A stretch of DNA of 64,000 nt from Puniceibacterium sp. IMCC21224 (GTDB lineage: Bacteria > Pseudomonadota > Alphaproteobacteria > Rhodobacterales > Rhodobacteraceae): the NCBI RefSeq assembly GCF_001038505.1, contig NZ_LDPY01000001.1, positions 1,426,001 to 1,490,000 of the forward strand, given 5' to 3'. Under the pieces are notes generated by a model. It saw nothing but the letters and a program-made list of their open reading frames with translations. It did no database searches and had not been told where the DNA came from. Numbering within the stretch: the first letter of the stretch is position 1; each line of letters starts with the position of its first letter. Positions 1 through 64,000 of this stretch are shown here, in pieces. A program made the position numbers and the translations under genes.

Positions 1-204
1 GAATGCCCGATCACCAGCATTGAAGCCAACGCGCCAGACTTCTGCTCCGGTCTTGCGCAGCATCTTGCCGAGGCGATGAAAAAATGGGCCATGTGGTCCC
101 TGAAGGAACAAAAAACAGCGTTTCTGGCCGGTTGCGTTGGTCATGTCGGGGCACTATCCACTCACTCAGAAAAGATGTGTAGCGCGCCTCTGCGACAAAA
201 TTAA
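1..204 (+). CDS. Unidentified C-terminal ORF, cut by window start
   Basis: Frame 1 is open from the first base to a TAA at 202-204, giving at least 67 residues. I do not recognise the protein. It contains the stretch AEAMKKWAMWSLKEQKTAF and has no membrane segment. In related genomes ribD usually lies just upstream of riboflavin synthase, but this tail does not look like a RibD C-terminus. It ends 51 bases before ribE. It could equally be a chance open frame; the start and any upstream sequence lie outside the window. Confidence 0.25.
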   Translation, partial: ECPITSIEANAPDFCSGLAQHLAEAMKKWAMWSLKEQKTAFLAGCVGHVGALSTHSEKMCSAPLRQN

Positions 205-255
205 GGCCGCGGGCAAAAAGTCATATTGTGTGGCAGGAAAAGGACGCAGGATCAG

Positions 256-843
256 ATGTTTACCGGGATCATCACCGATATTGGCGAAGTCCGCTCGCTT
301 GAGCAGCGCGGCGATCTCAGGTCGCGGATCGCGACCGGTTACCAGACGGGCGGCATCGACATCGGCGCGTCGATTGCCTGCAATGGCGTATGTCTGACTG
401 TGGTGGCGTTGGGCACCGACTGGTTTGATGTACAGATCAGTGCCGAGACAGTGAGCAAGACCAACCTTGGCGCCTGGTCGGTTGGCTATCGGCTGAATCT
501 GGAACGCGCTCTCAAGGTCGGGGACGAGCTGGGCGGGCATATTGTGTCTGGCCATGTCGACGGTCAGGCCGAGGTGATTTCCGTGCGCGACGAAGGCGAC
601 AGCACCCGCGTCACCCTGCGCGCGCCGCGCGCTCTGGCGCGGTTTATCGCCCCCAAGGGGTCAGTGGCGCTGAACGGTACGTCGCTGACCGTCAACGAGG
701 TCAATGATTGCGATTTTGGTATCAACTTTATCCCTCATACCAAGGTTGCGACAACCTGGGGGGATGTGCAGGAGGGCGATCTTGTGAACCTCGAAATTGA
801 TACACTGGCGCGCTATGTGGCGCGGCTGGCCGAGATGTCCTGA
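256..843 (+). CDS. ribE: Riboflavin synthase, alpha subunit
   Basis: Dismutates two molecules of 6,7-dimethyl-8-ribityllumazine into riboflavin and a pyrimidine by-product, the last step of riboflavin synthesis, in the cytoplasm. The 195-residue product has the two lumazine-binding beta-barrel repeats of the family. The first opens with the hallmark MFTGII and carries GVCLTV; the second carries NGTSLTVNEV. The ATG at 256 is chosen because MFTGII is the invariant family N-terminus and a purine-rich GGACGCAGGA lies just upstream. An in-frame upstream start would add ten residues foreign to the family. It converges on an MFS gene across a strong hairpin. Confidence 0.95.
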   Translation: MFTGIITDIGEVRSLEQRGDLRSRIATGYQTGGIDIGASIACNGVCLTVVALGTDWFDVQISAETVSKTNLGAWSVGYRLNLERALKVGDELGGHIVSGHVDGQAEVISVRDEGDSTRVTLRAPRALARFIAPKGSVALNGTSLTVNEVNDCDFGINFIPHTKVATTWGDVQEGDLVNLEIDTLARYVARLAEMS

Positions 844-845
844 CT

Positions 846-878
846 CGCCGCGTCTGAGCCTTCTGCTCAGACGCGGCG
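846..878. terminator. Bidirectional hairpin terminator between ribE and the MFS gene
   Basis: A perfect 14-bp stem (846-859 with 865-878, arm CGCCGCGTCTGAGC) closes a 5-base loop. It starts three bases after the ribE stop and overlaps the last codons and stop of the convergent MFS gene (stop at 867-869). There is no clear T run, so it may be an intrinsic stop of the GC-rich type or an RNA-stabilising 3' structure for both transcripts. Confidence 0.6.
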
Positions 879-2021
879 GCGCCGGGCCAGCCAGACATGC
901 AGGGCCAGACCACAGGCGTAGCTTAGAAATATAAATGCCAGTCCGCCACCCGGCCCGGCCAGTGCCAGCGCCGCCAACAGAACCGGGGTCCCGGCGAGGT
1001 TGCCCATATTGCCCATCTGCGCCACTGCGCCGTTGGCCAGCGCCCGGGCCGACGGCGTATCGTTCAGCTGCGGGATCGCGGCAAAGCTTGCCGCCTGCAC
1101 CAGCGCCAGCGCCCCGAACAGCAGGATCGGCGGCCAGAGCGCGCCTGGCAGGCTCCAGACCAGCAAGGTGCCAAGAGCAGAGAGCGCGAACCCCGCGATC
1201 ACCACCGGCACCGCAGGCACGACCCGCAACAGCGGCGCAACCAGCACCAGCGATACGGCGATTGACGTCAGTGGCAGTACACCCGTCAACCAGGGCGGTG
1301 CTTGCGGCCCGAGCACCATCGGCAGCACCGTCAGCAGCGACACAAAGGTCAGCGTATAGCAGAGCCAACCCAACCCCGCAGCGCCGATCCGGGGGGACTG
1401 GTAGATGGTGCCATGTTGGCGCAGGATGTCGCGCCAACCCGGCAGCGGCTGTGGTGTGGCAAGCGACCGTACTGGCAGCACCGACCAGAGCAACAGCGCC
1501 ATCAGCGCCATGTAGCCCCCATGTACCGCCAGCAGTGCCCCCGGTCCGAACTGGTCGATCAGCGGCAGGCCAAGCCACGCGGCCAGGCCATAGGCGACAC
1601 CGAAAAAACTGCTCCACAAGGTCATGGCACCGGCGCGCCAACGGTCTGGCGCCAGTTCAGCGATCAGCGTCGGAGCTGCCACGACAATCACCAGGTGCGA
1701 CAGTCCCTCGGCCAGACGGCTGAGCAAGAACACCGGTAGCGGTGGCAGCAGCGCCTGTAGCATCGACAGTGCCGCGCCCAGCATCAGTCCACTCAGCAGC
1801 ATCCGCCGATAGCCCAGCCGTGCCACGATCATCCCGGCAACGACACCGAGCAACAGTCCGACAAGGCTGAGCAGGGATACTGCAAACCCCAGACTTGCTC
1901 CGGCCTGCGGATAGATCAATGCGAGCGCTGGAAAGGCCACAGAAATCTTGGCAAATTGCCCCGCAGCCCCCAGCCCGGCCCCCCACAGCGCGAGGATCAC
2001 AAAAAACGTGGCGCGGGGCAT
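867..2021 (-). CDS. Major facilitator superfamily transporter
   Basis: A 384-residue membrane protein with about twelve hydrophobic helices in two halves. The basic cytoplasmic loop VARLGYRR after the second helix is the usual MFS motif A position. Substrate is not predictable; MFS proteins of this size are commonly drug or metabolite exporters driven by the proton gradient. The short N-terminus goes straight into the first helix and the tail ends in RRRRV. It lies 97 bases downstream of the SoxS-like thioredoxin gene on the same strand and may be cotranscribed with it. Its last codons form half of the shared terminator hairpin. Confidence 0.85.
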   Translation of the reverse strand: MPRATFFVILALWGAGLGAAGQFAKISVAFPALALIYPQAGASLGFAVSLLSLVGLLLGVVAGMIVARLGYRRMLLSGLMLGAALSMLQALLPPLPVFLLSRLAEGLSHLVIVVAAPTLIAELAPDRWRAGAMTLWSSFFGVAYGLAAWLGLPLIDQFGPGALLAVHGGYMALMALLLWSVLPVRSLATPQPLPGWRDILRQHGTIYQSPRIGAAGLGWLCYTLTFVSLLTVLPMVLGPQAPPWLTGVLPLTSIAVSLVLVAPLLRVVPAVPVVIAGFALSALGTLLVWSLPGALWPPILLFGALALVQAASFAAIPQLNDTPSARALANGAVAQMGNMGNLAGTPVLLAALALAGPGGGLAFIFLSYACGLALHVWLARRRRV

Positions 2022-2118
2022 CGAAACATCTCTTGATCTGGGGCGGATGCCGACGTCTTAGGACATCACAGTCCCAAGTGCCAGTCGTAGCGCGACCAAA
2101 GGGAAGCCCGTCACCAGA

Positions 2119-2496
2119 TCAGGATGGGGCGGGTTCAAATCCGGTGTGGTCGCGCAGCATCTGTTCCAGCAAGGACCAGAAGAAATTGTCGCCCGGATAG
2201 CCTTCGATCCGGGCCAGTTCGTGGCCATCGTCGATCAGGACGAACGTGGGAGTGAACGACACTGGCCGGTCATAGATGATGCCATCCGGCGGATCCGCAC
2301 GCAGATCGGCGCGCAGGAGAGGGGCAAAGCGACCCTCGGCGGTTTTGGGGTAGATCGGCGCGATTTCTGCATCCCAGCGGGCGCAATAGACGCAGCCGGG
2401 CTGTTCAACCATCACAAGGCGCGGATCGGCCAGCGCGGGTGTTGCGACCGCAGTCATGGCCCAAAGCATGAGGGCAGGAAAAATATGTCGGGTCAT
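2119..2496 (-). CDS. SoxS-like periplasmic thioredoxin-fold protein
   Basis: Encodes about 125 residues. An N-terminal hydrophobic signal ends in PALADP, and a thioredoxin-like active site follows in VMVEQPGCVYCARW (CxxC). The layout matches SoxS of sulfur-oxidation clusters, a periplasmic thiol-disulfide protein that keeps other Sox proteins in the right redox state. I start at the ATG at 2496 because it begins directly with the signal peptide; an in-frame ATG at 2529 adds eleven residues and has no better ribosome site. It is divergent from a CcdA/SoxV-like gene, a typical SoxS-SoxV pairing. No sox structural genes are in the window, so a general cysteine-reducing role is possible. Confidence 0.7.
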   Translation of the reverse strand: MTRHIFPALMLWAMTAVATPALADPRLVMVEQPGCVYCARWDAEIAPIYPKTAEGRFAPLLRADLRADPPDGIIYDRPVSFTPTFVLIDDGHELARIEGYPGDNFFWSLLEQMLRDHTGFEPAPS

Positions 2497-2624
2497 TCGG
2501 TAGCCTGATTGACGTATCATCATATTCATAAGTAATGTTGCGATGAGACGGGATCAAGGCCCGGCCTCCCCGTTTGCAGCTAGGCGGGCAGCCGACAGAA
2601 CCAACAGACGGAAATGGGGCGGGC

Positions 2625-3362
2625 ATGCTGGATATCACCTTTGCCGGGGCGGCGCTGGCCGGGCTACTTAGCTTTTTTACCCCATGCATTCTGCCGATGG
2701 TGCCATTTTACCTGTGCTACATGGCGGGGCTGAGCATGGCCGAGCTGCGCGACGATCACGGCCTTGCTGTCGGGGCGCAGCGGCGGCTGGTCACGCAGGC
2801 GGTGTTGTTTGCGCTGGGGGTCACGACGATCTTTGTGCTGCTGGGCATGGGGGCGACGGCGCTGGGGCGGGCCTTTGCCGATTGGCGTGAACCGCTGGGC
2901 TATGTGGCTGCGGCGGTGCTGGCAATCTTTGGCCTGCATTTCTTGGGCGTGATCCGAGTGCCAATCCTGTACCGAGAGGCCCGCGTCGAAAGCACGACCG
3001 AGCCGACGACGCTGATTGGTGCCTATGTGATGGGGCTGGCGTTTGGATTTGGCTGGACGCCGTGTGTCGGGCCTGCGCTGGCGTCGATCCTGATGATTGC
3101 CAGTGGCATGGGGGACATCGCGCGCGGCGGACTGCTGCTGGCGGTTTACGGCGCCGGAATGACGGCGCCGTTTGTCGTGGCGGCGCTGTTTTCTGGGCCG
3201 TTCCTGCGCTGGGTCGCACGGCATCGCCGGGCCATGGGGGTCGTCGAAAAAGTGATGGGCGTTATGCTGCTGATCTTTGCTATACTCATCGCGACAAATA
3301 GTATGAACCTGCTGGCAGATGCGATGCTGCGCTGGTTTCCAGGGTTCGCCGCGATAGGATGA
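2625..3362 (+). CDS. CcdA/SoxV-family transmembrane thiol-electron carrier
   Basis: A polytopic inner-membrane protein (245 residues) that moves reducing power from cytoplasmic thioredoxin to periplasmic thioredoxin-like proteins. Both pseudo-symmetrical cysteine motifs of the family are present, FFTPCILPMVPFY near the N-terminus and GWTPCVGPALAS near the middle, with about six membrane helices. I use the ATG at 2625, behind GGGGCGGG and beginning with the family-like MLDITFAGA; the frame extends upstream only through a TTG. The stop overlaps an in-frame ATG of the following thioredoxin gene, so the two are surely one operon. Size and neighbours fit SoxV better than respiratory CcdA. Confidence 0.85.
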   Translation: MLDITFAGAALAGLLSFFTPCILPMVPFYLCYMAGLSMAELRDDHGLAVGAQRRLVTQAVLFALGVTTIFVLLGMGATALGRAFADWREPLGYVAAAVLAIFGLHFLGVIRVPILYREARVESTTEPTTLIGAYVMGLAFGFGWTPCVGPALASILMIASGMGDIARGGLLLAVYGAGMTAPFVVAALFSGPFLRWVARHRRAMGVVEKVMGVMLLIFAILIATNSMNLLADAMLRWFPGFAAIG

Positions 3363-3397
3363 GGCCCGGCAAGATTTCCGACATAGGGAGAGGGTGG

Positions 3398-3994
3398 ATG
3401 AAAACTGCAATGGCACGAGGCCTGATCGGATTGGCCGCAGCGGTATGTTTGATGACGGGGGGCGCAAGAGCGGTCGAGCTGGGCGACGACGGCCTGCACA
3501 AGGCGGACTGGATGCGCGACACCTTCAAAGACCTGCGCGAGGATCTGGACGAAGCCAATGCCGAGGGCAAGCGCCTGATGCTGATCTTTGAACAGCGCGG
3601 CTGCATCTATTGCACCAAGATGCACGAAGAGGTGTTTCCGACCCCGGCGGTACATGACTACCTGAGCGAGAACTATTTTGTTGTGCAGCTAAACCTGCAT
3701 GGCGATATCGAAGTGACCGATTTCGATGGCGAAGTGCTGAGCGAAAAGGACATGGCGCGCAAGTGGCGGCTGCTCTTTACGCCGACCATGATGTTCCTGC
3801 CTCAGGAGGTTGGCGACGACCTTTCGGCGGACGAAGCGGCTGTGACGATCGTGCCCGGCGCATTCGGTGTCGGGACCACGCTGGACATGCTGACCTGGGT
3901 CAACGAAAAGCGCTATCTTCTGGACAGCGATGAAGATTTCCAACGCTACCATGCACGCCGGATTCAGGAGCGCGACAACGGCAAGACCGACTGA
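3398..3994 (+). CDS. SoxW-like periplasmic thioredoxin-family protein
   Basis: About 198 residues. A signal peptide (MKTAMARGLIGLAAAV, cleaved after GGARA) precedes a thioredoxin-like domain whose redox site is FEQRGCIYCTKM and whose cis-proline region reads LLFTPTMMF. The likely role is to take electrons from the upstream CcdA/SoxV-like carrier and pass them to periplasmic targets. The ATG at 3398 is preferred over one at 3359 because GGAGAGGGTGG lies just upstream and the signal peptide starts there; the earlier ATG overlaps the previous stop. Naming as SoxW rests on the CcdA neighbour and the CxYC-type site. Confidence 0.75.
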   Translation: MKTAMARGLIGLAAAVCLMTGGARAVELGDDGLHKADWMRDTFKDLREDLDEANAEGKRLMLIFEQRGCIYCTKMHEEVFPTPAVHDYLSENYFVVQLNLHGDIEVTDFDGEVLSEKDMARKWRLLFTPTMMFLPQEVGDDLSADEAAVTIVPGAFGVGTTLDMLTWVNEKRYLLDSDEDFQRYHARRIQERDNGKTD

Positions 3995-4053
3995 GCCGCG
4001 TGTCGCGCGCAGGCGGGGCGTCTTGACCGACGGGGTGACATTTCACAGATTTT

Positions 4054-4071
4054 GTCTCTGTACAGTGAGAC
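4054..4071. promoter_or_regulatory. Operator-like palindrome in the gap before clpP
   Basis: The 284-base gap 3995-4278 holds no gene. It contains GTCTC-N8-GAGAC with the self-complementary core CTGTACAG at 4058-4065, a form typical of TetR-family operators, and a TTGACC that could be a -35 box 26 bases upstream. No TetR gene or efflux operon adjoins it, so it may be a leftover operator or serve clpP. I could not define a convincing heat-shock promoter for clpP. Confidence 0.3.
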
Positions 4072-4278
4072 GCGGCGCGACCTTGCAGGGTTCGGCGCAA
4101 GGCCGGATTTCCTGCATGCCGCGTTGACGTCGCCTGCGCTGGGCGGCATCCTGCCCGCATTCTAGCGCCGTCACCCAAACCCTAATTCCCCGCCAGCCCT
4201 TGCAGCCCCCCAAGGCCGATACTAAGACTCAGGTAAGACCTTTTCGGTAAGACGACGACAACAACAGGCAGGCGGATT

Positions 4279-4908
4279 ATGAGAGACCCAGTTGAAACCT
4301 ACATGAACCTCGTGCCCATGGTGGTCGAACAGACCAGCCGTGGCGAGCGGGCTTACGACATCTTCTCGCGCCTGTTGAAGGAGCGGATCATTTTCATCAA
4401 CGGCCCGATCCATGACGGGATGAGCCATCTGATCGTGGCCCAGCTACTGCACCTTGAGGCAGAAAATCCGAGCAAGGAAATCAGCCTTTATATCAACTCG
4501 CCCGGTGGCGTAGTGACCAGCGGTCTGTCGATCTACGACACCATGCAGTACATCAAACCCAAGGTCAGCACGCTCTGCATTGGGCAGGCGGCGTCGATGG
4601 GGTCCGTGCTGCTGGCAGGTGGTGAGGCAGGGATGCGTTTCTCGCTGCCCAACAGCCGGATCATGGTTCACCAACCCTCGGGTGGGTATCAGGGCCAGGC
4701 GTCGGACATCATGATTCATGCGGCTGAAACTCAAAAGCTCAAGGATCGGTTGTACGATATTTACGTCAGACACACCGGCCAGACCAAGAAAGCTGTCGAA
4801 AAGGCGCTGGACCGCGACAACTTTATGTCCCCCGAAGAAGCCAAGGAATGGGGCCACATCGACGAGATCGTGACCAGCCGGGCCAAGGCTGAAGAAGACG
4901 CGTCCTAA
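4279..4908 (+). CDS. clpP: ATP-dependent Clp protease proteolytic subunit
   Basis: Serine peptidase that forms the double-heptamer chamber of the ClpXP and ClpAP proteases and degrades ssrA-tagged and regulatory proteins. All three catalytic residues are visible: Ser106 in GQAASMG, His131 in MVHQPSGG and Asp180 in LDRDNF. Each is offset by nine from the mature E. coli numbering, which suggests a short propeptide. The full length is 209 residues. The gene stands alone with a 284-base leader and is followed by clpX after 155 bases, the usual alphaproteobacterial pair. Confidence 0.97.
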
Positions 4909-5063
4909 GTTTCTGCTGCGCCGCCGGGACAGGTGCCCGGTGGCGCATTTTGCGATTGTGGCCGGGGTGGCCCTGTCCTAAGCTTGGACGATTAAGTGGC
5001 CAGGACGGTCGCTGCGGGGCTGGAATGGCCCTTGCGACACGATCTGGACAAGAAAGGTGCGAA

Positions 5064-6329
5064 ATGGCGACGAACTCTGGCGGTGACAGCAAGAATACAC
5101 TCTATTGCAGCTTCTGCGGCAAGAGCCAGCATGAGGTGCGCAAGCTGATCGCGGGCCCGACGGTGTTCATCTGCGACGAATGCGTAGAGCTTTGCATGGA
5201 TATCATCCGCGAAGAAACCAAGGGATCTGGACTGAAATCCGCCGACGGGGTGCCGACTCCGCGCGAGATATGTCAGGTTCTGGACGATTATGTGATTGGC
5301 CAGATGATGGCCAAGCGTGTGCTGTCGGTTGCGGTGCACAACCATTACAAACGGCTGAACCACAGCGCCAAGACCAACGATATCGAACTGTCGAAATCCA
5401 ACATTTTGCTGATCGGCCCAACCGGGTGCGGCAAGACGCTGCTTGCGCAGACCTTGGCGCGGATTCTGGATGTGCCGTTTACCATGGCCGATGCGACCAC
5501 CCTGACTGAGGCCGGATATGTCGGGGAAGACGTCGAGAACATCATCCTCAAGCTGTTGCAGTCGTCTGAATACAATGTCGAACGCGCGCAGCGCGGCATC
5601 GTCTATATTGACGAGGTCGACAAGATTACCCGCAAGTCCGAAAACCCGTCGATCACCCGCGACGTGTCGGGCGAAGGTGTGCAGCAGGCGCTGCTCAAGC
5701 TGATGGAAGGCACCGTGGCGAGTGTCCCGCCGCAGGGGGGGCGCAAACATCCGCAGCAGGAATTCCTGCAGGTCGACACCACGAATATCCTGTTCATCTG
5801 CGGCGGTGCCTTTGCTGGTCTCGATCGGATCATCTCGCAGCGCGGAAAAGGCTCGGCAATGGGCTTTGGCGCGGATGTCCGTGACTTGGACTCCCGCGGC
5901 GTGGGCGAAGTGTTCAAGGAACTCGAACCCGAGGATCTGCTCAAGTTCGGCCTGATACCGGAATTTGTCGGTCGTCTGCCAGTTCTCGCCACACTTGAAG
6001 ATCTGGATGAGGATGCGCTGGTCACTATCCTGACCCAGCCCAAGAACGCGCTGGTCAAGCAATATCAGCGCCTGTTCGAGATGGAAGATACCGCGCTGAC
6101 CTTTACCGACGATGCGCTGACCGCGATTGCCAAACGGGCGATTGCGCGCAAGACCGGGGCACGTGGTCTGCGCTCGATCCTCGAAGCGATCCTGTTGGAA
6201 ACGATGTTCGAACTGCCCGGCATGGACGAAGTGACCGAGGTTGTGGTGAACGAAGAGGCGGTGAACTCGGACGCGAAACCACTGATGATCTACGCCGACC
6301 AAAAGAAAGAGCCGGCCAGCGCAGGCTAA
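5064..6329 (+). CDS. clpX: ATP-dependent Clp protease ATP-binding subunit
   Basis: AAA+ unfoldase that recognises substrates and threads them into ClpP. At 421 residues it has the family length. An N-terminal zinc-binding domain carries Cys15, Cys18, Cys37 and Cys40. It is followed by Walker A GPTGCGKT, pore loop GYVGED, Walker [10 protein letters not shown] and a C-terminal small domain. The start is the ATG at 5064 behind AAGAAAGG; the frame stays open upstream for 38 codons but those residues are not ClpX-like. A classical terminator follows the gene. Confidence 0.97.
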
Positions 6330-6357
6330 GCTCCCTGTGCGAACGACGGCGTGAACA

Positions 6358-6382
6358 GGGCGGGGGGAATCCCGCCCTTTTT
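6358..6382 (+). terminator. Intrinsic terminator after clpX
   Basis: Stem GGGCGGG (6358-6364) pairs with CCCGCCC (6371-6377) over a six-base loop and is followed at once by TTTTT (6378-6382). It lies 28 bases after the clpX stop, separating clpX from the RidA-family gene. Confidence 0.8.
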
Positions 6383-6460
6383 GTATGCTTGGTGGAACTG
6401 GGACGTTGACAGCCGCACTTGTTTTGCGCTGATAGCGGTAAATCATCAGAGGTGCGATCC

Positions 6461-6823
6461 ATGACCATCAAACGTATCTATTCCGGCAGTCAGTTCGAGG
6501 AAAAGATCGGCTATGCCCGCGCCGTGGTTGCGGGCGGCTTTGTGCATGTGGCCGGTACAGTGGGACAGGGCGATACGGTCGAAGAGCAATGCCAGACCGC
6601 GCTGGGCATTATCGCCTCGGCACTGCGCCAGGCGGGCGCGACGTTTTCCGATGCGGTGCGGGTGACCTATTATCTGCCTGATGCCGCCGAGTTCGAGGCG
6701 TGCTGGCCAATCCTCAAGCAGACCTTTGGTGATGCCCCACCGGCTGCGACAATGGTGGAATGCAACCTTATTGATCCGAAATACCGCATTGAGATTGAAC
6801 TGACCGCGCTGACACCGGTCTGA
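6461..6823 (+). CDS. RidA (YjgF/YER057c/UK114) family protein
   Basis: A 120-residue single-domain protein of the RidA superfamily, which hydrolyses reactive enamine/imine intermediates to ketoacids in the cytoplasm. The C-terminal signature region is recognisable in [19 protein letters not shown], with an arginine near the usual substrate-carboxylate-binding position. The HVAGTVGQG strand near residue 29 is also typical. It differs from canonical RidA (no IGPYSQA stretch), so it probably belongs to one of the other subfamilies whose substrate is unknown. The start at 6461 has AGAGGTG upstream. It follows the clpX terminator. Confidence 0.8.
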
Positions 6824-6902
6824 AACGCTGGTCTGTCGCTCGGGTGTGCTGGACCTTGTACAGCCGATGGGCCATACAGGCAGACAACAAAAGGAGTCGT
6901 CC

Positions 6903-7286
6903 ATGGGCATTCTGAACACGCTTCTGCGCGCCGTTACCTGGTGGAACGGGCAGACACTGAATACGCAATGGTACACCCGGCGCCACGGCGAAAAAGTGGG
7001 TGAGGATACACAGGGCAACATCTTTTATCAAACCAGTGATGGCAAACGCCGCTGGGTGATTTTCAACGGCGAGAACGAGGCGACGCGCGTTGGTGCGGAA
7101 TGGCATGGCTGGCTGCACCACACCTATCAGGAACCGCCGACCGAACGCCCGTTGGCCCACAAGTCTTGGGAAAAGCCGCATCAGGAAAACCTGACCGGCA
7201 CCGCGCTGGCATATGCCCCGGCCGGGTCCTTACGTCGTATGGATCCAAAACCACGCAGCGATTACGAGGCCTGGAGCCCGGAATAA
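6903..7286 (+). CDS. NADH dehydrogenase (complex I) NDUFA12-type accessory subunit
   Basis: A 127-residue homologue of the mitochondrial NDUFA12/B17.2 subunit, a peripheral accessory part of respiratory complex I in alphaproteobacteria. Recognisable features are [16 protein letters not shown] at the N-terminus, RRWVIFNG in the middle, the WHGWLHH stretch and the proline-rich tail ending YEAWSPE. The start has a good ribosome site (AAAAGGAG, 8 bases). The main nuo operon is elsewhere. The linkage NDUFA12, mlaD, DUF2155, aat, accC, accB is common in this bacterial class. Confidence 0.92.
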
Positions 7287-7290
7287 CGCC

Positions 7291-7740
7291 ATGACCGAGC
7301 ACACCACAGAGATCCTTGTGGGGGGGGCGGTTCTGGCAGCCGCGTTCGCCTTTGGGGTCTTTACCGTCCAAGTGGCTGGAATTGGCGTCAGGTCCGAAGG
7401 ATATCCACTGACCGCAAGCTTTCGTTCACTTGAGGGCATATCCGTTGGGACCGATGTTCGGCTGGCAGGGGTCCGGGTTGGAACGGTGACCGGGGTAGAG
7501 CTGAACCCTGAAACCTATCGCGCCGAAACCGTGGTGCGGATCAACGGTGACATCAAAATTCCCGACGATTCCGCGATCGTGATCGCGTCCGAGGGTCTTC
7601 TGGGGGGGAACTTTGTCGAAATCTCGCCCGGTGGGTCGCCGTTTTTCTATGAAGCGGGGGCAGAAGTTCTGGACACGCAGGGCGCAGTCAGCCTGATGTC
7701 GCTGCTGATGAAATTTGTGGGCGGGCAGGCGGGCCAATGA
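7291..7740 (+). CDS. MlaD-like lipid-transport substrate-binding protein
   Basis: A 149-residue periplasmic protein anchored by one N-terminal helix (about residues 7-28), followed by a single MCE/MlaD domain (YPLTASFRSLEGISVGTDVRLAGVRVGTV). In the Mla pathway MlaD forms a hexameric ring on the MlaFEDB ABC complex that shuttles phospholipids between the membranes. The partner mlaF/E genes are not here. The start four bases after the NDUFA12 stop and the ATGA overlap with the next gene indicate one transcript. Confidence 0.88.
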   Translation: MTEHTTEILVGGAVLAAAFAFGVFTVQVAGIGVRSEGYPLTASFRSLEGISVGTDVRLAGVRVGTVTGVELNPETYRAETVVRINGDIKIPDDSAIVIASEGLLGGNFVEISPGGSPFFYEAGAEVLDTQGAVSLMSLLMKFVGGQAGQ

Positions 7741-8108
7741 TCCGAAATATTCTATGGTGTTGTGCCACAGCTTTGGGGCTGTCGGCGGCTGTGGTCGGCG
7801 CGCAAGAGGCGGTGACTGACAGTTCAGGCGCAGTGCTGCGTACGTTGGACAAGCTGAACGGAACGGTGCGGGATCTGGATCTGTCCAAAGGGCAGGCACA
7901 GGCGCTGGGACGCATCGAAGTTGAATTGGACGATTGCCGCTACCCCGAAGGCAACCCTTCGGGGGATGCCTACGCCTTTTTGACCATCCGCGAGGTTGGC
8001 GTTGCTCAGCCAATATTCCGCGGGTGGATGGTTGCTTCGGCCCCGGCGTTGAACGCACTGGATCATCCGCGTTACGATGTCTGGGTGCTGCGCTGCAAGA
8101 CCTCTTGA
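7737..8108 (+). CDS. DUF2155 family secreted protein
   Basis: A 123-residue protein with a signal peptide (about residues 1-22, ending VVGAQ) and a compact domain holding the characteristic ELDDCRYP, AFLTIRE and PIFRGWMVASAPALNALDHP stretches. It ends with a second cysteine in VLRCKTS that could pair with the earlier one. Its function is unknown; the family sits next to complex I NDUFA12 and mlaD in alphaproteobacteria. The start overlaps the mlaD stop (ATGA). The last 37 bases are also the end of aat on the opposite strand. Confidence 0.88.
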   Translation: MIRNILWCCATALGLSAAVVGAQEAVTDSSGAVLRTLDKLNGTVRDLDLSKGQAQALGRIEVELDDCRYPEGNPSGDAYAFLTIREVGVAQPIFRGWMVASAPALNALDHPRYDVWVLRCKTS

Positions 8109-8707
8109 CCCGAGGCTGGAAGCGGCACTGAGAGTATGTTCGCCTGAGCGTCCAGTGCATCCGCAAGACGACGCTGATAGTTAGAACGCGATATTTCGAC
8201 GGCCCCCAGAGAGGCGAGGTGCGGTGTCAGGAATTGGGTGTCAAACAGCATGAAACCGGTCGTGCGCAGGTGGCAAATCAACCAGGCCAGCGCGACCTTT
8301 GATGCGTTGGTACGGCGAGAGAACATAGATTCTCCGCAAAAGGCCGATCCCAGGGTGACACCATAAACCCCACCGACGAGTTCGCGGTCTTGCCAGATTT
8401 CCAGTGAGTGTGCCTCACCCCGCCGGTGAAGGGCGCTGTATAAGGCAAAAATCTCGTTACTGATCCAGGTTTCATCCCGATCCGCGCATCCATGTACGAC
8501 CTCTTGAAACGCCTGATTCAAGGTCACGGAGAACGTGTCGCGGCGCAATTGCCGTGCGAGGCTGCGCGAAATATGAAACCCTTCGAGTGGAAATATGCCC
8601 CTTCGCTGCGGATCGACCCAAAAAATCTCTGGATCATTGCGGCTTTCTGCCATCGGAAAGACGCCGTCACGGTAGGCCAGAATCAAAAGATCGGGTGTCA
8701 CGTTCAC
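8072..8707 (-). CDS. aat: Leucyl/phenylalanyl-tRNA--protein transferase
   Basis: Transfers Leu or Phe from charged tRNA to proteins with N-terminal Lys or Arg, creating N-degrons for ClpAP. The 211-residue product contains GVFPMAESR and FWVDPQRRGIFPL near the N-terminus, SLEIW and LVGGVYGVTLGSAFCGESMF in the GNAT-like core, and LFDTQFLTPHLASLGA near the end, all family signatures. Its 3' end overlaps the convergent DUF2155 gene by 37 bases. It lies downstream of accB-accC on the same strand but is separated from them by hairpins. Confidence 0.95.
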   Translation of the reverse strand: MNVTPDLLILAYRDGVFPMAESRNDPEIFWVDPQRRGIFPLEGFHISRSLARQLRRDTFSVTLNQAFQEVVHGCADRDETWISNEIFALYSALHRRGEAHSLEIWQDRELVGGVYGVTLGSAFCGESMFSRRTNASKVALAWLICHLRTTGFMLFDTQFLTPHLASLGAVEISRSNYQRRLADALDAQANILSVPLPASGQEVLQRSTQTS

Positions 8708-8745
8708 GCCGACGCGGGCCCAAAAGTTTCGTGAAAACCTTTGGC

Positions 8746-8766
8746 AAGACTTTGTTCAAAAGTCTT
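8746..8766 (-). terminator. Hairpin between accC and aat
   Basis: AAGACTTT (8746-8753) pairs perfectly with AAAGTCTT (8759-8766) over a five-base loop. A second imperfect stem-loop follows on the minus strand in 8719-8743. Both sit in the 84-base gap between accC and aat and probably end or attenuate the accBC transcript. Confidence 0.45.
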
Positions 8767-8791
8767 TGGCGCGCGTCGGGTCATGAAAAAA

Positions 8792-10144
8792 CTAGCCTTG
8801 CTGAAGTGCCTGTTCCAGCCATTTTTCCAACCAGTGGATATTGTAGGTTCCGGCATGGATATCGGGGTCCTGCAGCAGCGCGTGGAACAGCGGGATTGTG
8901 GTATCGACACCATCGACAATCAGCTCACCCAGGGCGCGATTCAGTCGCGCCAAAGCTTCTGGTCGATCGCGTCCATGCACGATCAGTTTGCCGATCAGGC
9001 TGTCGTAATAGGGGGGAATCCGGTAGCCATCATATAGCGCGGAATCCATTCGCACCCCCAGGCCACCCGGCGCATGATACTGGGTGATACGTCCCGGGCT
9101 TGGCGCAAAGTTCGGCAATTTCTCGGCGTTGATGCGGACCTCGATGGCGTGGCCATTGATCTTTAGATCATCCTGGCTGAACGACATCGGCAGGCCCGAG
9201 GCGACGCGGATCTGTTCGCGCACCAAATCGACGCCAAAAATGCCTTCGGTCACGGGATGTTCAACCTGAAGTCTGGTGTTCATCTCGATGAAGTAGAAAT
9301 CGCCGTTCTCATACAGAAATTCGATGGTGCCAGCGCCAGTGTAGTTGATCGCCGCCACGGCGTCTGCACAGGTTTTTCCAATGCGGGCGCGTTCCTCGGC
9401 TGTGATGCAGGGACCAGGGGCCTCTTCGAACACCTTCTGATGGCGGCGCTGAAGCGAGCAGTCGCGCTCGCCCAGATGCACCGCGCCGCCCTTGCCATCG
9501 CCAAAGACCTGGATTTCGATATGGCGCGGGGTGGTCAGGTATTTCTCGATATAGACTTCGTCATTACCAAACGCGGCCTTGGATTCGGAGCGGGCGGTGT
9601 GGAAGGCGTGCTCCATCCCAGTGGCGTCGAGTGCAACTTTCATGCCGCGCCCCCCGCCGCCGGCCGTGGCCTTGACGATCACTGGATAACCGATTTCTTC
9701 CCCGACTGTTCGGGCGGTATCCAGATCGGGCACACCACCTTCAGAGCCTGGGACGCAGGGCACACCAAGCGCCTTCATCGTGTCCTTGGCGGTGATTTTA
9801 TCCCCCATGGTACGGATATGTTCGGCGGTCGGGCCGATAAAGGTTAGGCCGTGATCTTCGACAATCTGCACGAAGCGGGCATTTTCCGAAAGAAAGCCGT
9901 AGCCGGGGTGGATCGCCTGAGCGCCGGTCACTTCGCAGGCCGAGATGATGGCGGGAATCGACAGGTAGGAGTTTATCGAGGGCGGCGGACCGATGCAGAT
10001 CGTCTCGTCCGCCATGCGCACATGCATGGCGTCACTGTCAGCGGTGGAATGCACCGCCACCGAAGCGATTCCCATTTCGCGGCAGGCGCGGATGACACGC
10101 AGGGCAATTTCGCCCCGGTTGGCGATCAGGATCTTGTCAAACAT
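8792..10144 (-). CDS. accC: Acetyl-CoA carboxylase, biotin carboxylase subunit
   Basis: ATP-dependent carboxylation of the biotin carried on AccB, first half-reaction of malonyl-CoA synthesis. The 450-residue protein has the full ATP-grasp layout. It starts with [16 protein letters not shown], then has the glycine-rich ATP loop [12 protein letters not shown], the catalytic region [15 protein letters not shown], and [16 protein letters not shown] near the metal and biotin site. It lies 10 bases after accB in one operon. Confidence 0.97.
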
Positions 10145-10154
10145 CGGAGCGGCC

Positions 10155-10631
10155 TTATTCGAGGATCACGAGCGGCGCACCGTATTCGACGGGGGCACCA
10201 TCCTCGACCAGAATGCGTTTGACCACGCCCGCACGTGGCGCGGGAATATGGTTCATGGTCTTCATTGCCTCGACGATCAACAGCGTGTCGCCTTCTGACA
10301 CCGGCTGACCGACATGGATAAAGGCAGGCGAGCCTGGTTCACCCTGCATGTAGACGGTGCCGACCATCGGTGAGGTCACAGCGCCCGGATGGGCCGCGGG
10401 ATCCTCGGCTGCGGGGGCCGTTGCCGCAGCCGCGGGAGCCGCAGCAACGGCCAGTGGCGCGGCGGCCACGGGGGCCGGTGCAATCTGCGTCTGACGGCTG
10501 ACACGGACGCTGAGACTGTCGTCGTCGCCATATTCACGTTTGACCTGCAATTCGGTCAGGTCGTTTTTGCGCAGCAATTCGGCCAGTGCCTGGATAAAGG
10601 CCACATCTGCGTCGTGTTTCTTTTCGGTCAT
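10155..10631 (-). CDS. accB: Acetyl-CoA carboxylase biotin carboxyl carrier protein
   Basis: Carries biotin between the AccC and AccAD active sites. The 158-residue protein has a helical N-terminal part (residues 1-45), an Ala/Pro-rich flexible linker (about 50-80) and a C-terminal biotinyl domain. The biotinylated lysine is Lys124 in VEAMKTMN. Forms the usual accB-accC operon. A BioY biotin transporter gene is 27 kb away in this window. Confidence 0.96.
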
Positions 10632-10755
10632 GAATCCTCGCCCGGTTCAACTGCGAACGGCCCTGCGGGGCCACCATCGGCTGCCCGCTTGTAGCCCATA
10701 GGTCGCGGTATGAAAAGCGATGCTGTAGACGAATGAGTGCGGCGGCCCGGTCCTG

Positions 10756-11295
10756 TCAGGCAAAGATGTCCAAATGGTGGTGACTGGCCGGGTTCTTGGG
10801 CGGTACAGCGTCGTCCGAGTCGGGTGGCATGATCTGTCCCGCTATGGCGACATGCGCTGCGACGCCGGTCGAGTTGGGCTCTTGAGGGGGCGTATTGGTC
10901 GTCCCCGTCGGGTCGGATGTCGGGGTGGTATCGCGCGCCGCATCGGGAGTGATCGGGTCAGAGCGTTCGGAGGAAAGTGCGGCGTCCCTGTCGGTTTCGG
11001 CAATGGTATTTCCGGTGGTTGGGTCGATTCCCGCCTGCTCTGATAAAAGAGCGATGATTTTCAGCTGGGTGATCGAAGGGGGCGCGATATGGGTTGCAGG
11101 ATCTGGCCTACCTTGCGCCTCGAACCATAGGCGGGCGGTCGATTTGTCCTGTTCGAGGCCTGTGTCGCTGGTGGACTGTTGATTGACAGGGGCGACTTTG
11201 CGACTGGTCGATGGCAGGGGCGTAGTGGCGGGCAGGCCCAGCGGATGGCCGGTGGTCTGCGGTGCTGCCCATGGCGCGAGCGTCGGAACAAGCAT
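10756..11295 (-). CDS. Hypothetical low-complexity Thr/Pro/Asp-rich protein
   Basis: A 179-residue product I do not recognise. It is rich in Thr, Pro, Ala, Ser and Asp, with a central patch of possible helix (PSITQLKIIALLSEQAG) and a His-rich end (ASHHHLDIFA). No signal peptide or membrane helix is evident, so it is probably disordered. AAAGGACG upstream of the ATG at 11295 supports translation. It lies between accB and acs, both on the same strand. Function unknown; a chance frame is less likely given the ribosome site and coding-like third-position GC. Confidence 0.55.
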   Translation of the reverse strand: MLVPTLAPWAAPQTTGHPLGLPATTPLPSTSRKVAPVNQQSTSDTGLEQDKSTARLWFEAQGRPDPATHIAPPSITQLKIIALLSEQAGIDPTTGNTIAETDRDAALSSERSDPITPDAARDTTPTSDPTGTTNTPPQEPNSTGVAAHVAIAGQIMPPDSDDAVPPKNPASHHHLDIFA

Positions 11296-11451
11296 GATAT
11301 GCGTCCTTTGTAGCTGTGGCCCCCGACCTCAGACTAGCAGAAGAGACGCCGATTTCGGCGGAGAATCAAAGCAAAAGGTTAACGCCAGCCGCATTACCGG
11401 AAAAATCACGTTTAGGATGCGGGCCACCAGCGCGGCCCGCATCAAACGATC

Positions 11452-13401
<1,950 letters not shown>

Positions 13402-13588
13402 GGGGTCCTCCAGTTTTGCGCGCAGGGAAGCTGGACTGGTGCCGGAATGCAAGCCTGCTTTGGTCGTATCGCGGCCATGCCGCGGGTCGGGTAGGGCTGC
13501 TCGCGCTGGGATCGCACCTGCGCGAACGGCCCGGACTGGGCCTGCGCCCGGCCCATTGCGTCTGAACCGCAGGGCCGGACAGGCCGCG

Positions 13589-14344
13589 TCAGATCGCCAG
13601 ATATTCGGCGCGAAGCTGCTCGTTCTCAAGCACTTCGGCGGCGGTGCCGTCGAACACGATGGACCCGGTGTCCAGGATCACAGCGCGGTCCGCCAGTTGC
13701 AGCGCCCGCACGGCGTTCTGTTCGACGATGATCGTGGTCATGCCCTGTTCCTTGACGATGCGCAGAGTTTTTTCGATCTCGTCAACGATCACGGGGGCCA
13801 GACCTTCGTAGGGTTCGTCCAGCAGCAGCACCTTGATATCGCGGGCCAGCGCACGGGCAATGGCGAGCATCTGCTGCTCACCGCCCGATAGGGTCACGCC
13901 CTCTTGTTTGCGCCGCTCACCAAGGCGGGGGAACAGCTCGTACAGCCGCTCAAGCGACCAGCCGATGGGCGGCGCGATCTGTGCCAGTTGCAGGTTTTCC
14001 TCGACTGTCAGGCCCGCGATGATGCGGCGGTCTTCGGGAACGAGGCCAAGGCCGGCAATCGACGCCTGATACGACGACATCCGGTGCAATGGCTGATGAT
14101 CGAGCCAGATTTCACCCTTTTGAACCTGCGGATCTGCAAGCCGCGCGATCGAGCGCAGGGTGGTGGTTTTGCCAGCGCCGTTGCGGCCCAAAAGGGCGAG
14201 GATCTCGCCCTCGTGGACGTTAAAGCTCACGCCCTGAACAATATAGCTCTCGCCGTAATAGGCGTGAATATCCCAGACCGAGAGAAAGGCAGGGGCTGTT
14301 TCGGCGTGGTTGGCGTGCTTGGAAAAGTCGGGTTTGACGTTCAT
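13589..14344 (-). CDS. livF: Liv-type ABC transporter ATPase (LivF family)
   Basis: One of the two cytoplasmic ATPases of a branched-chain-amino-acid-type importer. The 251-residue protein has Walker [11 protein letters not shown], the ABC signature LSGGEQQ, Walker B VLLLDEP followed by YEGLAP, and the H-loop region replaced by VEQNA, all typical of LivF. The N-terminus carries about 18 extra residues before the ABC fold. The real substrate need not be an amino acid: the operon continues into acs and is divergent from a fatty-acyl regulator. Separated from livG by 15 bases. Confidence 0.92.
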
Positions 14345-14359
14345 CTGTGTGCCCTTTTT

Positions 14360-15115
14360 TTAGGCCGATTCGCCGAGATACGCTTCGCGTACCTTGGGGT
14401 GGCCCTTGATGTTTTCCGGCGTATCCTCGACCAGCGGGGTACCTTGCGCCAACACCGTGATCCGATCCGCGAGCGAAAAGACCACGTGCATGTCGTGTTC
14501 GATGATGCACATGGTGATGTTGCCCCGGCCCTTGATCTCTTTGAGCAGGTCGATGGTGTTGTTGGTGTCTGCGCGGGCCATGCCTGCGGTCGGTTCATCC
14601 AGCAGCAACAGGCGCGGCTCCTGCACCAGACACATTGCCATTTCCAGCCGCCGCTTGTCGCCGCGCGACATCGACGCTGCGTGCATGTCCAGCTTGTCCT
14701 GCATGTTGACCTCGGTCAGCATTTCCTCGGCCCGTTCGCGCAGGGCTTTTTCGCGGAAGACGGATTCAATCGCCCGCATGCGAAACGATCCATCCCGTTT
14801 GGCAAAGCAGGGGATCATCATGTTTTCGATCACTGTCAGATCGCCAAAGATCTCGGGTGTCTGAAACACGCGTGAAATACCCATCTGGTTGATTTCAAAC
14901 GGCTTGCGCCCCAGAACTGACTGACCGTCGAACATCACTGACCCTGTGTCAGGGATCAACTTGCCCACCAGGCAGTTCAGCAAAGTGGACTTGCCCGCGC
15001 CGTTCGGCCCGATGATGGCGTGGACGGTGTTCTCCGTCACCGAGAGGTTTACGTTGCCGAGGGCCTGTAGGCCACCGAAGCGCTTGTTGACGTCTTTGAC
15101 TTCAAGAATGCCCAT
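14360..15115 (-). CDS. livG: Liv-type ABC transporter ATPase (LivG family)
   Basis: Second ATPase of the importer, 251 residues, with Walker A GPNGAGKST, signature MSRGDKRRLE, Walker B LLLLDEPTAGM and H-loop IEHDMHVV. The MSRGDKR variant of the signature is seen in a subset of Liv-type ATPases. Eleven bases separate it from livM. Works with LivF and the LivH/LivM permeases at the inner membrane. Confidence 0.92.
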   Translation of the reverse strand: MGILEVKDVNKRFGGLQALGNVNLSVTENTVHAIIGPNGAGKSTLLNCLVGKLIPDTGSVMFDGQSVLGRKPFEINQMGISRVFQTPEIFGDLTVIENMMIPCFAKRDGSFRMRAIESVFREKALRERAEEMLTEVNMQDKLDMHAASMSRGDKRRLEMAMCLVQEPRLLLLDEPTAGMARADTNNTIDLLKEIKGRGNITMCIIEHDMHVVFSLADRITVLAQGTPLVEDTPENIKGHPKVREAYLGESA

Positions 15116-15126
15116 GTCGCGCCTCC

Positions 15127-16329
15127 TTATTCTGCGGGTGTCTTGGCGGCGGACGCAGCTGTGTCCGAAACCTTTTTGCGGCGAAACAGCTTGCCGATGC
15201 GCTGGCCACCTTCAACGAGGCCACCGGGCAGAAAGATCACCACGGCCATGAACATCAGGCCCAGCGTCAGCGACCAGCCTTTGCCCACAAAGGGGTGCAC
15301 GATGGTCACGATAAAATCTTCGAGTCCGTCTGGCATGAAAGCGAACCACTGGTGCAGGACGTTATCGTTGATCTTCGAGAAGATATTCTCGAAATACTTG
15401 ATAAAGCCTGCGCCCAGTACCGGGCCGATCAGCGTGCCGGCACCGCCCAGAATGGTCATCAGGACCACTTCGCCAGAGGCTGTCCACTGCATCCGCTCGG
15501 CACCTGCAAGCGGATCCATTGAGGCCAGAAGTCCGCCCGCCAAACCGGCATACATGCCCGAGATCACAAAGGCTGCCAGCGTGTAGGGCCGTGCATTCAG
15601 GCCAGTGTAGTTCATCCGCTGCTGGTTGGATTTTACCGCCCGCAGCATCAGACCAAAGGGTGAGCGGAAGATGCGGATCGCCAGATAAAAGGCCAGCAGC
15701 AGCATAACTGCGCAGAGGTAGTACCCGACATTGAACTGGAACAGCCAAGGGCCGACATCCATCTGGTAGGTTGACCGCATTTCCAGACCAAAGATCGCAG
15801 TGGCCGGGATGCCGCCGTCAGCGGTGGCAGACACCCCCAGAACCCTGGGATCGCTAAGCGTCAATTGCAGACCGGTTTCACCATTGGTGATGGGGGTCAG
15901 TACCGAATAGGCCAGCGCAAAGGACATCTGCGCAAAGGCCAGCGTCAGGATCGAGAAATAGATGCCAGAGCGGCGCAGGCTGACAAATCCAATGACCACT
16001 GCAAAGATTCCCGACACGATGACCGACAGCACAATGGCCGGCAGCACGTTCATGCTCAGGAGTTTGAACATCCAGACCGCTGAATAGGATCCGACCCCCA
16101 GAAAGGCCGCGTGGCCAAAGGACAGATAGCCGGTCAGGCCAAAGAGGATGTTGAAGCCGATGGCAAAGATGCCGAAGATCACGAACCGCTGCATCAGGTC
16201 GGGATAGCCCGCGTTGAACTGCGCCAGCGATGAGCCTTCGGGGAACGGGTTGAGGATAAATGGGGCAAGAAGCGTCATTGCCGCCACGATCAGCAGTAGG
16301 GTGGTGTCTTTTGTGTTCAATCCGAACAT
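15127..16329 (-). CDS. livM: Liv-type ABC transporter permease (LivM family)
   Basis: A 400-residue inner-membrane permease with about ten helices. The LivM core segments [19 protein letters not shown] and [14 protein letters not shown] are plain. The long periplasmic insert around residues 165-195 and the basic C-terminal tail ([12 protein letters not shown]) make it longer than LivM of E. coli relatives. It is separated from livH by three bases and from livG by eleven, one operon. Confidence 0.92.
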
Positions 16330-16332
16330 GGC

Positions 16333-17364
16333 TTAATCCTCCATCACGCCTTTGCGGCCCATCAGGCCCCGTGGACGGGTCAGCAACACGACGATTGCCA
16401 CGACATAGATGATAATCTGGTTGATCCCCGGGATCAGGTCGATCACCTGAGTCATCGACGCAAAGCTTTCGAGGACCCCGAGTAGGAAGCCGGCCAGCAC
16501 GGCACCGGGCAGCGATCCCATGCCGCCGACGACGACGACTACAAAGCTCAGCACCAGAAAATCCATGCCCATGTGGTAGTTGGGCGAATTGATCGGGGCG
16601 TACATCACACCGGCCAGCCCCGCCACGGCGGCGGCGATGCCGAACATGATGGTAAAGCGTTTGTCGATGTTGATGCCCAGCAGGCCGACGGTTTCGCGAT
16701 CTGCCATGCCGGCCCGCACAACCATGCCGAAGGTCGTGAATTGCAGAAAGGCAAAGACCGCACCGATGATCACTGCAGCAAAGGCAAAGTACACAAGACG
16801 CCAGTAGGGATAGATGATCGCATTGGGATCAAAGCCCAGCAAGACGCCGAAATCGAACGACCCGGTGAACACGGCAGGCGCGCCGGTGGGGATCGGATTG
16901 GCACCGTAGAAATATTTGATCACTTCCTGCAACACGATGGCGAGGCCAAAGGTGACAAGGATCTGATCCGCGTGGGGACGTTTGTAGAAATGCTTGATCA
17001 GTCCGCGTTCCATGACAAAACCGATGAAAATCATCACCGGAACCGAGAAGATCAGCGCCAATGGGACCGACCAGTCGACGATCGCCGCGCCAAATTCGGG
17101 ACCAAACCAGGATTCTACATAAGGTGTGTTGATTTTGGCGGGATTCCCCAGAAAATCGGTGCGTGTCGGGTCCAGCGTTTCATAGCTTAGCGACAGAATG
17201 CGCTGTACGGTGACGGCGCAGAACGAGCCGATCATAAACAGGGCCCCGTGGGCAAAATTGACCACGCCCAATGTGCCAAAAATCAGCGTCAGACCCAGCG
17301 CGATCAGCGCATAGGCCGAGCCTTTGTCGAGTCCGTTCAGCGTTTGCAGAATGATTGCGTCCAT
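16333..17364 (-). CDS. livH: Liv-type ABC transporter permease (LivH family)
   Basis: A 343-residue permease with about eight helices and the family segments LGLTLIFGTLGVVNFAHGAL near the N-terminus and VVVVGGMGSLPGAVLAG near the C-terminus. The start is set at the ATG at 17364 (MDAIILQTLNGLDKGSAYAL), which follows GGGTGGG; an in-frame upstream ATG adds 18 polar residues. An insert of about 50 residues after the third helix (residues about 55-95) is larger than in classical LivH. Confidence 0.92.
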   Translation of the reverse strand: MDAIILQTLNGLDKGSAYALIALGLTLIFGTLGVVNFAHGALFMIGSFCAVTVQRILSLSYETLDPTRTDFLGNPAKINTPYVESWFGPEFGAAIVDWSVPLALIFSVPVMIFIGFVMERGLIKHFYKRPHADQILVTFGLAIVLQEVIKYFYGANPIPTGAPAVFTGSFDFGVLLGFDPNAIIYPYWRLVYFAFAAVIIGAVFAFLQFTTFGMVVRAGMADRETVGLLGINIDKRFTIMFGIAAAVAGLAGVMYAPINSPNYHMGMDFLVLSFVVVVVGGMGSLPGAVLAGFLLGVLESFASMTQVIDLIPGINQIIIYVVAIVVLLTRPRGLMGRKGVMED

Positions 17365-17469
17365 CGTCCCACCCTTTGTGCGGTTATCATGTGGGGAAGC
17401 ACCCGGGCCCATGGCCACGGGTGCGATAAAACCGGCCGCGGGGTGGCGGCCGGTTTCGAAATCGAGCGC

Positions 17470-18831
17470 TTAGGCGCCCGGATTACAAGCACCCAGCTGG
17501 CCGCCGGCAAACATTGGATGCTCGGGGTCATAGGTCACTTGATCGACCGGAGTCACCTCGACGATTTCCACCAGGTGGAATTCGTCCTCGGGGTTTTCGG
17601 CACCTTTCACGACCAGCACGTCCTTGAAGCACTGGTGGTCTTCGGCACGGTACGAGGTCGGACCGTTGCCAAGGCCGTCGAATTCAAACCCGGCCAGGGC
17701 TTCGCCCACGGCGCAGGGGTTGAACGATCCGGCGCGCGCCACGGCATCCGCATAAAGCAGCGTCTGCGCGTAGCAGGTCTGGGCAGCCTGGCTCGGCGGG
17801 AAACCGTATGCCTCGCCAAAGGACTTAACGAACGCGTTGGTGCCTGCATATTTGGCGCCCTTCTCGTTCTCGATCTTCCAATCCCAGTTCTGCGACCCGA
17901 CGATGCCCTTGATGTTGGCACCGGCACCTTTGGCCATCAGCTCGGAGTAGAGCGGCACGACGATCTCGAAGTTCTTGCCGTTCACCTGCTTTTCGCGCAG
18001 GCCGAATTGAACCGCGTTGGTCAGCGAGTTGACCATGTTCCCGCCGTAATGGTTCAGAACCAGAACATCTGCGCCCGAGTTCAGAACCGGCGCGATGTAT
18101 GACGAAAAGTCCGTCGCGGCGAGCGGGGTGAGGACGTTGTTGACCGTGGTCCAGCCCAGAGCTTCGGTTGCCGCCTGGATCGATTCCTGCTGCGTCCAGC
18201 CCCAAGTGTAGTCGGCTGTCAGGTGATAGGCGGCACGATCCGCTCCGTAGAGGTTCTTGAGCACCGGCGCCAGCGCGGCGGCTGACATATAGGCGTTGAA
18301 AAAGTGCCGGAAACCGTTGGCCTTCTTGTCCTTGCCTGTGGTGTCGTTCGAGTGGGTCAAACCGGCCATAAAGACCACGCCGGCCTCTTGGCACAGGCCC
18401 TGAACCGCCACAGCCACACCCGAGGAGGAGCCGCCGGAGATCATGATCGCGCCGTCTTTTTCGATCATCGACTTGGCCGATGCGCGGGCGGCGTCGGATT
18501 TTGTCTGGGTGTCGCCAGTCACGAACTGGACCTTCTTACCCATGATGCCGGTGCCGTCGAGCGCCTTGGACGAGAAGGTCTGCAGCATGCCGCCGTCGCC
18601 TTCGCCGTTCAGGTGCTTGACCGCCAGTTCAAAGGCACGCAGCTCGTCCGCGCCCTCATCCGCATAGGGACCGGTCTGCGGTACGTTAAAGCCGAGTGTC
18701 ACGGTGTCGCCCGTCGGAGCGTTGGTAAAGCCGGAATGCGCGGCCGCAGAAAGATAAGTGGGCAGGGCAAGGCCTGCGCCGGCTACAGCACCGGTCTTGA
18801 TCACGCCACGGCGTGTCAGATGTTTGGTCAT
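17470..18831 (-). CDS. Periplasmic substrate-binding protein of the Liv-type ABC transporter
   Basis: A 453-residue type I periplasmic binding protein of the LivJ/amide-binding class. The N-terminus has a twin-arginine-like signal (TRRGVIKTGAVAGAGLALP, ending SAAA), so export may use Tat. The mature part begins with VTLGFNVPQTGPYADEG. The start at 18831 follows GGGAGG. It is the first gene of the liv-acs operon and is divergent from the ScfR-type regulator. Its length and separation from classical LivJ suggest a ligand other than leucine; short carboxylates or amides are possible from context only. Confidence 0.88.
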   Translation of the reverse strand: MTKHLTRRGVIKTGAVAGAGLALPTYLSAAAHSGFTNAPTGDTVTLGFNVPQTGPYADEGADELRAFELAVKHLNGEGDGGMLQTFSSKALDGTGIMGKKVQFVTGDTQTKSDAARASAKSMIEKDGAIMISGGSSSGVAVAVQGLCQEAGVVFMAGLTHSNDTTGKDKKANGFRHFFNAYMSAAALAPVLKNLYGADRAAYHLTADYTWGWTQQESIQAATEALGWTTVNNVLTPLAATDFSSYIAPVLNSGADVLVLNHYGGNMVNSLTNAVQFGLREKQVNGKNFEIVVPLYSELMAKGAGANIKGIVGSQNWDWKIENEKGAKYAGTNAFVKSFGEAYGFPPSQAAQTCYAQTLLYADAVARAGSFNPCAVGEALAGFEFDGLGNGPTSYRAEDHQCFKDVLVVKGAENPEDEFHLVEIVEVTPVDQVTYDPEHPMFAGGQLGACNPGA

Positions 18832-18893
18832 TAGAAACCTCCCAGTTTTTTGAAGTGCAGAGGCGAGCTCCTCAACTCGCGACCGCGCGCACA

Positions 18894-18974
18894 TTTGTGC
18901 AAACTCAGTATCGCGGATGTGGTGCAAATTTCGCAACAACTGCTTTATTCGTATTGATTTTTTTGTCAAAAAAT
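18894..18974. promoter_or_regulatory. Operator-like repeats in the divergent ABC/ScfR promoter region
   Basis: The 220-base divergent gap is AT-rich and holds several TTTG/CAAA elements: TTTGTGCAAA at 18894-18903, TGCAAATTTCGCA around 18923-18935, and the 15-base palindrome TTTTTTGTCAAAAAA at 18960-18974. RamB-type regulators are known to prefer TTTGCAAA-like sites, so these are candidate sites for the adjacent ScfR/RamB-like protein. This assignment is inference. Confidence 0.4.
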
Positions 18975-19051
18975 GAACAAGTAGACTTGCCATTCTGTAA
19001 ATTATTTTATGTCGCAGCGCAGAAAGGTATTGTTAGCGAAAGGAAATTACC

Positions 19052-20374
19052 ATGCCGCGGGACACGTTGACCGGCAGCCGCATTCGCGAAAGACGGATCA
19101 TGGCGGGGCTGCGGCAGACTGATCTCGCCAAGCGGGCAGAGATCTCGGCCTCGTATCTGAACCTGATCGAGCACAACCGCCGCAGAATCGGCGGTACTCT
19201 ATTGCGGCGCATTGCCGGAATCCTCGGGGTCGAGCAGGCCTTGCTGACCGATGGCGCAGAGGCAACGCTGGTTGCGTCCCTGCGCGAGGTGGCGTCGGAT
19301 CAGCGCGGTGTGGGCGCAGAGCTGGATCAGGTCGAAGAGTTTGCCGGTCGGTTTCCCGGTTGGGCCGCGCTGCTGGCCGGGACCGGTCGGCGTGTCGCCG
19401 CGCTGGAACGCACGGTTGAGACGCTGACCGACCGGATGACCCATGATCCGCATCTGGCGGCCTCGCTGCACGAGATGCTGACCACGGTGACGGCGATCCG
19501 GTCTGCCGCATCGATCCTGGCCGAGCCGGGCGAGATCGAGCCAGAGTGGCAGATGCGGTTTCACCGCAACATTTACGATGACAGCGCCCGGTTGGCGGAA
19601 ACCAGCCGCGGACTGGTCAGCTATCTTGAGGCTGCCGACGATGCCTCGGCTGCGATCAGTGTGCCGCAGGAAGAGGTGGACGCGTTGCTTGAGACTGCGG
19701 GCCATCATTTTGCTGGGCTGGAAGCCGGGCAAACCACGCCGGATGCGCTGGCTGAAAAGTTGACAGGGGGGGCGTCCGATGCGGCGCAAGATCTGTTGCG
19801 CCGGGGGCTGCAACGCTATGCCGAAGATGTTGAACGTCTGCCCGAGGCAAAGTTACGGGATCTTGTGACACAGACCGGGCCCGATCCGCTGGCGTTGGCA
19901 CAGGCGGCGGGCGTTGATCCCGCACTTGCGATGCGGCGTCTGGCCAGCCTGCCAGAGGATGTTTTGGCCGATCCGGTGGGGCTCGTGATCTGTGACGCGT
20001 CGGGTACATTGACCTATCGCAAGCCGCTGCCGGACTTTGCCATGCCGCGGTTTGGGTCGGCCTGCCCTCTATGGCCATTGTATCGCGCGCTGAACCGTCC
20101 CGGCATGATGCTGGCCGAATATGTGGCGCAGCCGGGTCGCGCGGCCCGGCGGTTTCGTGCCTTTGCGCTGGCACAGCCGGTAGGGCCCGTGCAGGTGAAC
20201 CGCGATCCGTTGTTTCAGGCGCATATGTTGGTTGTGCCTGATCCTGCGCCCGCTCCGGCATCCGGTGCCCAAACCGGACTGGTCGGGGTCACTTGCCGGA
20301 TCTGTTCACGCAGCCGCTGTGCCGGACGGCGTGAGCCGTCAATCCTGGGTGGGCCTGAAGCAGAGGAATTTTGA
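19052..20374 (+). CDS. ScfR/RamB-like transcriptional regulator (XRE HTH plus DUF2083)
   Basis: A 440-residue DNA-binding regulator. The N-terminal XRE helix-turn-helix (about residues 7-60; LRQTDLAKRAEISASYLNLIEH) is followed by a long helical middle. A C-terminal short-chain-fatty-acyl regulator domain carries the cysteine cluster GVTCRICSRSRCAGRREPS. Relatives RamB and MccR control acetate, propionate and methylcitrate genes in response to acyl-CoA status. Here it is divergent from an ABC operon that ends in acs, so control of that operon is likely. The ATG at 19052 has GAAAGGAAA upstream. Confidence 0.85.
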   Translation: MPRDTLTGSRIRERRIMAGLRQTDLAKRAEISASYLNLIEHNRRRIGGTLLRRIAGILGVEQALLTDGAEATLVASLREVASDQRGVGAELDQVEEFAGRFPGWAALLAGTGRRVAALERTVETLTDRMTHDPHLAASLHEMLTTVTAIRSAASILAEPGEIEPEWQMRFHRNIYDDSARLAETSRGLVSYLEAADDASAAISVPQEEVDALLETAGHHFAGLEAGQTTPDALAEKLTGGASDAAQDLLRRGLQRYAEDVERLPEAKLRDLVTQTGPDPLALAQAAGVDPALAMRRLASLPEDVLADPVGLVICDASGTLTYRKPLPDFAMPRFGSACPLWPLYRALNRPGMMLAEYVAQPGRAARRFRAFALAQPVGPVQVNRDPLFQAHMLVVPDPAPAPASGAQTGLVGVTCRICSRSRCAGRREPSILGGPEAEEF

Positions 20375-20399
20375 CAGCGGCCTGCTTCTTGATGATAAG
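20371..20399 (+). promoter_or_regulatory. Candidate sigma-70 promoter for the two-component operon
   Basis: TTGACA at 20371-20376, a 17-base spacer, then GATAAG at 20394-20399, overlapping the stop codon of the ScfR-type gene. It would drive the receiver / small membrane protein / symporter-kinase operon whose first ATG is at 20480. Confidence 0.4.
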
Positions 20400-20479
20400 G
20401 AAGAGGCGGGACACAGGAAACAAGGGCGCAAGACCCGGCCTGTCCCGCATATGCATGACACGGGGGGAGAGGACGGGGA

Positions 20480-20857
20480 ATGGCCAAGCATGTTCTGGTG
20501 ATCGAGGACGAACAGAACATCATCGAGGCGATCAGTTTCATTCTGTCGCGGGATGGCTGGTCGGTCCACACGCATTCCAACGGCGCCACTGCCGTCGAGG
20601 CGGTACATGCGCGCGCGCCGGATGTTGTCATCCTTGATGTGATGCTGCCGGGGCGCAGCGGGTATGACATTTTGCGCGACCTGCGTGACGATCCGCGTAC
20701 CCAGGCGCTGCCGGTGCTGATGCTGACCGCGCGTGGCCAAAGCCGCGACCGCGAGATGGCGCAGCGGGCCGGTGCCAGCCGCTACATGACCAAGCCGTTC
20801 AGCAATGCCGAGGTGCTTGAGGCGCTTGAGGCGTTGCGGGCGCTGGGCACACCATGA
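20480..20857 (+). CDS. Single-domain response regulator (receiver)
   Basis: A 125-residue stand-alone CheY-like receiver with acidic pocket Glu9-Asp10, phosphoacceptor Asp53 in VVILDVMLPG, the conserved Thr in MLTARG and Lys in YMTKPF. There is no output domain, so it acts through protein contact or passes phosphate on. It is the first gene of an operon with the symporter-kinase and overlaps the next gene by four bases. In classical CrbS-CrbR and CbrA-CbrB pairs the regulator has a DNA-binding domain; here it does not, so another output is needed. Confidence 0.93.
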   Translation: MAKHVLVIEDEQNIIEAISFILSRDGWSVHTHSNGATAVEAVHARAPDVVILDVMLPGRSGYDILRDLRDDPRTQALPVLMLTARGQSRDREMAQRAGASRYMTKPFSNAEVLEALEALRALGTP

Positions 20858-21150
20858 GTGACGGCCCACGGCCTCGGGTACCGCTGTTTCTGGAGCGTCA
20901 GACTTACCGGCGGCGCAGGCTGATGGACGCGGCACGGTTTCTGCCGGTGCTGGGCCTGCTGCTCTGGGCCGTGCCGCTTTTGTGGCAAAGCGGGGTGGTG
21001 GCCAGTTCCGGCGCGCTGATCTATATATTTGGCGTCTGGCTGACGCTGGTGTTGGCAGCTTTTGTCCTGTCGTTCAGGTTGCGTCTGCGCGGCGATGAGC
21101 CTGGTGCAGACAGCGGAGCAGAGTTCCGGGGTACGGATAGCGGCGTATGA
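20854..21150 (+). CDS. Small two-helix membrane protein linked to the symporter-kinase
   Basis: A 98-residue protein with a basic N-terminus (FLERQTYRRRRLMDAARF) and two membrane helices (about residues 28-46 and 52-74) joined by a short loop, then a polar tail. I do not recognise the family with certainty. Size, topology and position directly before a sodium:solute-symporter-domain protein resemble the DUF485 (YjcH) and DUF4212 accessory subunits that precede solute symporters. It overlaps its neighbours by four bases on each side, so translation is coupled. Confidence 0.75.
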   Translation: MSDGPRPRVPLFLERQTYRRRRLMDAARFLPVLGLLLWAVPLLWQSGVVASSGALIYIFGVWLTLVLAAFVLSFRLRLRGDEPGADSGAEFRGTDSGV

Positions 21151-23822
21151 TGACGCTGAACGCGCTGGTCGCGATTTGCATCGCTTATGTGATTTTTCTG
21201 TTCTCGGTCGCGTTTGTGGCAGAGCGGTCGGCCTTGCGGGGGCGGGTGCGCTGGCTGCGTGCGCCGGTGGTCTACACGTTGTCGCTGTCGATTTACTGCA
21301 CTGCCTGGACCTTTTACGGTGCTGTTGGATCGGCGGTGCGCACGGGGTTTGAGTATCTGACGATTTACCTTGGGCCGAGCCTTGTGATGATTGGCTGGTG
21401 GTGGGTATTGCGCAAGCTGGTGCGCATCGGTCGCAGCCAGCGGATCACGTCGGTCGCTGATCTGATCTCGTCCCGCTATGGCAAGTCGAACCTGCTGGCG
21501 ATTGGTGTGACCTTGCTGGCTGTGATCGGGACGACACCTTATATCGCCCTGCAACTTCAGTCTGTAACGCTGAGCTTTGAGGTCTTTGCCCAGCCCGGTG
21601 TCCCTTCGCCCGAAGAGGGCGCGCGCAGTTTCACGGCCTTGTGGGTCGCGGTTGGGCTGACAATCTTTACCATTATCTTTGGCACCCGAAACCTGGATGC
21701 CAACGAACGCCATCACGGCGTGGTTATGGCCATCGCGGTCGAGGCGGTGGTCAAGCTGGCCGCGCTGATGGCGGTCGGCATCTTTGTGGTCTGGGGCGTC
21801 TCGGGCGGAGTCGCGGCGACACTGGATCGCATCGACGCTTCGGAACTGGGTGAATGGCAGATGGACGGCGGTCGCTGGGCGGGTCTGACGATGTTGTCGG
21901 CCGCGGCTTTCCTGTGTCTGCCACGCATGTTCCAGGTGCTTGTGGTCGAAAGCGATGATGAAACCCATCTGCGCACAGCGAGTTGGGCGTTCCCGCTGTA
22001 TATGATGCTGATGAGCCTGTTTGTGGTGCCGATTGCGGTGGTCGGGCTGGATCTGTTGCCGCCGGGGTCGAATCCGGATCTGTTTGTACTGACTGTGCCC
22101 CTTAGTCAGGGACGCGAGGGGCTGGCTGTCCTGTCGTTTCTTGGTGGCTTCAGCTCGGCGACGTCGATGGTGATTGTGGCGGCGATTGCGCTGTCGACGA
22201 TGGTGTCGAACCATATTGTCATGCCGATCTGGCTGCGTCTGACCGGTGGCGGTGCATCTGTATCGGGCGACGTGCGCAATGTGGTGATCCTCGCCCGGCG
22301 GCTGTCGATCGGCGGCGTGGTGATGCTGGGGTATCTCTATTATTCGTTGTCCGGGGGCGGCACCGCACTGGCGGCAATCGGGCTGGTGTCGTTTGCTGGG
22401 TTGGCGCAAGTGTTGCCTGCGATGATGGGCGGCATCTTTTGGCGCGGTGGAACCCGTGTGGGTGCGCTCGCGGGACTGACCATCGGCTTTGCCATCTGGA
22501 TGTATGCGCTGTTCCTGCCCAGCATTGGTGGCGGGATCTACTCTGATGCGATGATGGCGCAGGGGCCGTTCGAGTGGACCTGGCTGCGGCCGCAGGCGCT
22601 GTTCGGGATCGAGGGGCTGGACCCGTTGATGCATGCGTTGCTCTGGAGCATGTCGCTGAATTCCATAGCCTATTTCACCGCCTCCTTGGCCAGTTTCCCG
22701 GCGCCGCTAGAGCGGTTGCAGGGGGCGCAGTTCGTCAACGTCTTTCAGCACAGCACCGGCCCGCGCAGCTGGTCCGGTGGGGTTGCCCAGACCGAGGATC
22801 TGATGATCATGGCACAGCGCATCCTGGGCGCAACAGAGGCGCAGGCGCTGTTCAGCCGCGAGGCGCAGCGCCAGGGCGCGCGCGGCGCGCTGCCAGAACC
22901 GTCGCCGGATTTCCTCGAGACGTTGGAACGGGAATTGTCCGGGTCGGTCGGGGCGGCCACAGCGCATGCTATGGTTGGTCAGATCGTCGGCGGCATGTCC
23001 GTGTCGGTCGAGGATCTGATGGCCGTCGCGGATGAAACGGCGCAGATGATGGAGTATTCCGCGCGGCTCGAGACCCAATCGAACGAGCTGAGCCGCACCG
23101 CGCGGCAATTGCGCGAGGCGAACCAGAAACTCACCCGGCTGTCGGTGCAAAAGGACGCTTTTCTCAGTCAGATCAGCCATGAACTGCGCACGCCGATGAC
23201 TTCGATCCGTGCGTTCTCTGAAATCCTGCGTGATGGAAACGGGCTCAGCACCGAAGATCAGGAGAAATACGCCACGATCATTCATGGCGAGGCGATCAGG
23301 TTGACCCGGCTGCTGGACGATCTTCTGGATCTGAGCGTGCTTGAGAACGGTCAGGTCAACCTGAACCTGCGTCACGGCACATTGCGTGCGGTGTTGGACC
23401 GGGCGGTTGCTGCGACCGGAATCGAGGGCGTGCTTGAGATCCGGCGCGACCCCGGACGTGAACAGCTTTTGTTGCACAGCGATTTGGACCGACTGAGTCA
23501 GGTGTTCATCAATCTGATTGCCAATGCGCGTAAATATTGCGATGCCGCGCAGCCTTTGCTGGAAATTCGCGTCGCTCAGGATCACGGTCTGCTGGTGATA
23601 GATTTTGCCGACAATGGAACAGGTGTGAGTCGCGAGGCACAAGACCTGATTTTCGAGAAATTCGCCCGCGTCAGCGACGGTGAGGCCGGCGGTGCCGGGC
23701 TGGGACTTGCGATCAGCCGCCAGATCATGACGCGGCTGGGTGGCGAAATTGCCTATCTACCGGAGCAAGGAGGCGCGGCATTTCGCGTGACGCTGCCAGC
23801 CGATATTGCCATGGCGCAGTAA
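21147..23822 (+). CDS. Sodium:solute symporter-domain sensor histidine kinase (CbrA/CrbS type)
   Basis: An 891-residue hybrid sensor. Residues 1 to about 530 form a sodium:solute symporter domain of roughly 13 helices. A connecting helical stretch follows (about 560-670), then a HisKA domain with the phosphorylated His678 in SQISHELRTPMTS. The ATPase domain has N box VFINLIANARKY, G1 DFADNGTG, F box FEKFARV and G2 GAGLGLAI. Relatives CrbS and CbrA control acetate or amino-acid use, and CrbS controls acs. Its place about 7.7 kb from acs, next to an ScfR-type regulator, fits an acetate-related role. An alternative start is the next ATG at 21150. Confidence 0.92.
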   Translation: MMTLNALVAICIAYVIFLFSVAFVAERSALRGRVRWLRAPVVYTLSLSIYCTAWTFYGAVGSAVRTGFEYLTIYLGPSLVMIGWWWVLRKLVRIGRSQRITSVADLISSRYGKSNLLAIGVTLLAVIGTTPYIALQLQSVTLSFEVFAQPGVPSPEEGARSFTALWVAVGLTIFTIIFGTRNLDANERHHGVVMAIAVEAVVKLAALMAVGIFVVWGVSGGVAATLDRIDASELGEWQMDGGRWAGLTMLSAAAFLCLPRMFQVLVVESDDETHLRTASWAFPLYMMLMSLFVVPIAVVGLDLLPPGSNPDLFVLTVPLSQGREGLAVLSFLGGFSSATSMVIVAAIALSTMVSNHIVMPIWLRLTGGGASVSGDVRNVVILARRLSIGGVVMLGYLYYSLSGGGTALAAIGLVSFAGLAQVLPAMMGGIFWRGGTRVGALAGLTIGFAIWMYALFLPSIGGGIYSDAMMAQGPFEWTWLRPQALFGIEGLDPLMHALLWSMSLNSIAYFTASLASFPAPLERLQGAQFVNVFQHSTGPRSWSGGVAQTEDLMIMAQRILGATEAQALFSREAQRQGARGALPEPSPDFLETLERELSGSVGAATAHAMVGQIVGGMSVSVEDLMAVADETAQMMEYSARLETQSNELSRTARQLREANQKLTRLSVQKDAFLSQISHELRTPMTSIRAFSEILRDGNGLSTEDQEKYATIIHGEAIRLTRLLDDLLDLSVLENGQVNLNLRHGTLRAVLDRAVAATGIEGVLEIRRDPGREQLLLHSDLDRLSQVFINLIANARKYCDAAQPLLEIRVAQDHGLLVIDFADNGTGVSREAQDLIFEKFARVSDGEAGGAGLGLAISRQIMTRLGGEIAYLPEQGGAAFRVTLPADIAMAQ

Positions 23823-23902
23823 TTCTGGCGGCTTAAATCGATTGGTAACCAAATCCGCCGATAATCGGTGACGAGGCAGCCGAACGATGGGCGATATACG
23901 CA

Positions 23903-25027
23903 ATGGGTGAACCAGCAAGGCAAGATGTTCTGGGCCAGAAGGCGCGTGCTTCACGGCGGGCGTTTGAGGCCCGCGCAATGTCACCAGTCAAGGCGCTGCG
24001 GTTGGCATTGTCGCGCACAGCAGATGCGCTGTGGGATCTGGCACTGGTGACACAGGGGGTCCAGCTGGAGTTGCTGGATCAGGAGGGCGCGCATGAGGCG
24101 GTGCCGGATGGTCTGCTGCTGGTGCTGCTCGACGGTCCCGACGGGGTTGCCGGGCTGGTTGCGGTAGATCGGAACGTGATGACAGCGATGACCGAGGTGC
24201 AAACCATCCTCCAGGTGACCTCGCTCCCGGTTGAAGAGCGCGCGATCACCCATACCGACGCTGCCATGATGGCGCCACTGATCGACGGCGCCTTGTCGCG
24301 ATTCGAGGCCAATCTTGAAGGTCATCCTGATCTTGAGATGCTGTCAGGCTATCGTTTTGGCGCAATGGTTGAGGATTCCCGAACCGCTGGTCTGCTACTC
24401 GAGGCGGCGCGGTATCGTTTGTTTCGGGTCGCGATGGATCTGGGGGGGGGCAAACGGCAGGGCGATTTGCAAATCATGCTGCCCGAGCGAGAGATTGCTG
24501 CGCCGCAGCGACCCGAGGTCGAGCAGGGTCCGGGTCCGCATGAACAACGGCTGATGTTGGTGCCGGCGCAAATCGACGCGGTGCTGTGCCGAATGCGATT
24601 GTCGCTGCACAAGGCAGCAACGCTGAAGCCGGGGGACCTGCTGGAATTACCGGTCGACGCGCTGGGAACCGCCGAACTGATGGTCGGACAGAGGCATCGG
24701 ATGGCACGTGGTAAAATGGGGCAGATGAACGGGTTTCGCGCGATCCGGCTGGAATGGCCGTTTTCCATGGCGCAACACGAGGTCGCGGCAGCATTAGAGA
24801 ACCAGGCGCCTGATTTGGAGGGACCGACCGACACCGTGCCCACCGCTATTGATTCTGACGCCGATGTGGCGTCGGTCTCTGTCCCCGTGTCACTGGATCA
24901 GGCAGAGGAGGATTTACCCGACCTGCCGCCGATAGACTTTGAAGATGGCGCGTTTGAAGGCGACGAAACAGCGTTCAACTTTGATCCTGACGCACTTGAT
25001 GCCGACGCAGAGTGGGACGAAAAGTGA
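23903..25027 (+). CDS. FliM/FliN-family C-ring-like protein with acidic tail
   Basis: A 374-residue soluble protein. The middle resembles a FliM-type domain and residues about 225-275 (LKPGDLLELPVDALGTAEL, then NGFRAIRLEWP) match the FliM/FliN C-terminal (SpoA) fold of the flagellar switch. The final 80 residues are strongly acidic and Pro-rich (PPIDFEDGAFEGDETAFNF). It is not in a flagellar cluster; the only other flagellar gene in the window is fliG, about 8.5 kb away. It could be an extra switch component or a switch-like protein with another task. The ribosome site is weak. Confidence 0.75.
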   Translation: MGEPARQDVLGQKARASRRAFEARAMSPVKALRLALSRTADALWDLALVTQGVQLELLDQEGAHEAVPDGLLLVLLDGPDGVAGLVAVDRNVMTAMTEVQTILQVTSLPVEERAITHTDAAMMAPLIDGALSRFEANLEGHPDLEMLSGYRFGAMVEDSRTAGLLLEAARYRLFRVAMDLGGGKRQGDLQIMLPEREIAAPQRPEVEQGPGPHEQRLMLVPAQIDAVLCRMRLSLHKAATLKPGDLLELPVDALGTAELMVGQRHRMARGKMGQMNGFRAIRLEWPFSMAQHEVAAALENQAPDLEGPTDTVPTAIDSDADVASVSVPVSLDQAEEDLPDLPPIDFEDGAFEGDETAFNFDPDALDADAEWDEK

Positions 25028-25080
25028 TCCGGGATCAGTAGAAAATCGGACAGGCTGGCGGTTGGACTGGTGAAAACCGC

Positions 25081-25500
25081 TCAGGCAAGTGAGTCTAGCG
25101 TCGTGCGTAGCCCGGACAGATCGTACCCGGCAGCGGTGGTCGCGGCCAGAATTTCGTCGGTCGAAAGCGTGCCAGCCTGTCCAAGCGCCCAAATGACCGA
25201 GCAGCGCGTGCCCGACGCGCAATAGGCCAGAACCTGCCCGGGAGCAGCCGAAACCAGTTCCGCCTGACGGGCTATATTCTCGGCAGTCATGGTCTGGTGG
25301 GTCAGTGGCAGCAGTTCAAATTCAAGACCTGCTGCGCGCACTGCCATCTCGATCGCGGCGGCCTGATGGCTTGGTGGAACCTCGGCATCGGGGCGGTTGC
25401 AGATTACTGTCGTGAATCCTGCATCCCTGAGGGCAGGAATATCCTCGACACTGATCTGTGGTGCGACGTGATAGCGGGGCGTGATCTGGTTTATTTGCAT
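25081..25500 (-). CDS. TIGR01244/DUF442-family sulfurtransferase (phosphatase-like fold)
   Basis: A 139-residue cytoplasmic protein of the beta-lactamase-hydrolase-like DUF442 group. The family has a protein-tyrosine-phosphatase-like fold used as a persulfide sulfurtransferase. The P-loop is LAYCASGTRC with Cys94, Arg99 and Cys100. In many bacteria this domain is fused to or beside a persulfide dioxygenase; here it is the last gene of a four-gene operon with such a protein and two YeeE/YedE proteins. It lies 9 bases after the preceding gene and converges on the FliM-like gene. Confidence 0.88.
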   Translation of the reverse strand: MQINQITPRYHVAPQISVEDIPALRDAGFTTVICNRPDAEVPPSHQAAAIEMAVRAAGLEFELLPLTHQTMTAENIARQAELVSAAPGQVLAYCASGTRCSVIWALGQAGTLSTDEILAATTAAGYDLSGLRTTLDSLA

Positions 25501-25509
25501 GAGGATCGA

Positions 25510-25944
25510 TTACTCTGCCGGAAGGGTTCTGTCCAGACGGGACCGCAGCGCTGGGGCCAGCGCCATGCCCGCCAACATTGCCATGCCAAAGGTCAGAACC
25601 GGTATGCCGCCATAGCTGAGCGCGGCAATGACCGGTCCGGGGCACAGCCCGGCCAGCCCCCAACCGATGCCAAACAGAACAGAGCCGATCACGAGATTGC
25701 GACCCAGGCCTTGGTCGGGCTGTGAGGGAAAGGCGCCGCCCAGCAGCGGTGCGGTCCGGCGTCGCGCGATTTGCCAGGCCACGGCCATGGGCACAATCGC
25801 ACCACCCATGACAAAGGCCAGTGTCGGATCCCAGTCGCCAAAGACATCTAGCCAACCCTGCACCTTGGCAGTGTCGGTCATACCCGAGACAAAGAGGCCC
25901 GCGCCAAAGAGCCCTCCGGCGAGCAGGGCATAGAGGTTTCGCAC
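25510..25944 (-). CDS. YeeE/YedE-type membrane protein (sulfur transport, DUF6691 half)
   Basis: A 144-residue integral membrane protein with four helices. It carries the half-motif GLCPGPVIAALSYGG, one of the cysteine-containing loops of the YeeE/YedE family, members of which import thiosulfate or related sulfur species. With the preceding gene it makes a split YeeE-like transporter. It is separated by one base from its partner and by nine from the sulfurtransferase gene. Confidence 0.88.
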   Translation of the reverse strand: MRNLYALLAGGLFGAGLFVSGMTDTAKVQGWLDVFGDWDPTLAFVMGGAIVPMAVAWQIARRRTAPLLGGAFPSQPDQGLGRNLVIGSVLFGIGWGLAGLCPGPVIAALSYGGIPVLTFGMAMLAGMALAPALRSRLDRTLPAE

Positions 25945-25945
25945 T

Positions 25946-26371
25946 TCAGATCACCCCCAGAAAATGGCGGAACAGGATCACACTCAGTCCGCCGGCGAGA
26001 ATGTAGAACACCGTGGCCACGATCCCGCGCAGACTAAGCCGCGAAATACCGCAGACCCCATGCCCCGAGGTACAGCCATTTGCCAAACGGGTGCCCACCC
26101 CGACCAACAGCCCCGCGCTGATCAGCACGACGATATTGCCGGTGGCATGGGTGTCAGGCGCGCCGAACAGTAGGGCCATCAATGCAGGCAGCCCGAGCAC
26201 CCCAGCCAGAAAGCATAGCCGTTCACGTCCCGTTACACGGCCCGACCCGTCGACCAACCCGCCGATGATGCCGCTGGCCCCCATGATCCTGCCGTTGGCC
26301 AGCAGATACACCGCGCCCCCTGTGCCAATCAGAAACCCGCCCAGCAGGCCGTATATCCAGTCCATTTGCAT
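25946..26371 (-). CDS. YeeE/YedE-type membrane protein (sulfur transport)
   Basis: A 141-residue membrane protein with four helices and the family loop NGCTSGHGVCGISRLS, whose two cysteines are the likely sulfur-handling residues. It is the other half of the split YeeE/YedE transporter. AAAGGACT lies eight bases before the first ATG. The gene follows the persulfide dioxygenase-like gene by 26 bases. Likely role: moving sulfide-derived sulfur or thiosulfate across the inner membrane. Confidence 0.88.
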   Translation of the reverse strand: MQMDWIYGLLGGFLIGTGGAVYLLANGRIMGASGIIGGLVDGSGRVTGRERLCFLAGVLGLPALMALLFGAPDTHATGNIVVLISAGLLVGVGTRLANGCTSGHGVCGISRLSLRGIVATVFYILAGGLSVILFRHFLGVI

Positions 26372-26397
26372 CCCGAGTCCTTTGGCAAGATTTCGCG

Positions 26398-27261
26398 TCA
26401 GATCTTGTTCAATGGCACTTTGAGAAAGACGTTGCCCAGCGCATCCGCAGGCGGCATCTGACCTGCACGCATGTTGATTTGCAATGATGGGATGATCAGC
26501 CTTGGCTTGCTGAGCGTGGCGTCACGGGCGTCGCGCATGGCAACGAATTCTTCGCGCGATTTGCCGCCGCCAATATGCACGTTCAGCGCCTTTTGCGCGC
26601 CGACGGTCGTCTCCCATGCGAACTCTTCCCGACCGGGTGCCTTGTAATCGTGGCCGACAAAGATCCGGGTCTCGTCCGGCAGGGCGAGGATTTTTTGCAC
26701 CGAATTGAACAGCATTTCAGACGAGCCTCCGGGGAAATCGCAGCGCGCGGTGCCAAAATCCGGCATGAACAGCGTGTCGCCGACAAAGGCCGCGTCGCCG
26801 ATCACATAGGTCAGGCAGGCCGGTGTATGGCCCGGTGTGTGCAGCACATCTCCGCGCATCTGCCCGATGTGAAAGCTGTCGCCTTCTTTGAACAACTGGT
26901 CGAACTGAGATCCGTCGCGCTGAAATTCGCTGCCTTCGTTAAACACCTTGCCGAAGGTGTCCTGCACTTCGGTGATAAGCGCGCCGATGCCGATTTTGCC
27001 GCCCAGATGCAGCTGTAGGTACGGCGCGGCGGAAAGGTGGTCGGCGTGGACATGGCTTTCGAGCAGCCATTTCACATCGAACCCGTGCTGGCGCACAAAG
27101 GCGATGATTGCGTCGGCTGATCGCGTGTCGGTGTGCCCTGACGCGTAGTCAAAGTCGAGAACGCTGTCGATGATCGCGCAATCTGATCCAGACGGGTCGC
27201 GGACCACGTATGAGATCGTGTTGGTGGCGTCGTCGAAGAAACCGGTGACGTCTGGCGACAT
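26398..27261 (-). CDS. Metallo-beta-lactamase-fold persulfide dioxygenase-like protein
   Basis: A 287-residue enzyme of the ETHE1/BlhA branch of the metallo-beta-lactamase fold, which oxidises glutathione persulfide to sulfite using an iron site. Metal ligands are visible in SHVHADH (His70, His72, Asp74, His75), HTPGHTPACLTY and FVGHDYKAPGRE. I use the ATG at 27261 (MSPDVTGFFD), which has AAAGGG upstream; an in-frame ATG at 27276 and a longer extension lack a ribosome site. First gene of the sulfide-handling operon, behind a good promoter. Confidence 0.9.
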   Translation of the reverse strand: MSPDVTGFFDDATNTISYVVRDPSGSDCAIIDSVLDFDYASGHTDTRSADAIIAFVRQHGFDVKWLLESHVHADHLSAAPYLQLHLGGKIGIGALITEVQDTFGKVFNEGSEFQRDGSQFDQLFKEGDSFHIGQMRGDVLHTPGHTPACLTYVIGDAAFVGDTLFMPDFGTARCDFPGGSSEMLFNSVQKILALPDETRIFVGHDYKAPGREEFAWETTVGAQKALNVHIGGGKSREEFVAMRDARDATLSKPRLIIPSLQINMRAGQMPPADALGNVFLKVPLNKI

Positions 27262-27292
27262 GGGGAACCCTTTCATTTCGGACGTATGAATA

Positions 27293-27320
27293 CATATATA
27301 GATTTGGGAATGTGTTGCAA
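27293..27320 (-). promoter_or_regulatory. Promoter of the persulfide operon
   Basis: Read on the minus strand: TTGCAA (27315-27320) as -35, a 16-base spacer, then TATATG (27293-27298) as -10, inside a very AT-rich stretch (27285-27304) that includes TATGAATACATA. Related operons are repressed by ArsR-type BigR at AT-rich palindromes over the promoter, but no such regulator gene is nearby. Confidence 0.45.
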
Positions 27321-27622
27321 GCTGTGGATGCGCTATCGGTGTCACAAACCTGAAACAGCAGCTGTGCAACTATGACTTGATCGACTCGGCCGAGCTGGGG
27401 CAAACTACCGCTAAGCGCGAGTGATTTGGGGGTGTAGGAGGCGCTCCTGGATCTGGATGATTTAAGGGGGCTTCCGACGCTCTGTCATTTTGCGGCATGG
27501 GGCGGTCCTGGACGGATAGAGGATCGTGTCGAGTTAAGCGGTGCAACGTGTCTTGGAACCAAAGGCAAAGCCGATGCATTTTTTCGGTATATGCAAAGCT
27601 GACCATGTGAGGGAGGAAACAC
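27321..27622. other. Intergenic region without visible gene
   Basis: About 300 bases between the persulfide operon promoter and a small plus-strand gene. I see no reliable coding frame, RNA gene or strong hairpin. It presumably carries the promoter of the small gene at 27623. Confidence 0.5.
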
Positions 27623-27850
27623 ATGACGGATCACAGCCAGACTACACCCAGTACCGGAACACCAAGAGCCGGAAAATCGACAGTACGCACTACAGAAACC
27701 GCGTCGGTTGAAGCGCGCGTCGACCGGACAACGCAGGCTTTGTGGCACTTAGGCGTCATTGGATCGAGCAAAGGACGATCCCCAGGCGCGCGGCGCGATC
27801 AGGCGCATGACGAGTCGCTGGAGGATCAGTTCGACAACATGCCGATCTGA
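27623..27850 (+). CDS. Small hypothetical protein
   Basis: A 75-residue polar protein with no recognised domain. The N-terminal half is Thr/Ser/Pro-rich (MTDHSQTTPSTGTPRAG) and the C-terminal half is charged (RRDQAHDESLEDQFDNMPI). A strong ribosome site, GGAGGAAA, lies seven bases before the ATG, which is the main reason to accept it. There is no signal peptide or membrane helix. It stands alone between the persulfide operon and the fatty-acid gene. Confidence 0.55.
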   Translation: MTDHSQTTPSTGTPRAGKSTVRTTETASVEARVDRTTQALWHLGVIGSSKGRSPGARRDQAHDESLEDQFDNMPI

Positions 27851-28034
27851 TCTTGCCACTGCGAGCCCGCGACGCACCCATCTGTCGCGGGCAACCTGAC
27901 CCTTTCGACGCGATTCCATCTGACGCCAGGGTTGCCATGGGCGTCGTTCTGGCGTCTAATGTGCTGCAAACGCGTATCAAAATCGCGTAAACCCGAGGGG
28001 AAACGACGCGCAAGCGCCGTGTGGGGGCAGGTGT

Positions 28035-30029
28035 ATGAGTGATCCGATCATTTATTCCGTTCGCGAAGGTGTGGCCTTTGTCGCGGTATCGCATCCGCCG
28101 GTGAACGCGCTGAGCCTTGCTGTCCGCAAGGGTCTGATCGCGGCGCTGGCGCGGGCCGAGGCGGATGAGACTGTTTATGAGATCGTTCTGATCGGGCAGG
28201 GGAAAACCTTTCCTGCCGGGGCGGACATTGCTGAATTTGATCTGCCGTTAAAGGAACCGTTGCTGCCAGAGGTCTGCGACCGGATCGAGGATTGCACCAA
28301 GCCGGTTGTGGCCGCGCTGCATGGCACGGCGCTGGGCGGTGGGTTTGAAATCGCGCTGGCAGCCCATTACCGCATCGCTCATGACAGTGCACGCGTTGGA
28401 CTGCCCGAGGTGCGTTTAGGATTGCTTCCCGGCGCTGGCGGCACCCAGCGCGCGCCGCGACTGGGCGGGGCCAGGGTTGCGCTCGACATGATGCTGAGCG
28501 GGCAGGCCTATCCGGTGAACAGCCCGCCGGCGCAGGTGTTTCTGGATGCGATGACCGATGGTGACCTGGCCAAGGCGGCGCAGGCCTTTTGTCTGAAGCT
28601 ACGCGAGGCAGGCAAGGGGCCGCGCCGGACACGGGACCGGCGCCGTGGTTTTGTTGACCCTGCCGCCTACCAGGCCGAAATCGAGGCCCGGCGCAAAAGT
28701 GTCGCCGCGCGGCCGGAGCTGGCCCCCCAAGAGATCGTCACCGCCGTCGAGGCCGCGCTGCTGTTGCCGTTCGAGGCCGGAATGGCACTGGAATGGGATT
28801 TGTTTTCGGATTGTCTGGACTCGGATCAATCGGCGGCCCTGCGTCACGCGTTCTTTGCCGAACGGCGCGCGAGAAAATTTCCGCTGGAGCCAGGGCAAGT
28901 CGTGCCTGAGATCGCCGCAATCGCCGTTTTGGGCGGCGGGCCGTTGGCACTTCACATCGTGCTGACGGCGCTGACCGCCGGTCTTGTGGTGCGATGGGGG
29001 ACACGTGATCCGCAGATCCTGCAGGCCGGTGTGTCGCAGCTAGGCGCGCTGTTCAATCAGGCGGAAGCAGCTGGTGGGCTGACGCGCGAACAGGCGCGCG
29101 CACATCTGGCGCGGCTGACGACCGGCGAAAGTGCCGAAATGGCGCGCGGCACGGACATGATCCTGCATGCCGCACGCGGGCAGGGCAATGTTCCCGCGCC
29201 TGACGATGTGGTGCGCGCCGTCGCCATGCCCGGTCGGGTCGAAGAGCTGGGCCTGCGCTTTGCACATCCGGTCCATACCGCCCGGCTGGTCGAGGTGGTC
29301 GCGGGTCCGCTTGTGACCTCGAAACAGCTGGCGGCAGGTCTAGCGCTGGTGCGGCGTCTGAGTAAAGTGGCGGTGCGGGTTGTGTCGGAGGGCGACAGCA
29401 TTGCCGGACGGATGACGGCGGCGCTGCACCGCGCGGCAGATGCATTGGTGGACGCGGGGCAGAGCCCCTATGCGGTGGATGCGGCACTGCGGGACTGGGG
29501 TTGGAACCACCCGCCGTTCGAGTTGCGCGACGCGCATGGCATGGACGAACTGGCACAGGCATCACGGGCAGAAGGTGCGCGAAACTGGTCAAAGTTCTGC
29601 GTCGAGAACGGGCGTAGCGGGCAGGCCAGCGGGGCGGGGGTTTACCTTTATCCTGCGGACGGGGGCGCGCCGGAACCTGATCCCGAAATGGAGCGCCTGC
29701 TTGCCGGTCAACGCCCGACACTGGCCCCAATGCCGCCAGCGCGTCTGGTCGATCTGTTGCTAGGCGCGCTGGTCAATGAGGGCGCGCGATTGCTGACCGA
29801 AGGCTGGGTGACGCGCCCGTCGGATATCGATATCGCGATGATGCTTGGGCTTGAGTTTCCGCGCTGGCGCGGCGGGCCAATGAAAGCGGCGGATTTGACG
29901 GGGCTTTTGCGGCTCAGTCAGGCACTGTCGCGGTTTGATCACGCGGATCGTGCGTTCTGGGACCCGCATCCATTGTTTGGTGAGCTGATCAAAAATGGCC
30001 GCAGGTTCGAGGCACTGAATCGCGTGTGA
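28035..30029 (+). CDS. FadJ/FadB-like beta-oxidation protein with degraded dehydrogenase half
   Basis: A 664-residue two-part protein. Residues 1-190 form an enoyl-CoA hydratase domain with both catalytic glutamates in place (GGGFEIALA and GLPEVRLGLLPGAGGTQR). Residues about 290-650 align with the 3-hydroxyacyl-CoA dehydrogenase domain. Its NAD-binding loop, however, reads AVLGGGPLALHIV instead of GxGxxG, and the catalytic-histidine segment, normally GLHFFNP, reads GLRFAHP, so the usual histidine is an arginine. Hydratase activity is likely; dehydrogenase activity is doubtful. Monocistronic, about 185 bases after the previous gene. Confidence 0.85.
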   Translation: MSDPIIYSVREGVAFVAVSHPPVNALSLAVRKGLIAALARAEADETVYEIVLIGQGKTFPAGADIAEFDLPLKEPLLPEVCDRIEDCTKPVVAALHGTALGGGFEIALAAHYRIAHDSARVGLPEVRLGLLPGAGGTQRAPRLGGARVALDMMLSGQAYPVNSPPAQVFLDAMTDGDLAKAAQAFCLKLREAGKGPRRTRDRRRGFVDPAAYQAEIEARRKSVAARPELAPQEIVTAVEAALLLPFEAGMALEWDLFSDCLDSDQSAALRHAFFAERRARKFPLEPGQVVPEIAAIAVLGGGPLALHIVLTALTAGLVVRWGTRDPQILQAGVSQLGALFNQAEAAGGLTREQARAHLARLTTGESAEMARGTDMILHAARGQGNVPAPDDVVRAVAMPGRVEELGLRFAHPVHTARLVEVVAGPLVTSKQLAAGLALVRRLSKVAVRVVSEGDSIAGRMTAALHRAADALVDAGQSPYAVDAALRDWGWNHPPFELRDAHGMDELAQASRAEGARNWSKFCVENGRSGQASGAGVYLYPADGGAPEPDPEMERLLAGQRPTLAPMPPARLVDLLLGALVNEGARLLTEGWVTRPSDIDIAMMLGLEFPRWRGGPMKAADLTGLLRLSQALSRFDHADRAFWDPHPLFGELIKNGRRFEALNRV

Positions 30030-30036
30030 CGCGGGC

Positions 30037-30252
30037 CTAGCCCAGAAAAATACCAACGATCACCAGCATCAGGCCGATCACCGACACAAACAGCGATCCC
30101 AGATTGAGCGGCATCACCTTTTGGACGGCAGCGCGCAGTTCATCGTCGGACAACCCTGCTTTGCGGGCGCGGGCAACACGGATGATGCACCACATCAGCC
30201 CGACAAGCCCCGCGACCGAAATTGCTGCTCCGCTCCAGATCAGACTATCCAT
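30037..30252 (-). CDS. Small two-helix membrane protein
   Basis: A 71-residue protein with helices at about residues 5-25 and 50-70 and a charged cytoplasmic loop between them (VARARKAGLSDDELRAAVQK). No known domain. It begins divergently from gapR (120-base gap) and converges on the fatty-acid gene with seven bases between stops. The compact helix-loop-helix form and good coding signature make it a probable real gene of unknown function. Confidence 0.7.
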   Translation of the reverse strand: MDSLIWSGAAISVAGLVGLMWCIIRVARARKAGLSDDELRAAVQKVMPLNLGSLFVSVIGLMLVIVGIFLG

Positions 30253-30372
30253 GTATCACCTTTTCCAAAGATCCGACCGACGCGCGGTAATTCATTCGCT
30301 GCCCTGCTGCAACCCCTTGATGGAGCGCGGGCAGAGCGCTAGGAAAAGGCAAACCCTGAGGAGAGACAGAGC

Positions 30373-30633
30373 ATGGACGACCAGCAGGCCGCCGACACCT
30401 ACCGCGTCACAGCAGACGAATTGCGCCAATTTATCGAGCGTATTGAACGGCTTGACCAAGAAAAGAAAGACATCGCCGAGCAGCAGAAAGAAGTGATGGC
30501 TGAGGCGAAAGGCCGTGGCTACGACACCAAGATCCTGCGCAAGGTGATCGCGCTGCGCAAGCGCGAGCCCGATGATATTGCCGAAGAAGAAGCAGTGCTC
30601 GAGATGTACAAGGAAGCGCTCGGGATGTCATAA
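30373..30633 (+). CDS. gapR: GapR-family nucleoid-associated protein (DUF2312)
   Basis: An 86-residue coiled-coil protein of the GapR family, which binds AT-rich and overtwisted DNA ahead of replication forks in Caulobacter and assists topoisomerases. The family core is clear: LRQFIERIERLDQEKKDIAE, then EVMAEAKGRGYDTKILRKVI and RKREPDDIAEEEAVLEMYKEAL. GAGGAGAGACAG lies just upstream of the ATG. It probably clamps DNA as a tetramer. An IS-rich segment begins about 40 bases after its stop. Confidence 0.93.
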   Translation: MDDQQAADTYRVTADELRQFIERIERLDQEKKDIAEQQKEVMAEAKGRGYDTKILRKVIALRKREPDDIAEEEAVLEMYKEALGMS

Positions 30634-30748
30634 TGTGAACATAAGCGTTTGATATTGTTTAATTAAATACTGGGTGTTGCGCATGAACTCTGTTGGGAAA
30701 ATCGGGTTTTGGATTTTCCCGGTGAATCCAGCGTGATAGCTGTGGGAC

Positions 30749-30844
30749 ATGAGCAGACCATCACCCCCGTCCTACAAGATCAAGAACTGGCGGGCCTACA
30801 ACGAAGCGCTCAAGCGCCGGGGCTCGCTGACGATCCACTGGTAA
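30749..30844 (+). pseudogene. N-terminal stub of an IS5-family transposase
   Basis: An ATG at 30749 opens MSRPSPPSYKIKNWRAYNEA and continues to SLTIH before the sequence runs into the end of the next insertion element and stops. This is the usual N-terminus of IS5-family DDE transposases. The rest of the gene is not found on the other side of the insertion, so it was cut off and deleted. The region 30672-30748, with GTGTTGCGCATGAACTCTG, is probably the left part of that older element; its exact end is uncertain. Confidence 0.7.
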
Positions 30845-30909
30845 TCCCCCCCGAAAGTAAGGGGCTGCGGAAGTAGAATTTTCTCGGCAAGATGCATGAG
30901 GAGATTCAG

Positions 30910-31173
30910 ATGAAGATGACGAGATACAGTGAGCCGCAGATCCTTGCGATCCTGCGCCAGGCCGAAGGCGGTGTTCCGGTGGCCGAGCTTTGCCGCGAAC
31001 ATGGTATGAGCACAGCGTCCTTTTACAAATGGCGGGCGAAGTATGGCGGGATGGATGCTTCAATGATCGCGCAGACCAAGGCGCTTGAAGACGAGAACCG
31101 ACGCCTGAAGAAGATGTTCGCAGAGTTGAGCATGCAGAACGAGTTGCTGAAGGAAGCCCTTGGAAAAAAGTGA
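30910..31173 (+). CDS. IS element A transposase OrfA (helix-turn-helix part)
   Basis: An 87-residue IS3-family OrfA. A helix-turn-helix that binds the element ends ([20 protein letters not shown] then [10 protein letters not shown]) is followed by a leucine-zipper-like region ([20 protein letters not shown]). The ATG at 30910 follows GAGGAG; an in-frame ATG six codons earlier is less well placed. The gene ends in the slippery run A AAA AAG TGA, so a -1 shift fuses it to OrfB. Confidence 0.9.
31164..31170 (+). other. Slippery heptamer for -1 frameshifting in IS element A
   Basis: The sequence A AAA AAG at 31164-31170 lies in the OrfA frame immediately before its stop TGA. A -1 slip continues into the OrfB frame from the GTG at 31170. 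This is the standard way IS3 elements make the OrfAB transposase. Confidence 0.7.
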
Positions 31174-31997
31174 CTGGGCCATCTCAGCGACGAGAGATGG
31201 CCGCAACGGCGGTAGAGCGACGCGGGGTCAGTGTCGCCGTGGCGTGCCGCACCTTTGGGGTTAGCGAGACCTGCTATCGCTACAGCCCGCTTCTGAGCGA
31301 TGAGAACGAACAGATTGCCGATTTGCTTGTCGGGCTGACGGATACGAGGAAGACTTGGGGCTTCGGACTTTGCTATCTGCACCTGCGCAACGTCAAAGGT
31401 CATCCGTGGAACCATAAGCGGGTCTATCGCATCTATTGCGCGCTGGAACTGAACCTGCGGATTAAGCCCCGCAAACGGCTAAAGCGGGATAAACCCGACG
31501 CGCTGGCGGTACCCGAGGCCCCCAACATGACCTGGTCGATGGACTTTATGGCCGACAGGCTGAGCGACGGTCGTCAGTTTCGACTGCTGAACGTGCTGGA
31601 CGACTTCAACCGCGAAGGGCTTGGCATTGAGGTCGACTTTTCATTGCCTGCTGAACGCGTGATCCGGAGCCTCGATCGCATCATCGAATGGCGTGGCAAG
31701 CCCGGCACGATCCGGGTCGATAATGGCCCTGAATACATCAGCATCAAGCTGCTGGAATGGGCTGAGAAACAAGGTGTTACCCTCCAGCACATCCAACCAG
31801 GACAGCCCCAGCAGAACGCCTACATCGAACGTTACAACCGCACCGTCAGGAATGAATGGCTGGACCAACACATCATCGAAAACATCGAGGAGGCCCAAGA
31901 CTTCGCCACGCAATGGCTCTGGACTTACAACAACGACCGCCCGAACATGGGCATCGGCGGCATCACACCCGCACAGAAACTGAAAATGGCCGCGTAA
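31170..31997 (+). CDS. IS element A transposase OrfB (DDE integrase domain)
   Basis: A 275-residue retroviral-integrase-like catalytic domain with the DDE residues in [21 protein letters not shown] and [16 protein letters not shown]. It is apparently intact. It begins at a GTG that overlaps the OrfA stop, so independent initiation is possible, but the active form is probably the OrfAB frameshift product. The C-terminus ends a few bases before the right inverted repeat. Confidence 0.9.
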
Positions 31998-32133
31998 GTT
32001 CTACGGCTGCACCCCATTAAAAATGGGGGGATTACCCACTGACCGGCAGTGCATTGCGCAGCAATGTCACTGGACTTGTCGCGATTTAGTTCCGGTCTCT
32101 TTCGAGCGATATTCGCAATGAAGGAGACACAAA

Positions 32134-32409
32134 TTGGCACCAAGATACAGCGACGAGTTCAGACGTGATGCGGTTCGCATTGCAACAAGCAGTGGACTGA
32201 CGCGACCTCAGATTGCGTCTGATTTAGGGGTTGGTGTTTCGACACTGAACAAGTGGGTTCAACACCATCAGAATGATGACCTGATGTCCGGCCCGCATGA
32301 GGATGTGGAGAAGGAGAACGCCCGCCTTCGCAAAGAGAACCGGCTACTCCGCGAGGAGAGGGAAGTGTTAAAGAAGGCGACGATCTTCTTCGCAGGCCAA
32401 AAGGCGTGA
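32134..32409 (+). CDS. IS element B transposase OrfA
   Basis: A 91-residue IS3-family OrfA with a helix-turn-helix (FRRDAVRIATSSGLTRPQIA, then GVSTLNKWVQ) and a coiled coil (VEKENARLRKENRLLREERE). It overlaps orfB by four bases; a CAAAAGG near the end may allow a -1 shift, though it is weaker than the signal in element A. Belongs to the group whose OrfB ends in SPLAFERRAA. Confidence 0.88.
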   Translation: MAPRYSDEFRRDAVRIATSSGLTRPQIASDLGVGVSTLNKWVQHHQNDDLMSGPHEDVEKENARLRKENRLLREEREVLKKATIFFAGQKA

Positions 32410-33263
32410 GGTTTGCCTTTATCGACACCTGGAAGAAGATCTGGCCCATTGAGTTTCTATGCCGCGTTTTGCGGGTAACTTCCCGTGGGTTTCGCGCCTG
32501 GAAGATCCGCCCTATCAGCCGAAGCCAGCGAGATGACATGGTGCTGTTGGCCCATATCAGAGAACAACACCGCCTTAGCCTGCAAAGCTACGGCCGACCT
32601 CGCATGACGGAGGAACTGCGCGATCTCGGTCTTGTTGTCGGGCACCGCCGGGTAGGCCGGTTGATGCGTGAGAACGCGATCAAGGTTATTCGAACCCGTA
32701 AACATAAAGTCACGACTAACAGCAATCACGCCTTCAATGTCGCCCCCAACTTTCTTGATCAGGACTTCTCTGCTGATGGCCCAAACCAAAAATGGGCAGG
32801 GGACATTTCCTACATCTGGACGAGCGAGGGATGGCTGTATTTGGCCGTGATCATCGATCTTTACTCCCGCCGGGTCATTGGCTGGGCGGTCAGTAACCGG
32901 ATGAAGCGGGACCTGGCCATCAAGGCATTAGACATGGCAGTAGGGCTGCGAAAGCCACCCAAAGGCTGTATCCATCATACGGATCGTGGCTCTCAATACT
33001 GTTCAGGTGACTATCAGAAAAGTCTGAAGCAGCATGGATTTCTGGTCTCAATGAGCGGCAAGGGAAATTGTTATGACAATTCCATGGTCGAGACCTTCTT
33101 CAAATCTCTGAAAGCCGAACTGATCTGGCGTCAGAAATGGGCGACCCGCAGACAAGCAGAAGGAGCAATATTCCAATACATCAATGGGTTCTACAACCCG
33201 CGAAGACGGCATTCATCCCTTGGCGGGAAAAGTCCCTTGGCTTTCGAGAGACGGGCTGCCTAA
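32406..33263 (+). CDS. IS element B transposase OrfB (DDE integrase domain)
   Basis: A 285-residue catalytic protein with an HTH_21-like region (YGRPRMTEELRDLGLVVGHR) and the DDE triad in WAGDISYIW, HHTDRGSQYCS and FFKSLKAELIW. It ends SSLGGKSPLAFERRAA, typical of the IS51-like group of IS3. No internal stop is seen. The frame begins at a GTG overlapping the OrfA stop, so the natural product is probably a frameshifted OrfAB. Confidence 0.9.
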   Translation: MRFAFIDTWKKIWPIEFLCRVLRVTSRGFRAWKIRPISRSQRDDMVLLAHIREQHRLSLQSYGRPRMTEELRDLGLVVGHRRVGRLMRENAIKVIRTRKHKVTTNSNHAFNVAPNFLDQDFSADGPNQKWAGDISYIWTSEGWLYLAVIIDLYSRRVIGWAVSNRMKRDLAIKALDMAVGLRKPPKGCIHHTDRGSQYCSGDYQKSLKQHGFLVSMSGKGNCYDNSMVETFFKSLKAELIWRQKWATRRQAEGAIFQYINGFYNPRRRHSSLGGKSPLAFERRAA

Positions 33264-33273
33264 CATGAGCTGA

Positions 33274-33462
33274 GAGACCGGAACTTTTGCGTGGCAAGTC
33301 CAGACCGGTCTGGACACCGGCGATTCCGATCCTCAACTGTCTATCGCGGGCAGCGCCGGAGGGTCTACTGTCAGCTACCTCGAATTTTCGGTCTTTTGGG
33401 AAGGGGTCGCTGCTGAGACGTTGTCGGATAGCAGCGATTTTCAGTACGACATTGTGTCCTGA
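33274..33462 (+). pseudogene. C-terminal stub of an unidentified protein next to the IS nest
   Basis: One frame is open from the IS end to TGA at 33460-33462. It reads like real protein: residues GLDTGDSDPQLSIAGSAGG, then STVSYLEFSVFWEGVAAE and SDFQYDIVS. The composition (Asp, Ser, Gly, aromatic strands) suggests a beta-rich secreted or surface domain, but I do not recognise the family. The upstream part is not seen on the left of the insertion nest, so it was probably lost by an IS-driven deletion. Confidence 0.45.
33298..33315. repeat. 18-bp perfect palindrome across the right end of IS element B
   Basis: GTCCAGACCGGTCTGGAC is fully self-complementary. Its left third belongs to the element's terminal repeat and the rest to the host flank, so it arose at, or attracted, the insertion. 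Confidence 0.6.
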
Positions 33463-33554
33463 ACCGCCCCTTGGGTTCGAAGGTCTTGCGCGGCGGACTT
33501 GGCCTGCCTGACACGGCGACAAGAGTTCAGTGTGTTCCCGCAAAAGCGGGCGCA

Positions 33555-34628
33555 TCAGTCTGTCCCGTCCTCATCATCCTCGGGCGAAAGGAATGTGATC
33601 TCTCCCGATGTGACCATGTCGCGGATGGCGCGGATCACAATGGTCACGGCCTCTTCGCCGACCTTTTGTTTCACCTTGCCTTTGGCATCAGCATCCTCGC
33701 GCAGGCTGGCAGACATGCGCTTGGACATATTTTCACACAAGAAGTCGACGGCTCTCAGATCTTCCTCGCTTGATGCAAAGGCGAACACGGTTGTCAGGGT
33801 CGCGGCATCGACGTCACGGGTGATTTTGGGCACGTCGTTGGGGTTCAGGCGGTCGGGAATGTTGGCAAAGGTAAAAATAGCACGGCGCACCGCCTCTGCA
33901 AAGGTGCTGTCTTCTTCGTCCAGCCCACTCAGCACGTCGTCGCGGGTTCTGGAGGCCGAAAAATTCAGGATTGCGCCAACGCGATCAGACGGGGTGATGC
34001 CAAACGCTTTGGGCGGTTCGGCATCTAGCTGGCTGGCAAGGCTGAGGCCGATGCGGTCCACCGCTTCGGGGGTTACGCCAGCGGTCATCGACACGGCATA
34101 CGTGATCCGACGGGCGCGGGTACCGGGCAACCGGCCCAAGAGCGTCGCGGCCTTGTTCACGTCGATTTTGGACAGCAGAACGGCGGCGATTTCGGTGCTT
34201 TCGGTCAGGACAATCTGTTGCAGCCGCTCAACACTCAGCGCGGCGATGCGGGCCCATGGATCACCGGCCTGGCGCACTCCAGCCTCTTTGCGCAGGCGAC
34301 GCGCGGTCTGAGGGCTGATCCTGCCATCCAGCGCCGACAGTGCGCCGGCGATATCCCCCGGGAACGACATGCCGATCTGATCAAGCTCATCCGCAAATTC
34401 CCCAACCACGCTGTTCAGCGTGTCCCGGTCAACATACCGCATCGCGCCCAACTGCTGTGTGAGCTGCGATTGCAGATCCTCGGGCAGCGCCGAGAGCGGG
34501 ACATCCGCCCCCTCGTTCAGGATGAATTGCACAATAATCGCGGCCTTGGCCCGGCGGGTCAATACCGTAGGATTTGCCGCGCCACGGGACGGCCCAGGCA
34601 AGGCAGCCAGAGAGGTCAGATTGCTCAT
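33555..34628 (-). CDS. fliG: Flagellar motor switch protein FliG
   Basis: A 357-residue C-ring protein that couples the MotA stator to rotation. The C-terminal domain carries the charged torque helix region DVPKITRDVDAATL and the tail MSKRMSASLREDADAKGKVK followed by EEAVTIVIRAIRDMVTSGEI, all FliG-like. The middle domain has LPGTRARRITYAVS. The start is the ATG at 34628 with GGAG upstream; the frame extends nine codons further. It stands outside any flagellar gene cluster in this window, next to the IS nest and purB. Confidence 0.9.
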   Translation of the reverse strand: MSNLTSLAALPGPSRGAANPTVLTRRAKAAIIVQFILNEGADVPLSALPEDLQSQLTQQLGAMRYVDRDTLNSVVGEFADELDQIGMSFPGDIAGALSALDGRISPQTARRLRKEAGVRQAGDPWARIAALSVERLQQIVLTESTEIAAVLLSKIDVNKAATLLGRLPGTRARRITYAVSMTAGVTPEAVDRIGLSLASQLDAEPPKAFGITPSDRVGAILNFSASRTRDDVLSGLDEEDSTFAEAVRRAIFTFANIPDRLNPNDVPKITRDVDAATLTTVFAFASSEEDLRAVDFLCENMSKRMSASLREDADAKGKVKQKVGEEAVTIVIRAIRDMVTSGEITFLSPEDDEDGTD

Positions 34629-34809
34629 GTCACGCACTCCGTTACAGTCTGGCAACGGATAGCGCGGCAGGGTTAAGAAAGGCTGAGACTATTCCCTAAA
34701 AACCGAGGAGATCTGACATTTCGCGGCGCTCAAATTTGTACTCTGCCATCCAGACCCCGTGATATCTGCGGTATCGGGTCAGGACGTCCATTCGTTCCGC
34801 GAAAGCGGA

Positions 34810-34965
34810 TCAGCCAGATACAACCTTGCAACTGTTTGAGGCGCTGTCGTAGCTCATCCCATCGCTGCACGACATGGCCTGCCGTTCATGCCCGGAACAA
34901 CTGGCGGACACCAGTGTCGGGGCAACCGCCAGAACGATGGCGGTGAATAGGGCCTTGATCTGCAT
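34810..34965 (-). CDS. 51-residue secreted cysteine-rich peptide
   Basis: A short gene: ATG at 34965 preceded by AGGAGGG at ideal spacing, stop TGA at 34810. The product has a clear signal peptide (MQIKALFTAIVLAVAPTLVS, cleaved at ASA-S). A mature part of about 30 residues has three cysteines (SCSGHERQAMSCSD and SNSCKVV). The pattern CxxHExQAMSCxxG with a later cysteine resembles a tiny chitin-binding-like fold. Function unknown. Beside purB and on the same strand. Confidence 0.75.
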   Translation of the reverse strand: MQIKALFTAIVLAVAPTLVSASCSGHERQAMSCSDGMSYDSASNSCKVVSG

Positions 34966-35146
34966 ATTGTACCCTCCTGTTAGACTCGCCTCAGGATACC
35001 ACAGGTTAACGTAGGGTCAAAATGCAGCTTGAGGCACAATTTCAAAAGGTTGCTGGATTTCACGTAAAGGTGTGCGACAATTGTGGGCCGCAATTCCCAC
35101 GGCGCGTCGCAGCGGACACGCCGTAGTGTTTCTGCCAATTTGATCG

Positions 35147-36454
35147 TTAGTCGCTGTCAAAGACCCGCGCAAAGATCGTGTCGACATGTTTGGTGTGATA
35201 GCCGAGGTCGAATTTATCTTCGATCTCGGCCGGGCTCAGCGCTGCGGTCACTTCGGGGTCGGCCAGCAGCTCGGTTTTGAAATCCGCGCCCTGTTCCCAG
35301 ACTTTCATCGCATTTCGCTGCACCAGTCGGTAGCTATCTTCGCGGCTAACACCGGCCTGCGTCAAAGCCAGCAAAACCCGCTGCGACATTACAAGGCCGC
35401 GGAATTTGTTCATGTTGGCCAGCATGTTGTCGGGATAAATCACCAGCTTGTCGATCACGTTTGTCAGCCGCGCCAGCGCGAAATCCAGCGTGATTGTGGT
35501 GTCAGGGCCGATGTTGCGTTCGACCGAGGAGTGCGAGATGTCGCGTTCGTGCCAGAGCGCGACGTTTTCCATCGCCGGAACCACCGCCATGCGCACCAAA
35601 CGGGCGAGGCCAGTCAGGTTTTCGGTCAGCACCGGGTTACGTTTGTGCGGCATCGCGGACGATCCCTTTTGGCCGGCGGAAAAGAACTCCTCGGCCTCAA
35701 GGACTTCGGTGCGCTGCATGTGGCGGATCTCGATCGAGATATTTTCAATTGACGATCCGATCACGCCAAGCGTGGCAAAAAACGCCGCATGACGGTCGCG
35801 CGGGATGACCTGCGTGCTGATCGGCTCGGGCGTCAGGCCAAGCTGGGCGCAGACATGCTCTTCGACAGCAGGGTCGATATTGGCGAAGGTGCCGACAGCG
35901 CCAGAAATGGCGCCGGTGGCGATTTCGGCGCGGGCCACTTTCATTCGGGTCAGGTTGCGGTCCATTTCGGCATAGAACCGGGCAAAGGTCAGACCCATGG
36001 TTGTCGGCTCGGCGTGGATGCCATGGCTGCGACCGATACGGACAGTATCCTTGTGCTCAAACGCGCGGCGCTTGAGCGCGGCGAGCAGCCCTTCGATATC
36101 CGCAATCAGAATGTCGCTGGCGCGCACAAGCTGGATGTTGAACGTGGTGTCGAGCACGTCGGACGAGGTCATTCCCTGATGGACGAACCGTGCCACATCA
36201 TTGCCGATGATTTCCGCCAGATGGGTGAGAAATGCGATGACGTCATGTTTGGTCACCGCCTCGATTTCATCAATCCGGGCGACGTCGAATTCGGTCTCCT
36301 TGGCTTTCCAGACCGCTTCGGCATTGGCCTTGGGGATGACACCCAGATCGGCCTGCGCGTCGCAGGCGTGGGCCTCGATCTCGTACCAGATACGGAACTT
36401 GGTGGCGGGTTCCCAAAGGGCGACCATCTCGGGGCGGGAATAGCGGGGGATCAT
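35147..36454 (-). CDS. purB: Adenylosuccinate lyase
   Basis: Cleaves adenylosuccinate to AMP and SAICAR to AICAR, releasing fumarate, in purine synthesis. The 435-residue protein has the fumarase/aspartase superfamily signature GSSAMPHKRNPV, the upstream SSDVLDTTFNIQL and GRSHGIHAEPTT stretches, and the expected length. The N-terminus MIPRYSRPEMVALW is the family start. It is followed on the same strand by the small secreted peptide gene 182 bases downstream. Confidence 0.97.
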   Translation of the reverse strand: MIPRYSRPEMVALWEPATKFRIWYEIEAHACDAQADLGVIPKANAEAVWKAKETEFDVARIDEIEAVTKHDVIAFLTHLAEIIGNDVARFVHQGMTSSDVLDTTFNIQLVRASDILIADIEGLLAALKRRAFEHKDTVRIGRSHGIHAEPTTMGLTFARFYAEMDRNLTRMKVARAEIATGAISGAVGTFANIDPAVEEHVCAQLGLTPEPISTQVIPRDRHAAFFATLGVIGSSIENISIEIRHMQRTEVLEAEEFFSAGQKGSSAMPHKRNPVLTENLTGLARLVRMAVVPAMENVALWHERDISHSSVERNIGPDTTITLDFALARLTNVIDKLVIYPDNMLANMNKFRGLVMSQRVLLALTQAGVSREDSYRLVQRNAMKVWEQGADFKTELLADPEVTAALSPAEIEDKFDLGYHTKHVDTIFARVFDSD

Positions 36455-36641
36455 GGCAGCGGGCCTTTCTGAGCTTGTTCAGCGTTTGTCAGAGGTCTTA
36501 GACTGAGGGTCGGCTGGCGGCAAGAGAGGCGGACAGGATGACAAAGACGCAGGGCGCAGCGGCGCGGGAAACGTCGAGCGGGGCAGCGCAGTCCTGCGAA
36601 CGGGGCGTGTCATTCGACAGTCCGCGCGCAAAGCGCCGACT

Positions 36642-37067
36642 GTGACGATGGGCGGTCCCCATTCCATCGTGGATTTCACCGGGCGCTGGACGTTACGACG
36701 CGAGATTGCCGACCGACAATCGGGGCGGCATGGCCAGTTCGACGGAGACGCCGAGTTCCTGTCGGACGAGGACGGTCTGAGCTATGTCGAGCGCGGGCAG
36801 TTGCGGCTAGAGGGGCAGGGCGCGATGACTGCCGAACGGCGCTATCTCTGGCGTGCCACGCCGAGTGGTGTGGCGGTGCATTTTGCCGATGGTGCCGCGT
36901 TTCACAGTTTTGCGCTGGGCGGAGGCGGCGCGGAAGCGGCGCATTGGTGCGATCCGGATCAGTACGATGTGACTTATGAGTTTCAGCACTGGCCCCGATG
37001 GCGCAGCATCTGGGAGGTGCGCGGCCCGCGCAAAGACTACAGGATGGTGTCGGTTTTTGAGCGATAG
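36642..37067 (+). CDS. DUF6314 family protein
   Basis: A 141-residue cytoplasmic protein that fits the DUF6314 family: a small beta-barrel-like fold with FTGRWTLRREIADRQSG near the start, YLWRATPSGVAVHFADGAAFH in the middle and HWCDPDQYDVTYEF near the end. The function is unknown. It may start at the GTG at 36642 or the ATG at 36648; no strong ribosome site is seen. It lies about 110 bases before bioY on the same strand. Confidence 0.75.
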   Translation: MTMGGPHSIVDFTGRWTLRREIADRQSGRHGQFDGDAEFLSDEDGLSYVERGQLRLEGQGAMTAERRYLWRATPSGVAVHFADGAAFHSFALGGGGAEAAHWCDPDQYDVTYEFQHWPRWRSIWEVRGPRKDYRMVSVFER

Positions 37068-37175
37068 TGCATGGTTGCGCTACCACTGTGGCCTGTGGGG
37101 CGGGATGGCGCTTGCGGTGCTGAGACGCTTGGGGCAGAACGGTGCGCAGTGAATTTTCAACAGGGAGGCAGGCTG

Positions 37176-37781
37176 ATGAACCTGGCACTGAACCGAAACG
37201 TCCTCGTCGATATGTTTGGCGCGACGACTGGCACCGGGCTGAGGATCAAGCAGGCGGCGCTGATCGTAGCAGGGATCGTTCTGCTGGCTGTTGCCGCCAA
37301 GATCAAGGTGCCGGTGCCTGGATCGCCAGTGATGATCAGCATGGGAACCTTTGCGGTTCTGACCGTTGGCGCGGCGTATGGCCCACGTCTGGGGCTTGCC
37401 ACCATGCTGGGCTGGATGATCGTCGGCCTGATGGGCTATGATGTGTTCCAAAGCTCGACCGCCGATCTGAATGGCATTGAGTACATGATGGGCGGCACCG
37501 GCGGGTATCTTGTCGGCTATGTGCTGGCGACGCTGGCGCTGGGTGTGCTGGCGCGGGCAGGCTGGGATCGCACAGCGCCGAAAATGGCTGGCGCGATGCT
37601 GCTGGGCAACGTGCTGATCTACGTGCCGGGCCTGATCTGGCTGGGCATGCTGTATGGCTGGGACAAGCCGATCCTGGCCTGGGGTCTGACCCCGTTCCTG
37701 CTGGGGGATGCGATCAAGCTGGCGCTGGCTGCGCTGATCCTGCCGGTGATTTGGAAGGCAGTGGGCCGCGCCCGCGGCTAA
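37176..37781 (+). CDS. bioY: Biotin transporter BioY (S component)
   Basis: A 201-residue membrane protein with about six helices, the substrate-binding part of the ECF-type biotin importer. Family signatures are AAKIKVPVPGSPVMISMGTF, YGPRLGLATML, and GGTGGYLVGYVLA. The start at 37176 has GGGAGGC upstream. No bioM or bioN genes are adjacent, so it may work alone or with a shared energising module. A strong terminator follows. Confidence 0.95.
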   Translation: MNLALNRNVLVDMFGATTGTGLRIKQAALIVAGIVLLAVAAKIKVPVPGSPVMISMGTFAVLTVGAAYGPRLGLATMLGWMIVGLMGYDVFQSSTADLNGIEYMMGGTGGYLVGYVLATLALGVLARAGWDRTAPKMAGAMLLGNVLIYVPGLIWLGMLYGWDKPILAWGLTPFLLGDAIKLALAALILPVIWKAVGRARG

Positions 37782-37810
37782 ACGCAAAATCCGCCATTTT
37801 TGATCCAATT

Positions 37811-37841
37811 GAGAGGCGCAGAGCAATGCTCTGCGCCTCTC
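37811..37841. terminator. Strong hairpin terminator after bioY
   Basis: GAGAGGCGCAGAGC (37811-37824) pairs perfectly with GCTCTGCGCCTCTC (37828-37841) over a three-base loop, 29 bases after the bioY stop and 55 before the convergent hydrolase-OsmC stop. It has no T run but a very stable stem and can serve both strands. Confidence 0.7.
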
Positions 37842-37896
37842 TGGTTTCTGGAGCAGGCTGGGACGCGAGCCCGCCGTCGCAACGCAGCGACTGTGG

Positions 37897-39108
37897 TCAG
37901 ACCAGTTCAGTTTCCACCCGTGCGGTGCGTTCCAGCGTACGATGAACCGGGCATTTATCGGCAATCTCCAGCAGGCGCTGCCGCTGAGCATTGTCCAATG
38001 CCCCCTCAAGGGTGATGCGGCGCCGGAACAGGTCTATCTTGGCCTCGGTCACGCAGTCGGCATCCTGAGCGTGGACCTTGTCGTGACTGATGTCGACGCG
38101 CACATGATCCAGCGGCCAACCCTTGCGGCGGGCATACATGCGGATCGTCATCGAGGTACAGGCCCCCAGCCCGGCAGCGACGAGGCCATAGGGCGACATG
38201 CCTCGGTTGGTGCCACCATAGGCCATCGGTTCGTCCGCCAAGGTATGGTGATACGGTCCGGATTGCACATCCTGAAGAAAGCCGGCCGGGTCGGCTTCGG
38301 AAACCCGCACGATGCCTTCGGGCGCGCCGATCGGCGGGGCTGGCGGGGTGAGCTCAAGGTACCGACCGGCCCAGGTGGCAATGACATCGGCGGCGTATTC
38401 CGCATCGTTGGGATCGCTGATCAGATGATCCGTGTCATCAAGGGTCACAAAGCTTTTGGGATGTTTGGCGGCGTCAAAGATCTCGGCCGCGTTGGCAATG
38501 CCCACTATTGCGTCGCGCGGCGCGTGCAGAACCAGCAGCGCCTTTTTGAGATTGGCGAGGATGGGAGCGAGATTTGCGGCCTCTACATCGCGCACGAAGC
38601 TGTCGGTGATGGTGAAGGGCCGCCCGCCAAGGTCTACCGTTGCCTTGCCGTGTTCGCGGATCGTGTCGAGCGCGCTGCCAAAGTTATGTGTCACATGCGC
38701 CGGATCGAATGGTGCGCCGATGGTGACGACGGCGCGGGCTGAGGCAATGTCGGGGGCGGCGCGCAGCACAGCCGCTCCGCCCAGTGAATGGCCGATCAGC
38801 AGCTTGGGGGCAATGCCGCGGTCTTGCAGCGCCTGCGACGCAGCCAGCAAATCCGCAACATTCGAACTGAAGGCGGTGTTGGCAAATTCACCTTGCGAAT
38901 GGCCAAGGCCGGTGAAGTCGAACCGCAGCACCGCAATGCCCATCGCGGCAAGCCGGGCCGAGATCCGGCGCGCGGCGGGAATATCTTTGGAACAGGTGAA
39001 GCAATGTGCAAACATCGCCGTAGCAAGATGCGGCCCGTCAGGCAGGTCGAGCCGGGCGGACAATATGTCGCCGGAATGGCCCGGAAAGGTGAGACGCTCG
39101 GTTGGCAT
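37897..39108 (-). CDS. Bifunctional alpha/beta hydrolase - OsmC family protein
   Basis: A 403-residue fusion. Residues 1 to about 245 are an alpha/beta hydrolase with nucleophile elbow GHSLGGAA (Ser), the region around HAPRDAIV for the acid and DDTDHLI for the His. Residues about 265-403 form an OsmC/Ohr-like domain with the peroxidatic cysteine in GACTSMTIRMYA and a second cysteine in ADKCPVHRTLE. Such fusions are known, often annotated as bifunctional hydrolase/OsmC. Probable role: handling of lipid or organic hydroperoxides. It converges on bioY. Confidence 0.88.
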   Translation of the reverse strand: MPTERLTFPGHSGDILSARLDLPDGPHLATAMFAHCFTCSKDIPAARRISARLAAMGIAVLRFDFTGLGHSQGEFANTAFSSNVADLLAASQALQDRGIAPKLLIGHSLGGAAVLRAAPDIASARAVVTIGAPFDPAHVTHNFGSALDTIREHGKATVDLGGRPFTITDSFVRDVEAANLAPILANLKKALLVLHAPRDAIVGIANAAEIFDAAKHPKSFVTLDDTDHLISDPNDAEYAADVIATWAGRYLELTPPAPPIGAPEGIVRVSEADPAGFLQDVQSGPYHHTLADEPMAYGGTNRGMSPYGLVAAGLGACTSMTIRMYARRKGWPLDHVRVDISHDKVHAQDADCVTEAKIDLFRRRITLEGALDNAQRQRLLEIADKCPVHRTLERTARVETELV

Positions 39109-39390
39109 GGGGGTCCTTGGGTGTCTGCTACGGTCTTTGGTTGCCCCTAAGGATGTGTCCTGCCAGAGCGGGCCGCAACCATTGTGTCAGCCGTGTCACT
39201 GGATGGTGAGCCGACGATCCTGAGGTGTGATGCGATCGCGATGCTGAGGCAGGATAAGCCGCCGCTCGCGTCCGGCATTTGCCTGTGCTGTCAGGGGGCG
39301 TTGCAAAATCAACCGGCTTGTTTAGGACACGGTGTTGAACCGGCCTGTCAGCGGGCGATCAGGTGGTTTTTGTCGTTAAACCTGCTGCCG
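39109..39390. other. Intergenic region between allA and the hydrolase-OsmC gene
   Basis: About 280 bases without a convincing coding frame. It presumably holds the promoter of the hydrolase-OsmC gene, reading leftwards, and the end of the upstream allA transcript. I see no strong hairpin or RNA gene. Confidence 0.5.
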
Positions 39391-39891
39391 CTACGGTTGG
39401 CTGTGCGGCAGGGTGTCCCGGTCGAAATAGAGGGGGGTAGGCAGGGTATACTCCTCGGTATCGCGCTGGTCGTCGCCCTGTCCCATCAGCACCGCAACGT
39501 TGCAGGTGCCGTGGGGGCTAAGCAATCCGTGATGCCAGACGCCGCGCTTGTAGATAATTCCGGTGCCGGGCGGTAGCAGAAATGCCCTGAGTTTGCCGGT
39601 GTCGGGTGTCCCGTCTGCCTTGGACGGGCAAGCCGCCATAAGCAGGACAGCTGCGGACAGCGGCAAAAAACTTTGCGGGCTGAAGGGATGACGCTCGATC
39701 TGGGCGAAGGTGATCTTCTGCGGGGCAGCGTTCAGGCTGTTGATCCACAGCCGGGGACGGACCTGCGGTGCGATATCCTCGAACGCCATGTCGAGATAGT
39801 GTCGCTCGGGTTGACCGGTATGGCGCACGAGGGTGCCAAAGGGCGCAAACCCGGATTCGGTGATCCATGTCGGAAGGGGCGTGGTGTTCAT
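39391..39891 (-). CDS. allA: Ureidoglycolate lyase
   Basis: Converts (S)-ureidoglycolate to glyoxylate and urea, the last step of the allantoin pathway. The 166-residue protein has the AllA cupin-like signature: MNTTPLPTWITESGFAPFG at the start, ERHPFSPQSFLPL in the middle, and the strand FLLPPGTGIIYKRGVWHHGL. It is the last gene of the minus-strand locus, 72 bases downstream of the SDR-PuuE fusion, so the two probably act in one ureide-degrading route. Confidence 0.9.
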   Translation of the reverse strand: MNTTPLPTWITESGFAPFGTLVRHTGQPERHYLDMAFEDIAPQVRPRLWINSLNAAPQKITFAQIERHPFSPQSFLPLSAAVLLMAACPSKADGTPDTGKLRAFLLPPGTGIIYKRGVWHHGLLSPHGTCNVAVLMGQGDDQRDTEEYTLPTPLYFDRDTLPHSQP

Positions 39892-39963
39892 GGCAGTTTT
39901 GTTCCGGTTCCTGAGGCGTAATCTGGCGGAAATGACGTGACGCCCGCAGAGGCGCGGCGGCGG

Positions 39964-41865
39964 TTAATCCGGTTTCGGCGGGTGTTCCTGCATCCAGTGG
40001 CGGGCGATGTCGACGCGTCGGCAGATCCACACTTTTTCCCGGGACTGAATGTGGCGCAGGAATCGTTGCAGCGCCAAGGCGCGTCCGGGGTGGCCCATCA
40101 GTCGACAGTGCAGGCCGATATTCATCATACGTGGCTGCGTTTCGCCCTCTTCATAAAGTAAATCAAAGCTGTCGCGCAGAAATTCAAAGAACTGCCCTGC
40201 GGTTGCCGTGTTGCCACGCGCGAATTTTCCGTCGTTTAGAGTCAGGCTGTAGGGGATCACCAGATGATCACGTTCTCCAACCTGCGTCCAATATGGCAGT
40301 TCATCGGCATAACTGTCCGAATCGTATAGAAAACCACCATGATCGGCGATCAGCTGACGCGTCCGCAGCGACGGTGCATATCGACAGTACCAGCCCGCCG
40401 GAGGTTCGCCGCACAGGGTGCCGATGACGTCAAAGGCCCGCGCTATGGCGCGTTGCTCGGTTGCGGCGTCCAGCATTTGATGCCGCACCCAGCGGTCACC
40501 ATGGGCGCAGACGTCCCAGCCATTGGCGCGGATCGCCTCGGCCACTTGGGGATTCCGCTCAAGCGCCTGAGCACACCCGAAAACGGTTGCCGGAACGCCA
40601 GCCTGTTGGAGCAGGCGAAACAGCCGCCAGACGCCGACCCGGCTGCCATATTCAAACATGGTTTCAGCGCCAAGATCGCGACCGGTGAATGCACCACCGC
40701 CGCCTTCGGTCAGTCCGCCTTCGGAGAGGGCATCGCCATCGCCAAAGCTTTCTTCGGCACCTTCTTCGTAGTTCACCACGATATTGACTGCAATCCGTGC
40801 GCCACCGGGCCAGCGCGGATCTGGCGGGTTTGGACCATAGCCGACGAAATCGCGGGTGGGATGGTGGATCGCCGGTGTCCGGATGGGTGTCGGCACCGGG
40901 TCGTTTGTGCATGACTGCAGCCATTGGATGTAGTCGCGACAGGCCATATCGGGCGTGCGAAACAGAAATCCAAAGTCGCGTTCGAACCTTGTGGCGATCA
41001 GCGGCTGTCGCGCCTGTGACGGATCGTCGTGCAACGTCAGCGTACTGTCACTGCCGTCTGGCTTGCCGATCCCGGCCTGCCATGTGGGGAAGGCGACGGC
41101 CAAATGCCCGGCCAGCAGCGCAGGGTTCCAGGGCGCGCCGATCCCAAGGTTATAAAGCTCAGCCTCCAGCTTTGGCGCAGTGGCAAGATGCAAGAGCGCC
41201 TCGGCCACGTCGCGGCTGCTGGTCCAGTCGCGCTGCAGGCCCGCAGGCAGCACGGTCGGTTTCCCCGTCATCGCCTGTTGCGCCATCTGGAACGGCAGGC
41301 TCATCATGTCGCGGGTCGTGGTTTCCCGTTCATGGGGGCCGAACAGCGCCGTGATACGGGCGCAGACGCAAGACGAGCCATAGCTTTTGGCCGTTTCCGC
41401 GACCAGTCGTTCGCTCGCCAGCTTGGTATAGCCATAGACCGAGACGGGGCGGGGTGGGGTGTCTTCGGTGATGGGCGTCCCGTCATAGAGTGCGGCACCG
41501 TAGACCGCAGTCGAGCTGGGATAGACAAAGCGCGCCACACCGACTTTTCGGGCCTCGTCCAGCAGAACTGCTGTCGAGACGGCGTTGACGTCGAACGCGG
41601 TATCGGCACCGGTCATTCGGCTCGTCGGCGCCAATGTCACTGCGGCTGCGTGAATGATGCCCTGAATGTCGTGACGTTGCAGGATGGCGGCCATGGCCGC
41701 ACGGTCACGCACATCCGCGATTTCGATGGTCAGGCCGGGTCTGGTCGAAAACTCTGGCGGGAGAGGCCGGTCGTTCACTGCGACGCAGGGGATCGCATGC
41801 GCAAGCAGCGCCTCGACTATGTTCAGCCCGAGAAAGCCTCCGGCACCGGTGAGCAGAATTGTCAT
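39964..41865 (-). CDS. Fusion of NAD-dependent epimerase/dehydratase and PuuE-type allantoinase
   Basis: A 633-residue two-domain protein. Residues 1 to about 320 are an extended short-chain dehydrogenase with nucleotide loop GAGGFLG (7-13), YPSSTAVYG and catalytic Tyr144 and Lys148 in YGYTK. Residues about 335-633 match the cofactor-independent polysaccharide-deacetylase-like allantoinase PuuE: DFVGYGPNPPDPRWPGGARI, VNYEEGAEES, FEYGSRVGVWRL, GGFLYDSDSYADELPYW and GLHCRLMGHPGRA. PuuE opens allantoin to allantoate. Known PuuE fusions are with UraD, not with an epimerase. The frame is continuous through a Pro-rich linker. It lies 3 bases after the TRAP permease and before allA. Confidence 0.85.
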   Translation of the reverse strand: MTILLTGAGGFLGLNIVEALLAHAIPCVAVNDRPLPPEFSTRPGLTIEIADVRDRAAMAAILQRHDIQGIIHAAAVTLAPTSRMTGADTAFDVNAVSTAVLLDEARKVGVARFVYPSSTAVYGAALYDGTPITEDTPPRPVSVYGYTKLASERLVAETAKSYGSSCVCARITALFGPHERETTTRDMMSLPFQMAQQAMTGKPTVLPAGLQRDWTSSRDVAEALLHLATAPKLEAELYNLGIGAPWNPALLAGHLAVAFPTWQAGIGKPDGSDSTLTLHDDPSQARQPLIATRFERDFGFLFRTPDMACRDYIQWLQSCTNDPVPTPIRTPAIHHPTRDFVGYGPNPPDPRWPGGARIAVNIVVNYEEGAEESFGDGDALSEGGLTEGGGGAFTGRDLGAETMFEYGSRVGVWRLFRLLQQAGVPATVFGCAQALERNPQVAEAIRANGWDVCAHGDRWVRHQMLDAATEQRAIARAFDVIGTLCGEPPAGWYCRYAPSLRTRQLIADHGGFLYDSDSYADELPYWTQVGERDHLVIPYSLTLNDGKFARGNTATAGQFFEFLRDSFDLLYEEGETQPRMMNIGLHCRLMGHPGRALALQRFLRHIQSREKVWICRRVDIARHWMQEHPPKPD

Positions 41866-41868
41866 GGC

Positions 41869-43164
41869 TCAGTTACTCATGTTTCGGGGCAACCAAAGCA
41901 CCAGCTCGGGCACGTAGACGATCACGGCAATAAAGGCGAGAAAGGCAACTACAAACGGCGCGATTCCGATGAATACGTCGTTGATGTTGGAATCCTTTGG
42001 CCGAAGGTTCTGGATAACGTACAGATTCAGCCCGACCGGCGGCGTGATCAGTGACAATTCCATCAGGATGGTCAGAAACACGCCAAACCACAAGGGATCG
42101 AACCCGGCGGCAATCACGATTGGGACAACAATACCGACGGTGGTCACCATCATGGCGACGGCCTCAAGAAAACAGCCAAGGATCACGTAGAACAGCACCA
42201 GCAGCCAGATCAGCGCATAGGGTCCCAGCCCGGCCTGGGTGATCGCGCGCGATGCGTCCTGTGGCAGCCCGAGCAATGAAATAATGAAGTTCAGGCAAAA
42301 GGCCGATACGATGATCAGCATGATCATCGACGTGGTGCGAAACGCGGCGGCAAACGCCTTGTGCAGCATCGCGACCGACAGTTTGCCGTTGCATGCGGCC
42401 AGCATCAGCGCCGCTACGATGCCCAGGGCCGCCGCCTCGGTCGGGGTGGCCAGACCGCCATAGATGCTGCCCATGACGACCAGAAACACAAGGAAAATCG
42501 GCGCGACCTGCCAGAGCATGCGCAGCTTTTGCGCCAGCGGGACACGTTCGGTTGCGATGGTGGGCGGTGCGATAAACACCGAAACGATGACAATGGTCAG
42601 TGACATCATTCCCGCCAGAAGCAGACCGGGAATAATCGCCGCGATGAACAGTTTGCTGACGGACAGTTCGGCCAGCGTGCCATAGACGATCATCAGGATA
42701 CTTGGTGGGATCAACACGCCCAGCGTCCCCCCCGAGGCAAGCGATCCATAGATCAGACGCCGGTTGTAGCCGCGCGCCTCAAGCTCGGGGATGGCGATGG
42801 TGCCGATGGTGGCAGCCGTCGCAACACTGGACCCCGAGGTGGCGGCAAACACCGTGCTCGCATAGATATTGGTATGCAACAGCCCACCCGGCAGCCGGTT
42901 CATCCAGACCGAAAGGGCCGAATACAGCTTGTCCGCGACTCCACCGCGGATCAGGATTTCACCCAGCATCACAAACAGCGGGATCGCGACCAGAGTGAAC
43001 GAGTTCATCTTGTCCCAGGCGATCGAGCCGAGCGACGCTGACAGCAATCCGTTGCTCAGGATCAGATCCGCACCAAAGGCGAGCAGGATAAGCGCCGTCG
43101 CCACATGAAGCCCAAGCATCAGAAGGGCGAGAAGCCCGCCAACAAACATCAGCGCGACAGTCAT
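41869..43164 (-). CDS. TRAP transporter large permease (DctM)
   Basis: A 431-residue membrane protein with about twelve helices, the ion-coupled translocation subunit of a TRAP importer. Family patterns include LGSIAWDKMNSFTLVAIPLF, GSSVATAATIGTIAIPELE, GGTLGVLIPPSILMIVYG and LITPPVGLNLYVI. It overlaps the small permease stop by one base and is followed by the SDR-PuuE gene after three bases, so substrate uptake and that enzyme are cotranscribed. Confidence 0.94.
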   Translation of the reverse strand: MTVALMFVGGLLALLMLGLHVATALILLAFGADLILSNGLLSASLGSIAWDKMNSFTLVAIPLFVMLGEILIRGGVADKLYSALSVWMNRLPGGLLHTNIYASTVFAATSGSSVATAATIGTIAIPELEARGYNRRLIYGSLASGGTLGVLIPPSILMIVYGTLAELSVSKLFIAAIIPGLLLAGMMSLTIVIVSVFIAPPTIATERVPLAQKLRMLWQVAPIFLVFLVVMGSIYGGLATPTEAAALGIVAALMLAACNGKLSVAMLHKAFAAAFRTTSMIMLIIVSAFCLNFIISLLGLPQDASRAITQAGLGPYALIWLLVLFYVILGCFLEAVAMMVTTVGIVVPIVIAAGFDPLWFGVFLTILMELSLITPPVGLNLYVIQNLRPKDSNINDVFIGIAPFVVAFLAFIAVIVYVPELVLWLPRNMSN

Positions 43165-43748
43165 TATTCGATCCCCTGAATGCGCGTGATCTGGCTGTCC
43201 TCGCCGGAACGCGCCTCGCCCAGAAGATCGCTGGTGGCGTCTTTGTCCCCCAGCAGAATGGTTTGTAGCAGATGTAGCAGCCGCAGCACGATTGCCAGAA
43301 AGAACAGGCAGAACCCTCCGGCCCAGATTGCCTGCGGGTAGTAGATCGGGGTGCGCAGCGGCGTGTTTGAAAAGGCACCGAACAGGTAGGATTCGTCCGT
43401 CAGCCTGATCGCTCCCAGCGCCAGCATCCCGACCACGATGCCAAGGGCAAGGATCGCGATCACCGCAAACACCCGGCCCAGCCTTTTCGGCAGTTTGCGC
43501 ACCACCACGTCAATCTGGATATGCGCATGTTCGTAAAAGCAATAGGCCAGCCCCAGCGACGCGGTGGTCGCAAGGGTGTAGCCGCCGTATTCATCGATTC
43601 CTTGCAGGGATTCACTGAACACCTTTCGCAGGAAAACTTCGACACAGATGCCAATCGACAACAATATCACGAGCCAGCCACCGACGATGCAGGCAGCATG
43701 GGATATGGCCCTGAGGGCCGCTTCTGAGGACGGGATGATGCGTTTCAT
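43164..43748 (-). CDS. TRAP transporter small permease (DctQ)
   Basis: A 194-residue, four-helix membrane subunit joining the binding protein and large permease of the TRAP system. The family segment EYGGYTLATTASLGLAYCFYEHAHIQIDVV is present. I start at the ATG at 43748; a TTG at 43796 in the same frame would overlap the binding-protein stop. It ends in the same bases where DctM begins. Confidence 0.88.
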   Translation of the reverse strand: MKRIIPSSEAALRAISHAACIVGGWLVILLSIGICVEVFLRKVFSESLQGIDEYGGYTLATTASLGLAYCFYEHAHIQIDVVVRKLPKRLGRVFAVIAILALGIVVGMLALGAIRLTDESYLFGAFSNTPLRTPIYYPQAIWAGGFCLFFLAIVLRLLHLLQTILLGDKDATSDLLGEARSGEDSQITRIQGIE

Positions 43749-43782
43749 GTCATTTGCGCCGAAATTTGTTTGCCTGTGTCGA

Positions 43783-44829
43783 TTACTGAGCCGCAATCAC
43801 TTTGCCGATGGTTTCGTCAAAGCGGTCGGCGCAGTCGGGGAAGATCGGGGTACAGCTTTCTTTCCACTTGGGGATGATCGTGGTGTTGACGATCTCTGCC
43901 AGGATGTCCTTGTCGCTCGCAGAGACTTCGGTGAACGTCATGCTGCCCGGTTCGCCGCCAAGGGTACATTCGCCCTGACCCGTCGCGCAGACCACACCCT
44001 GATTGTGGACGTCGGGGGCCATGGCCCACAGCTTGTCCTCGGCTTCCTTCATCTTGGCGCTGATCATGTCCTGATCTTCGGCCGAGAGGGTGTCCCAAAA
44101 GGTCTTGTTCGCGACCTGAACAACCTGGCTGTAGCTGCCCAATGGGAAATTATAGAGATGGTTGGCGACCTCGTGCCATTTGGTACTGTAGCCATATGTG
44201 CTGCCCGTGGAGCCACAGTTGACAAGGCCGCGCTGCAACGCCTGATAGACCTCGCCGCCGGTCAGGTTGACTGCGGTCGCGCCCAGTTGATCCAGCGTGT
44301 CAGCCGCGGGTGCGCCGGACACCCGGACCTTGCGACCCTTGAGGTCGGTGATGCTGTTGACTGGTTCATTGCACCAGACGATTTGCGGATTGAACGGCCA
44401 GTGGGTCAGCAGAACACCGTCAAACCGCTCTAGTCGCTCGGCCATGGTCGGACGGTAAACATCCGAGATTTTGCGAAGCGTTTCATAGTCATACGCCAGC
44501 CCGGGCAGATCAACGGCGACCAGAGACGGTTCGTCGCCGCTGACATAGGCCGGGCTGATGGTCATGATGTCAAAGGCACCGCGCTTGAGAAACCGCAACG
44601 CCTGATCCCCCTTCAGGCCGGCCTCGTTCAGGGTCAGGTACTGAATTTCGATCCGCCCGTCGGATTCGGCCTCGATGGCTTCCCACATCGGGCGGTCCAC
44701 GTCGTCGATCTGCGGCTGGTTGCCCCAGAACCCAAGGACCTTGATTGTCACGTCCGCAGCCTGCGCCATCGAAGCAGACGAGAGGGCGCCAACAAACGCC
44801 GCGCTAAGGATTTTTGATGCTGTGTTCAC
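43783..44829 (-). CDS. TRAP transporter periplasmic binding protein (DctP)
   Basis: A 348-residue secreted protein with a signal peptide (ending SMAQA) and a DctP fold. The conserved arginine that usually binds a substrate carboxylate is probably in KGRKVRVSGAP. Unusual for the family, it has several cysteines (WCNEPV, GLVNCG, VVCATGQGECTLG, ESCTPIFPDC) that may form disulfides. It is the first gene of the minus-strand operon. Linked allantoinase and AllA make a ureide or related acid a plausible ligand, but the ligand cannot be read from sequence. Confidence 0.92.
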   Translation of the reverse strand: MNTASKILSAAFVGALSSASMAQAADVTIKVLGFWGNQPQIDDVDRPMWEAIEAESDGRIEIQYLTLNEAGLKGDQALRFLKRGAFDIMTISPAYVSGDEPSLVAVDLPGLAYDYETLRKISDVYRPTMAERLERFDGVLLTHWPFNPQIVWCNEPVNSITDLKGRKVRVSGAPAADTLDQLGATAVNLTGGEVYQALQRGLVNCGSTGSTYGYSTKWHEVANHLYNFPLGSYSQVVQVANKTFWDTLSAEDQDMISAKMKEAEDKLWAMAPDVHNQGVVCATGQGECTLGGEPGSMTFTEVSASDKDILAEIVNTTIIPKWKESCTPIFPDCADRFDETIGKVIAAQ

Positions 44830-45166
44830 TGATCTGTCTTTCTGTTTGAGTTGGAAGGGTTGCGTTTATCGGGGCCAAAGACCGGGCCGCCTGCCAGAGG
44901 CTGCGACTGCCCGCACGAGGTGTTCGTCGACCATGAATTTTCTTCCCCAAGATATTTCCCGTTTCATCGACGTTTCGGACCGAACCAACACGGGGGCGCG
45001 CCCGTGACGTCCACGCTGCCATCTGCGCCTGACCATGCTGATCCGACCCTCGAAATGGTTCGCCGGATTTGCCGCTGGATGAGATGTTGCGCGTTCTGCC
45101 TTGTCGTCCAAGAGGATTGATTTCTTTGCGCCAGGCGAATTTCCAATTAAATACAGCCGCAGTCAC
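44830..45166. other. Divergent intergenic region between TRAP operon and LysR gene
   Basis: About 340 bases without a reliable gene. It must contain the promoter of the TRAP-SDR/PuuE-allA operon (minus) and upstream elements of the LysR gene (plus). Apart from the LysR-side palindrome I see no clear promoter boxes. Confidence 0.5.
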
Positions 45167-45181
45167 ATAAGTTGGGGTTAT
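45167..45181 (+). promoter_or_regulatory. LysR-type operator overlapping the regulator's ribosome site
   Basis: ATAA-N7-TTAT at 45167-45181 is a perfect 4-7-4 inverted repeat with the LysR-type T/A spacing, ending four bases before the LysR ATG. The weak Shine-Dalgarno GGGG lies inside it. Binding there would suit autorepression. Confidence 0.35.
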
Positions 45182-45185
45182 ACAA

Positions 45186-46076
45186 ATGAACGTCCGCTAT
45201 CTTGAGATATTCCGGGCCGTGATGCAGACCGGTTCAACCCTGGCGGCAGCTGAGCTGCTCAGCATCTCGCAACCGGCGGTATCGAACCAGCTGCGTCTGC
45301 TGGAATCTCAGATCGGTTTTTCACTGTTTGATCGCCGGTCCAGACGACTTGTCCCAACAGCCGAAGCGCACCTTTTCTATGAGCGTTCAAGAAGCTTCTT
45401 TGAGGTATTACAATCACTTGATGTCTATTCAGAGGAGTTGAGGCGGGGTGAACGGGGGCGGCTGAACTTTGTGTGCAGTCCGAGCCTGGCCAACGGTCGC
45501 ATTCCCGAGGCCATTCGCCGGTTTCATCGTGACCGGTCGGATGTAACTCTCAGGCTCGATATGCCGTCGAACGAGCGGATCATCGCGATGATCCTGGCCG
45601 AGATGACCGAATTCGGACTGACGATTACCCCCCTCGAACACCCGTCACTCGAATCCTCTCTGCTCGCTAAGTTACCGATATATTGTGTTTTGCCTAAAAA
45701 TCATGCGCTGTCGAAACGTGCGATCATCAAGCCAGCCGAACTGGAGGGCGAGAATCTGATCGCTTACCCCAAACATTCCGAGGTTGGTCGGATCATCGAT
45801 TCAATACTGCCCGTGTCCGGGCGCGCTATCGAACCCTTCGCCGAAGTGCGCTATATTTCCATGGCCTTGCGCCTGGCCGAAGCGACATTGGGGATCGCGC
45901 TGGTGGATGGTGATACAGCCCTTGCGGCGAATCCCGATCTGGTGGCGGTCCGACCGGTGGAAACCGACCAGTTCCTGCCGCTCGTCGCGACACATCTGAA
46001 AGGGCAGAAGCTTTCGCTGATCGCCGAAAGTTTCATTGCAGATTATATCAAAGTCACAACCGCCCAGCCTGGTTGA
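45186..46076 (+). CDS. LysR-family transcriptional regulator
   Basis: A 296-residue regulator with the N-terminal winged helix (MNVRYLEIFRAVMQTGSTLAAAELLSISQPAVSNQLRLLE) and a C-terminal two-lobed effector domain from about residue 90. It is divergent from the TRAP-SDR/PuuE-allA operon and codirectional with the following dehydrogenase gene, so it most likely controls both in response to the imported compound or a breakdown product. The effector is unknown. Confidence 0.9.
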   Translation: MNVRYLEIFRAVMQTGSTLAAAELLSISQPAVSNQLRLLESQIGFSLFDRRSRRLVPTAEAHLFYERSRSFFEVLQSLDVYSEELRRGERGRLNFVCSPSLANGRIPEAIRRFHRDRSDVTLRLDMPSNERIIAMILAEMTEFGLTITPLEHPSLESSLLAKLPIYCVLPKNHALSKRAIIKPAELEGENLIAYPKHSEVGRIIDSILPVSGRAIEPFAEVRYISMALRLAEATLGIALVDGDTALAANPDLVAVRPVETDQFLPLVATHLKGQKLSLIAESFIADYIKVTTAQPG

Positions 46077-46173
46077 ATATTTGTATCCTTTAGGCCGGTG
46101 CCTCTTGTCATTCCCGGGACGGCTGCAAAGGATCAGCGTCGGCAGACAGGCTGGACAAAAAAGGGATCAGAAT

Positions 46174-46920
46174 ATGACGACCGACAAACCACTCAACGAC
46201 CGTGTGGCCATCATCACCGGGGCAGGCGGCGACATTGGTCGCGCGATTGCCATGAGTTTTGTTGAGGCTGGCGCGCGGGTCTGTCTGATCGACCTTGCAC
46301 CGGTGTCCATCGCGGATTTTCCCGAAGATCGCGCCCTGACGCTGGCCTGTGACATCACCGATCCGACCGCCGTCGATGAGATGGTCGCCACGGCCGCGCG
46401 GCATTTCGGGCGGATCGACATTCTGGTCAACAACGCCGCGGCCGAAGCCCGCATCGGCAAAATCTGCGACCTTCCGGTCGAAGCCTGGACCCAAACGCTG
46501 AGTGTGAATCTGACGGGGGCCTATCTGCTGTGTCGCGCCGGGATACCGCATTTGCGCCGCAGCAAAGGGGTGATTCTGAATATCGCATCGCAATTGGGCC
46601 ATGTCACCGCGCTGGGGCATGCCGCCTATTCCGCCAGTAAGGCGGGGTTGATGTCGCTTACCCGGACCCTTGCTCTGGATCATGCAGATGAGGGCATTCG
46701 CGCAGTGAGCCTGTCGCCCGGTGCGGTGATGACCAGTCGGCTGATCCGCCGCGCCGGGAGTGAAGAAGACGCTCTGGCGCTGCACGCGCCGCGCCATCCA
46801 CTGGGCCGCATCGGCACGCCGGACGAGGTCGCAGACGCGGCGCTGTTTCTGGTTTCTGACGCCGCGACTTTTATCACCGGCAGCGATCTTCTTGTCGACG
46901 GCGGCTATACGCTGAAGTGA
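46174..46920 (+). CDS. Short-chain dehydrogenase/reductase
   Basis: A 248-residue classical SDR with cofactor loop GAGGDIG, the NNAAA motif, catalytic Ser, Tyr and Lys in IASQLGHV and YSASKAG, and the C-terminal GSDLLVDGGYTLK. The Asp in LIDLAPV at the end of strand 2 favours NAD. The ATG at 46174 follows AAAAAGGGATCAG; the frame extends upstream without family similarity. Located after the LysR gene, it probably works in the same pathway as the TRAP locus, oxidising or reducing a hydroxy acid. Confidence 0.88.
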   Translation: MTTDKPLNDRVAIITGAGGDIGRAIAMSFVEAGARVCLIDLAPVSIADFPEDRALTLACDITDPTAVDEMVATAARHFGRIDILVNNAAAEARIGKICDLPVEAWTQTLSVNLTGAYLLCRAGIPHLRRSKGVILNIASQLGHVTALGHAAYSASKAGLMSLTRTLALDHADEGIRAVSLSPGAVMTSRLIRRAGSEEDALALHAPRHPLGRIGTPDEVADAALFLVSDAATFITGSDLLVDGGYTLK

Positions 46921-47065
46921 GGCTGAAAGGTTTTACAGAACGTGGCAGTCACAATGCACTGGGCCATCGAACAGCATCAAGGCCTTTCGTTGAGCCATTC
47001 ACATAGACACCATACTGCGTGTGACCCATTCGGTGAAACCTGCTGAGCTATCTGCATCGGCGGGG

Positions 47066-47090
47066 GCGGGCGGCACGGGTGGCCGCCCGC
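47066..47090. terminator. Hairpin terminator between the SDR and the CNNM-type gene
   Basis: GCGGGCGGC (47066-47074) pairs perfectly with GCCGCCCGC (47082-47090) over a seven-base loop. It lies in the 228-base convergent gap, with no T run. Nothing else is seen in the gap. Confidence 0.45.
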
Positions 47091-47148
47091 AGCGCCCGAG
47101 GATCTGACTGGCCGGTTCGTCCGTGGGGACAGAGCCACCCGGGTGGCG

Positions 47149-48459
47149 TTATAGCGGCCTGACTTTCAGCCGGGTGACGCGGTTGCCTTCGCGGCCTACC
47201 ACCTCGAACCGGAAGCCGTGAAAGCTAAAGACCTGCCCGGCGGTCGGAATCATCTGCGCCTCGTGAATGACCAGACCGGCGACTGTGTTGGCCTCGTCAT
47301 CCGGCAGGTTCCAGTCGGTGGCGCGGTTAAAGTCGCGGATCGTGGTGGCGCCGTCGATCCAGTAATGGCCATCTTCACTGAGTTTGAGAAGCTGTTCGGC
47401 CTCGGTGTCGAACTCGTCGGTGATCTCGCCGACGATCTCTTCGAGGATGTCTTCGAGGGTGATCAATCCCTGAAGCGCACCGTATTCATCGACAACCAGC
47501 GCAAAATGCGTCCGGCGGCGCAGGAACTGGCGCATCTGGTCGTCCAGAGATGTCGTGTCAGGGATAAAGTAGGGTTTCATCGCCACATCCGAGACTTTGA
47601 AATCCTTGAGAGAGGCAAAGGTCGTGTCGGTGTCCTGGATCAGTTTGTACATCGCACGCAGCAGATCCTTGGCGTGGATCACACCGATGATGTTTTCCGG
47701 GTCGCCGCGATACACTGGCAGACGGGTGTGGCTGCTCTCCAGACACTGCGTCAGGATTTCACGCGGGTCGGTGGCGGCATCGACCATCTCGATCCCGGAC
47801 CGGTGCAGCATGATCTCTTCCACCGTGCGATCGCCCAGATCAAGTGCGCCAAGAATGCGGTCGCGATCCTCTTTCTGCACCACGCCTTCGGAATGGCCCA
47901 GTTGCAACGCGCCTGCAATCTCTTCGCGCACGGCCAGAATATGGCTGTTCGGGTCGGTCTTGACGCCAAAGAGGCTTAGCACCAGCCGCACCAGAACCCG
48001 CACCGCCGACACCATCGGTGAAAAGACCAGAATGATTACGGAAATAATGGGCGACACCCGCGCGGCGGCGGTTTCTGGATTGGTGATGGCATAGGTCTTG
48101 GGCAGGACCTCGGCAAAGATCAGCACCAGCAAGGTCATCACGAGCGTCGCCAGCGCCACACCGGATTCGCCAAAAAGCCGCGTGAACAATGCAGTGGCCA
48201 GCGAAGTGGCAAGGATGTTGACCAGGTTGTTACCCAGCAGCACCGATCCGATCAGGCGTTCGTTGTCTTCGGTGATTTTGAGCGCGCGTTCAGCCCCTTT
48301 GGAACCTTTGTCCACTGCTGCGCGCAACTTGCCACGTGACGCCGCCGTCAGGGCCGTCTCGGAGCCGGAGAAAAACCCCGACAGAACCAAAAGGCAAAAA
48401 ATCGACCCCGAAGTGATCCAGAAAGAGGCGTCCAGCAGGCTGGCGTCAGTGGGGTCCAT
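47149..48459 (-). CDS. CNNM/CorC-HlyC family membrane transporter
   Basis: A 436-residue inner-membrane protein. Residues 1 to about 190 form the DUF21 domain with SGFFSGSETALTA and FAEVLPKTYAI. Two CBS domains follow (about 205-330; IMLHRSGIEMVDAATDP and THFALVVDEYGALQG). The end is a CorC/HlyC domain (about 350-436). Members are magnesium or cobalt exporters. It follows xerD by 93 bases on the same strand. Confidence 0.93.
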   Translation of the reverse strand: MDPTDASLLDASFWITSGSIFCLLVLSGFFSGSETALTAASRGKLRAAVDKGSKGAERALKITEDNERLIGSVLLGNNLVNILATSLATALFTRLFGESGVALATLVMTLLVLIFAEVLPKTYAITNPETAAARVSPIISVIILVFSPMVSAVRVLVRLVLSLFGVKTDPNSHILAVREEIAGALQLGHSEGVVQKEDRDRILGALDLGDRTVEEIMLHRSGIEMVDAATDPREILTQCLESSHTRLPVYRGDPENIIGVIHAKDLLRAMYKLIQDTDTTFASLKDFKVSDVAMKPYFIPDTTSLDDQMRQFLRRRTHFALVVDEYGALQGLITLEDILEEIVGEITDEFDTEAEQLLKLSEDGHYWIDGATTIRDFNRATDWNLPDDEANTVAGLVIHEAQMIPTAGQVFSFHGFRFEVVGREGNRVTRLKVRPL

Positions 48460-48552
48460 GGTGGTTGCCGTTCCTTATTTGGGTTTGCAAGATATGGGTT
48501 TGCAGGTGGTTATGGCGGTGGCGGCGACGTCAATCAAGAGGCAGGGCAGGGA

Positions 48553-49479
48553 TCAGTCCCGTGCCATCGGATGATGATCGAATACAAGTTCCCTCAGCCG
48601 CTCTTCCAGGACGTGAGTATAGATCTCGGTTGTGGCGACGTCGGCGTGGCCCAGAAATGTCTGGATCGCCCGCAGATCGGCTCCATTGGCCAATAGATGT
48701 GTCGCAAACGCGTGGCGCAGCGTGTGCGGTGTAACCTTGGCGGGGGATACTCCGCCGTCGACGGCCAGTTCCTTGATCAGCACATAAAAAGCGTGGCGCG
48801 TCAGGTGCCCGGCCTTGCCGCGCGACGCAAAAAGAAAGGGAGAGGCTGGCTTGCCGTTGATACGGGCATCGGCTTCGGCCTCTTCCCGCGCGTCCAGCCA
48901 AGCGGCCAGCGCGACCCGGGCCGGGGCGCTGAGGGGCACCATGCGTTCCTTGCCGCCCTTGCCACGGATCAGCAGCATACGCGGATCACCCCGCGCTGCC
49001 GCCAGAGGAAGGGATACAAGTTCGCTCACCCGCATCCCTGTGGCATAGAGCAACTGCATCAGGCAGGTGTTGCGCAGGCGGTCCAGATCATTGCGGCCAT
49101 GGCGGGTGGCGGCGTCTAGCAGGTGGTCGACTTCTTCAGTTGTCAGTGTCTTTGGCAGGCGTTTGTCCCGGCCTGGACCCGAGATTTGCAACGCCGGGTT
49201 ATCCGTCCTCAGCCCTTCTTCAAACGCAAAGCGGTAGAGCTGCTTGATCGCCGACAATCGCCGGGCGCGGGTGGATTTGGCCAGCCCCTGCGCATCGCAA
49301 TACACCAGATAGCTTTCGACATGGTCCTGGGTTGCTGCACTAGGGCTGGTTGCGCGTAGATGCAGCCAGTCCTCGAAATCCTTGAGATCGCGGGCATAGG
49401 CCAGCAAGGTATTATGCGCTGCGCCGCGTTCGGCGGCCTGCGCATCCAGAAAGGCCGAGATCCAGTAGGTGTCGCTCAT
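48553..49479 (-). CDS. xerD: Site-specific tyrosine recombinase XerD
   Basis: A 308-residue recombinase that resolves chromosome dimers at dif with XerC. The catalytic residues are visible: Arg in ATGMRVSELVSL, His and Arg in HTLRHAFATHLL, His in FLGHADVATTEIYTHV and the nucleophile Tyr in the same segment. The N-terminal SAM-like DNA-binding domain covers about residues 1-90. It overlaps the stop of the upstream secreted-protein gene by four bases (ATGA). Confidence 0.94.
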   Translation of the reverse strand: MSDTYWISAFLDAQAAERGAAHNTLLAYARDLKDFEDWLHLRATSPSAATQDHVESYLVYCDAQGLAKSTRARRLSAIKQLYRFAFEEGLRTDNPALQISGPGRDKRLPKTLTTEEVDHLLDAATRHGRNDLDRLRNTCLMQLLYATGMRVSELVSLPLAAARGDPRMLLIRGKGGKERMVPLSAPARVALAAWLDAREEAEADARINGKPASPFLFASRGKAGHLTRHAFYVLIKELAVDGGVSPAKVTPHTLRHAFATHLLANGADLRAIQTFLGHADVATTEIYTHVLEERLRELVFDHHPMARD

Positions 49480-51023
49480 CGCAGGACCCCTTCGGATTGC
49501 AGGATGACCAGTTGCAGCGCGGCGCGGCGGGCGGTGTCCTCGAGTCCAACCGCGCGAAAGGTCGCAAGTGCGTCGGTCAGATCGGCGGGATTGCCATCGG
49601 CTCCGCTGGAAAACAATGCGATGGCGCGCAGAATGACTTCGCCCAGCCGACCTTCGGTAAGCTGGGCTGCGATTTCAGGCGGTGGCGCTGCATCTGCGGC
49701 AAACGCCGCCGCGATGGCCTGTTGCTGGAGGGCGTCGGGCTGGGTTACCGGGACTTCGCCGCGCGCCACTGCGCTGAGAAAGGCAAGTTCGGGTGCGGAT
49801 GCGCCGATGCGGTGGGCGGCGGCCTCGTATTCTTCGGATAGCAACGCCACGCGGGGGGCAATGTTTGCGGCGCGCCCCGACAAGGGAAGAGGCAGCAGCC
49901 GGGCACCATAGAGCTGCGAGAACGGCACCAGCAGTCCCGCGCTGCGCATCTGCGGCCAGACCTTCTCTAATGCCGATCCCACTGCCGAAGGATCCCCGGT
50001 CGTCATGGCCGTGTCAAAGCGTTGCAATGCCTCGACCCTGTCCCAGATTCCGCCTGACGCGGCGCGGCGTTGCCGTGTGTAAATCCCCAGCAACCGGTTC
50101 CCTGAAATGGCTCCGGCACGGGCCAGACGTTCTGCCGCCTCAAGCTGAGCCTTCCAGCCGGTATCGCCGCTTAGATCGACGGTGGCAAAGGCGCGGGGCA
50201 GGGCGGTTGTGGACAGCGGCTCTCCGATCGCCTGAAACAGGCGAAATTGCAGCGGTGTAGGGCGCGCCGGGGGAAAGGGAACCGCCGATTCTTCGGCCAG
50301 TGCAGGATCCAGGAACCGAGCAAGAAGATCGGCATCGCGCGCGCTGATTGTCCCCAGCGCCGCACCGGTTTCCAGCACAGTGGCGGCTATGGTCCAGTCG
50401 CCGTCTCGCGCGGTACAGTAGATCCGGGTTGCGAGGTCGGTGCTGAGCGACGGGCGCGCCGCCAGTGCCGCGCAGGGCGGCTGGGGGCGGTCCGTCAGCA
50501 GCGACAGATCGAACCATCGGCTGAACAGCGCGGGCGTGCCTGCACCGGCCCGTTCGACCAGCGCCTCGGCCGGATCAATCACTCCCTGGTCGATCAGCCG
50601 ATCGAGTCGCGCCGCGAGCAATGGCGTCCCCGAACGGCGTCCGCGGGGCGGATCAGCCTCGGCGAGCATCAGCGTGTGTAGCAGGGCTGACAGCGCGGGC
50701 ACCGCCGGGTCCACAGCCGCAATCAACTGTACCAAGGTGTCAGTCTGGCTACCCTGCCACAGACTGCGCGGCAATCCGGTGACGGAACTGGGCAGCAGCC
50801 CCACCGCTTCGGGCGTCGGCGCGTCGAGCGGCAGCACCTCGACGTCGGGCACAAGCACCGATTGCGCCACGGGGGGCTCGGATGTCGCCGGAGGCACGGC
50901 AGGCGGGGCCAGTTGCGGCACAGCCGATTGCTTGTCCATCCAGTCAATTGCGGACAGCGGCGCCTGCGCTATCGCGGGCCCGGCAACGCAGATCAGAACA
51001 AGCGAGACCGCCTTAACCTTCAT
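49476..51023 (-). CDS. Secreted protein of unknown function, in the xerD operon
   Basis: A 515-residue protein with a signal peptide (MKVKAVSLVLICVAGPAIAQ). It is rich in Ala, Leu and Pro. After a proline-rich stretch (residues about 35-60) it is made of helical hairpins reminiscent of TPR/HEAT-like repeats (ALQRFDTAMTTGDPSAVGSA). No enzyme motif is seen. The start is the ATG at 51023; the frame extends 58 codons upstream through the small membrane gene in another frame. It overlaps that gene by 11 bases and xerD by four. Confidence 0.7.
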   Translation of the reverse strand: MKVKAVSLVLICVAGPAIAQAPLSAIDWMDKQSAVPQLAPPAVPPATSEPPVAQSVLVPDVEVLPLDAPTPEAVGLLPSSVTGLPRSLWQGSQTDTLVQLIAAVDPAVPALSALLHTLMLAEADPPRGRRSGTPLLAARLDRLIDQGVIDPAEALVERAGAGTPALFSRWFDLSLLTDRPQPPCAALAARPSLSTDLATRIYCTARDGDWTIAATVLETGAALGTISARDADLLARFLDPALAEESAVPFPPARPTPLQFRLFQAIGEPLSTTALPRAFATVDLSGDTGWKAQLEAAERLARAGAISGNRLLGIYTRQRRAASGGIWDRVEALQRFDTAMTTGDPSAVGSALEKVWPQMRSAGLLVPFSQLYGARLLPLPLSGRAANIAPRVALLSEEYEAAAHRIGASAPELAFLSAVARGEVPVTQPDALQQQAIAAAFAADAAPPPEIAAQLTEGRLGEVILRAIALFSSGADGNPADLTDALATFRAVGLEDTARRAALQLVILQSEGVLR

Positions 51024-51162
51024 CCAGTTGTACCGGCTTACGGATTTCTGTCTGCGGCGGCGAAAAGTCCGCCCCGAAGAACGGTCCGATATAAGCGTAG
51101 GCGACAAGCGCGATTCCGCCCAGCACGAGAAGATAGAACAGCCATTTGACGATGCGACCCAT
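51013..51162 (-). CDS. 49-residue single-helix membrane protein
   Basis: A short gene with ATG at 51162 and TAA at 51013, product MGRIVKWLFYLLVLGGIALV followed by a short periplasmic tail rich in Pro and Gln. One membrane helix covers about residues 7-26. The coding frame is separate from the overlapping long frame, and its 3' end overlaps the start of the secreted-protein gene by 11 bases, so translation is probably coupled. It may anchor or assist that protein. It begins about 120 bases from the divergent aroK. Confidence 0.6.
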   Translation of the reverse strand: MGRIVKWLFYLLVLGGIALVAYAYIGPFFGADFSPPQTEIRKPVQLDEG

Positions 51163-51281
51163 GGTTTCCGGTGACTCCTGCCTCGTGTTTTTTCCAACTT
51201 ATACCTAGCCTTTTGCGTAAGATCACGTCATTCACGCACCAGTTTACAAAAATGGCGGCGTATAGCCGAAGAACAAGGGCA

Positions 51282-51830
51282 ATGCAGGCACGGCTGAAGA
51301 AAACGGTAGTTCTGGTTGGACTGATGGGGGCAGGGAAAACCGCCGTGGGCAAGGCGCTCGCGACGATGCTGCGGGTGCCGTTTCGCGATTCGGATGCCGC
51401 CATTGTCGAAGCGGCGAACATGAGCATCGCAGAAATTTTCGCCCGCGACGGAGAGCCGTTCTTTCGCCGCAAGGAAAGTCAGGTGATCGAACGGTTGCTT
51501 GATAGCACGCCTTCGGTGCTGTCGACTGGCGGGGGTGCCTTTATGCAACCTGACACGCGCGAGATGGTGACACGCAAGGGGGTGTCGGTCTGGTTGGACG
51601 CGGATTTGCCGCTGTTGTGGTCGCGGGTGCGACACAAAGACACCCGGCCGCTGCTGCGCACCGCCAACCCGTTCGAGACATTGTCAGAACTGTATTCGGC
51701 GCGGGCGCCGATCTATGCGCTTGCGGATCTGAGTGTGACCGCACGCCCACGGTTTTCGATCGAAGATACCGCGGCCGAAGTCTGCGAGGCGCTGAAATCG
51801 CGCCCCGATGTATTGGAGTTCCCGAAATGA
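51282..51830 (+). CDS. aroK: Shikimate kinase
   Basis: ATP-dependent phosphorylation of shikimate on the aromatic amino acid pathway. The 182-residue protein has Walker A GLMGAGKTAVG, the substrate-binding FRDSDAAIVEAA and the STGGGAF loop, and the lid with RPLL. The ATG at 51282 is preceded very closely by AAGGG; another in-frame ATG at 51252 has no ribosome site, so the true start is uncertain by ten residues. It overlaps aroB by four bases. Confidence 0.93.
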   Translation: MQARLKKTVVLVGLMGAGKTAVGKALATMLRVPFRDSDAAIVEAANMSIAEIFARDGEPFFRRKESQVIERLLDSTPSVLSTGGGAFMQPDTREMVTRKGVSVWLDADLPLLWSRVRHKDTRPLLRTANPFETLSELYSARAPIYALADLSVTARPRFSIEDTAAEVCEALKSRPDVLEFPK

Positions 51831-52939
51831 CCGACACTGTTCATGTGGCCCTGGGCACGCGGGCCTATGATGTGCGCATCGGCTCTGGCCTGATTGCTGT
51901 CGCTGGAGCCGAGATTGTGCCGCTTTTGCACCGCCCCCGCGTGGCTGTTGTCACTGACGCAACCGTCGCGGGGCTGCATCTTGAGGCATTTGTTGCCGCG
52001 TTGGCAGCGCAGGGCATCGCGGCTGAAACGCTGATCTTGCCACCGGGTGAGAGCACCAAAGGCTGGCCGCAATTCACCCGCACTGTCGAATGGTTGCTGG
52101 CGCAAAAGATCGAACGCCGCGACGTTGTTGTGGCGCTTGGCGGCGGTGTGATCGGCGATTTGGTGGGCTTTGCTGCGGCGGTGCTGCGTCGGGGTGTGCG
52201 GTTTGTTCAGGTGCCGACGTCGCTTTTGGCGCAGGTTGACAGCTCGGTCGGGGGCAAGACCGGGATCAATGCGCCGCAGGGCAAGAACCTGATCGGGGCG
52301 TTTCATCAGCCGTCACTGGTGCTGGCGGATGTTGATGTTCTCGCGACCCTGACGCCGCGCGATTTTCTGGCCGGGTACGGTGAGGTGGTGAAATACGGGA
52401 TGCTGGGTGATAGGGCGTTCTTTGAGTGGCTTGAAAACAACGGTGCGGCGCTGGCAGCCGGTGACACTGCGGCGCGGGCTTATGCTGTACGCCGCTCGGT
52501 CGAAATGAAGGCCGAAATTGTCGTGCGCGATGAGACCGAGCAGGGCGACCGCGCGTTGCTGAACCTTGGCCATACCTTCTGTCACGCGCTTGAGGCGGCG
52601 ACCGGCTATGGTGACCGGCTGTTGCATGGTGAAGGCGTCGCCATCGGCTGTGCGCTGGCGTTTGATCTGTCGGCGCGTCTGGGACTGTGTCCGCAGGAAG
52701 AGCCGAGCCGCGTTTCCGCCCATCTGAGCGCCATGGGGATGAAGACTACCCTTGCCGATATTTCCGGCGACCTGCCCGATGCTGACGGTCTGTTGGACCT
52801 GATGGGGCAGGACAAAAAGGTGATGGACGGCCAGCTGCACTTTATCCTTGCCCGTGGCATCGGAGCGGCCTTTGTCACGTCGGATGTGCCGCGCGATCAT
52901 GTGCGTAGCCTGCTGTCCGAAGCGCTGGCCGCCCGCTGA
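51827..52939 (+). CDS. aroB: 3-dehydroquinate synthase
   Basis: Cyclises DAHP to 3-dehydroquinate using NAD and a divalent metal. The 370-residue protein has the NAD-binding ALGGGVIGDLVGFAA and QVPTSLLAQVDSSVGGKT and the metal-binding LNLGHTFCHALEA and LLHGEGVAIG. The ATG at 51827 overlaps the aroK stop (ATGA), giving an aroKB operon, the common arrangement. Followed after 147 bases by the convergent ssb gene. Confidence 0.96.
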   Translation: MTDTVHVALGTRAYDVRIGSGLIAVAGAEIVPLLHRPRVAVVTDATVAGLHLEAFVAALAAQGIAAETLILPPGESTKGWPQFTRTVEWLLAQKIERRDVVVALGGGVIGDLVGFAAAVLRRGVRFVQVPTSLLAQVDSSVGGKTGINAPQGKNLIGAFHQPSLVLADVDVLATLTPRDFLAGYGEVVKYGMLGDRAFFEWLENNGAALAAGDTAARAYAVRRSVEMKAEIVVRDETEQGDRALLNLGHTFCHALEAATGYGDRLLHGEGVAIGCALAFDLSARLGLCPQEEPSRVSAHLSAMGMKTTLADISGDLPDADGLLDLMGQDKKVMDGQLHFILARGIGAAFVTSDVPRDHVRSLLSEALAAR

Positions 52940-53086
52940 CGGTGTTTGCAGCATCATCTGTGGTCGATCTTGCGAATGCTGTGCTGCCGGTTCAGGCGCT
53001 CTGATCTTTATGACATCGGGGCACGCGAACAGAAAAACGGCGCCTAGCCCCGCCAGACGCCGCCGGTTGTTCAGATAAGGTGTATC

Positions 53087-53611
53087 TTAGAACGGGATTT
53101 CGTCGTCGATATCGCGCGACGGGGCCCGTGCGGGTCCGCTGTCGCCGCCGCCGGAATACCCGCCGCGATCACCACCATCATAGTTACCGCCACCCGATCC
53201 GCCGCCGTCATAGCCGCCCCGGTCGCCACCACCACCACCGGCGCTGCCACCGCCTTCGCCGCGACCGTCGAGCATGGTCAGAACTCCGTCAAAGCCCTGC
53301 AGCACCACTTCGGTTGAATAGCGATCCTGGCCGCTCTGATCCTGCCATTTGCGGGTCTGAAGCTTGCCTTCGACGTAAATCTTGGAGCCCTTGCGCAGAT
53401 ATTGCTCGGCAATACGCACCAGACCTTCCTGAAAGATCGCCACGCTGTGCCATTCCGTCCGCTCGCGCCGTTCGCCGGTGTTGCGATCCTTCCAGGTTTC
53501 AGAGGTGGCGATGCGCAGGTTGCACACCTTGCCGCCGTTCTGGAAATTGCGCACCTCTGGATCTGCACCCAGATTGCCGATCAGGATGACTTTGTTGACT
53601 GAACCGGCCAT
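53087..53611 (-). CDS. ssb: Single-stranded DNA-binding protein
   Basis: A 174-residue SSB. The OB fold spans residues 1 to about 110 ([47 protein letters not shown]). A long Gly/Asp-rich disordered linker follows, then the conserved acidic tip DDEIPF that recruits replication and repair proteins. The start at 53611 (MAGSVNKV) is the family N-terminus; the frame extends further upstream without similarity. Confidence 0.96.
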
Positions 53612-53789
53612 GGGAACCCTCGTCTCTTGCTGTTGCGAATCTGCGGCATCACCGCATTTGAATGACTCTATACCACCGCACTGGCAGGACGCCACCGCAC
53701 CGCGGGGAAAATCCGCCGGTCAATTGCTCTGGCGGAATCCGGTTTTTTGTCTATAGTCCCGCAGAGCAAGGTCTAGAGGCCGAGGGACA

Positions 53790-54398
53790 ATGATCACACG
53801 AAACTGGCTTTTGCCCTTTGCAGCATCGGTATGCCTCGCGTTCGGTACCACGGCACAGGCCGAGGTGCTGTCGAGTAAGAGTCGCGTTAAACTGTTCTCT
53901 ACCCAGACCAAGGTTCTGGATACACGCGCGGCGCAGCAATACAAAAATTCGATCCGGCTACAGCCGCCCACAGTTGTAACGCCCACCAAATGGGGTACGG
54001 AGGATGGCACCTCGCCAGTCTACCGCGGTCGCTACAAGGGGGTTTATGTCGGCATGGCGCGCGAAGCCGCCCGGCGCAATGGCGTGCCCGAGGATCTGTT
54101 CCTGCGGCTGGTGCAGCAGGAATCCAACTGGAACCCGAATGCGAAATCGCACAAAGGCGCGTTGGGGCTGGCACAGCTGATGCCGGGCACCGCCCGCGTC
54201 CTTGGCGTGGATCCGAAAGATCCGGCGCAGAACCTTGAGGGTGGTGCGCGCTACCTCAACCAGCAATATCGGAAATTCGGCTCGTGGCGGCTGGCTTTGG
54301 CAGCGTATAACGCTGGCCCTGGCGCTGTCGAAAAGCATGGTGGCGTGCCACCCTACCGTGAGACCAAGAATTACGTCAAAGTCATCTGGGGCGGCTAG
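53790..54398 (+). CDS. Lytic transglycosylase, SLT domain
   Basis: A 202-residue secreted murein transglycosylase. A signal peptide (ending GTTAQA) precedes a short basic spacer and an SLT domain with catalytic Glu111 in [22 protein letters not shown] and the C-terminal [12 protein letters not shown]. It cuts glycan strands for cell-wall turnover or insertion of envelope machines. It is divergent from ssb (178 bases) and converges on the GntR gene. Confidence 0.93.
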
Positions 54399-54476
54399 GC
54401 CGTCGACCGTGCAGCGCGGACACTTTGATCCGTTCCGGATCGGGGCTGTGCGATATCCACTCTGCTGATTGACGGA

Positions 54477-55157
54477 TCAGGTCTCATCGCCGCCGGGATC
54501 CAGGGGCCGCCGATCACGGATCTGACGCAACCTCGCGCCGTGAGCACGCTGAATGTGAAGCCGCATGGTGCGTTCCGCAGCATCCTCGTCTCGCGCGATG
54601 AGAGCCGCCAGAATGGCGTCATGTTCTGCCACAACCGCTTCGGCGCGCTCGTCCTGCTCAAGGGTCGAGCGCCCGAGGATCAGCAGCGTCTTACGGACCG
54701 ACTGCATGGCGCGCAGCAGGAACCGATTGCGCGCGGCGTCCAGAATAGCAGCGTGAAACGTCTGGTTCAGACGGAACAGGTCTTCGCTCAGCTCGGCCTG
54801 CGTCATTGCCTGCTGGATCGCACTGATCTCGCTCAGTTCAACCGGTGACGCGGCCCGCGCGGCAAATCGGGCGGCGGTGCTTTCCAATACGGCGCGCATT
54901 TCGTACAGCTCTGCGATCTCGGAATGATCCAATGTGCGGATGGTTGCACCCAGACGCGGCATGTGAACGACAAGGCCATCTGCCTCAAGCTGGCGGATTG
55001 CTTCGCGCACTGGCGTGCGTGACATCCTGAACCGGGTGGCCAGTTCGGTTTCGGTCAGCTTGTCACCGGGCAACAATCGTCCTGATCGGATGTCGCGCAC
55101 GATTTGCAGGTAGGCGTCCTGACCGGGGGGGCGGTCAGATTTCTGAGGTGGGGTCAT
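54477..55157 (-). CDS. GntR-family regulator with FCD ligand domain
   Basis: A 226-residue regulator: an N-terminal winged helix (LPGDKLTETELATRFRMSRTPVREAIRQLE) and a C-terminal all-helical FCD domain (residues about 90-215) with LNQTFHAAILDAA and EHDAILAALIARDEDAAERT, which in relatives binds organic acids with a metal. The start at 55157 has AGGAGG upstream. It is divergent from an AbrB-type membrane protein gene, its likely target. Confidence 0.9.
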   Translation of the reverse strand: MTPPQKSDRPPGQDAYLQIVRDIRSGRLLPGDKLTETELATRFRMSRTPVREAIRQLEADGLVVHMPRLGATIRTLDHSEIAELYEMRAVLESTAARFAARAASPVELSEISAIQQAMTQAELSEDLFRLNQTFHAAILDAARNRFLLRAMQSVRKTLLILGRSTLEQDERAEAVVAEHDAILAALIARDEDAAERTMRLHIQRAHGARLRQIRDRRPLDPGGDET

Positions 55158-55184
55158 GGCGCCTTGTGTCCTCCTGCCGATTGC

Positions 55185-55202
55185 GGATACATCTGTATAC
55201 AC
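55185..55202. promoter_or_regulatory. GntR/FCD operator candidate
   Basis: TGTATACA at 55194-55201 is a perfect 8-base palindrome, the usual core of FadR-type GntR operators, preceded by ATACA (55188-55192) to give ATACATCTGTAT overlapping it. It lies between the divergent GntR and membrane-protein starts. Confidence 0.5.
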
Positions 55203-55228
55203 GCGGATGCAAGAAGGACGAGATTCGA

Positions 55229-56287
55229 ATGTTACCCCTCCTGAAACCGCACAGCCCCTCCGGTAAGCGCCTGATGACGTTCCTGATCGCAGTGATCGGG
55301 ACGGCCCTGTTTTGGCTGACAGGGCTGCCGCTGCCATTTCTGTTTGGTCCTCTGACCGCCTGCTTGATTGCGGCCCTGATCGGGGTGCCGCTGCGCGGTT
55401 TTGGTCAGGTTTCGGTCGGGGCGCGGTCCATTCTGGGGGTCGCTGTAGGCGCGTCGATTACGCCCGAACTGTTGGGCCAGTTGCCGCAGATGGCAGCGTC
55501 GGTCGCACTGGTCCCGGTCTATATCATCGTGATTGCGGTGATCGGTGTGCCATTCTTTCACCGGGTCTGCGGTTTTGACAAAGTGACAGCCTGGTATGCG
55601 GCGATGCCCGGCGGGTTGCAGGATATGGTTGTTTTCGGCACCGAAGCCGGCGGCGACGGACGCGCCTTGTCCCTGATCCACGCCACCCGCGTTCTGATTG
55701 TTATCTCGATCGCGCCGGTGATCCTGACCATGGGCATGGGGGCTGAACTAAGCAATCCGATCGGCGCACCGGCCCGCGATCTGCCTCTGACCGAAATGGC
55801 GCTGATGGTGTTTGCCGCACTTTTCGGCTGGAAGGGGGGCGAACGGATTGGCCTTTTTGGCGCGGCGATCCTTGGGCCGATGATTGTGACTGCCGTGCTG
55901 TCGCTGGCCGGTCTGATCCACACCCGCCCCCCGGCCGAAGGTATCCTGTTCGCGCAATTCATGATCGGACTGGGGATCGGCGTCGGCTATGTTGGCATCA
56001 CACTGGTCGAGTTCCGCAAGGATGTGCTGTCGGGGGTCGCCTTTGTGCTGGTGCTCGCGCTGTTGGCGGCAGGGTTTACCGAAGTCGTGGTGTATTTCGG
56101 GCTGGCGCACGCGGTTGAAGGGTTCCTGGCCTTTGCGCCTGGCGGGCAGGCCGAAATGACTGTTCTGGCAATCGTAGCAGGGGCGGACCTCGGCTTTGTC
56201 GTGGTGCACCATTTGACGCGGATCTTTCTGGTGATCACCTGCGCACCGCTGGCGGCACGTCTGATGATTGGCAAGAGCGGGCGCTGA
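55229..56287 (+). CDS. AbrB-type (duplicated) integral membrane protein
   Basis: A 352-residue membrane protein with about ten helices and two copies of the Gneg_AbrB_dup domain (FLFGPLTACLIAALIGVPLR in the first half; GWKGGERIGLFGAAILGPM in the second). Annotated in databases as an AbrB-family regulator or ammonia monooxygenase because of an old naming error; it is a membrane protein of unknown transport role. The start at 55229 follows AAGAAGGACG. Divergent from a GntR gene, which suggests an inducible organic-acid permease. Confidence 0.85.
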   Translation: MLPLLKPHSPSGKRLMTFLIAVIGTALFWLTGLPLPFLFGPLTACLIAALIGVPLRGFGQVSVGARSILGVAVGASITPELLGQLPQMAASVALVPVYIIVIAVIGVPFFHRVCGFDKVTAWYAAMPGGLQDMVVFGTEAGGDGRALSLIHATRVLIVISIAPVILTMGMGAELSNPIGAPARDLPLTEMALMVFAALFGWKGGERIGLFGAAILGPMIVTAVLSLAGLIHTRPPAEGILFAQFMIGLGIGVGYVGITLVEFRKDVLSGVAFVLVLALLAAGFTEVVVYFGLAHAVEGFLAFAPGGQAEMTVLAIVAGADLGFVVVHHLTRIFLVITCAPLAARLMIGKSGR

Positions 56288-56297
56288 TCCGTCGGCG

Positions 56298-57899
56298 TCA
56301 GTCGGGATCCAGAGCATCTGATATCTGCGCGGCGTGAACCGACATGCGTTCCGCCCAGGCGAGCATCGCACAGCGCGCTTCGTTCGGGGCCAAGCGCGGC
56401 GATAGCCATGCAGTCACCATCAGCCAGCCGATGCGAAACCAGGCATCTGCGGCACGCTGCCGTCGCTCGGGGTCGTCACATGCGATAAGGCGCTCAGCCA
56501 TTTTGGCGAACAGCCCGAGGTCAAGATCGCAAGCCGCGGCGATTTCAGAGAAAACATCGAATCCAACGTGATCACGGATCAGGCGACGCTCGAGAAAATC
56601 GAGCGCCTGTATCCCGGTGGTGCCCTCATATATCGCGGCCACGCGGATATCGCGTACGATCTGTTCCAGCGGCCATTCGCGGGTGTAACCGGCACCACCG
56701 AGGACGAGCATCCCCTGATTGGCGACCTCAAATCCGGTCTCGGCACCAAAATTCTTGATCAGCGGCAGCAGGAAACCCGACAGCGCCGCGGCATTGTCAC
56801 GTTCTTGGGGGTGAGGGCTGCGCCGGGCAATGTCCATGGTGCAAGCCAGTTCCAGTGTCGCGGCGCGCAACAGTTCGGTCTGGCTGCGCATGAGCAGCAG
56901 TCGACGTGCCACATCCGGGTGGCGCGCGATGGAGATAGGTGGTGCGTTCGGGGGGCCGCCCTGCAACCGGTCCTGTGCATACCCTTCGGCGATGTCGCAG
57001 GCACGGGTCGCGGCGCCCAACCCCTGACAGCCAGTTTGCAGGCGCATCAATTCGATCATCTTGAACAGGGCGGGGACGCCGCGTCCCTCTTCTCCCAGCA
57101 GGGTTGCGTGTGCGCCATCAAACTCCAGCGTGCAGGTCGGAGAACCGTGCAGCCCCATCTTTTCTTCGATCCGCAGGCAAGTGATGCCGTTTGCCGCGCC
57201 GTTGTGGACCGAGGGGCATAGAAACAGGCTTAGCCCCCGGGTACCGGGCATGTCAGAGGTGCGGGCCAGGATGCAATGGCCGATCATGTCAGTCATGTCG
57301 TGGTCGCCGAACGAAATCCAGCATTTTTGCCCTGTGATCCGCCAGATGCCACCCTCGTTCTGGGCCAAGGTCTGAATGCGCCCCACATCGGACCCGGCGT
57401 CGGGTTCCGAGATGCAGATTGTGGCGGTGCGGGTGCCGGCGATCAGCGCAGGCACCCAGTCTGCGGCCACCATTGACGGGGCAACATCAGACAGCAGCAC
57501 CGCCGCCGCGCGGCTGGCCCCGGTCGCCATGTTGAAGGCGATGCTGGCCCGGTCAAACAGCGGCTCGGCCGCAGCCTGAAGGACGATGGGCAGGCCAGAT
57601 CCACCCATGCTCTCGGGCAGGTCGATCCCGATCCATCCGCCATCGGCAACCGCCCGATAGGCGGCGCTGTAGGCGGCAGGCACCTGAACCCGACCCTCTG
57701 TCAGGCGGCAGCCGTCGCGGTCGGCCACGCTGTCGAGCGGCTGAATGACCGTTTCAGCCAATGTACCGGCGGCAGACAAGATCGCCTGCGCGGTGCTGTC
57801 ATCGACCTCGGGACAGAGCGTCCGGACGCGCGCCCAACCCGTCGTCTGCGCCAGTAGGCTTAGTGTTCGGGCCTGCTGATCATGGGTCAGGTCATACAT
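56298..57899 (-). CDS. Acyl-CoA dehydrogenase (DmdC-like branch)
   Basis: A 533-residue FAD-dependent acyl-CoA dehydrogenase. The catalytic glutamate is in AAIYEGTTGIQALDF, the position and motif of the branch containing 3-methylmercaptopropionyl-CoA dehydrogenase. The FAD-binding CISEPDAGSD and CWISFGDHDMTD stretches are normal, and the C-terminal part adds about 100 residues as in that branch. It lies 42 bases after the TRAP large permease and ends the minus-strand operon with the hydratase, amidohydrolase and TRAP genes, fitting oxidation of an aryl- or alkylpropionyl-CoA. Confidence 0.9.
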   Translation of the reverse strand: MYDLTHDQQARTLSLLAQTTGWARVRTLCPEVDDSTAQAILSAAGTLAETVIQPLDSVADRDGCRLTEGRVQVPAAYSAAYRAVADGGWIGIDLPESMGGSGLPIVLQAAAEPLFDRASIAFNMATGASRAAAVLLSDVAPSMVAADWVPALIAGTRTATICISEPDAGSDVGRIQTLAQNEGGIWRITGQKCWISFGDHDMTDMIGHCILARTSDMPGTRGLSLFLCPSVHNGAANGITCLRIEEKMGLHGSPTCTLEFDGAHATLLGEEGRGVPALFKMIELMRLQTGCQGLGAATRACDIAEGYAQDRLQGGPPNAPPISIARHPDVARRLLLMRSQTELLRAATLELACTMDIARRSPHPQERDNAAALSGFLLPLIKNFGAETGFEVANQGMLVLGGAGYTREWPLEQIVRDIRVAAIYEGTTGIQALDFLERRLIRDHVGFDVFSEIAAACDLDLGLFAKMAERLIACDDPERRQRAADAWFRIGWLMVTAWLSPRLAPNEARCAMLAWAERMSVHAAQISDALDPD

Positions 57900-57941
57900 T
57901 GCTTATCACTCGGCTTAGGTCGATCTGCGGTGGCCGCGGAA

Positions 57942-59243
57942 TCACATCCAGGATGGAAGGAACAGCACAAGCTGCGGAAAGGCGATGATGATGGCCACCA
58001 CCACGATATCTGCCACCAGAAACGGGATCACGCCCCGGAAGATCTGAACGACCGTGGCGTATTCGCTGGCCACGCTGCGGATGACAAAGACGTTCAGTCC
58101 CACGGGTGGTGTGATCATCCCGATCTCCAACAGCTTTACCACCAGGACGCCGAACCAGATCAGGTCGATGCCCTCGGCGCGAAAGATCGGCAGCAGAACT
58201 GGAAGTGTGACCAGCAGCGCGCCGAACGGCTCCATGAACATGCCGAGCACCAGATAGATCAGAACCACGATCACCATCAGGTGGACATAGCCAAGGTCGG
58301 CGCCACTGACCGCGCTTGAGATAAAGCTCGATACACCTGTCAGCCCAAGAAAGCGGGTGAACATCGCCGCACCGACACCGATGATAAACAGCGACGACGA
58401 GGTGGTGATGGTTTCAAGGATTGCGTTGCGCAGAACCTGCCAGCCAAAACGTCCGGTCAGTGTGGCAATGATGATCGACCCCAGCGCGCCAAAGGCGCCA
58501 GCCTCGGTCGCGGTAAAGAAACCCGAAAACAGCCCGCCAAACACCACAAAGATCAGCGCGATGACCGGCCAGATATTGGCCAGCGCCTGCCGTGCGCTGA
58601 TGCCTTTGGCATCCAGCGGGCGGGGCGGCGCGATGTCCGGGCGCAACCAGCACGTCAGCAGAACCACAACCGCGTAGGACACCGCCGTCAGCAGGCCGAT
58701 GGTGATGCCGCCAACAAAAACCTTGGTCACGGAAGTTTCGGCAAAGACGCCGTAGACGATCATCAGGATTGACGGCGGGATCAGCGCGCCGATGGTGCCG
58801 CCCGCCGCGATAGATCCTGCGGCAAAGCTGGGCGCATAGCCCGATTTCACCATTTCGGGAATCGCGATCCGTCCCATGGCAGCGGCGGTCGCCAGCGATG
58901 ATCCGCAGACCGCCGCAAACCCCGAACATGCAAAGATAGACGAGATCGCCAGCGCGCCCGGAACCTTGCGCAACACGGCTTTGGCGGCCTCAAACAACCC
59001 CGCCGTCAGCCCGGCGTGAAAGGCGACAAAGCCCATGAGCAGGAACATAGGCACCGCAGACAGCGTCCAGTTCGCCACAAACGAGAACGGTGTCGAGGAC
59101 AGGATTCCAATGGCCGGGGTCAGCCCCAGCAGCCATGTGATGCCAACAAACGGCACCGCGATCAGCGCCAGCGCCACGGGTACGCGCAGTGCCAGCAGAA
59201 CAAACAGCAGTGCAACGCCGAAAAGTCCGGTTTCGACGCTCAT
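57942..59243 (-). CDS. TRAP transporter large permease (DctM)
   Basis: A 433-residue permease with about twelve helices and the TRAP-M patterns FSFVANWTLSAVPMFLLMGF, GSSLATAAAMGRIAIPEM and GGTIGALIPPSILMIVYG. Overlaps the small permease stop by four bases. Part of the minus-strand aromatic-acid-type operon; TRAP systems for hydroxycinnamates such as TarPQM have the same composition. Confidence 0.93.
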   Translation of the reverse strand: MSVETGLFGVALLFVLLALRVPVALALIAVPFVGITWLLGLTPAIGILSSTPFSFVANWTLSAVPMFLLMGFVAFHAGLTAGLFEAAKAVLRKVPGALAISSIFACSGFAAVCGSSLATAAAMGRIAIPEMVKSGYAPSFAAGSIAAGGTIGALIPPSILMIVYGVFAETSVTKVFVGGITIGLLTAVSYAVVVLLTCWLRPDIAPPRPLDAKGISARQALANIWPVIALIFVVFGGLFSGFFTATEAGAFGALGSIIIATLTGRFGWQVLRNAILETITTSSSLFIIGVGAAMFTRFLGLTGVSSFISSAVSGADLGYVHLMVIVVLIYLVLGMFMEPFGALLVTLPVLLPIFRAEGIDLIWFGVLVVKLLEIGMITPPVGLNVFVIRSVASEYATVVQIFRGVIPFLVADIVVVAIIIAFPQLVLFLPSWM

Positions 59244-59734
59244 GCCGGGTTGTCCTGTTCAGGCGAGAGAATGCGCACGGCGGTGACCGCGGCCGCCAGA
59301 GCAAAACCCAGCGGCGGCAGGAAATAAGCGGGCCAGGTCGGCACCGCCACGTTCTGCGCCAGTACAAAGGTGCCGGTGGCATAATTGCCCAGCGCCGTTT
59401 TCCACGTCACCCAGGCCAGCGCCGCATAGATCACGGTCGACAGCAATGCCACGAACCTGTCGGACAGGCGCAGCAAGGCCGGGGACATCAGTGGCTCAAG
59501 CACTTCGACCTGTACCATACCGCGCCGCCGTTCGAGCCAGGCCAGCGGCAGAAACGCCAGCGCGATCATATAGTAATGCGTGACAACTTCGTAGGTCGCG
59601 GGGATCGGCTGGTTCAGCAGGTTGCGCATCGCGACATCCGCCACGACGTGGATCATCAGCGTCAGGATCGCGAGTCCCCCCAGCACCGCCAGCAGATCGA
59701 GCCCCCGGTCGCGCAGTCGAGTCAGTAACGGCAT
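59240..59734 (-). CDS. TRAP transporter small permease (DctQ)
   Basis: A 164-residue four-helix subunit with the family stretch VVTHYYMIALAFLPLAWLERRRGMVQVEV. The ATG at 59734 follows GGAGATCTGG; a longer frame adds 38 residues with no family match. It overlaps the large permease by four bases and follows the binding-protein gene by 67. Confidence 0.88.
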   Translation of the reverse strand: MPLLTRLRDRGLDLLAVLGGLAILTLMIHVVADVAMRNLLNQPIPATYEVVTHYYMIALAFLPLAWLERRRGMVQVEVLEPLMSPALLRLSDRFVALLSTVIYAALAWVTWKTALGNYATGTFVLAQNVAVPTWPAYFLPPLGFALAAAVTAVRILSPEQDNPA

Positions 59735-59801
59735 CTTGCCAGATCTCCGCAGTTCAGAGCGGTTCGGACCCGGGCGCGCGACGCGCCGGGTCCGACCGGT
59801 G

Positions 59802-60926
59802 TCAGCCGCCGTAGGTGGCGTAATCGATCTTGGACCAGACTTCGTCATAGGTGCGGGCGGCCATTTTCACCGGATCGTTGTCCAGTTCCTCGGCAATCGC
59901 CGTCCACTTGTCGACCAGCTTTAGGAAAGCCTCGATCTGCTCGGGCGCATCGGCAATACCGAACTGTTCCTGACTGTAGCTGCCCGCTGTCTCGATATCC
60001 GCCTCAATGAACGACTGAAGTTCTGAGATAAGGGCCGGATCAGCCTCTAGGAACTCGATCCCGGCCTCATTCGCGGCACCTTCGGCAATCGCCGGGATCT
60101 CGGCACCCCAGCGGTTGGTGAAATCGGTGTTGGCCCGGTTGGCGGCACGCGCCATGGCGGCGCGATCCTCGGCTGACAGACTATCCCACGTTACCTTGGA
60201 CGTGGCAAAGTTCGAGGTCGAGATATACATGCCCAGCGGCACATAGGTGATGTATTTCACCACTTCGACCAGGCGGAATGCCAGCATATCCCCGATCGAG
60301 GCCATGGTGCCGTCGATGCTGCCCTGGCTGATTGCCTCGAACTGGTCAAAGACCGACATTTGTACTGGCACCGCACCAAAATGCTCGGCCAGTCGCGCCC
60401 AGGGGGCACCGCCTGAACGCAGGCGCAGACCTTTGAGGTCCTCGGCGGTGCGCACTGGCTTGGTGGTCAGAAATTCATAGCCGTCCGACGCCCCGGATCC
60501 AAGAAAGACCAGCCCAAGCGTTTTCATCTCGTCCTGGCAGGGGGCGCAGTTGACGACAAATTCGGACATGGCTGCGCCCATCGCCTGACTGTTCGTGCCG
60601 GTCAGGGACAGCTGTCCGGTGACTGACATCATTGGCAGGTCGGCGGGAAAATAGAGCGGTAGCAGGTTGGCAACTTCGGCGATCTGCGATTGTAGTGCGT
60701 CCTTGACCTGCGTCAGGCTGACCACTTCGGGGCCAAGCATGATACCTGTCAGTCGGCCGTCGGATTCCTCGGGCAGGTATTTCAGGAAATTGGTGTACAT
60801 CACGCCGTTGGCCGGGTGGGCCGGCGGTGCGGCGGGTGCTACGCGCAATTCGCGTGCCTCGGCGGATGCGAATGCGACCAATGATATCGCAAGGGCAAGG
60901 CCTGTCGTCTTCATCAGAGTTTTCAT
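59802..60926 (-). CDS. TRAP transporter periplasmic binding protein (DctP)
   Basis: A 374-residue secreted protein with signal peptide (ending ASAEA) and DctP fold. The carboxylate-binding arginine is probably in DLKGLRLRSGGAPWARLAE. Alternative start: the ATG four codons in. In this operon (hydratase, MarR, amidohydrolase, CoA ligase nearby) a phenylpropanoid or related acid is the likely ligand by analogy to TarP. Confidence 0.92.
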   Translation of the reverse strand: MKTLMKTTGLALAISLVAFASAEARELRVAPAAPPAHPANGVMYTNFLKYLPEESDGRLTGIMLGPEVVSLTQVKDALQSQIAEVANLLPLYFPADLPMMSVTGQLSLTGTNSQAMGAAMSEFVVNCAPCQDEMKTLGLVFLGSGASDGYEFLTTKPVRTAEDLKGLRLRSGGAPWARLAEHFGAVPVQMSVFDQFEAISQGSIDGTMASIGDMLAFRLVEVVKYITYVPLGMYISTSNFATSKVTWDSLSAEDRAAMARAANRANTDFTNRWGAEIPAIAEGAANEAGIEFLEADPALISELQSFIEADIETAGSYSQEQFGIADAPEQIEAFLKLVDKWTAIAEELDNDPVKMAARTYDEVWSKIDYATYGG

Positions 60927-60951
60927 TGTGTCTCCTCCCAGAGTGCATCCA

Positions 60952-61830
60952 TCACAGGTTCAGCAACCTTCGCGCATTTTCCTTCAGGATGAGCGGACGC
61001 ACTTCATCCCGAAAACCGGCGTTTTCAAAATCGGCCAGCCAGCGGTCCGGCGTGATCGCGGGCCAGTCCGAACCAAAGAGCATCTTCTTTTTCAGCAAAG
61101 TGTTGGAGTAGCGGATCAGGATCTCGGGGAAATACTTCGGGCTCCAGCCGCTGAGGTCGATATAGACGTTGGGCTTGTGTTGCGCGACGGACAGCGCCTC
61201 TTCCTGCCAGGGAAAGGATGGGTGGGCCATCACGATCCCAAGGTCCGGAAAATCCACTGCAACGTCGTCGATCGCCATGGGGTGGGAATATTTCAGCCGC
61301 ATCCCCATGCCGCCGCGCATGCCGGACCCGACGCCGGTCTGACCGGTGTGAAACAGCGCCAGCGCGCCCTCGTCCTGGATCGCCTCGTATAGCGGGTAGG
61401 CCATCCGGTCGTTTGGGTAGAAGCCCTGCATCGTCGGGTGAAACTTGAACCCGCGCACGCCGTAATCGCGCACCAGACGCCGCGCCTCGCGTACCGCCAT
61501 CTTGCCCTTCCACGGGTCGATGCTGGCGAACGGGATCAGGATATCGTCGTTTTCGGCGCAGAGCCGGGCTACATCCTCGTTGGAATAACGGTGGAACCCG
61601 GTTTCGCGTTCGGCATCAACGGGAAAGATCACGGCGGCGATGTTGCGTTCGCGGTAATAGGCGGCGGTCTGTTCGACTGTCGGCAGCATGCCACCGGCCC
61701 CGGCCGGGTTTTTGAAATAGGCGGCCATGCCGGCCTGAAATTCGTTGTAGCCATCGTCGCGCGTTGTGCAGCAGGGTTCTTCGGCGTGGGTGTGAAAATC
61801 GATGGCTGTCACGTTGTCGATATCAATCAT
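60952..61830 (-). CDS. Amidohydrolase-family metal-dependent hydrolase
   Basis: A 292-residue TIM-barrel protein of the amidohydrolase_2 type, with AIDFHTHAEEP (two metal ligands), the Lys-containing FKFHPTMQGFYPND, IVMAHPSFPW and the Asp in MLFGSDWPAI. This group includes decarboxylases and C-C or thioester hydrolases of aromatic pathways. The ATG at 61830 overlaps the MarR stop region by eight bases. In phenylpropanoid (phd-type) loci of actinobacteria an amidohydrolase gene accompanies the CoA ligase and hydratase, a close match to this context. Confidence 0.88.
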   Translation of the reverse strand: MIDIDNVTAIDFHTHAEEPCCTTRDDGYNEFQAGMAAYFKNPAGAGGMLPTVEQTAAYYRERNIAAVIFPVDAERETGFHRYSNEDVARLCAENDDILIPFASIDPWKGKMAVREARRLVRDYGVRGFKFHPTMQGFYPNDRMAYPLYEAIQDEGALALFHTGQTGVGSGMRGGMGMRLKYSHPMAIDDVAVDFPDLGIVMAHPSFPWQEEALSVAQHKPNVYIDLSGWSPKYFPEILIRYSNTLLKKKMLFGSDWPAITPDRWLADFENAGFRDEVRPLILKENARRLLNL

Positions 61831-62299
61831 CACGCTTGTTCCCTGCAATATACCGTTTCAGCAGCGTCAGAATCTGGTCAAATTCCTCGGGGGCGAAACC
61901 GCTCCGGTCCTTGATTTCCAAGTTTTTCAAGGTTGTCTGCTGGTGGTCGACAAAGCGCTGGCCGTCTCTGGTAAGTGACAGTGTGACCGAGCGGCGATCC
62001 TCGGGTGTTGCCTCACGTTCGACATAGCCTGCATCCACCATGCGCTGGATCAGCTTGGTCATATGTGCGGGCTTGATCCGCAAAGCTTTGGCGATGACAC
62101 CCTGACGCCGTCCGGGGTTCAGGCCAATCAGGCGCAACACGGTGAATTCCCCCGGTTTCATCTGCGTCGCGTCGAACGCGGCATAGAAGGAATCGAACGC
62201 CTGCAGTTGCGCAACCCGCAGCAGAAACCCGAGCGAGGCGTTCAGGTCGCCAAAATCGAGGGTATCTTCGTCAGGCGTATCGCGCAGGGGCAGGTTCAT
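61823..62299 (-). CDS. MarR-family transcriptional regulator
   Basis: A 158-residue winged-helix repressor (GRRQGVIAKALRIKPAHMTKLIQRMVDAGYVEREATPEDRRS). In hydroxycinnamate loci MarR proteins (CouR, FerC and the phd regulator) bind the acyl-CoA made by the ligase and lose DNA affinity. The gene is in the operon it probably controls, overlapping the hydratase by four bases and the amidohydrolase by eight. Confidence 0.9.
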   Translation of the reverse strand: MNLPLRDTPDEDTLDFGDLNASLGFLLRVAQLQAFDSFYAAFDATQMKPGEFTVLRLIGLNPGRRQGVIAKALRIKPAHMTKLIQRMVDAGYVEREATPEDRRSVTLSLTRDGQRFVDHQQTTLKNLEIKDRSGFAPEEFDQILTLLKRYIAGNKRDD

Positions 62300-63078
62300 T
62301 CGTTTGACCCCGGTTTTGCGACCTTACTACCGGCCTTTTTGCTGAGAAAGGCGTTCAGGCGCGCTTCGGCTTCGGGGCTGGTGGCGGTGAACGAGGCGAT
62401 GAAGCTTTCGACAAACAGCCCGTCATCGGTGGCCATGTCCTGAATGCGGGGCAGAGCGTGGATGATCGCGTAGTTCGAAATCTCGGCATTGGTGGCTGCC
62501 TGGGTTGCCAGTTCGACGGCTTTGTCCAGCGCCGCGCCCTCGGGCATCACATATTGCACCAGATTCCAGCGTTCGGCCTGATCCGCATCGACCGAACGTC
62601 CAGTCAGCATCAGGTCCGTCATCCGCGCCACACCCATCAGCCGCGCGGTGCGCACCGACGCGCCGCCGCCGACAAAGATGCCGCGCTGCCCCTCGGGCAA
62701 AGCAAAGAACGCCGAAGTATCCGCCACACGCACGTGGGTGGACGAAGCAAGTTCCAGTCCGCCGCCAACCACTGCACCATGCAACGCGGAAATCCACGGC
62801 AGCCTGCCACGCTGGATGCGGCCAAAAACCTCGTGCCAGCGGCGCGATCCGTGCACCCCCTCGAACGGAGTCTTGCGGACATGTTCGGCCAGATCCAGCC
62901 CGGCACAGAAATGCGGGCCATTGGCATGGATCACGCCAGCCTTGGCAACCGCTTCGGCCCATGTGATCGCAGCGTTCAGCTCTTCGACAAAGGCATCGGA
63001 AATGGCGTTGCGCTTTTCCGGTCGGTCCAGACAGATCAGGGCGACGTCGCCGCGCAGTTCAGTGGTAAGATAAGGCAT
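62296..63078 (-). CDS. Enoyl-CoA hydratase/isomerase (crotonase) family protein
   Basis: A 260-residue crotonase with the oxyanion-hole segments HFCAGLDLAEH and GAVVGGGLELAS, and ALPEGQRGIFVGGGAS, where the Glu of LPEGQ is the catalytic position. The other usual glutamate is at GGGLELA. It is the first gene of the minus-strand operon. In hydroxycinnamate pathways the crotonase hydrates the cinnamoyl-CoA and may cleave it to an aldehyde plus acetyl-CoA. Confidence 0.9.
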   Translation of the reverse strand: MPYLTTELRGDVALICLDRPEKRNAISDAFVEELNAAITWAEAVAKAGVIHANGPHFCAGLDLAEHVRKTPFEGVHGSRRWHEVFGRIQRGRLPWISALHGAVVGGGLELASSTHVRVADTSAFFALPEGQRGIFVGGGASVRTARLMGVARMTDLMLTGRSVDADQAERWNLVQYVMPEGAALDKAVELATQAATNAEISNYAIIHALPRIQDMATDDGLFVESFIASFTATSPEAEARLNAFLSKKAGSKVAKPGSNE

Positions 63079-63099
63079 CAGGCAGTTTATTCCTTAGGA

Positions 63100-63158
63100 T
63101 CGTGTCATAATGTATCCATGGAAAATATATCCCTGTAAACTAGTATTTGTTGACACGA
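63100..63158. promoter_or_regulatory. Divergent control region of hydratase operon and CoA ligase
   Basis: The 188-base gap contains an 8-base inverted pair TCGTGTCA (63100-63107) and TGACACGA (63151-63158) around an AT-rich centre. On the minus strand TTTACA followed by a 17-base spacer and GATACA (about 63111-63139) is a plausible promoter for the hydratase operon; on the plus strand TTGACA lies at 63149-63154. The repeats are candidate MarR sites. Confidence 0.4.
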
Positions 63159-63266
63159 GCCACGCGCGCCCCCCAAACATAGGCTTCGGCGCTGCTCCCA
63201 GATCCGCCGCCCATCGGGTGCTGCGCAACGGGGCGTCCGAGATCAGGAGCGGGGAGGCTCAGTCCA

Positions 63267-64000
63267 ATGAAGTCGGGAAAACTGCGCGATGTGGCGCTTT
63301 GGCAGACGGATATCGCCTGGGAAAGACGGGCGGATGGCGCGGTTCTGGTCTGGCAGACTGGTGCGTTGCCGCCTTACCCTGACCGCCTGTCGGATCGGAT
63401 CGCTCATTGGGCGCAAGTCTCCCCGCAGACTACCTGGATGGCCGAGCGGGACGATGCAGGCAACTGGGCCCGGGTCGATTATGCGGAGCTGTTCGTGCAG
63501 GTCCGATCCATCGGGCAGGCGCTACTGGATCTGAACCTGTCCACCGAACGGCCATTGGTGATCCTGTCGGGCAATTCCATCGCCCACGCGCTGATGGCGC
63601 TGGGGGCGCAATATGTCGGCATTCCCTCGGCGGCGTTGGCACCGGCCTATGCCACATCTTCGGGCGATTTCGTCAAGTTGCGGCAGATCCGCGATCAGAT
63701 CACGCCGGGGGCGGTCTTTGCCGACGATCTGGCCCCGTTCACACCGGCCATAGACGCTGTTTTTACTGATCTGCCGCGACTTGGCCTGCGCGGCGCTGGA
63801 CGGGTGATCGACTGGGACAGCCTGCTGGTGACACCTGTCACCGGTGCCGTTGATGCGGCCAATCAGGCCACCGGCCCTGATACAGTGGCCAAGTTCATGT
63901 TCACATCAGGCACCACCGGCGCGCCCAAGGCGGTGATCCAGACTCAGCGGATGCTCTGCTCTAACATGGAGATGGTGCGCGACTGCTTTGCCTATCTCAA
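63267..64000 (+). CDS. Feruloyl-CoA synthetase-like acid--CoA ligase (runs off the end)
   Basis: An N-terminal 244-residue part of an AMP-forming ligase, open to the last base. The start (ATG at 63267, GGGGAGG upstream) gives MKSGKLRDVALWQTDIAW. The next segments PYPDRLSDRIAHWAQVSPQT and ILSGNSIAHALMALGAQYVG resemble feruloyl-CoA synthetases, and the phosphate loop reads FTSGTTGAPKAV. It would make the CoA thioester of a hydroxycinnamate, substrate for the divergently encoded hydratase. The C-terminal lid is outside the window. Confidence 0.88.
   Translation, partial: MKSGKLRDVALWQTDIAWERRADGAVLVWQTGALPPYPDRLSDRIAHWAQVSPQTTWMAERDDAGNWARVDYAELFVQVRSIGQALLDLNLSTERPLVILSGNSIAHALMALGAQYVGIPSAALAPAYATSSGDFVKLRQIRDQITPGAVFADDLAPFTPAIDAVFTDLPRLGLRGAGRVIDWDSLLVTPVTGAVDAANQATGPDTVAKFMFTSGTTGAPKAVIQTQRMLCSNMEMVRDCFAYL

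Follow-up and report, generated by a model that had tools for sequence, protein, structure and literature searches.

A fused dehydrogenase and allantoinase look-alike in Puniceibacterium may degrade a cyclic, hydantoin-like compound distinct from allantoin

Introduction

Is the reading frame that joins an epimerase-type protein to a PuuE-type allantoinase in Puniceibacterium sp. IMCC21224 a genuine fusion, and if so, on what do its two halves act? The frame lies in a stretch of 64,000 nucleotides (the window; contig NZ_LDPY01000001.1, positions 1,426,001 to 1,490,000), and we analyzed it together with its neighbors, its relatives in congeners, and similar gene clusters elsewhere. The fusion combines what may be an NAD-dependent dehydrogenase with an allantoinase look-alike, whereas in relatives the corresponding genes are separate and frequently near each other; its substrate may be a hydantoin-like ring that is not allantoin. 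Our main reading, to which we assign a probability of roughly 0.4, is that it is a bifunctional catabolic enzyme in a pathway that would oxidize an imported compound of the hydantoin or imide type, open its ring, and release urea from it.

Results

The fusion and its operon

As the sequence-only reading had claimed, one uninterrupted 633-residue open reading frame between 39964 and 41865 joins a short-chain dehydrogenase/reductase (SDR) to a PuuE-like domain; it lies on the minus strand, which that reading had not specified. A match to the Epimerase family PF01370 (E = 7.8e-46) spans residues 3-241, and one to the PuuE model TIGR03212 spans residues 337-629. The catalytic residues of the SDR half, assigned by alignment, are Ser118, Tyr144, and Lys148. 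The PuuE-like half bears GWYCRYAPS in place of GWYTGR, as well as HGDRW, whose Trp occupies the position of the second metal-binding His.

Five minus-strand genes lie close together here, with the fusion in fourth place, and we take them to be an operon, in the order TRAP solute-binding protein, small permease, large permease, fusion, and AllA-like gene (Table 1). The nearest solved relatives of the solute-binding protein DctP include 2pfy, which we take to be a pyroglutamate-type binder. The AllA-like neighbor passes PF04115 (76.2 vs. 23) and misses the NCBIfam AllA cut-off (73.1 vs. 160). The divergent LysR-type gene is probably the regulator of the operon, and the true start of the classical SDR beyond it is probably later than the TTG of its open reading frame. 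Counterparts of this classical SDR adjoin the cluster in congener G001 and the PuuE gene in congener G003. Elsewhere in the window, an alpha/beta-hydrolase and an OsmC domain share one 403-aa frame (37897-39108, minus strand), and a BioY-family (biotin uptake) gene adjoins a DUF6314 gene (37071-37781, plus strand).

Table 1. Features of the fusion and its neighborhood, in window coordinates
Feature	Coordinates	Strand	Remarks
AllA-like (ureidoglycolate lyase family) gene	39391..39891	-	downstream of the fusion
PuuE-like (NodB/polysaccharide-deacetylase) half	39964..40857	-	residues 337-633 and stop
Pro-rich linker	40858..40920	-	residues 316-336; position of the 11-nt stop/start overlap in congener G001
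Extended-SDR half	40921..41865	-	residues 1-315; Gly-rich GAGGFLG
TRAP large permease DctM	41869..43164	-	75-76% identical to DctM of two Sulfitobacter plasmid operons
TRAP small permease DctQ	43164..43796	-	
TRAP solute-binding protein DctP	43783..44829	-	66% identical to Sulfitobacter W027 DctP
LysR-type regulator	45186..46076	+	divergent
Classical SDR	46036..46920	+	adh_short_C2 from residue 66

Occurrence of the fusion and of the gene pair

It had been stated that no fusion of PuuE with an epimerase was known, and separate and joint searches of proteins, genomes, and plasmids indeed returned no second one. A search of 5.8 billion protein sequences gave 56 matches among 8000 scored candidates, and both halves were covered by the window's protein only. 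When the SDR half was searched alone (candidates of about 350-1100 aa), 63 matches were obtained, and the deacetylase domain was again present in the window's protein only. No second genome with a match across residues 1-633 appeared among the matches listed, best first, for sets of 60 and 385 genomes. On plasmids, both halves lay in one place in 22 of the 1724 records with a match, which go back to a small number of independent occurrences (Variovorax, Paracoccus, Rhizobium/Neorhizobium, Klebsiella, and Shinella). The halves are two pieces in 22/22; separate genes are annotated there in 17 records, and 5 list none. The overlap of the SDR and PuuE genes is 1 nt in Paracoccus and Rhizobium. This recurrence of the pair as unfused genes was out of reach of the sequence-only reading.

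In most genomes, each half occurs without the other as its neighbor. The SDR subfamily was present in 43 of 385 genomes in a class sample, and in 3 of them a PuuE match lay no more than 200 nt away, which rules out that every SDR of this subfamily adjoins PuuE; one of the three (G121) has a PuuE that falls on the purine side of the tree described below. Among the matches listed from the openly licensed PubMed Central literature, we found no description of the gene set or the fusion. Three other PuuE-like fusions from the protein search were inspected by eye. P0008, which has a long low-complexity middle, resembles the outcome of a frameshift. Two metagenome proteins, P0009 (CoA-transferase + PuuE-like, 725 aa) and P0002 (DUF29 + PuuE-like, 457 aa), appear continuous by eye.

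A set consisting of AllA-like, PuuE-like, transporter, extended SDR, and classical SDR genes with a GntR or LysR regulator recurs in Comamonadaceae, Bosea, Neorhizobium, Paroceanicella, and Thioclava. The clusters of Rhizobium and Paracoccus include a thiamine-diphosphate enzyme, and that of Klebsiella has RidA at the AllA position; AllA and RidA both work on labile C-N intermediates. The PuuE-like group has 62 mapped loci, of which 10 were labeled as carrying this SDR, 15 AllA, 19 a classical SDR, and 6 a dihydropyrimidinase-cluster gene. All of these are undercounts: many loci end at contig ends, and the homology-based labels overlook genes (e.g. the annotated SDR and AllA of locus L032). 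Cluster labels were given from sequence features, and for ten clusters one representative each agreed with Pfam. Annotated dihydropyrimidinase genes were present in five of the first seven plasmid loci examined. Within the stretches examined, K. oxytoca, a second Thioclava locus, and genome G396 carry the SDR with a hydantoinase and without PuuE, and Salipiger carries PuuE and AllA without the SDR. In Tardiphaga (L082 2597-5089), a gene located a few kb away from the AllA/PuuE/SDR cluster has a further, divergent PuuE-like gene on each side.

These distributions bear on the alternative that the fusion is real but a neutral joining of co-expressed genes, with its halves acting on different substrates of one pathway and no channeling between them. 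The pair is unfused in every other case found, and the gene order varies, for instance SDR-AllA-PuuE in Variovorax or transporter genes in between, both of which speak for neutral joining. Against it, recurrence across distant taxa suggests linked steps, although this is not decisive. We regard neutral joining as unlikely, yet as an account to be taken seriously.

The SDR half and the sugar question

The SDR fold claimed for the N-terminal part is present in its predicted structure: modeled alone, this half takes an extended-SDR fold with a mean pLDDT of 93.4, and the Gly-rich Rossmann motif, Ser, and YxxxK of the extended SDR superfamily are all in place. Compared with solved structures, the model follows the NDP-sugar epimerase fold along its full length. 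By both sequence and fold, the nearest solved SDRs belong to the NDP-sugar epimerases/dehydratases, with a UDP-GlcNAc C4-epimerase as the top match; no uronate dehydrogenase or other small-substrate extended SDR was among the 50 fold matches listed, which excludes nothing. All named extended-SDR models scored below their cut-offs (GalE, heptose epimerase, dTDP-glucose dehydratase, D-erythronate dehydrogenase, and others), and the best of them was GalE, at 81.5 against 262.3. D-erythronate-type catabolism was considered for this half and rejected (58.6 bits vs. a cut-off of 325).

For the "sugar-like" step that had been suggested, the signs oppose each other, as the neighbors point to hydantoin/ureide compounds and the SDR fold to NDP-sugar epimerases. 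Because the SDR model matches such epimerases along its length, we gave slightly more weight to a sugar alternative and slightly less to the hydantoin reading. In the sugar alternative, the substrate of the SDR would be a sugar or sugar nucleotide, and the NodB half would cleave an N-acyl group off a compound resembling an amino sugar, as is usual in carbohydrate esterase family 4. The sugar alternative also draws on the presence, at some PuuE-like loci, of genes for DHDPS-family proteins or class II aldolases. However, the SDR half falls far short of the cut-offs for GalE, dTDP-glucose dehydratase, and D-erythronate dehydrogenase, the neighbors are of the ureide/hydantoin type, and the second metal-binding His of deacetylases is replaced by Trp, as in PuuE. 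This His is His90 of HpPgdA (PMC3084791), and the Trp of HGDRW was placed at its position by alignment only. The sugar alternative as a whole seems to us quite unlikely.

The PuuE-like half: allantoinase or not

The PuuE-like half scores 381.4 bits, below the TIGR03212 equivalog-domain cut-off of 424.6, and is 47% identical to the host's own PuuE. That host protein, a PuuE-UraD fusion (C1:1310640), reaches the cut-offs of TIGR03212 (531.7) and of the UraD model (207.1), and two controls also pass TIGR03212 (L044, 502.7; Photobacterium, 547.6). Below the cut-off lie the proteins of G001 (372.6, for a sequence used in scoring and comparison that began at base 10361, two codons past its ATG), Variovorax (394.5), Comamonadaceae (372.3), Bosea (369.6), and Paracoccus (270.6). 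The SDR-linked PuuE proteins of Shinella (454.0) and Klebsiella (456.8) pass; therefore, some SDR-linked members are nearer to true PuuE, and the gene set has been joined by two different types of PuuE. The fusion gave no match to the UraD model that would indicate a C-terminal UraD domain. Modeled alone, its PuuE-like half has a mean pLDDT of 77.7, with one poor loop (residues 44-83 of the piece, under 50).

In a quick 98-row tree with SH-aLRT support and no bootstrap, 19 of 19 purine-labeled rows fell into one 27-row group (support 97), and the window fell into a 65-row group without purine-labeled rows (fork support 87), with the qualification that an extended-SDR label overrode a purine label and that the G003 locus (L036), whose SDR is on another contig, was given the former by hand. 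The tree holds 76 of 79 loci that were selected for similarity to the query, from the best 80 of 590 relatives; L070, L103, and L111 were left out, their PuuE gene having been missed or cut by the gene caller. Nine of the 15 rows nearest the window (support 98) are labeled SDR-linked, five of which had been chosen knowing of the SDR; when the nearest rows are drawn from the likeness-chosen locus sample only, 4/10 are SDR-linked. Six PuuE-side rows bear the YCRY motif and three of them adjoin purine genes, therefore the motif alone does not decide.

By the same undercounting gene-map labels, UraH, UraD, PuuD, or allantoicase genes occur in 0/62 mapped loci of the window's group (window included) vs. 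15/21 of the PuuE group. This count covers 83 of the 90 loci with gene maps and omits L120, L029, L030, L093, L100, and L109, which lie outside both groups (L029 and L030 are SDR-linked). None of these genes, nor any other allantoate-processing gene, was found among the window neighbors scanned. The score, the motif, the phylogeny, and the neighborhood all favor the earlier suggestion of a substrate different from allantoin for the PuuE part. On these sequence comparisons, the conclusion that this half is probably not an allantoinase of the purine pathway is well supported.

One could still suppose a second allantoin pathway, with the PuuE-like half as an isozyme for imported allantoin, AllA finishing ureidoglycolate, and the SDR as a passenger. 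The identity with the host PuuE, the adjoining AllA-family gene, the record annotations that name such neighbors allantoinase PuuE and ureidoglycolate lyase, and the passing scores of the Shinella and Klebsiella proteins are in keeping with this idea. It is opposed by the score of the window's protein under a cut-off that the host PuuE-UraD exceeds, by GWYCRYAPS, and by the purine-gene counts given above. In addition, nine purine AllA rows form a separate clade (99/99) and the AllA-like neighbor falls outside it. We consider a second allantoin route distinctly improbable.

Genuineness and origin of the fusion

In congener G001, the halves are separate genes of the same operon, 68% (SDR) and 80% (PuuE-like) identical to those of the window, and the SDR stop and the PuuE-like start overlap within 11 bases, ATGCAACGTGA. 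At the window's junction, the ancestral ATG and TGA have both been replaced via several substitutions, and the linker is longer. In-frame ATG (codon 307) and GTG (codon 324) codons persist inside the fusion, and inspection by eye found no AGGAG-like stretch ahead of either. Constraint was detected on both halves, by a crude estimate with synonymous sites near saturation. When the fusion and single-domain proteins were aligned together, the SDR rows were misaligned and the identity of the G001 SDR to the window's dropped from 68% to 24%, and this alignment was discarded.

In G003, the SDR and PuuE-like genes are on different contigs; a candidate SDR remnant upstream of its PuuE gene (L036 4288-4487, minus strand), similar by eye to the SDR C-terminus, was unconfirmed by tblastn and rejected. 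In congeners G002 and G004, what matches best is a PuuE copy whose frame spans 478 codons, with 49% and 47% identity.

Since the window has lost both the ancestral ATG and the TGA, the fusion looks like a recent merger of two adjacent genes, and a single indel error would fit the junction poorly. It is accordingly very improbable that an assembly or sequencing frameshift conceals two separate overlapping proteins, for although the fusion is confined to one genome among those searched, the G001 genes overlap such that one indel could join them, and internal starts are available, the start and stop codons were each altered through several substitutions, the linker was lengthened, and the internal starts have no AGGAG-like stretch that we could see.

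Links to hydantoin metabolism

The closest plasmid matches to the window's DctM are in two Sulfitobacter records (76%). The annotated order in Sulfitobacter W027 is AllA, LysR, N-carbamoyl-D-amino-acid hydrolase, two racemases, hydantoinase (dihydropyrimidinase), DctP, DctQ, DctM, and flavin reductase. Identities to the window are 66% for DctP, 51% for DctQ, 75% for DctM, and 43% for LysR; the AllA match is weak, 36% over 90 residues. The W027 hydantoinase passes TIGR02033 (559 vs. 393), and its carbamoylase passes no curated model.

Beside its SDR-PuuE-AllA genes, G001 carries an Asp/Glu/hydantoin racemase-family gene, a CN-hydrolase that is 50% identical to the Sulfitobacter W027 carbamoylase, and a dihydroorotase-type cyclic amidohydrolase that passes the dihydroorotase model PRK09060 (639 vs. 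482) and not the hydantoinase model; the flavin reductases of G001 and W027 are 58% identical. The host genome has a separate hydantoinase-type cluster at C1:300-310 kb (L166 8412-17718), with a hydantoinase-like amidohydrolase and a carbamoylase-like gene 58% and 63% identical to those of W027, along with LysR, racemase, flavin reductase, DHDPS-family, and classical SDR genes and parts of an amino-acid-type ABC transporter.

Discussion

A putative pathway

Under the hydantoin reading, the TRAP system would import a hydantoin- or imide-like cyclic ureide bearing a carboxylate. The extended SDR half would then use NAD to oxidize an alcohol or carbinolamide that sits on the ring or next to it, and the resulting cyclic imide or oxo-ureide would be more electrophilic. 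The PuuE-type half, presumably metal-free, would hydrolyze the amide bond of this ring, yielding a ureido acid. The AllA-like neighbor may strip urea (or the ureide nitrogen) from this ureido acid to leave an oxo-acid, and the classical SDR may reduce or oxidize a product. The order of the steps, the cofactor, and the class of substrate are what we infer here from the observed frame, domains, gene order, tree group, and neighbors. Two points count against the hydantoin reading: the epimerase-like fold of the SDR model, and the separation of the halves in most genomes.

A precedent comes from Aspergillus nidulans, where, in the passages of PMC9304392 that describe nicotinate breakdown, the SDR HxnW oxidizes the ring carbinol of a hydroxy-piperidinone to an imide, which is opened by HxnM, a relative of PuuE-like cyclic imidases. 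Together with the recurrence of the gene pair in several taxa, this analogy makes it plausible that both halves of the fusion act on one substrate. It is possible, though we put it forward only tentatively and expect it to be wrong more often than right, that the PuuE-like and AllA-like paralogues with an extended and a classical SDR constitute an undescribed hydantoin- or imide-like catabolic route, separate from allantoin breakdown, in which the fusion would pass an unstable oxidized ring directly from its SDR site to its ring-opening site.

Some genes that public records call "allantoinase PuuE" and "ureidoglycolate lyase" appear to serve a different pathway. The fusion indicates which oxidation and ring opening to assay jointly, and the transporter and hydantoin-type genes narrow the list of substrates.

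Comparison with known systems

The hydantoin reading can be set beside five known systems. The HxnW and HxnM pair (PMC9304392) resembles the fusion by analogy, with SDR oxidation followed by opening by a PuuE-related cyclic imidase; it differs in consisting of two separate fungal proteins, in the classical type of HxnW, and in its piperidinone substrate, and HxnM is likened to PuuE by description only. The hyu-type operon on the Sulfitobacter sp. W027 plasmid (L161) shares a closely related TRAP transporter, a LysR regulator, and an AllA-family gene with the window, whereas it has an annotated hydantoinase, carbamoylase, and racemases, and no SDR-PuuE pair in the stretch examined. In comparison with NDP-sugar epimerase/dehydratase SDRs (PDB 6wjb and 5u4q, GalE), the window's SDR is 25-26% identical to the best solved match, scores under the model cut-offs, and is set among ureide/hydantoin genes. 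PuuE allantoinase (TIGR03212; PDB 3cl6 and 1z7a) has the same NodB-type domain over its full length, including the Trp at the second metal-His; in contrast, the window's domain stays at 381 bits, has CRYAPS for the TGR-S motif, and lacks purine neighbors. Finally, the PuuE-UraD protein encoded by the host itself also joins a PuuE-type domain to a pathway neighbor: there the partner is a C-terminal UraD, and here it is an SDR.
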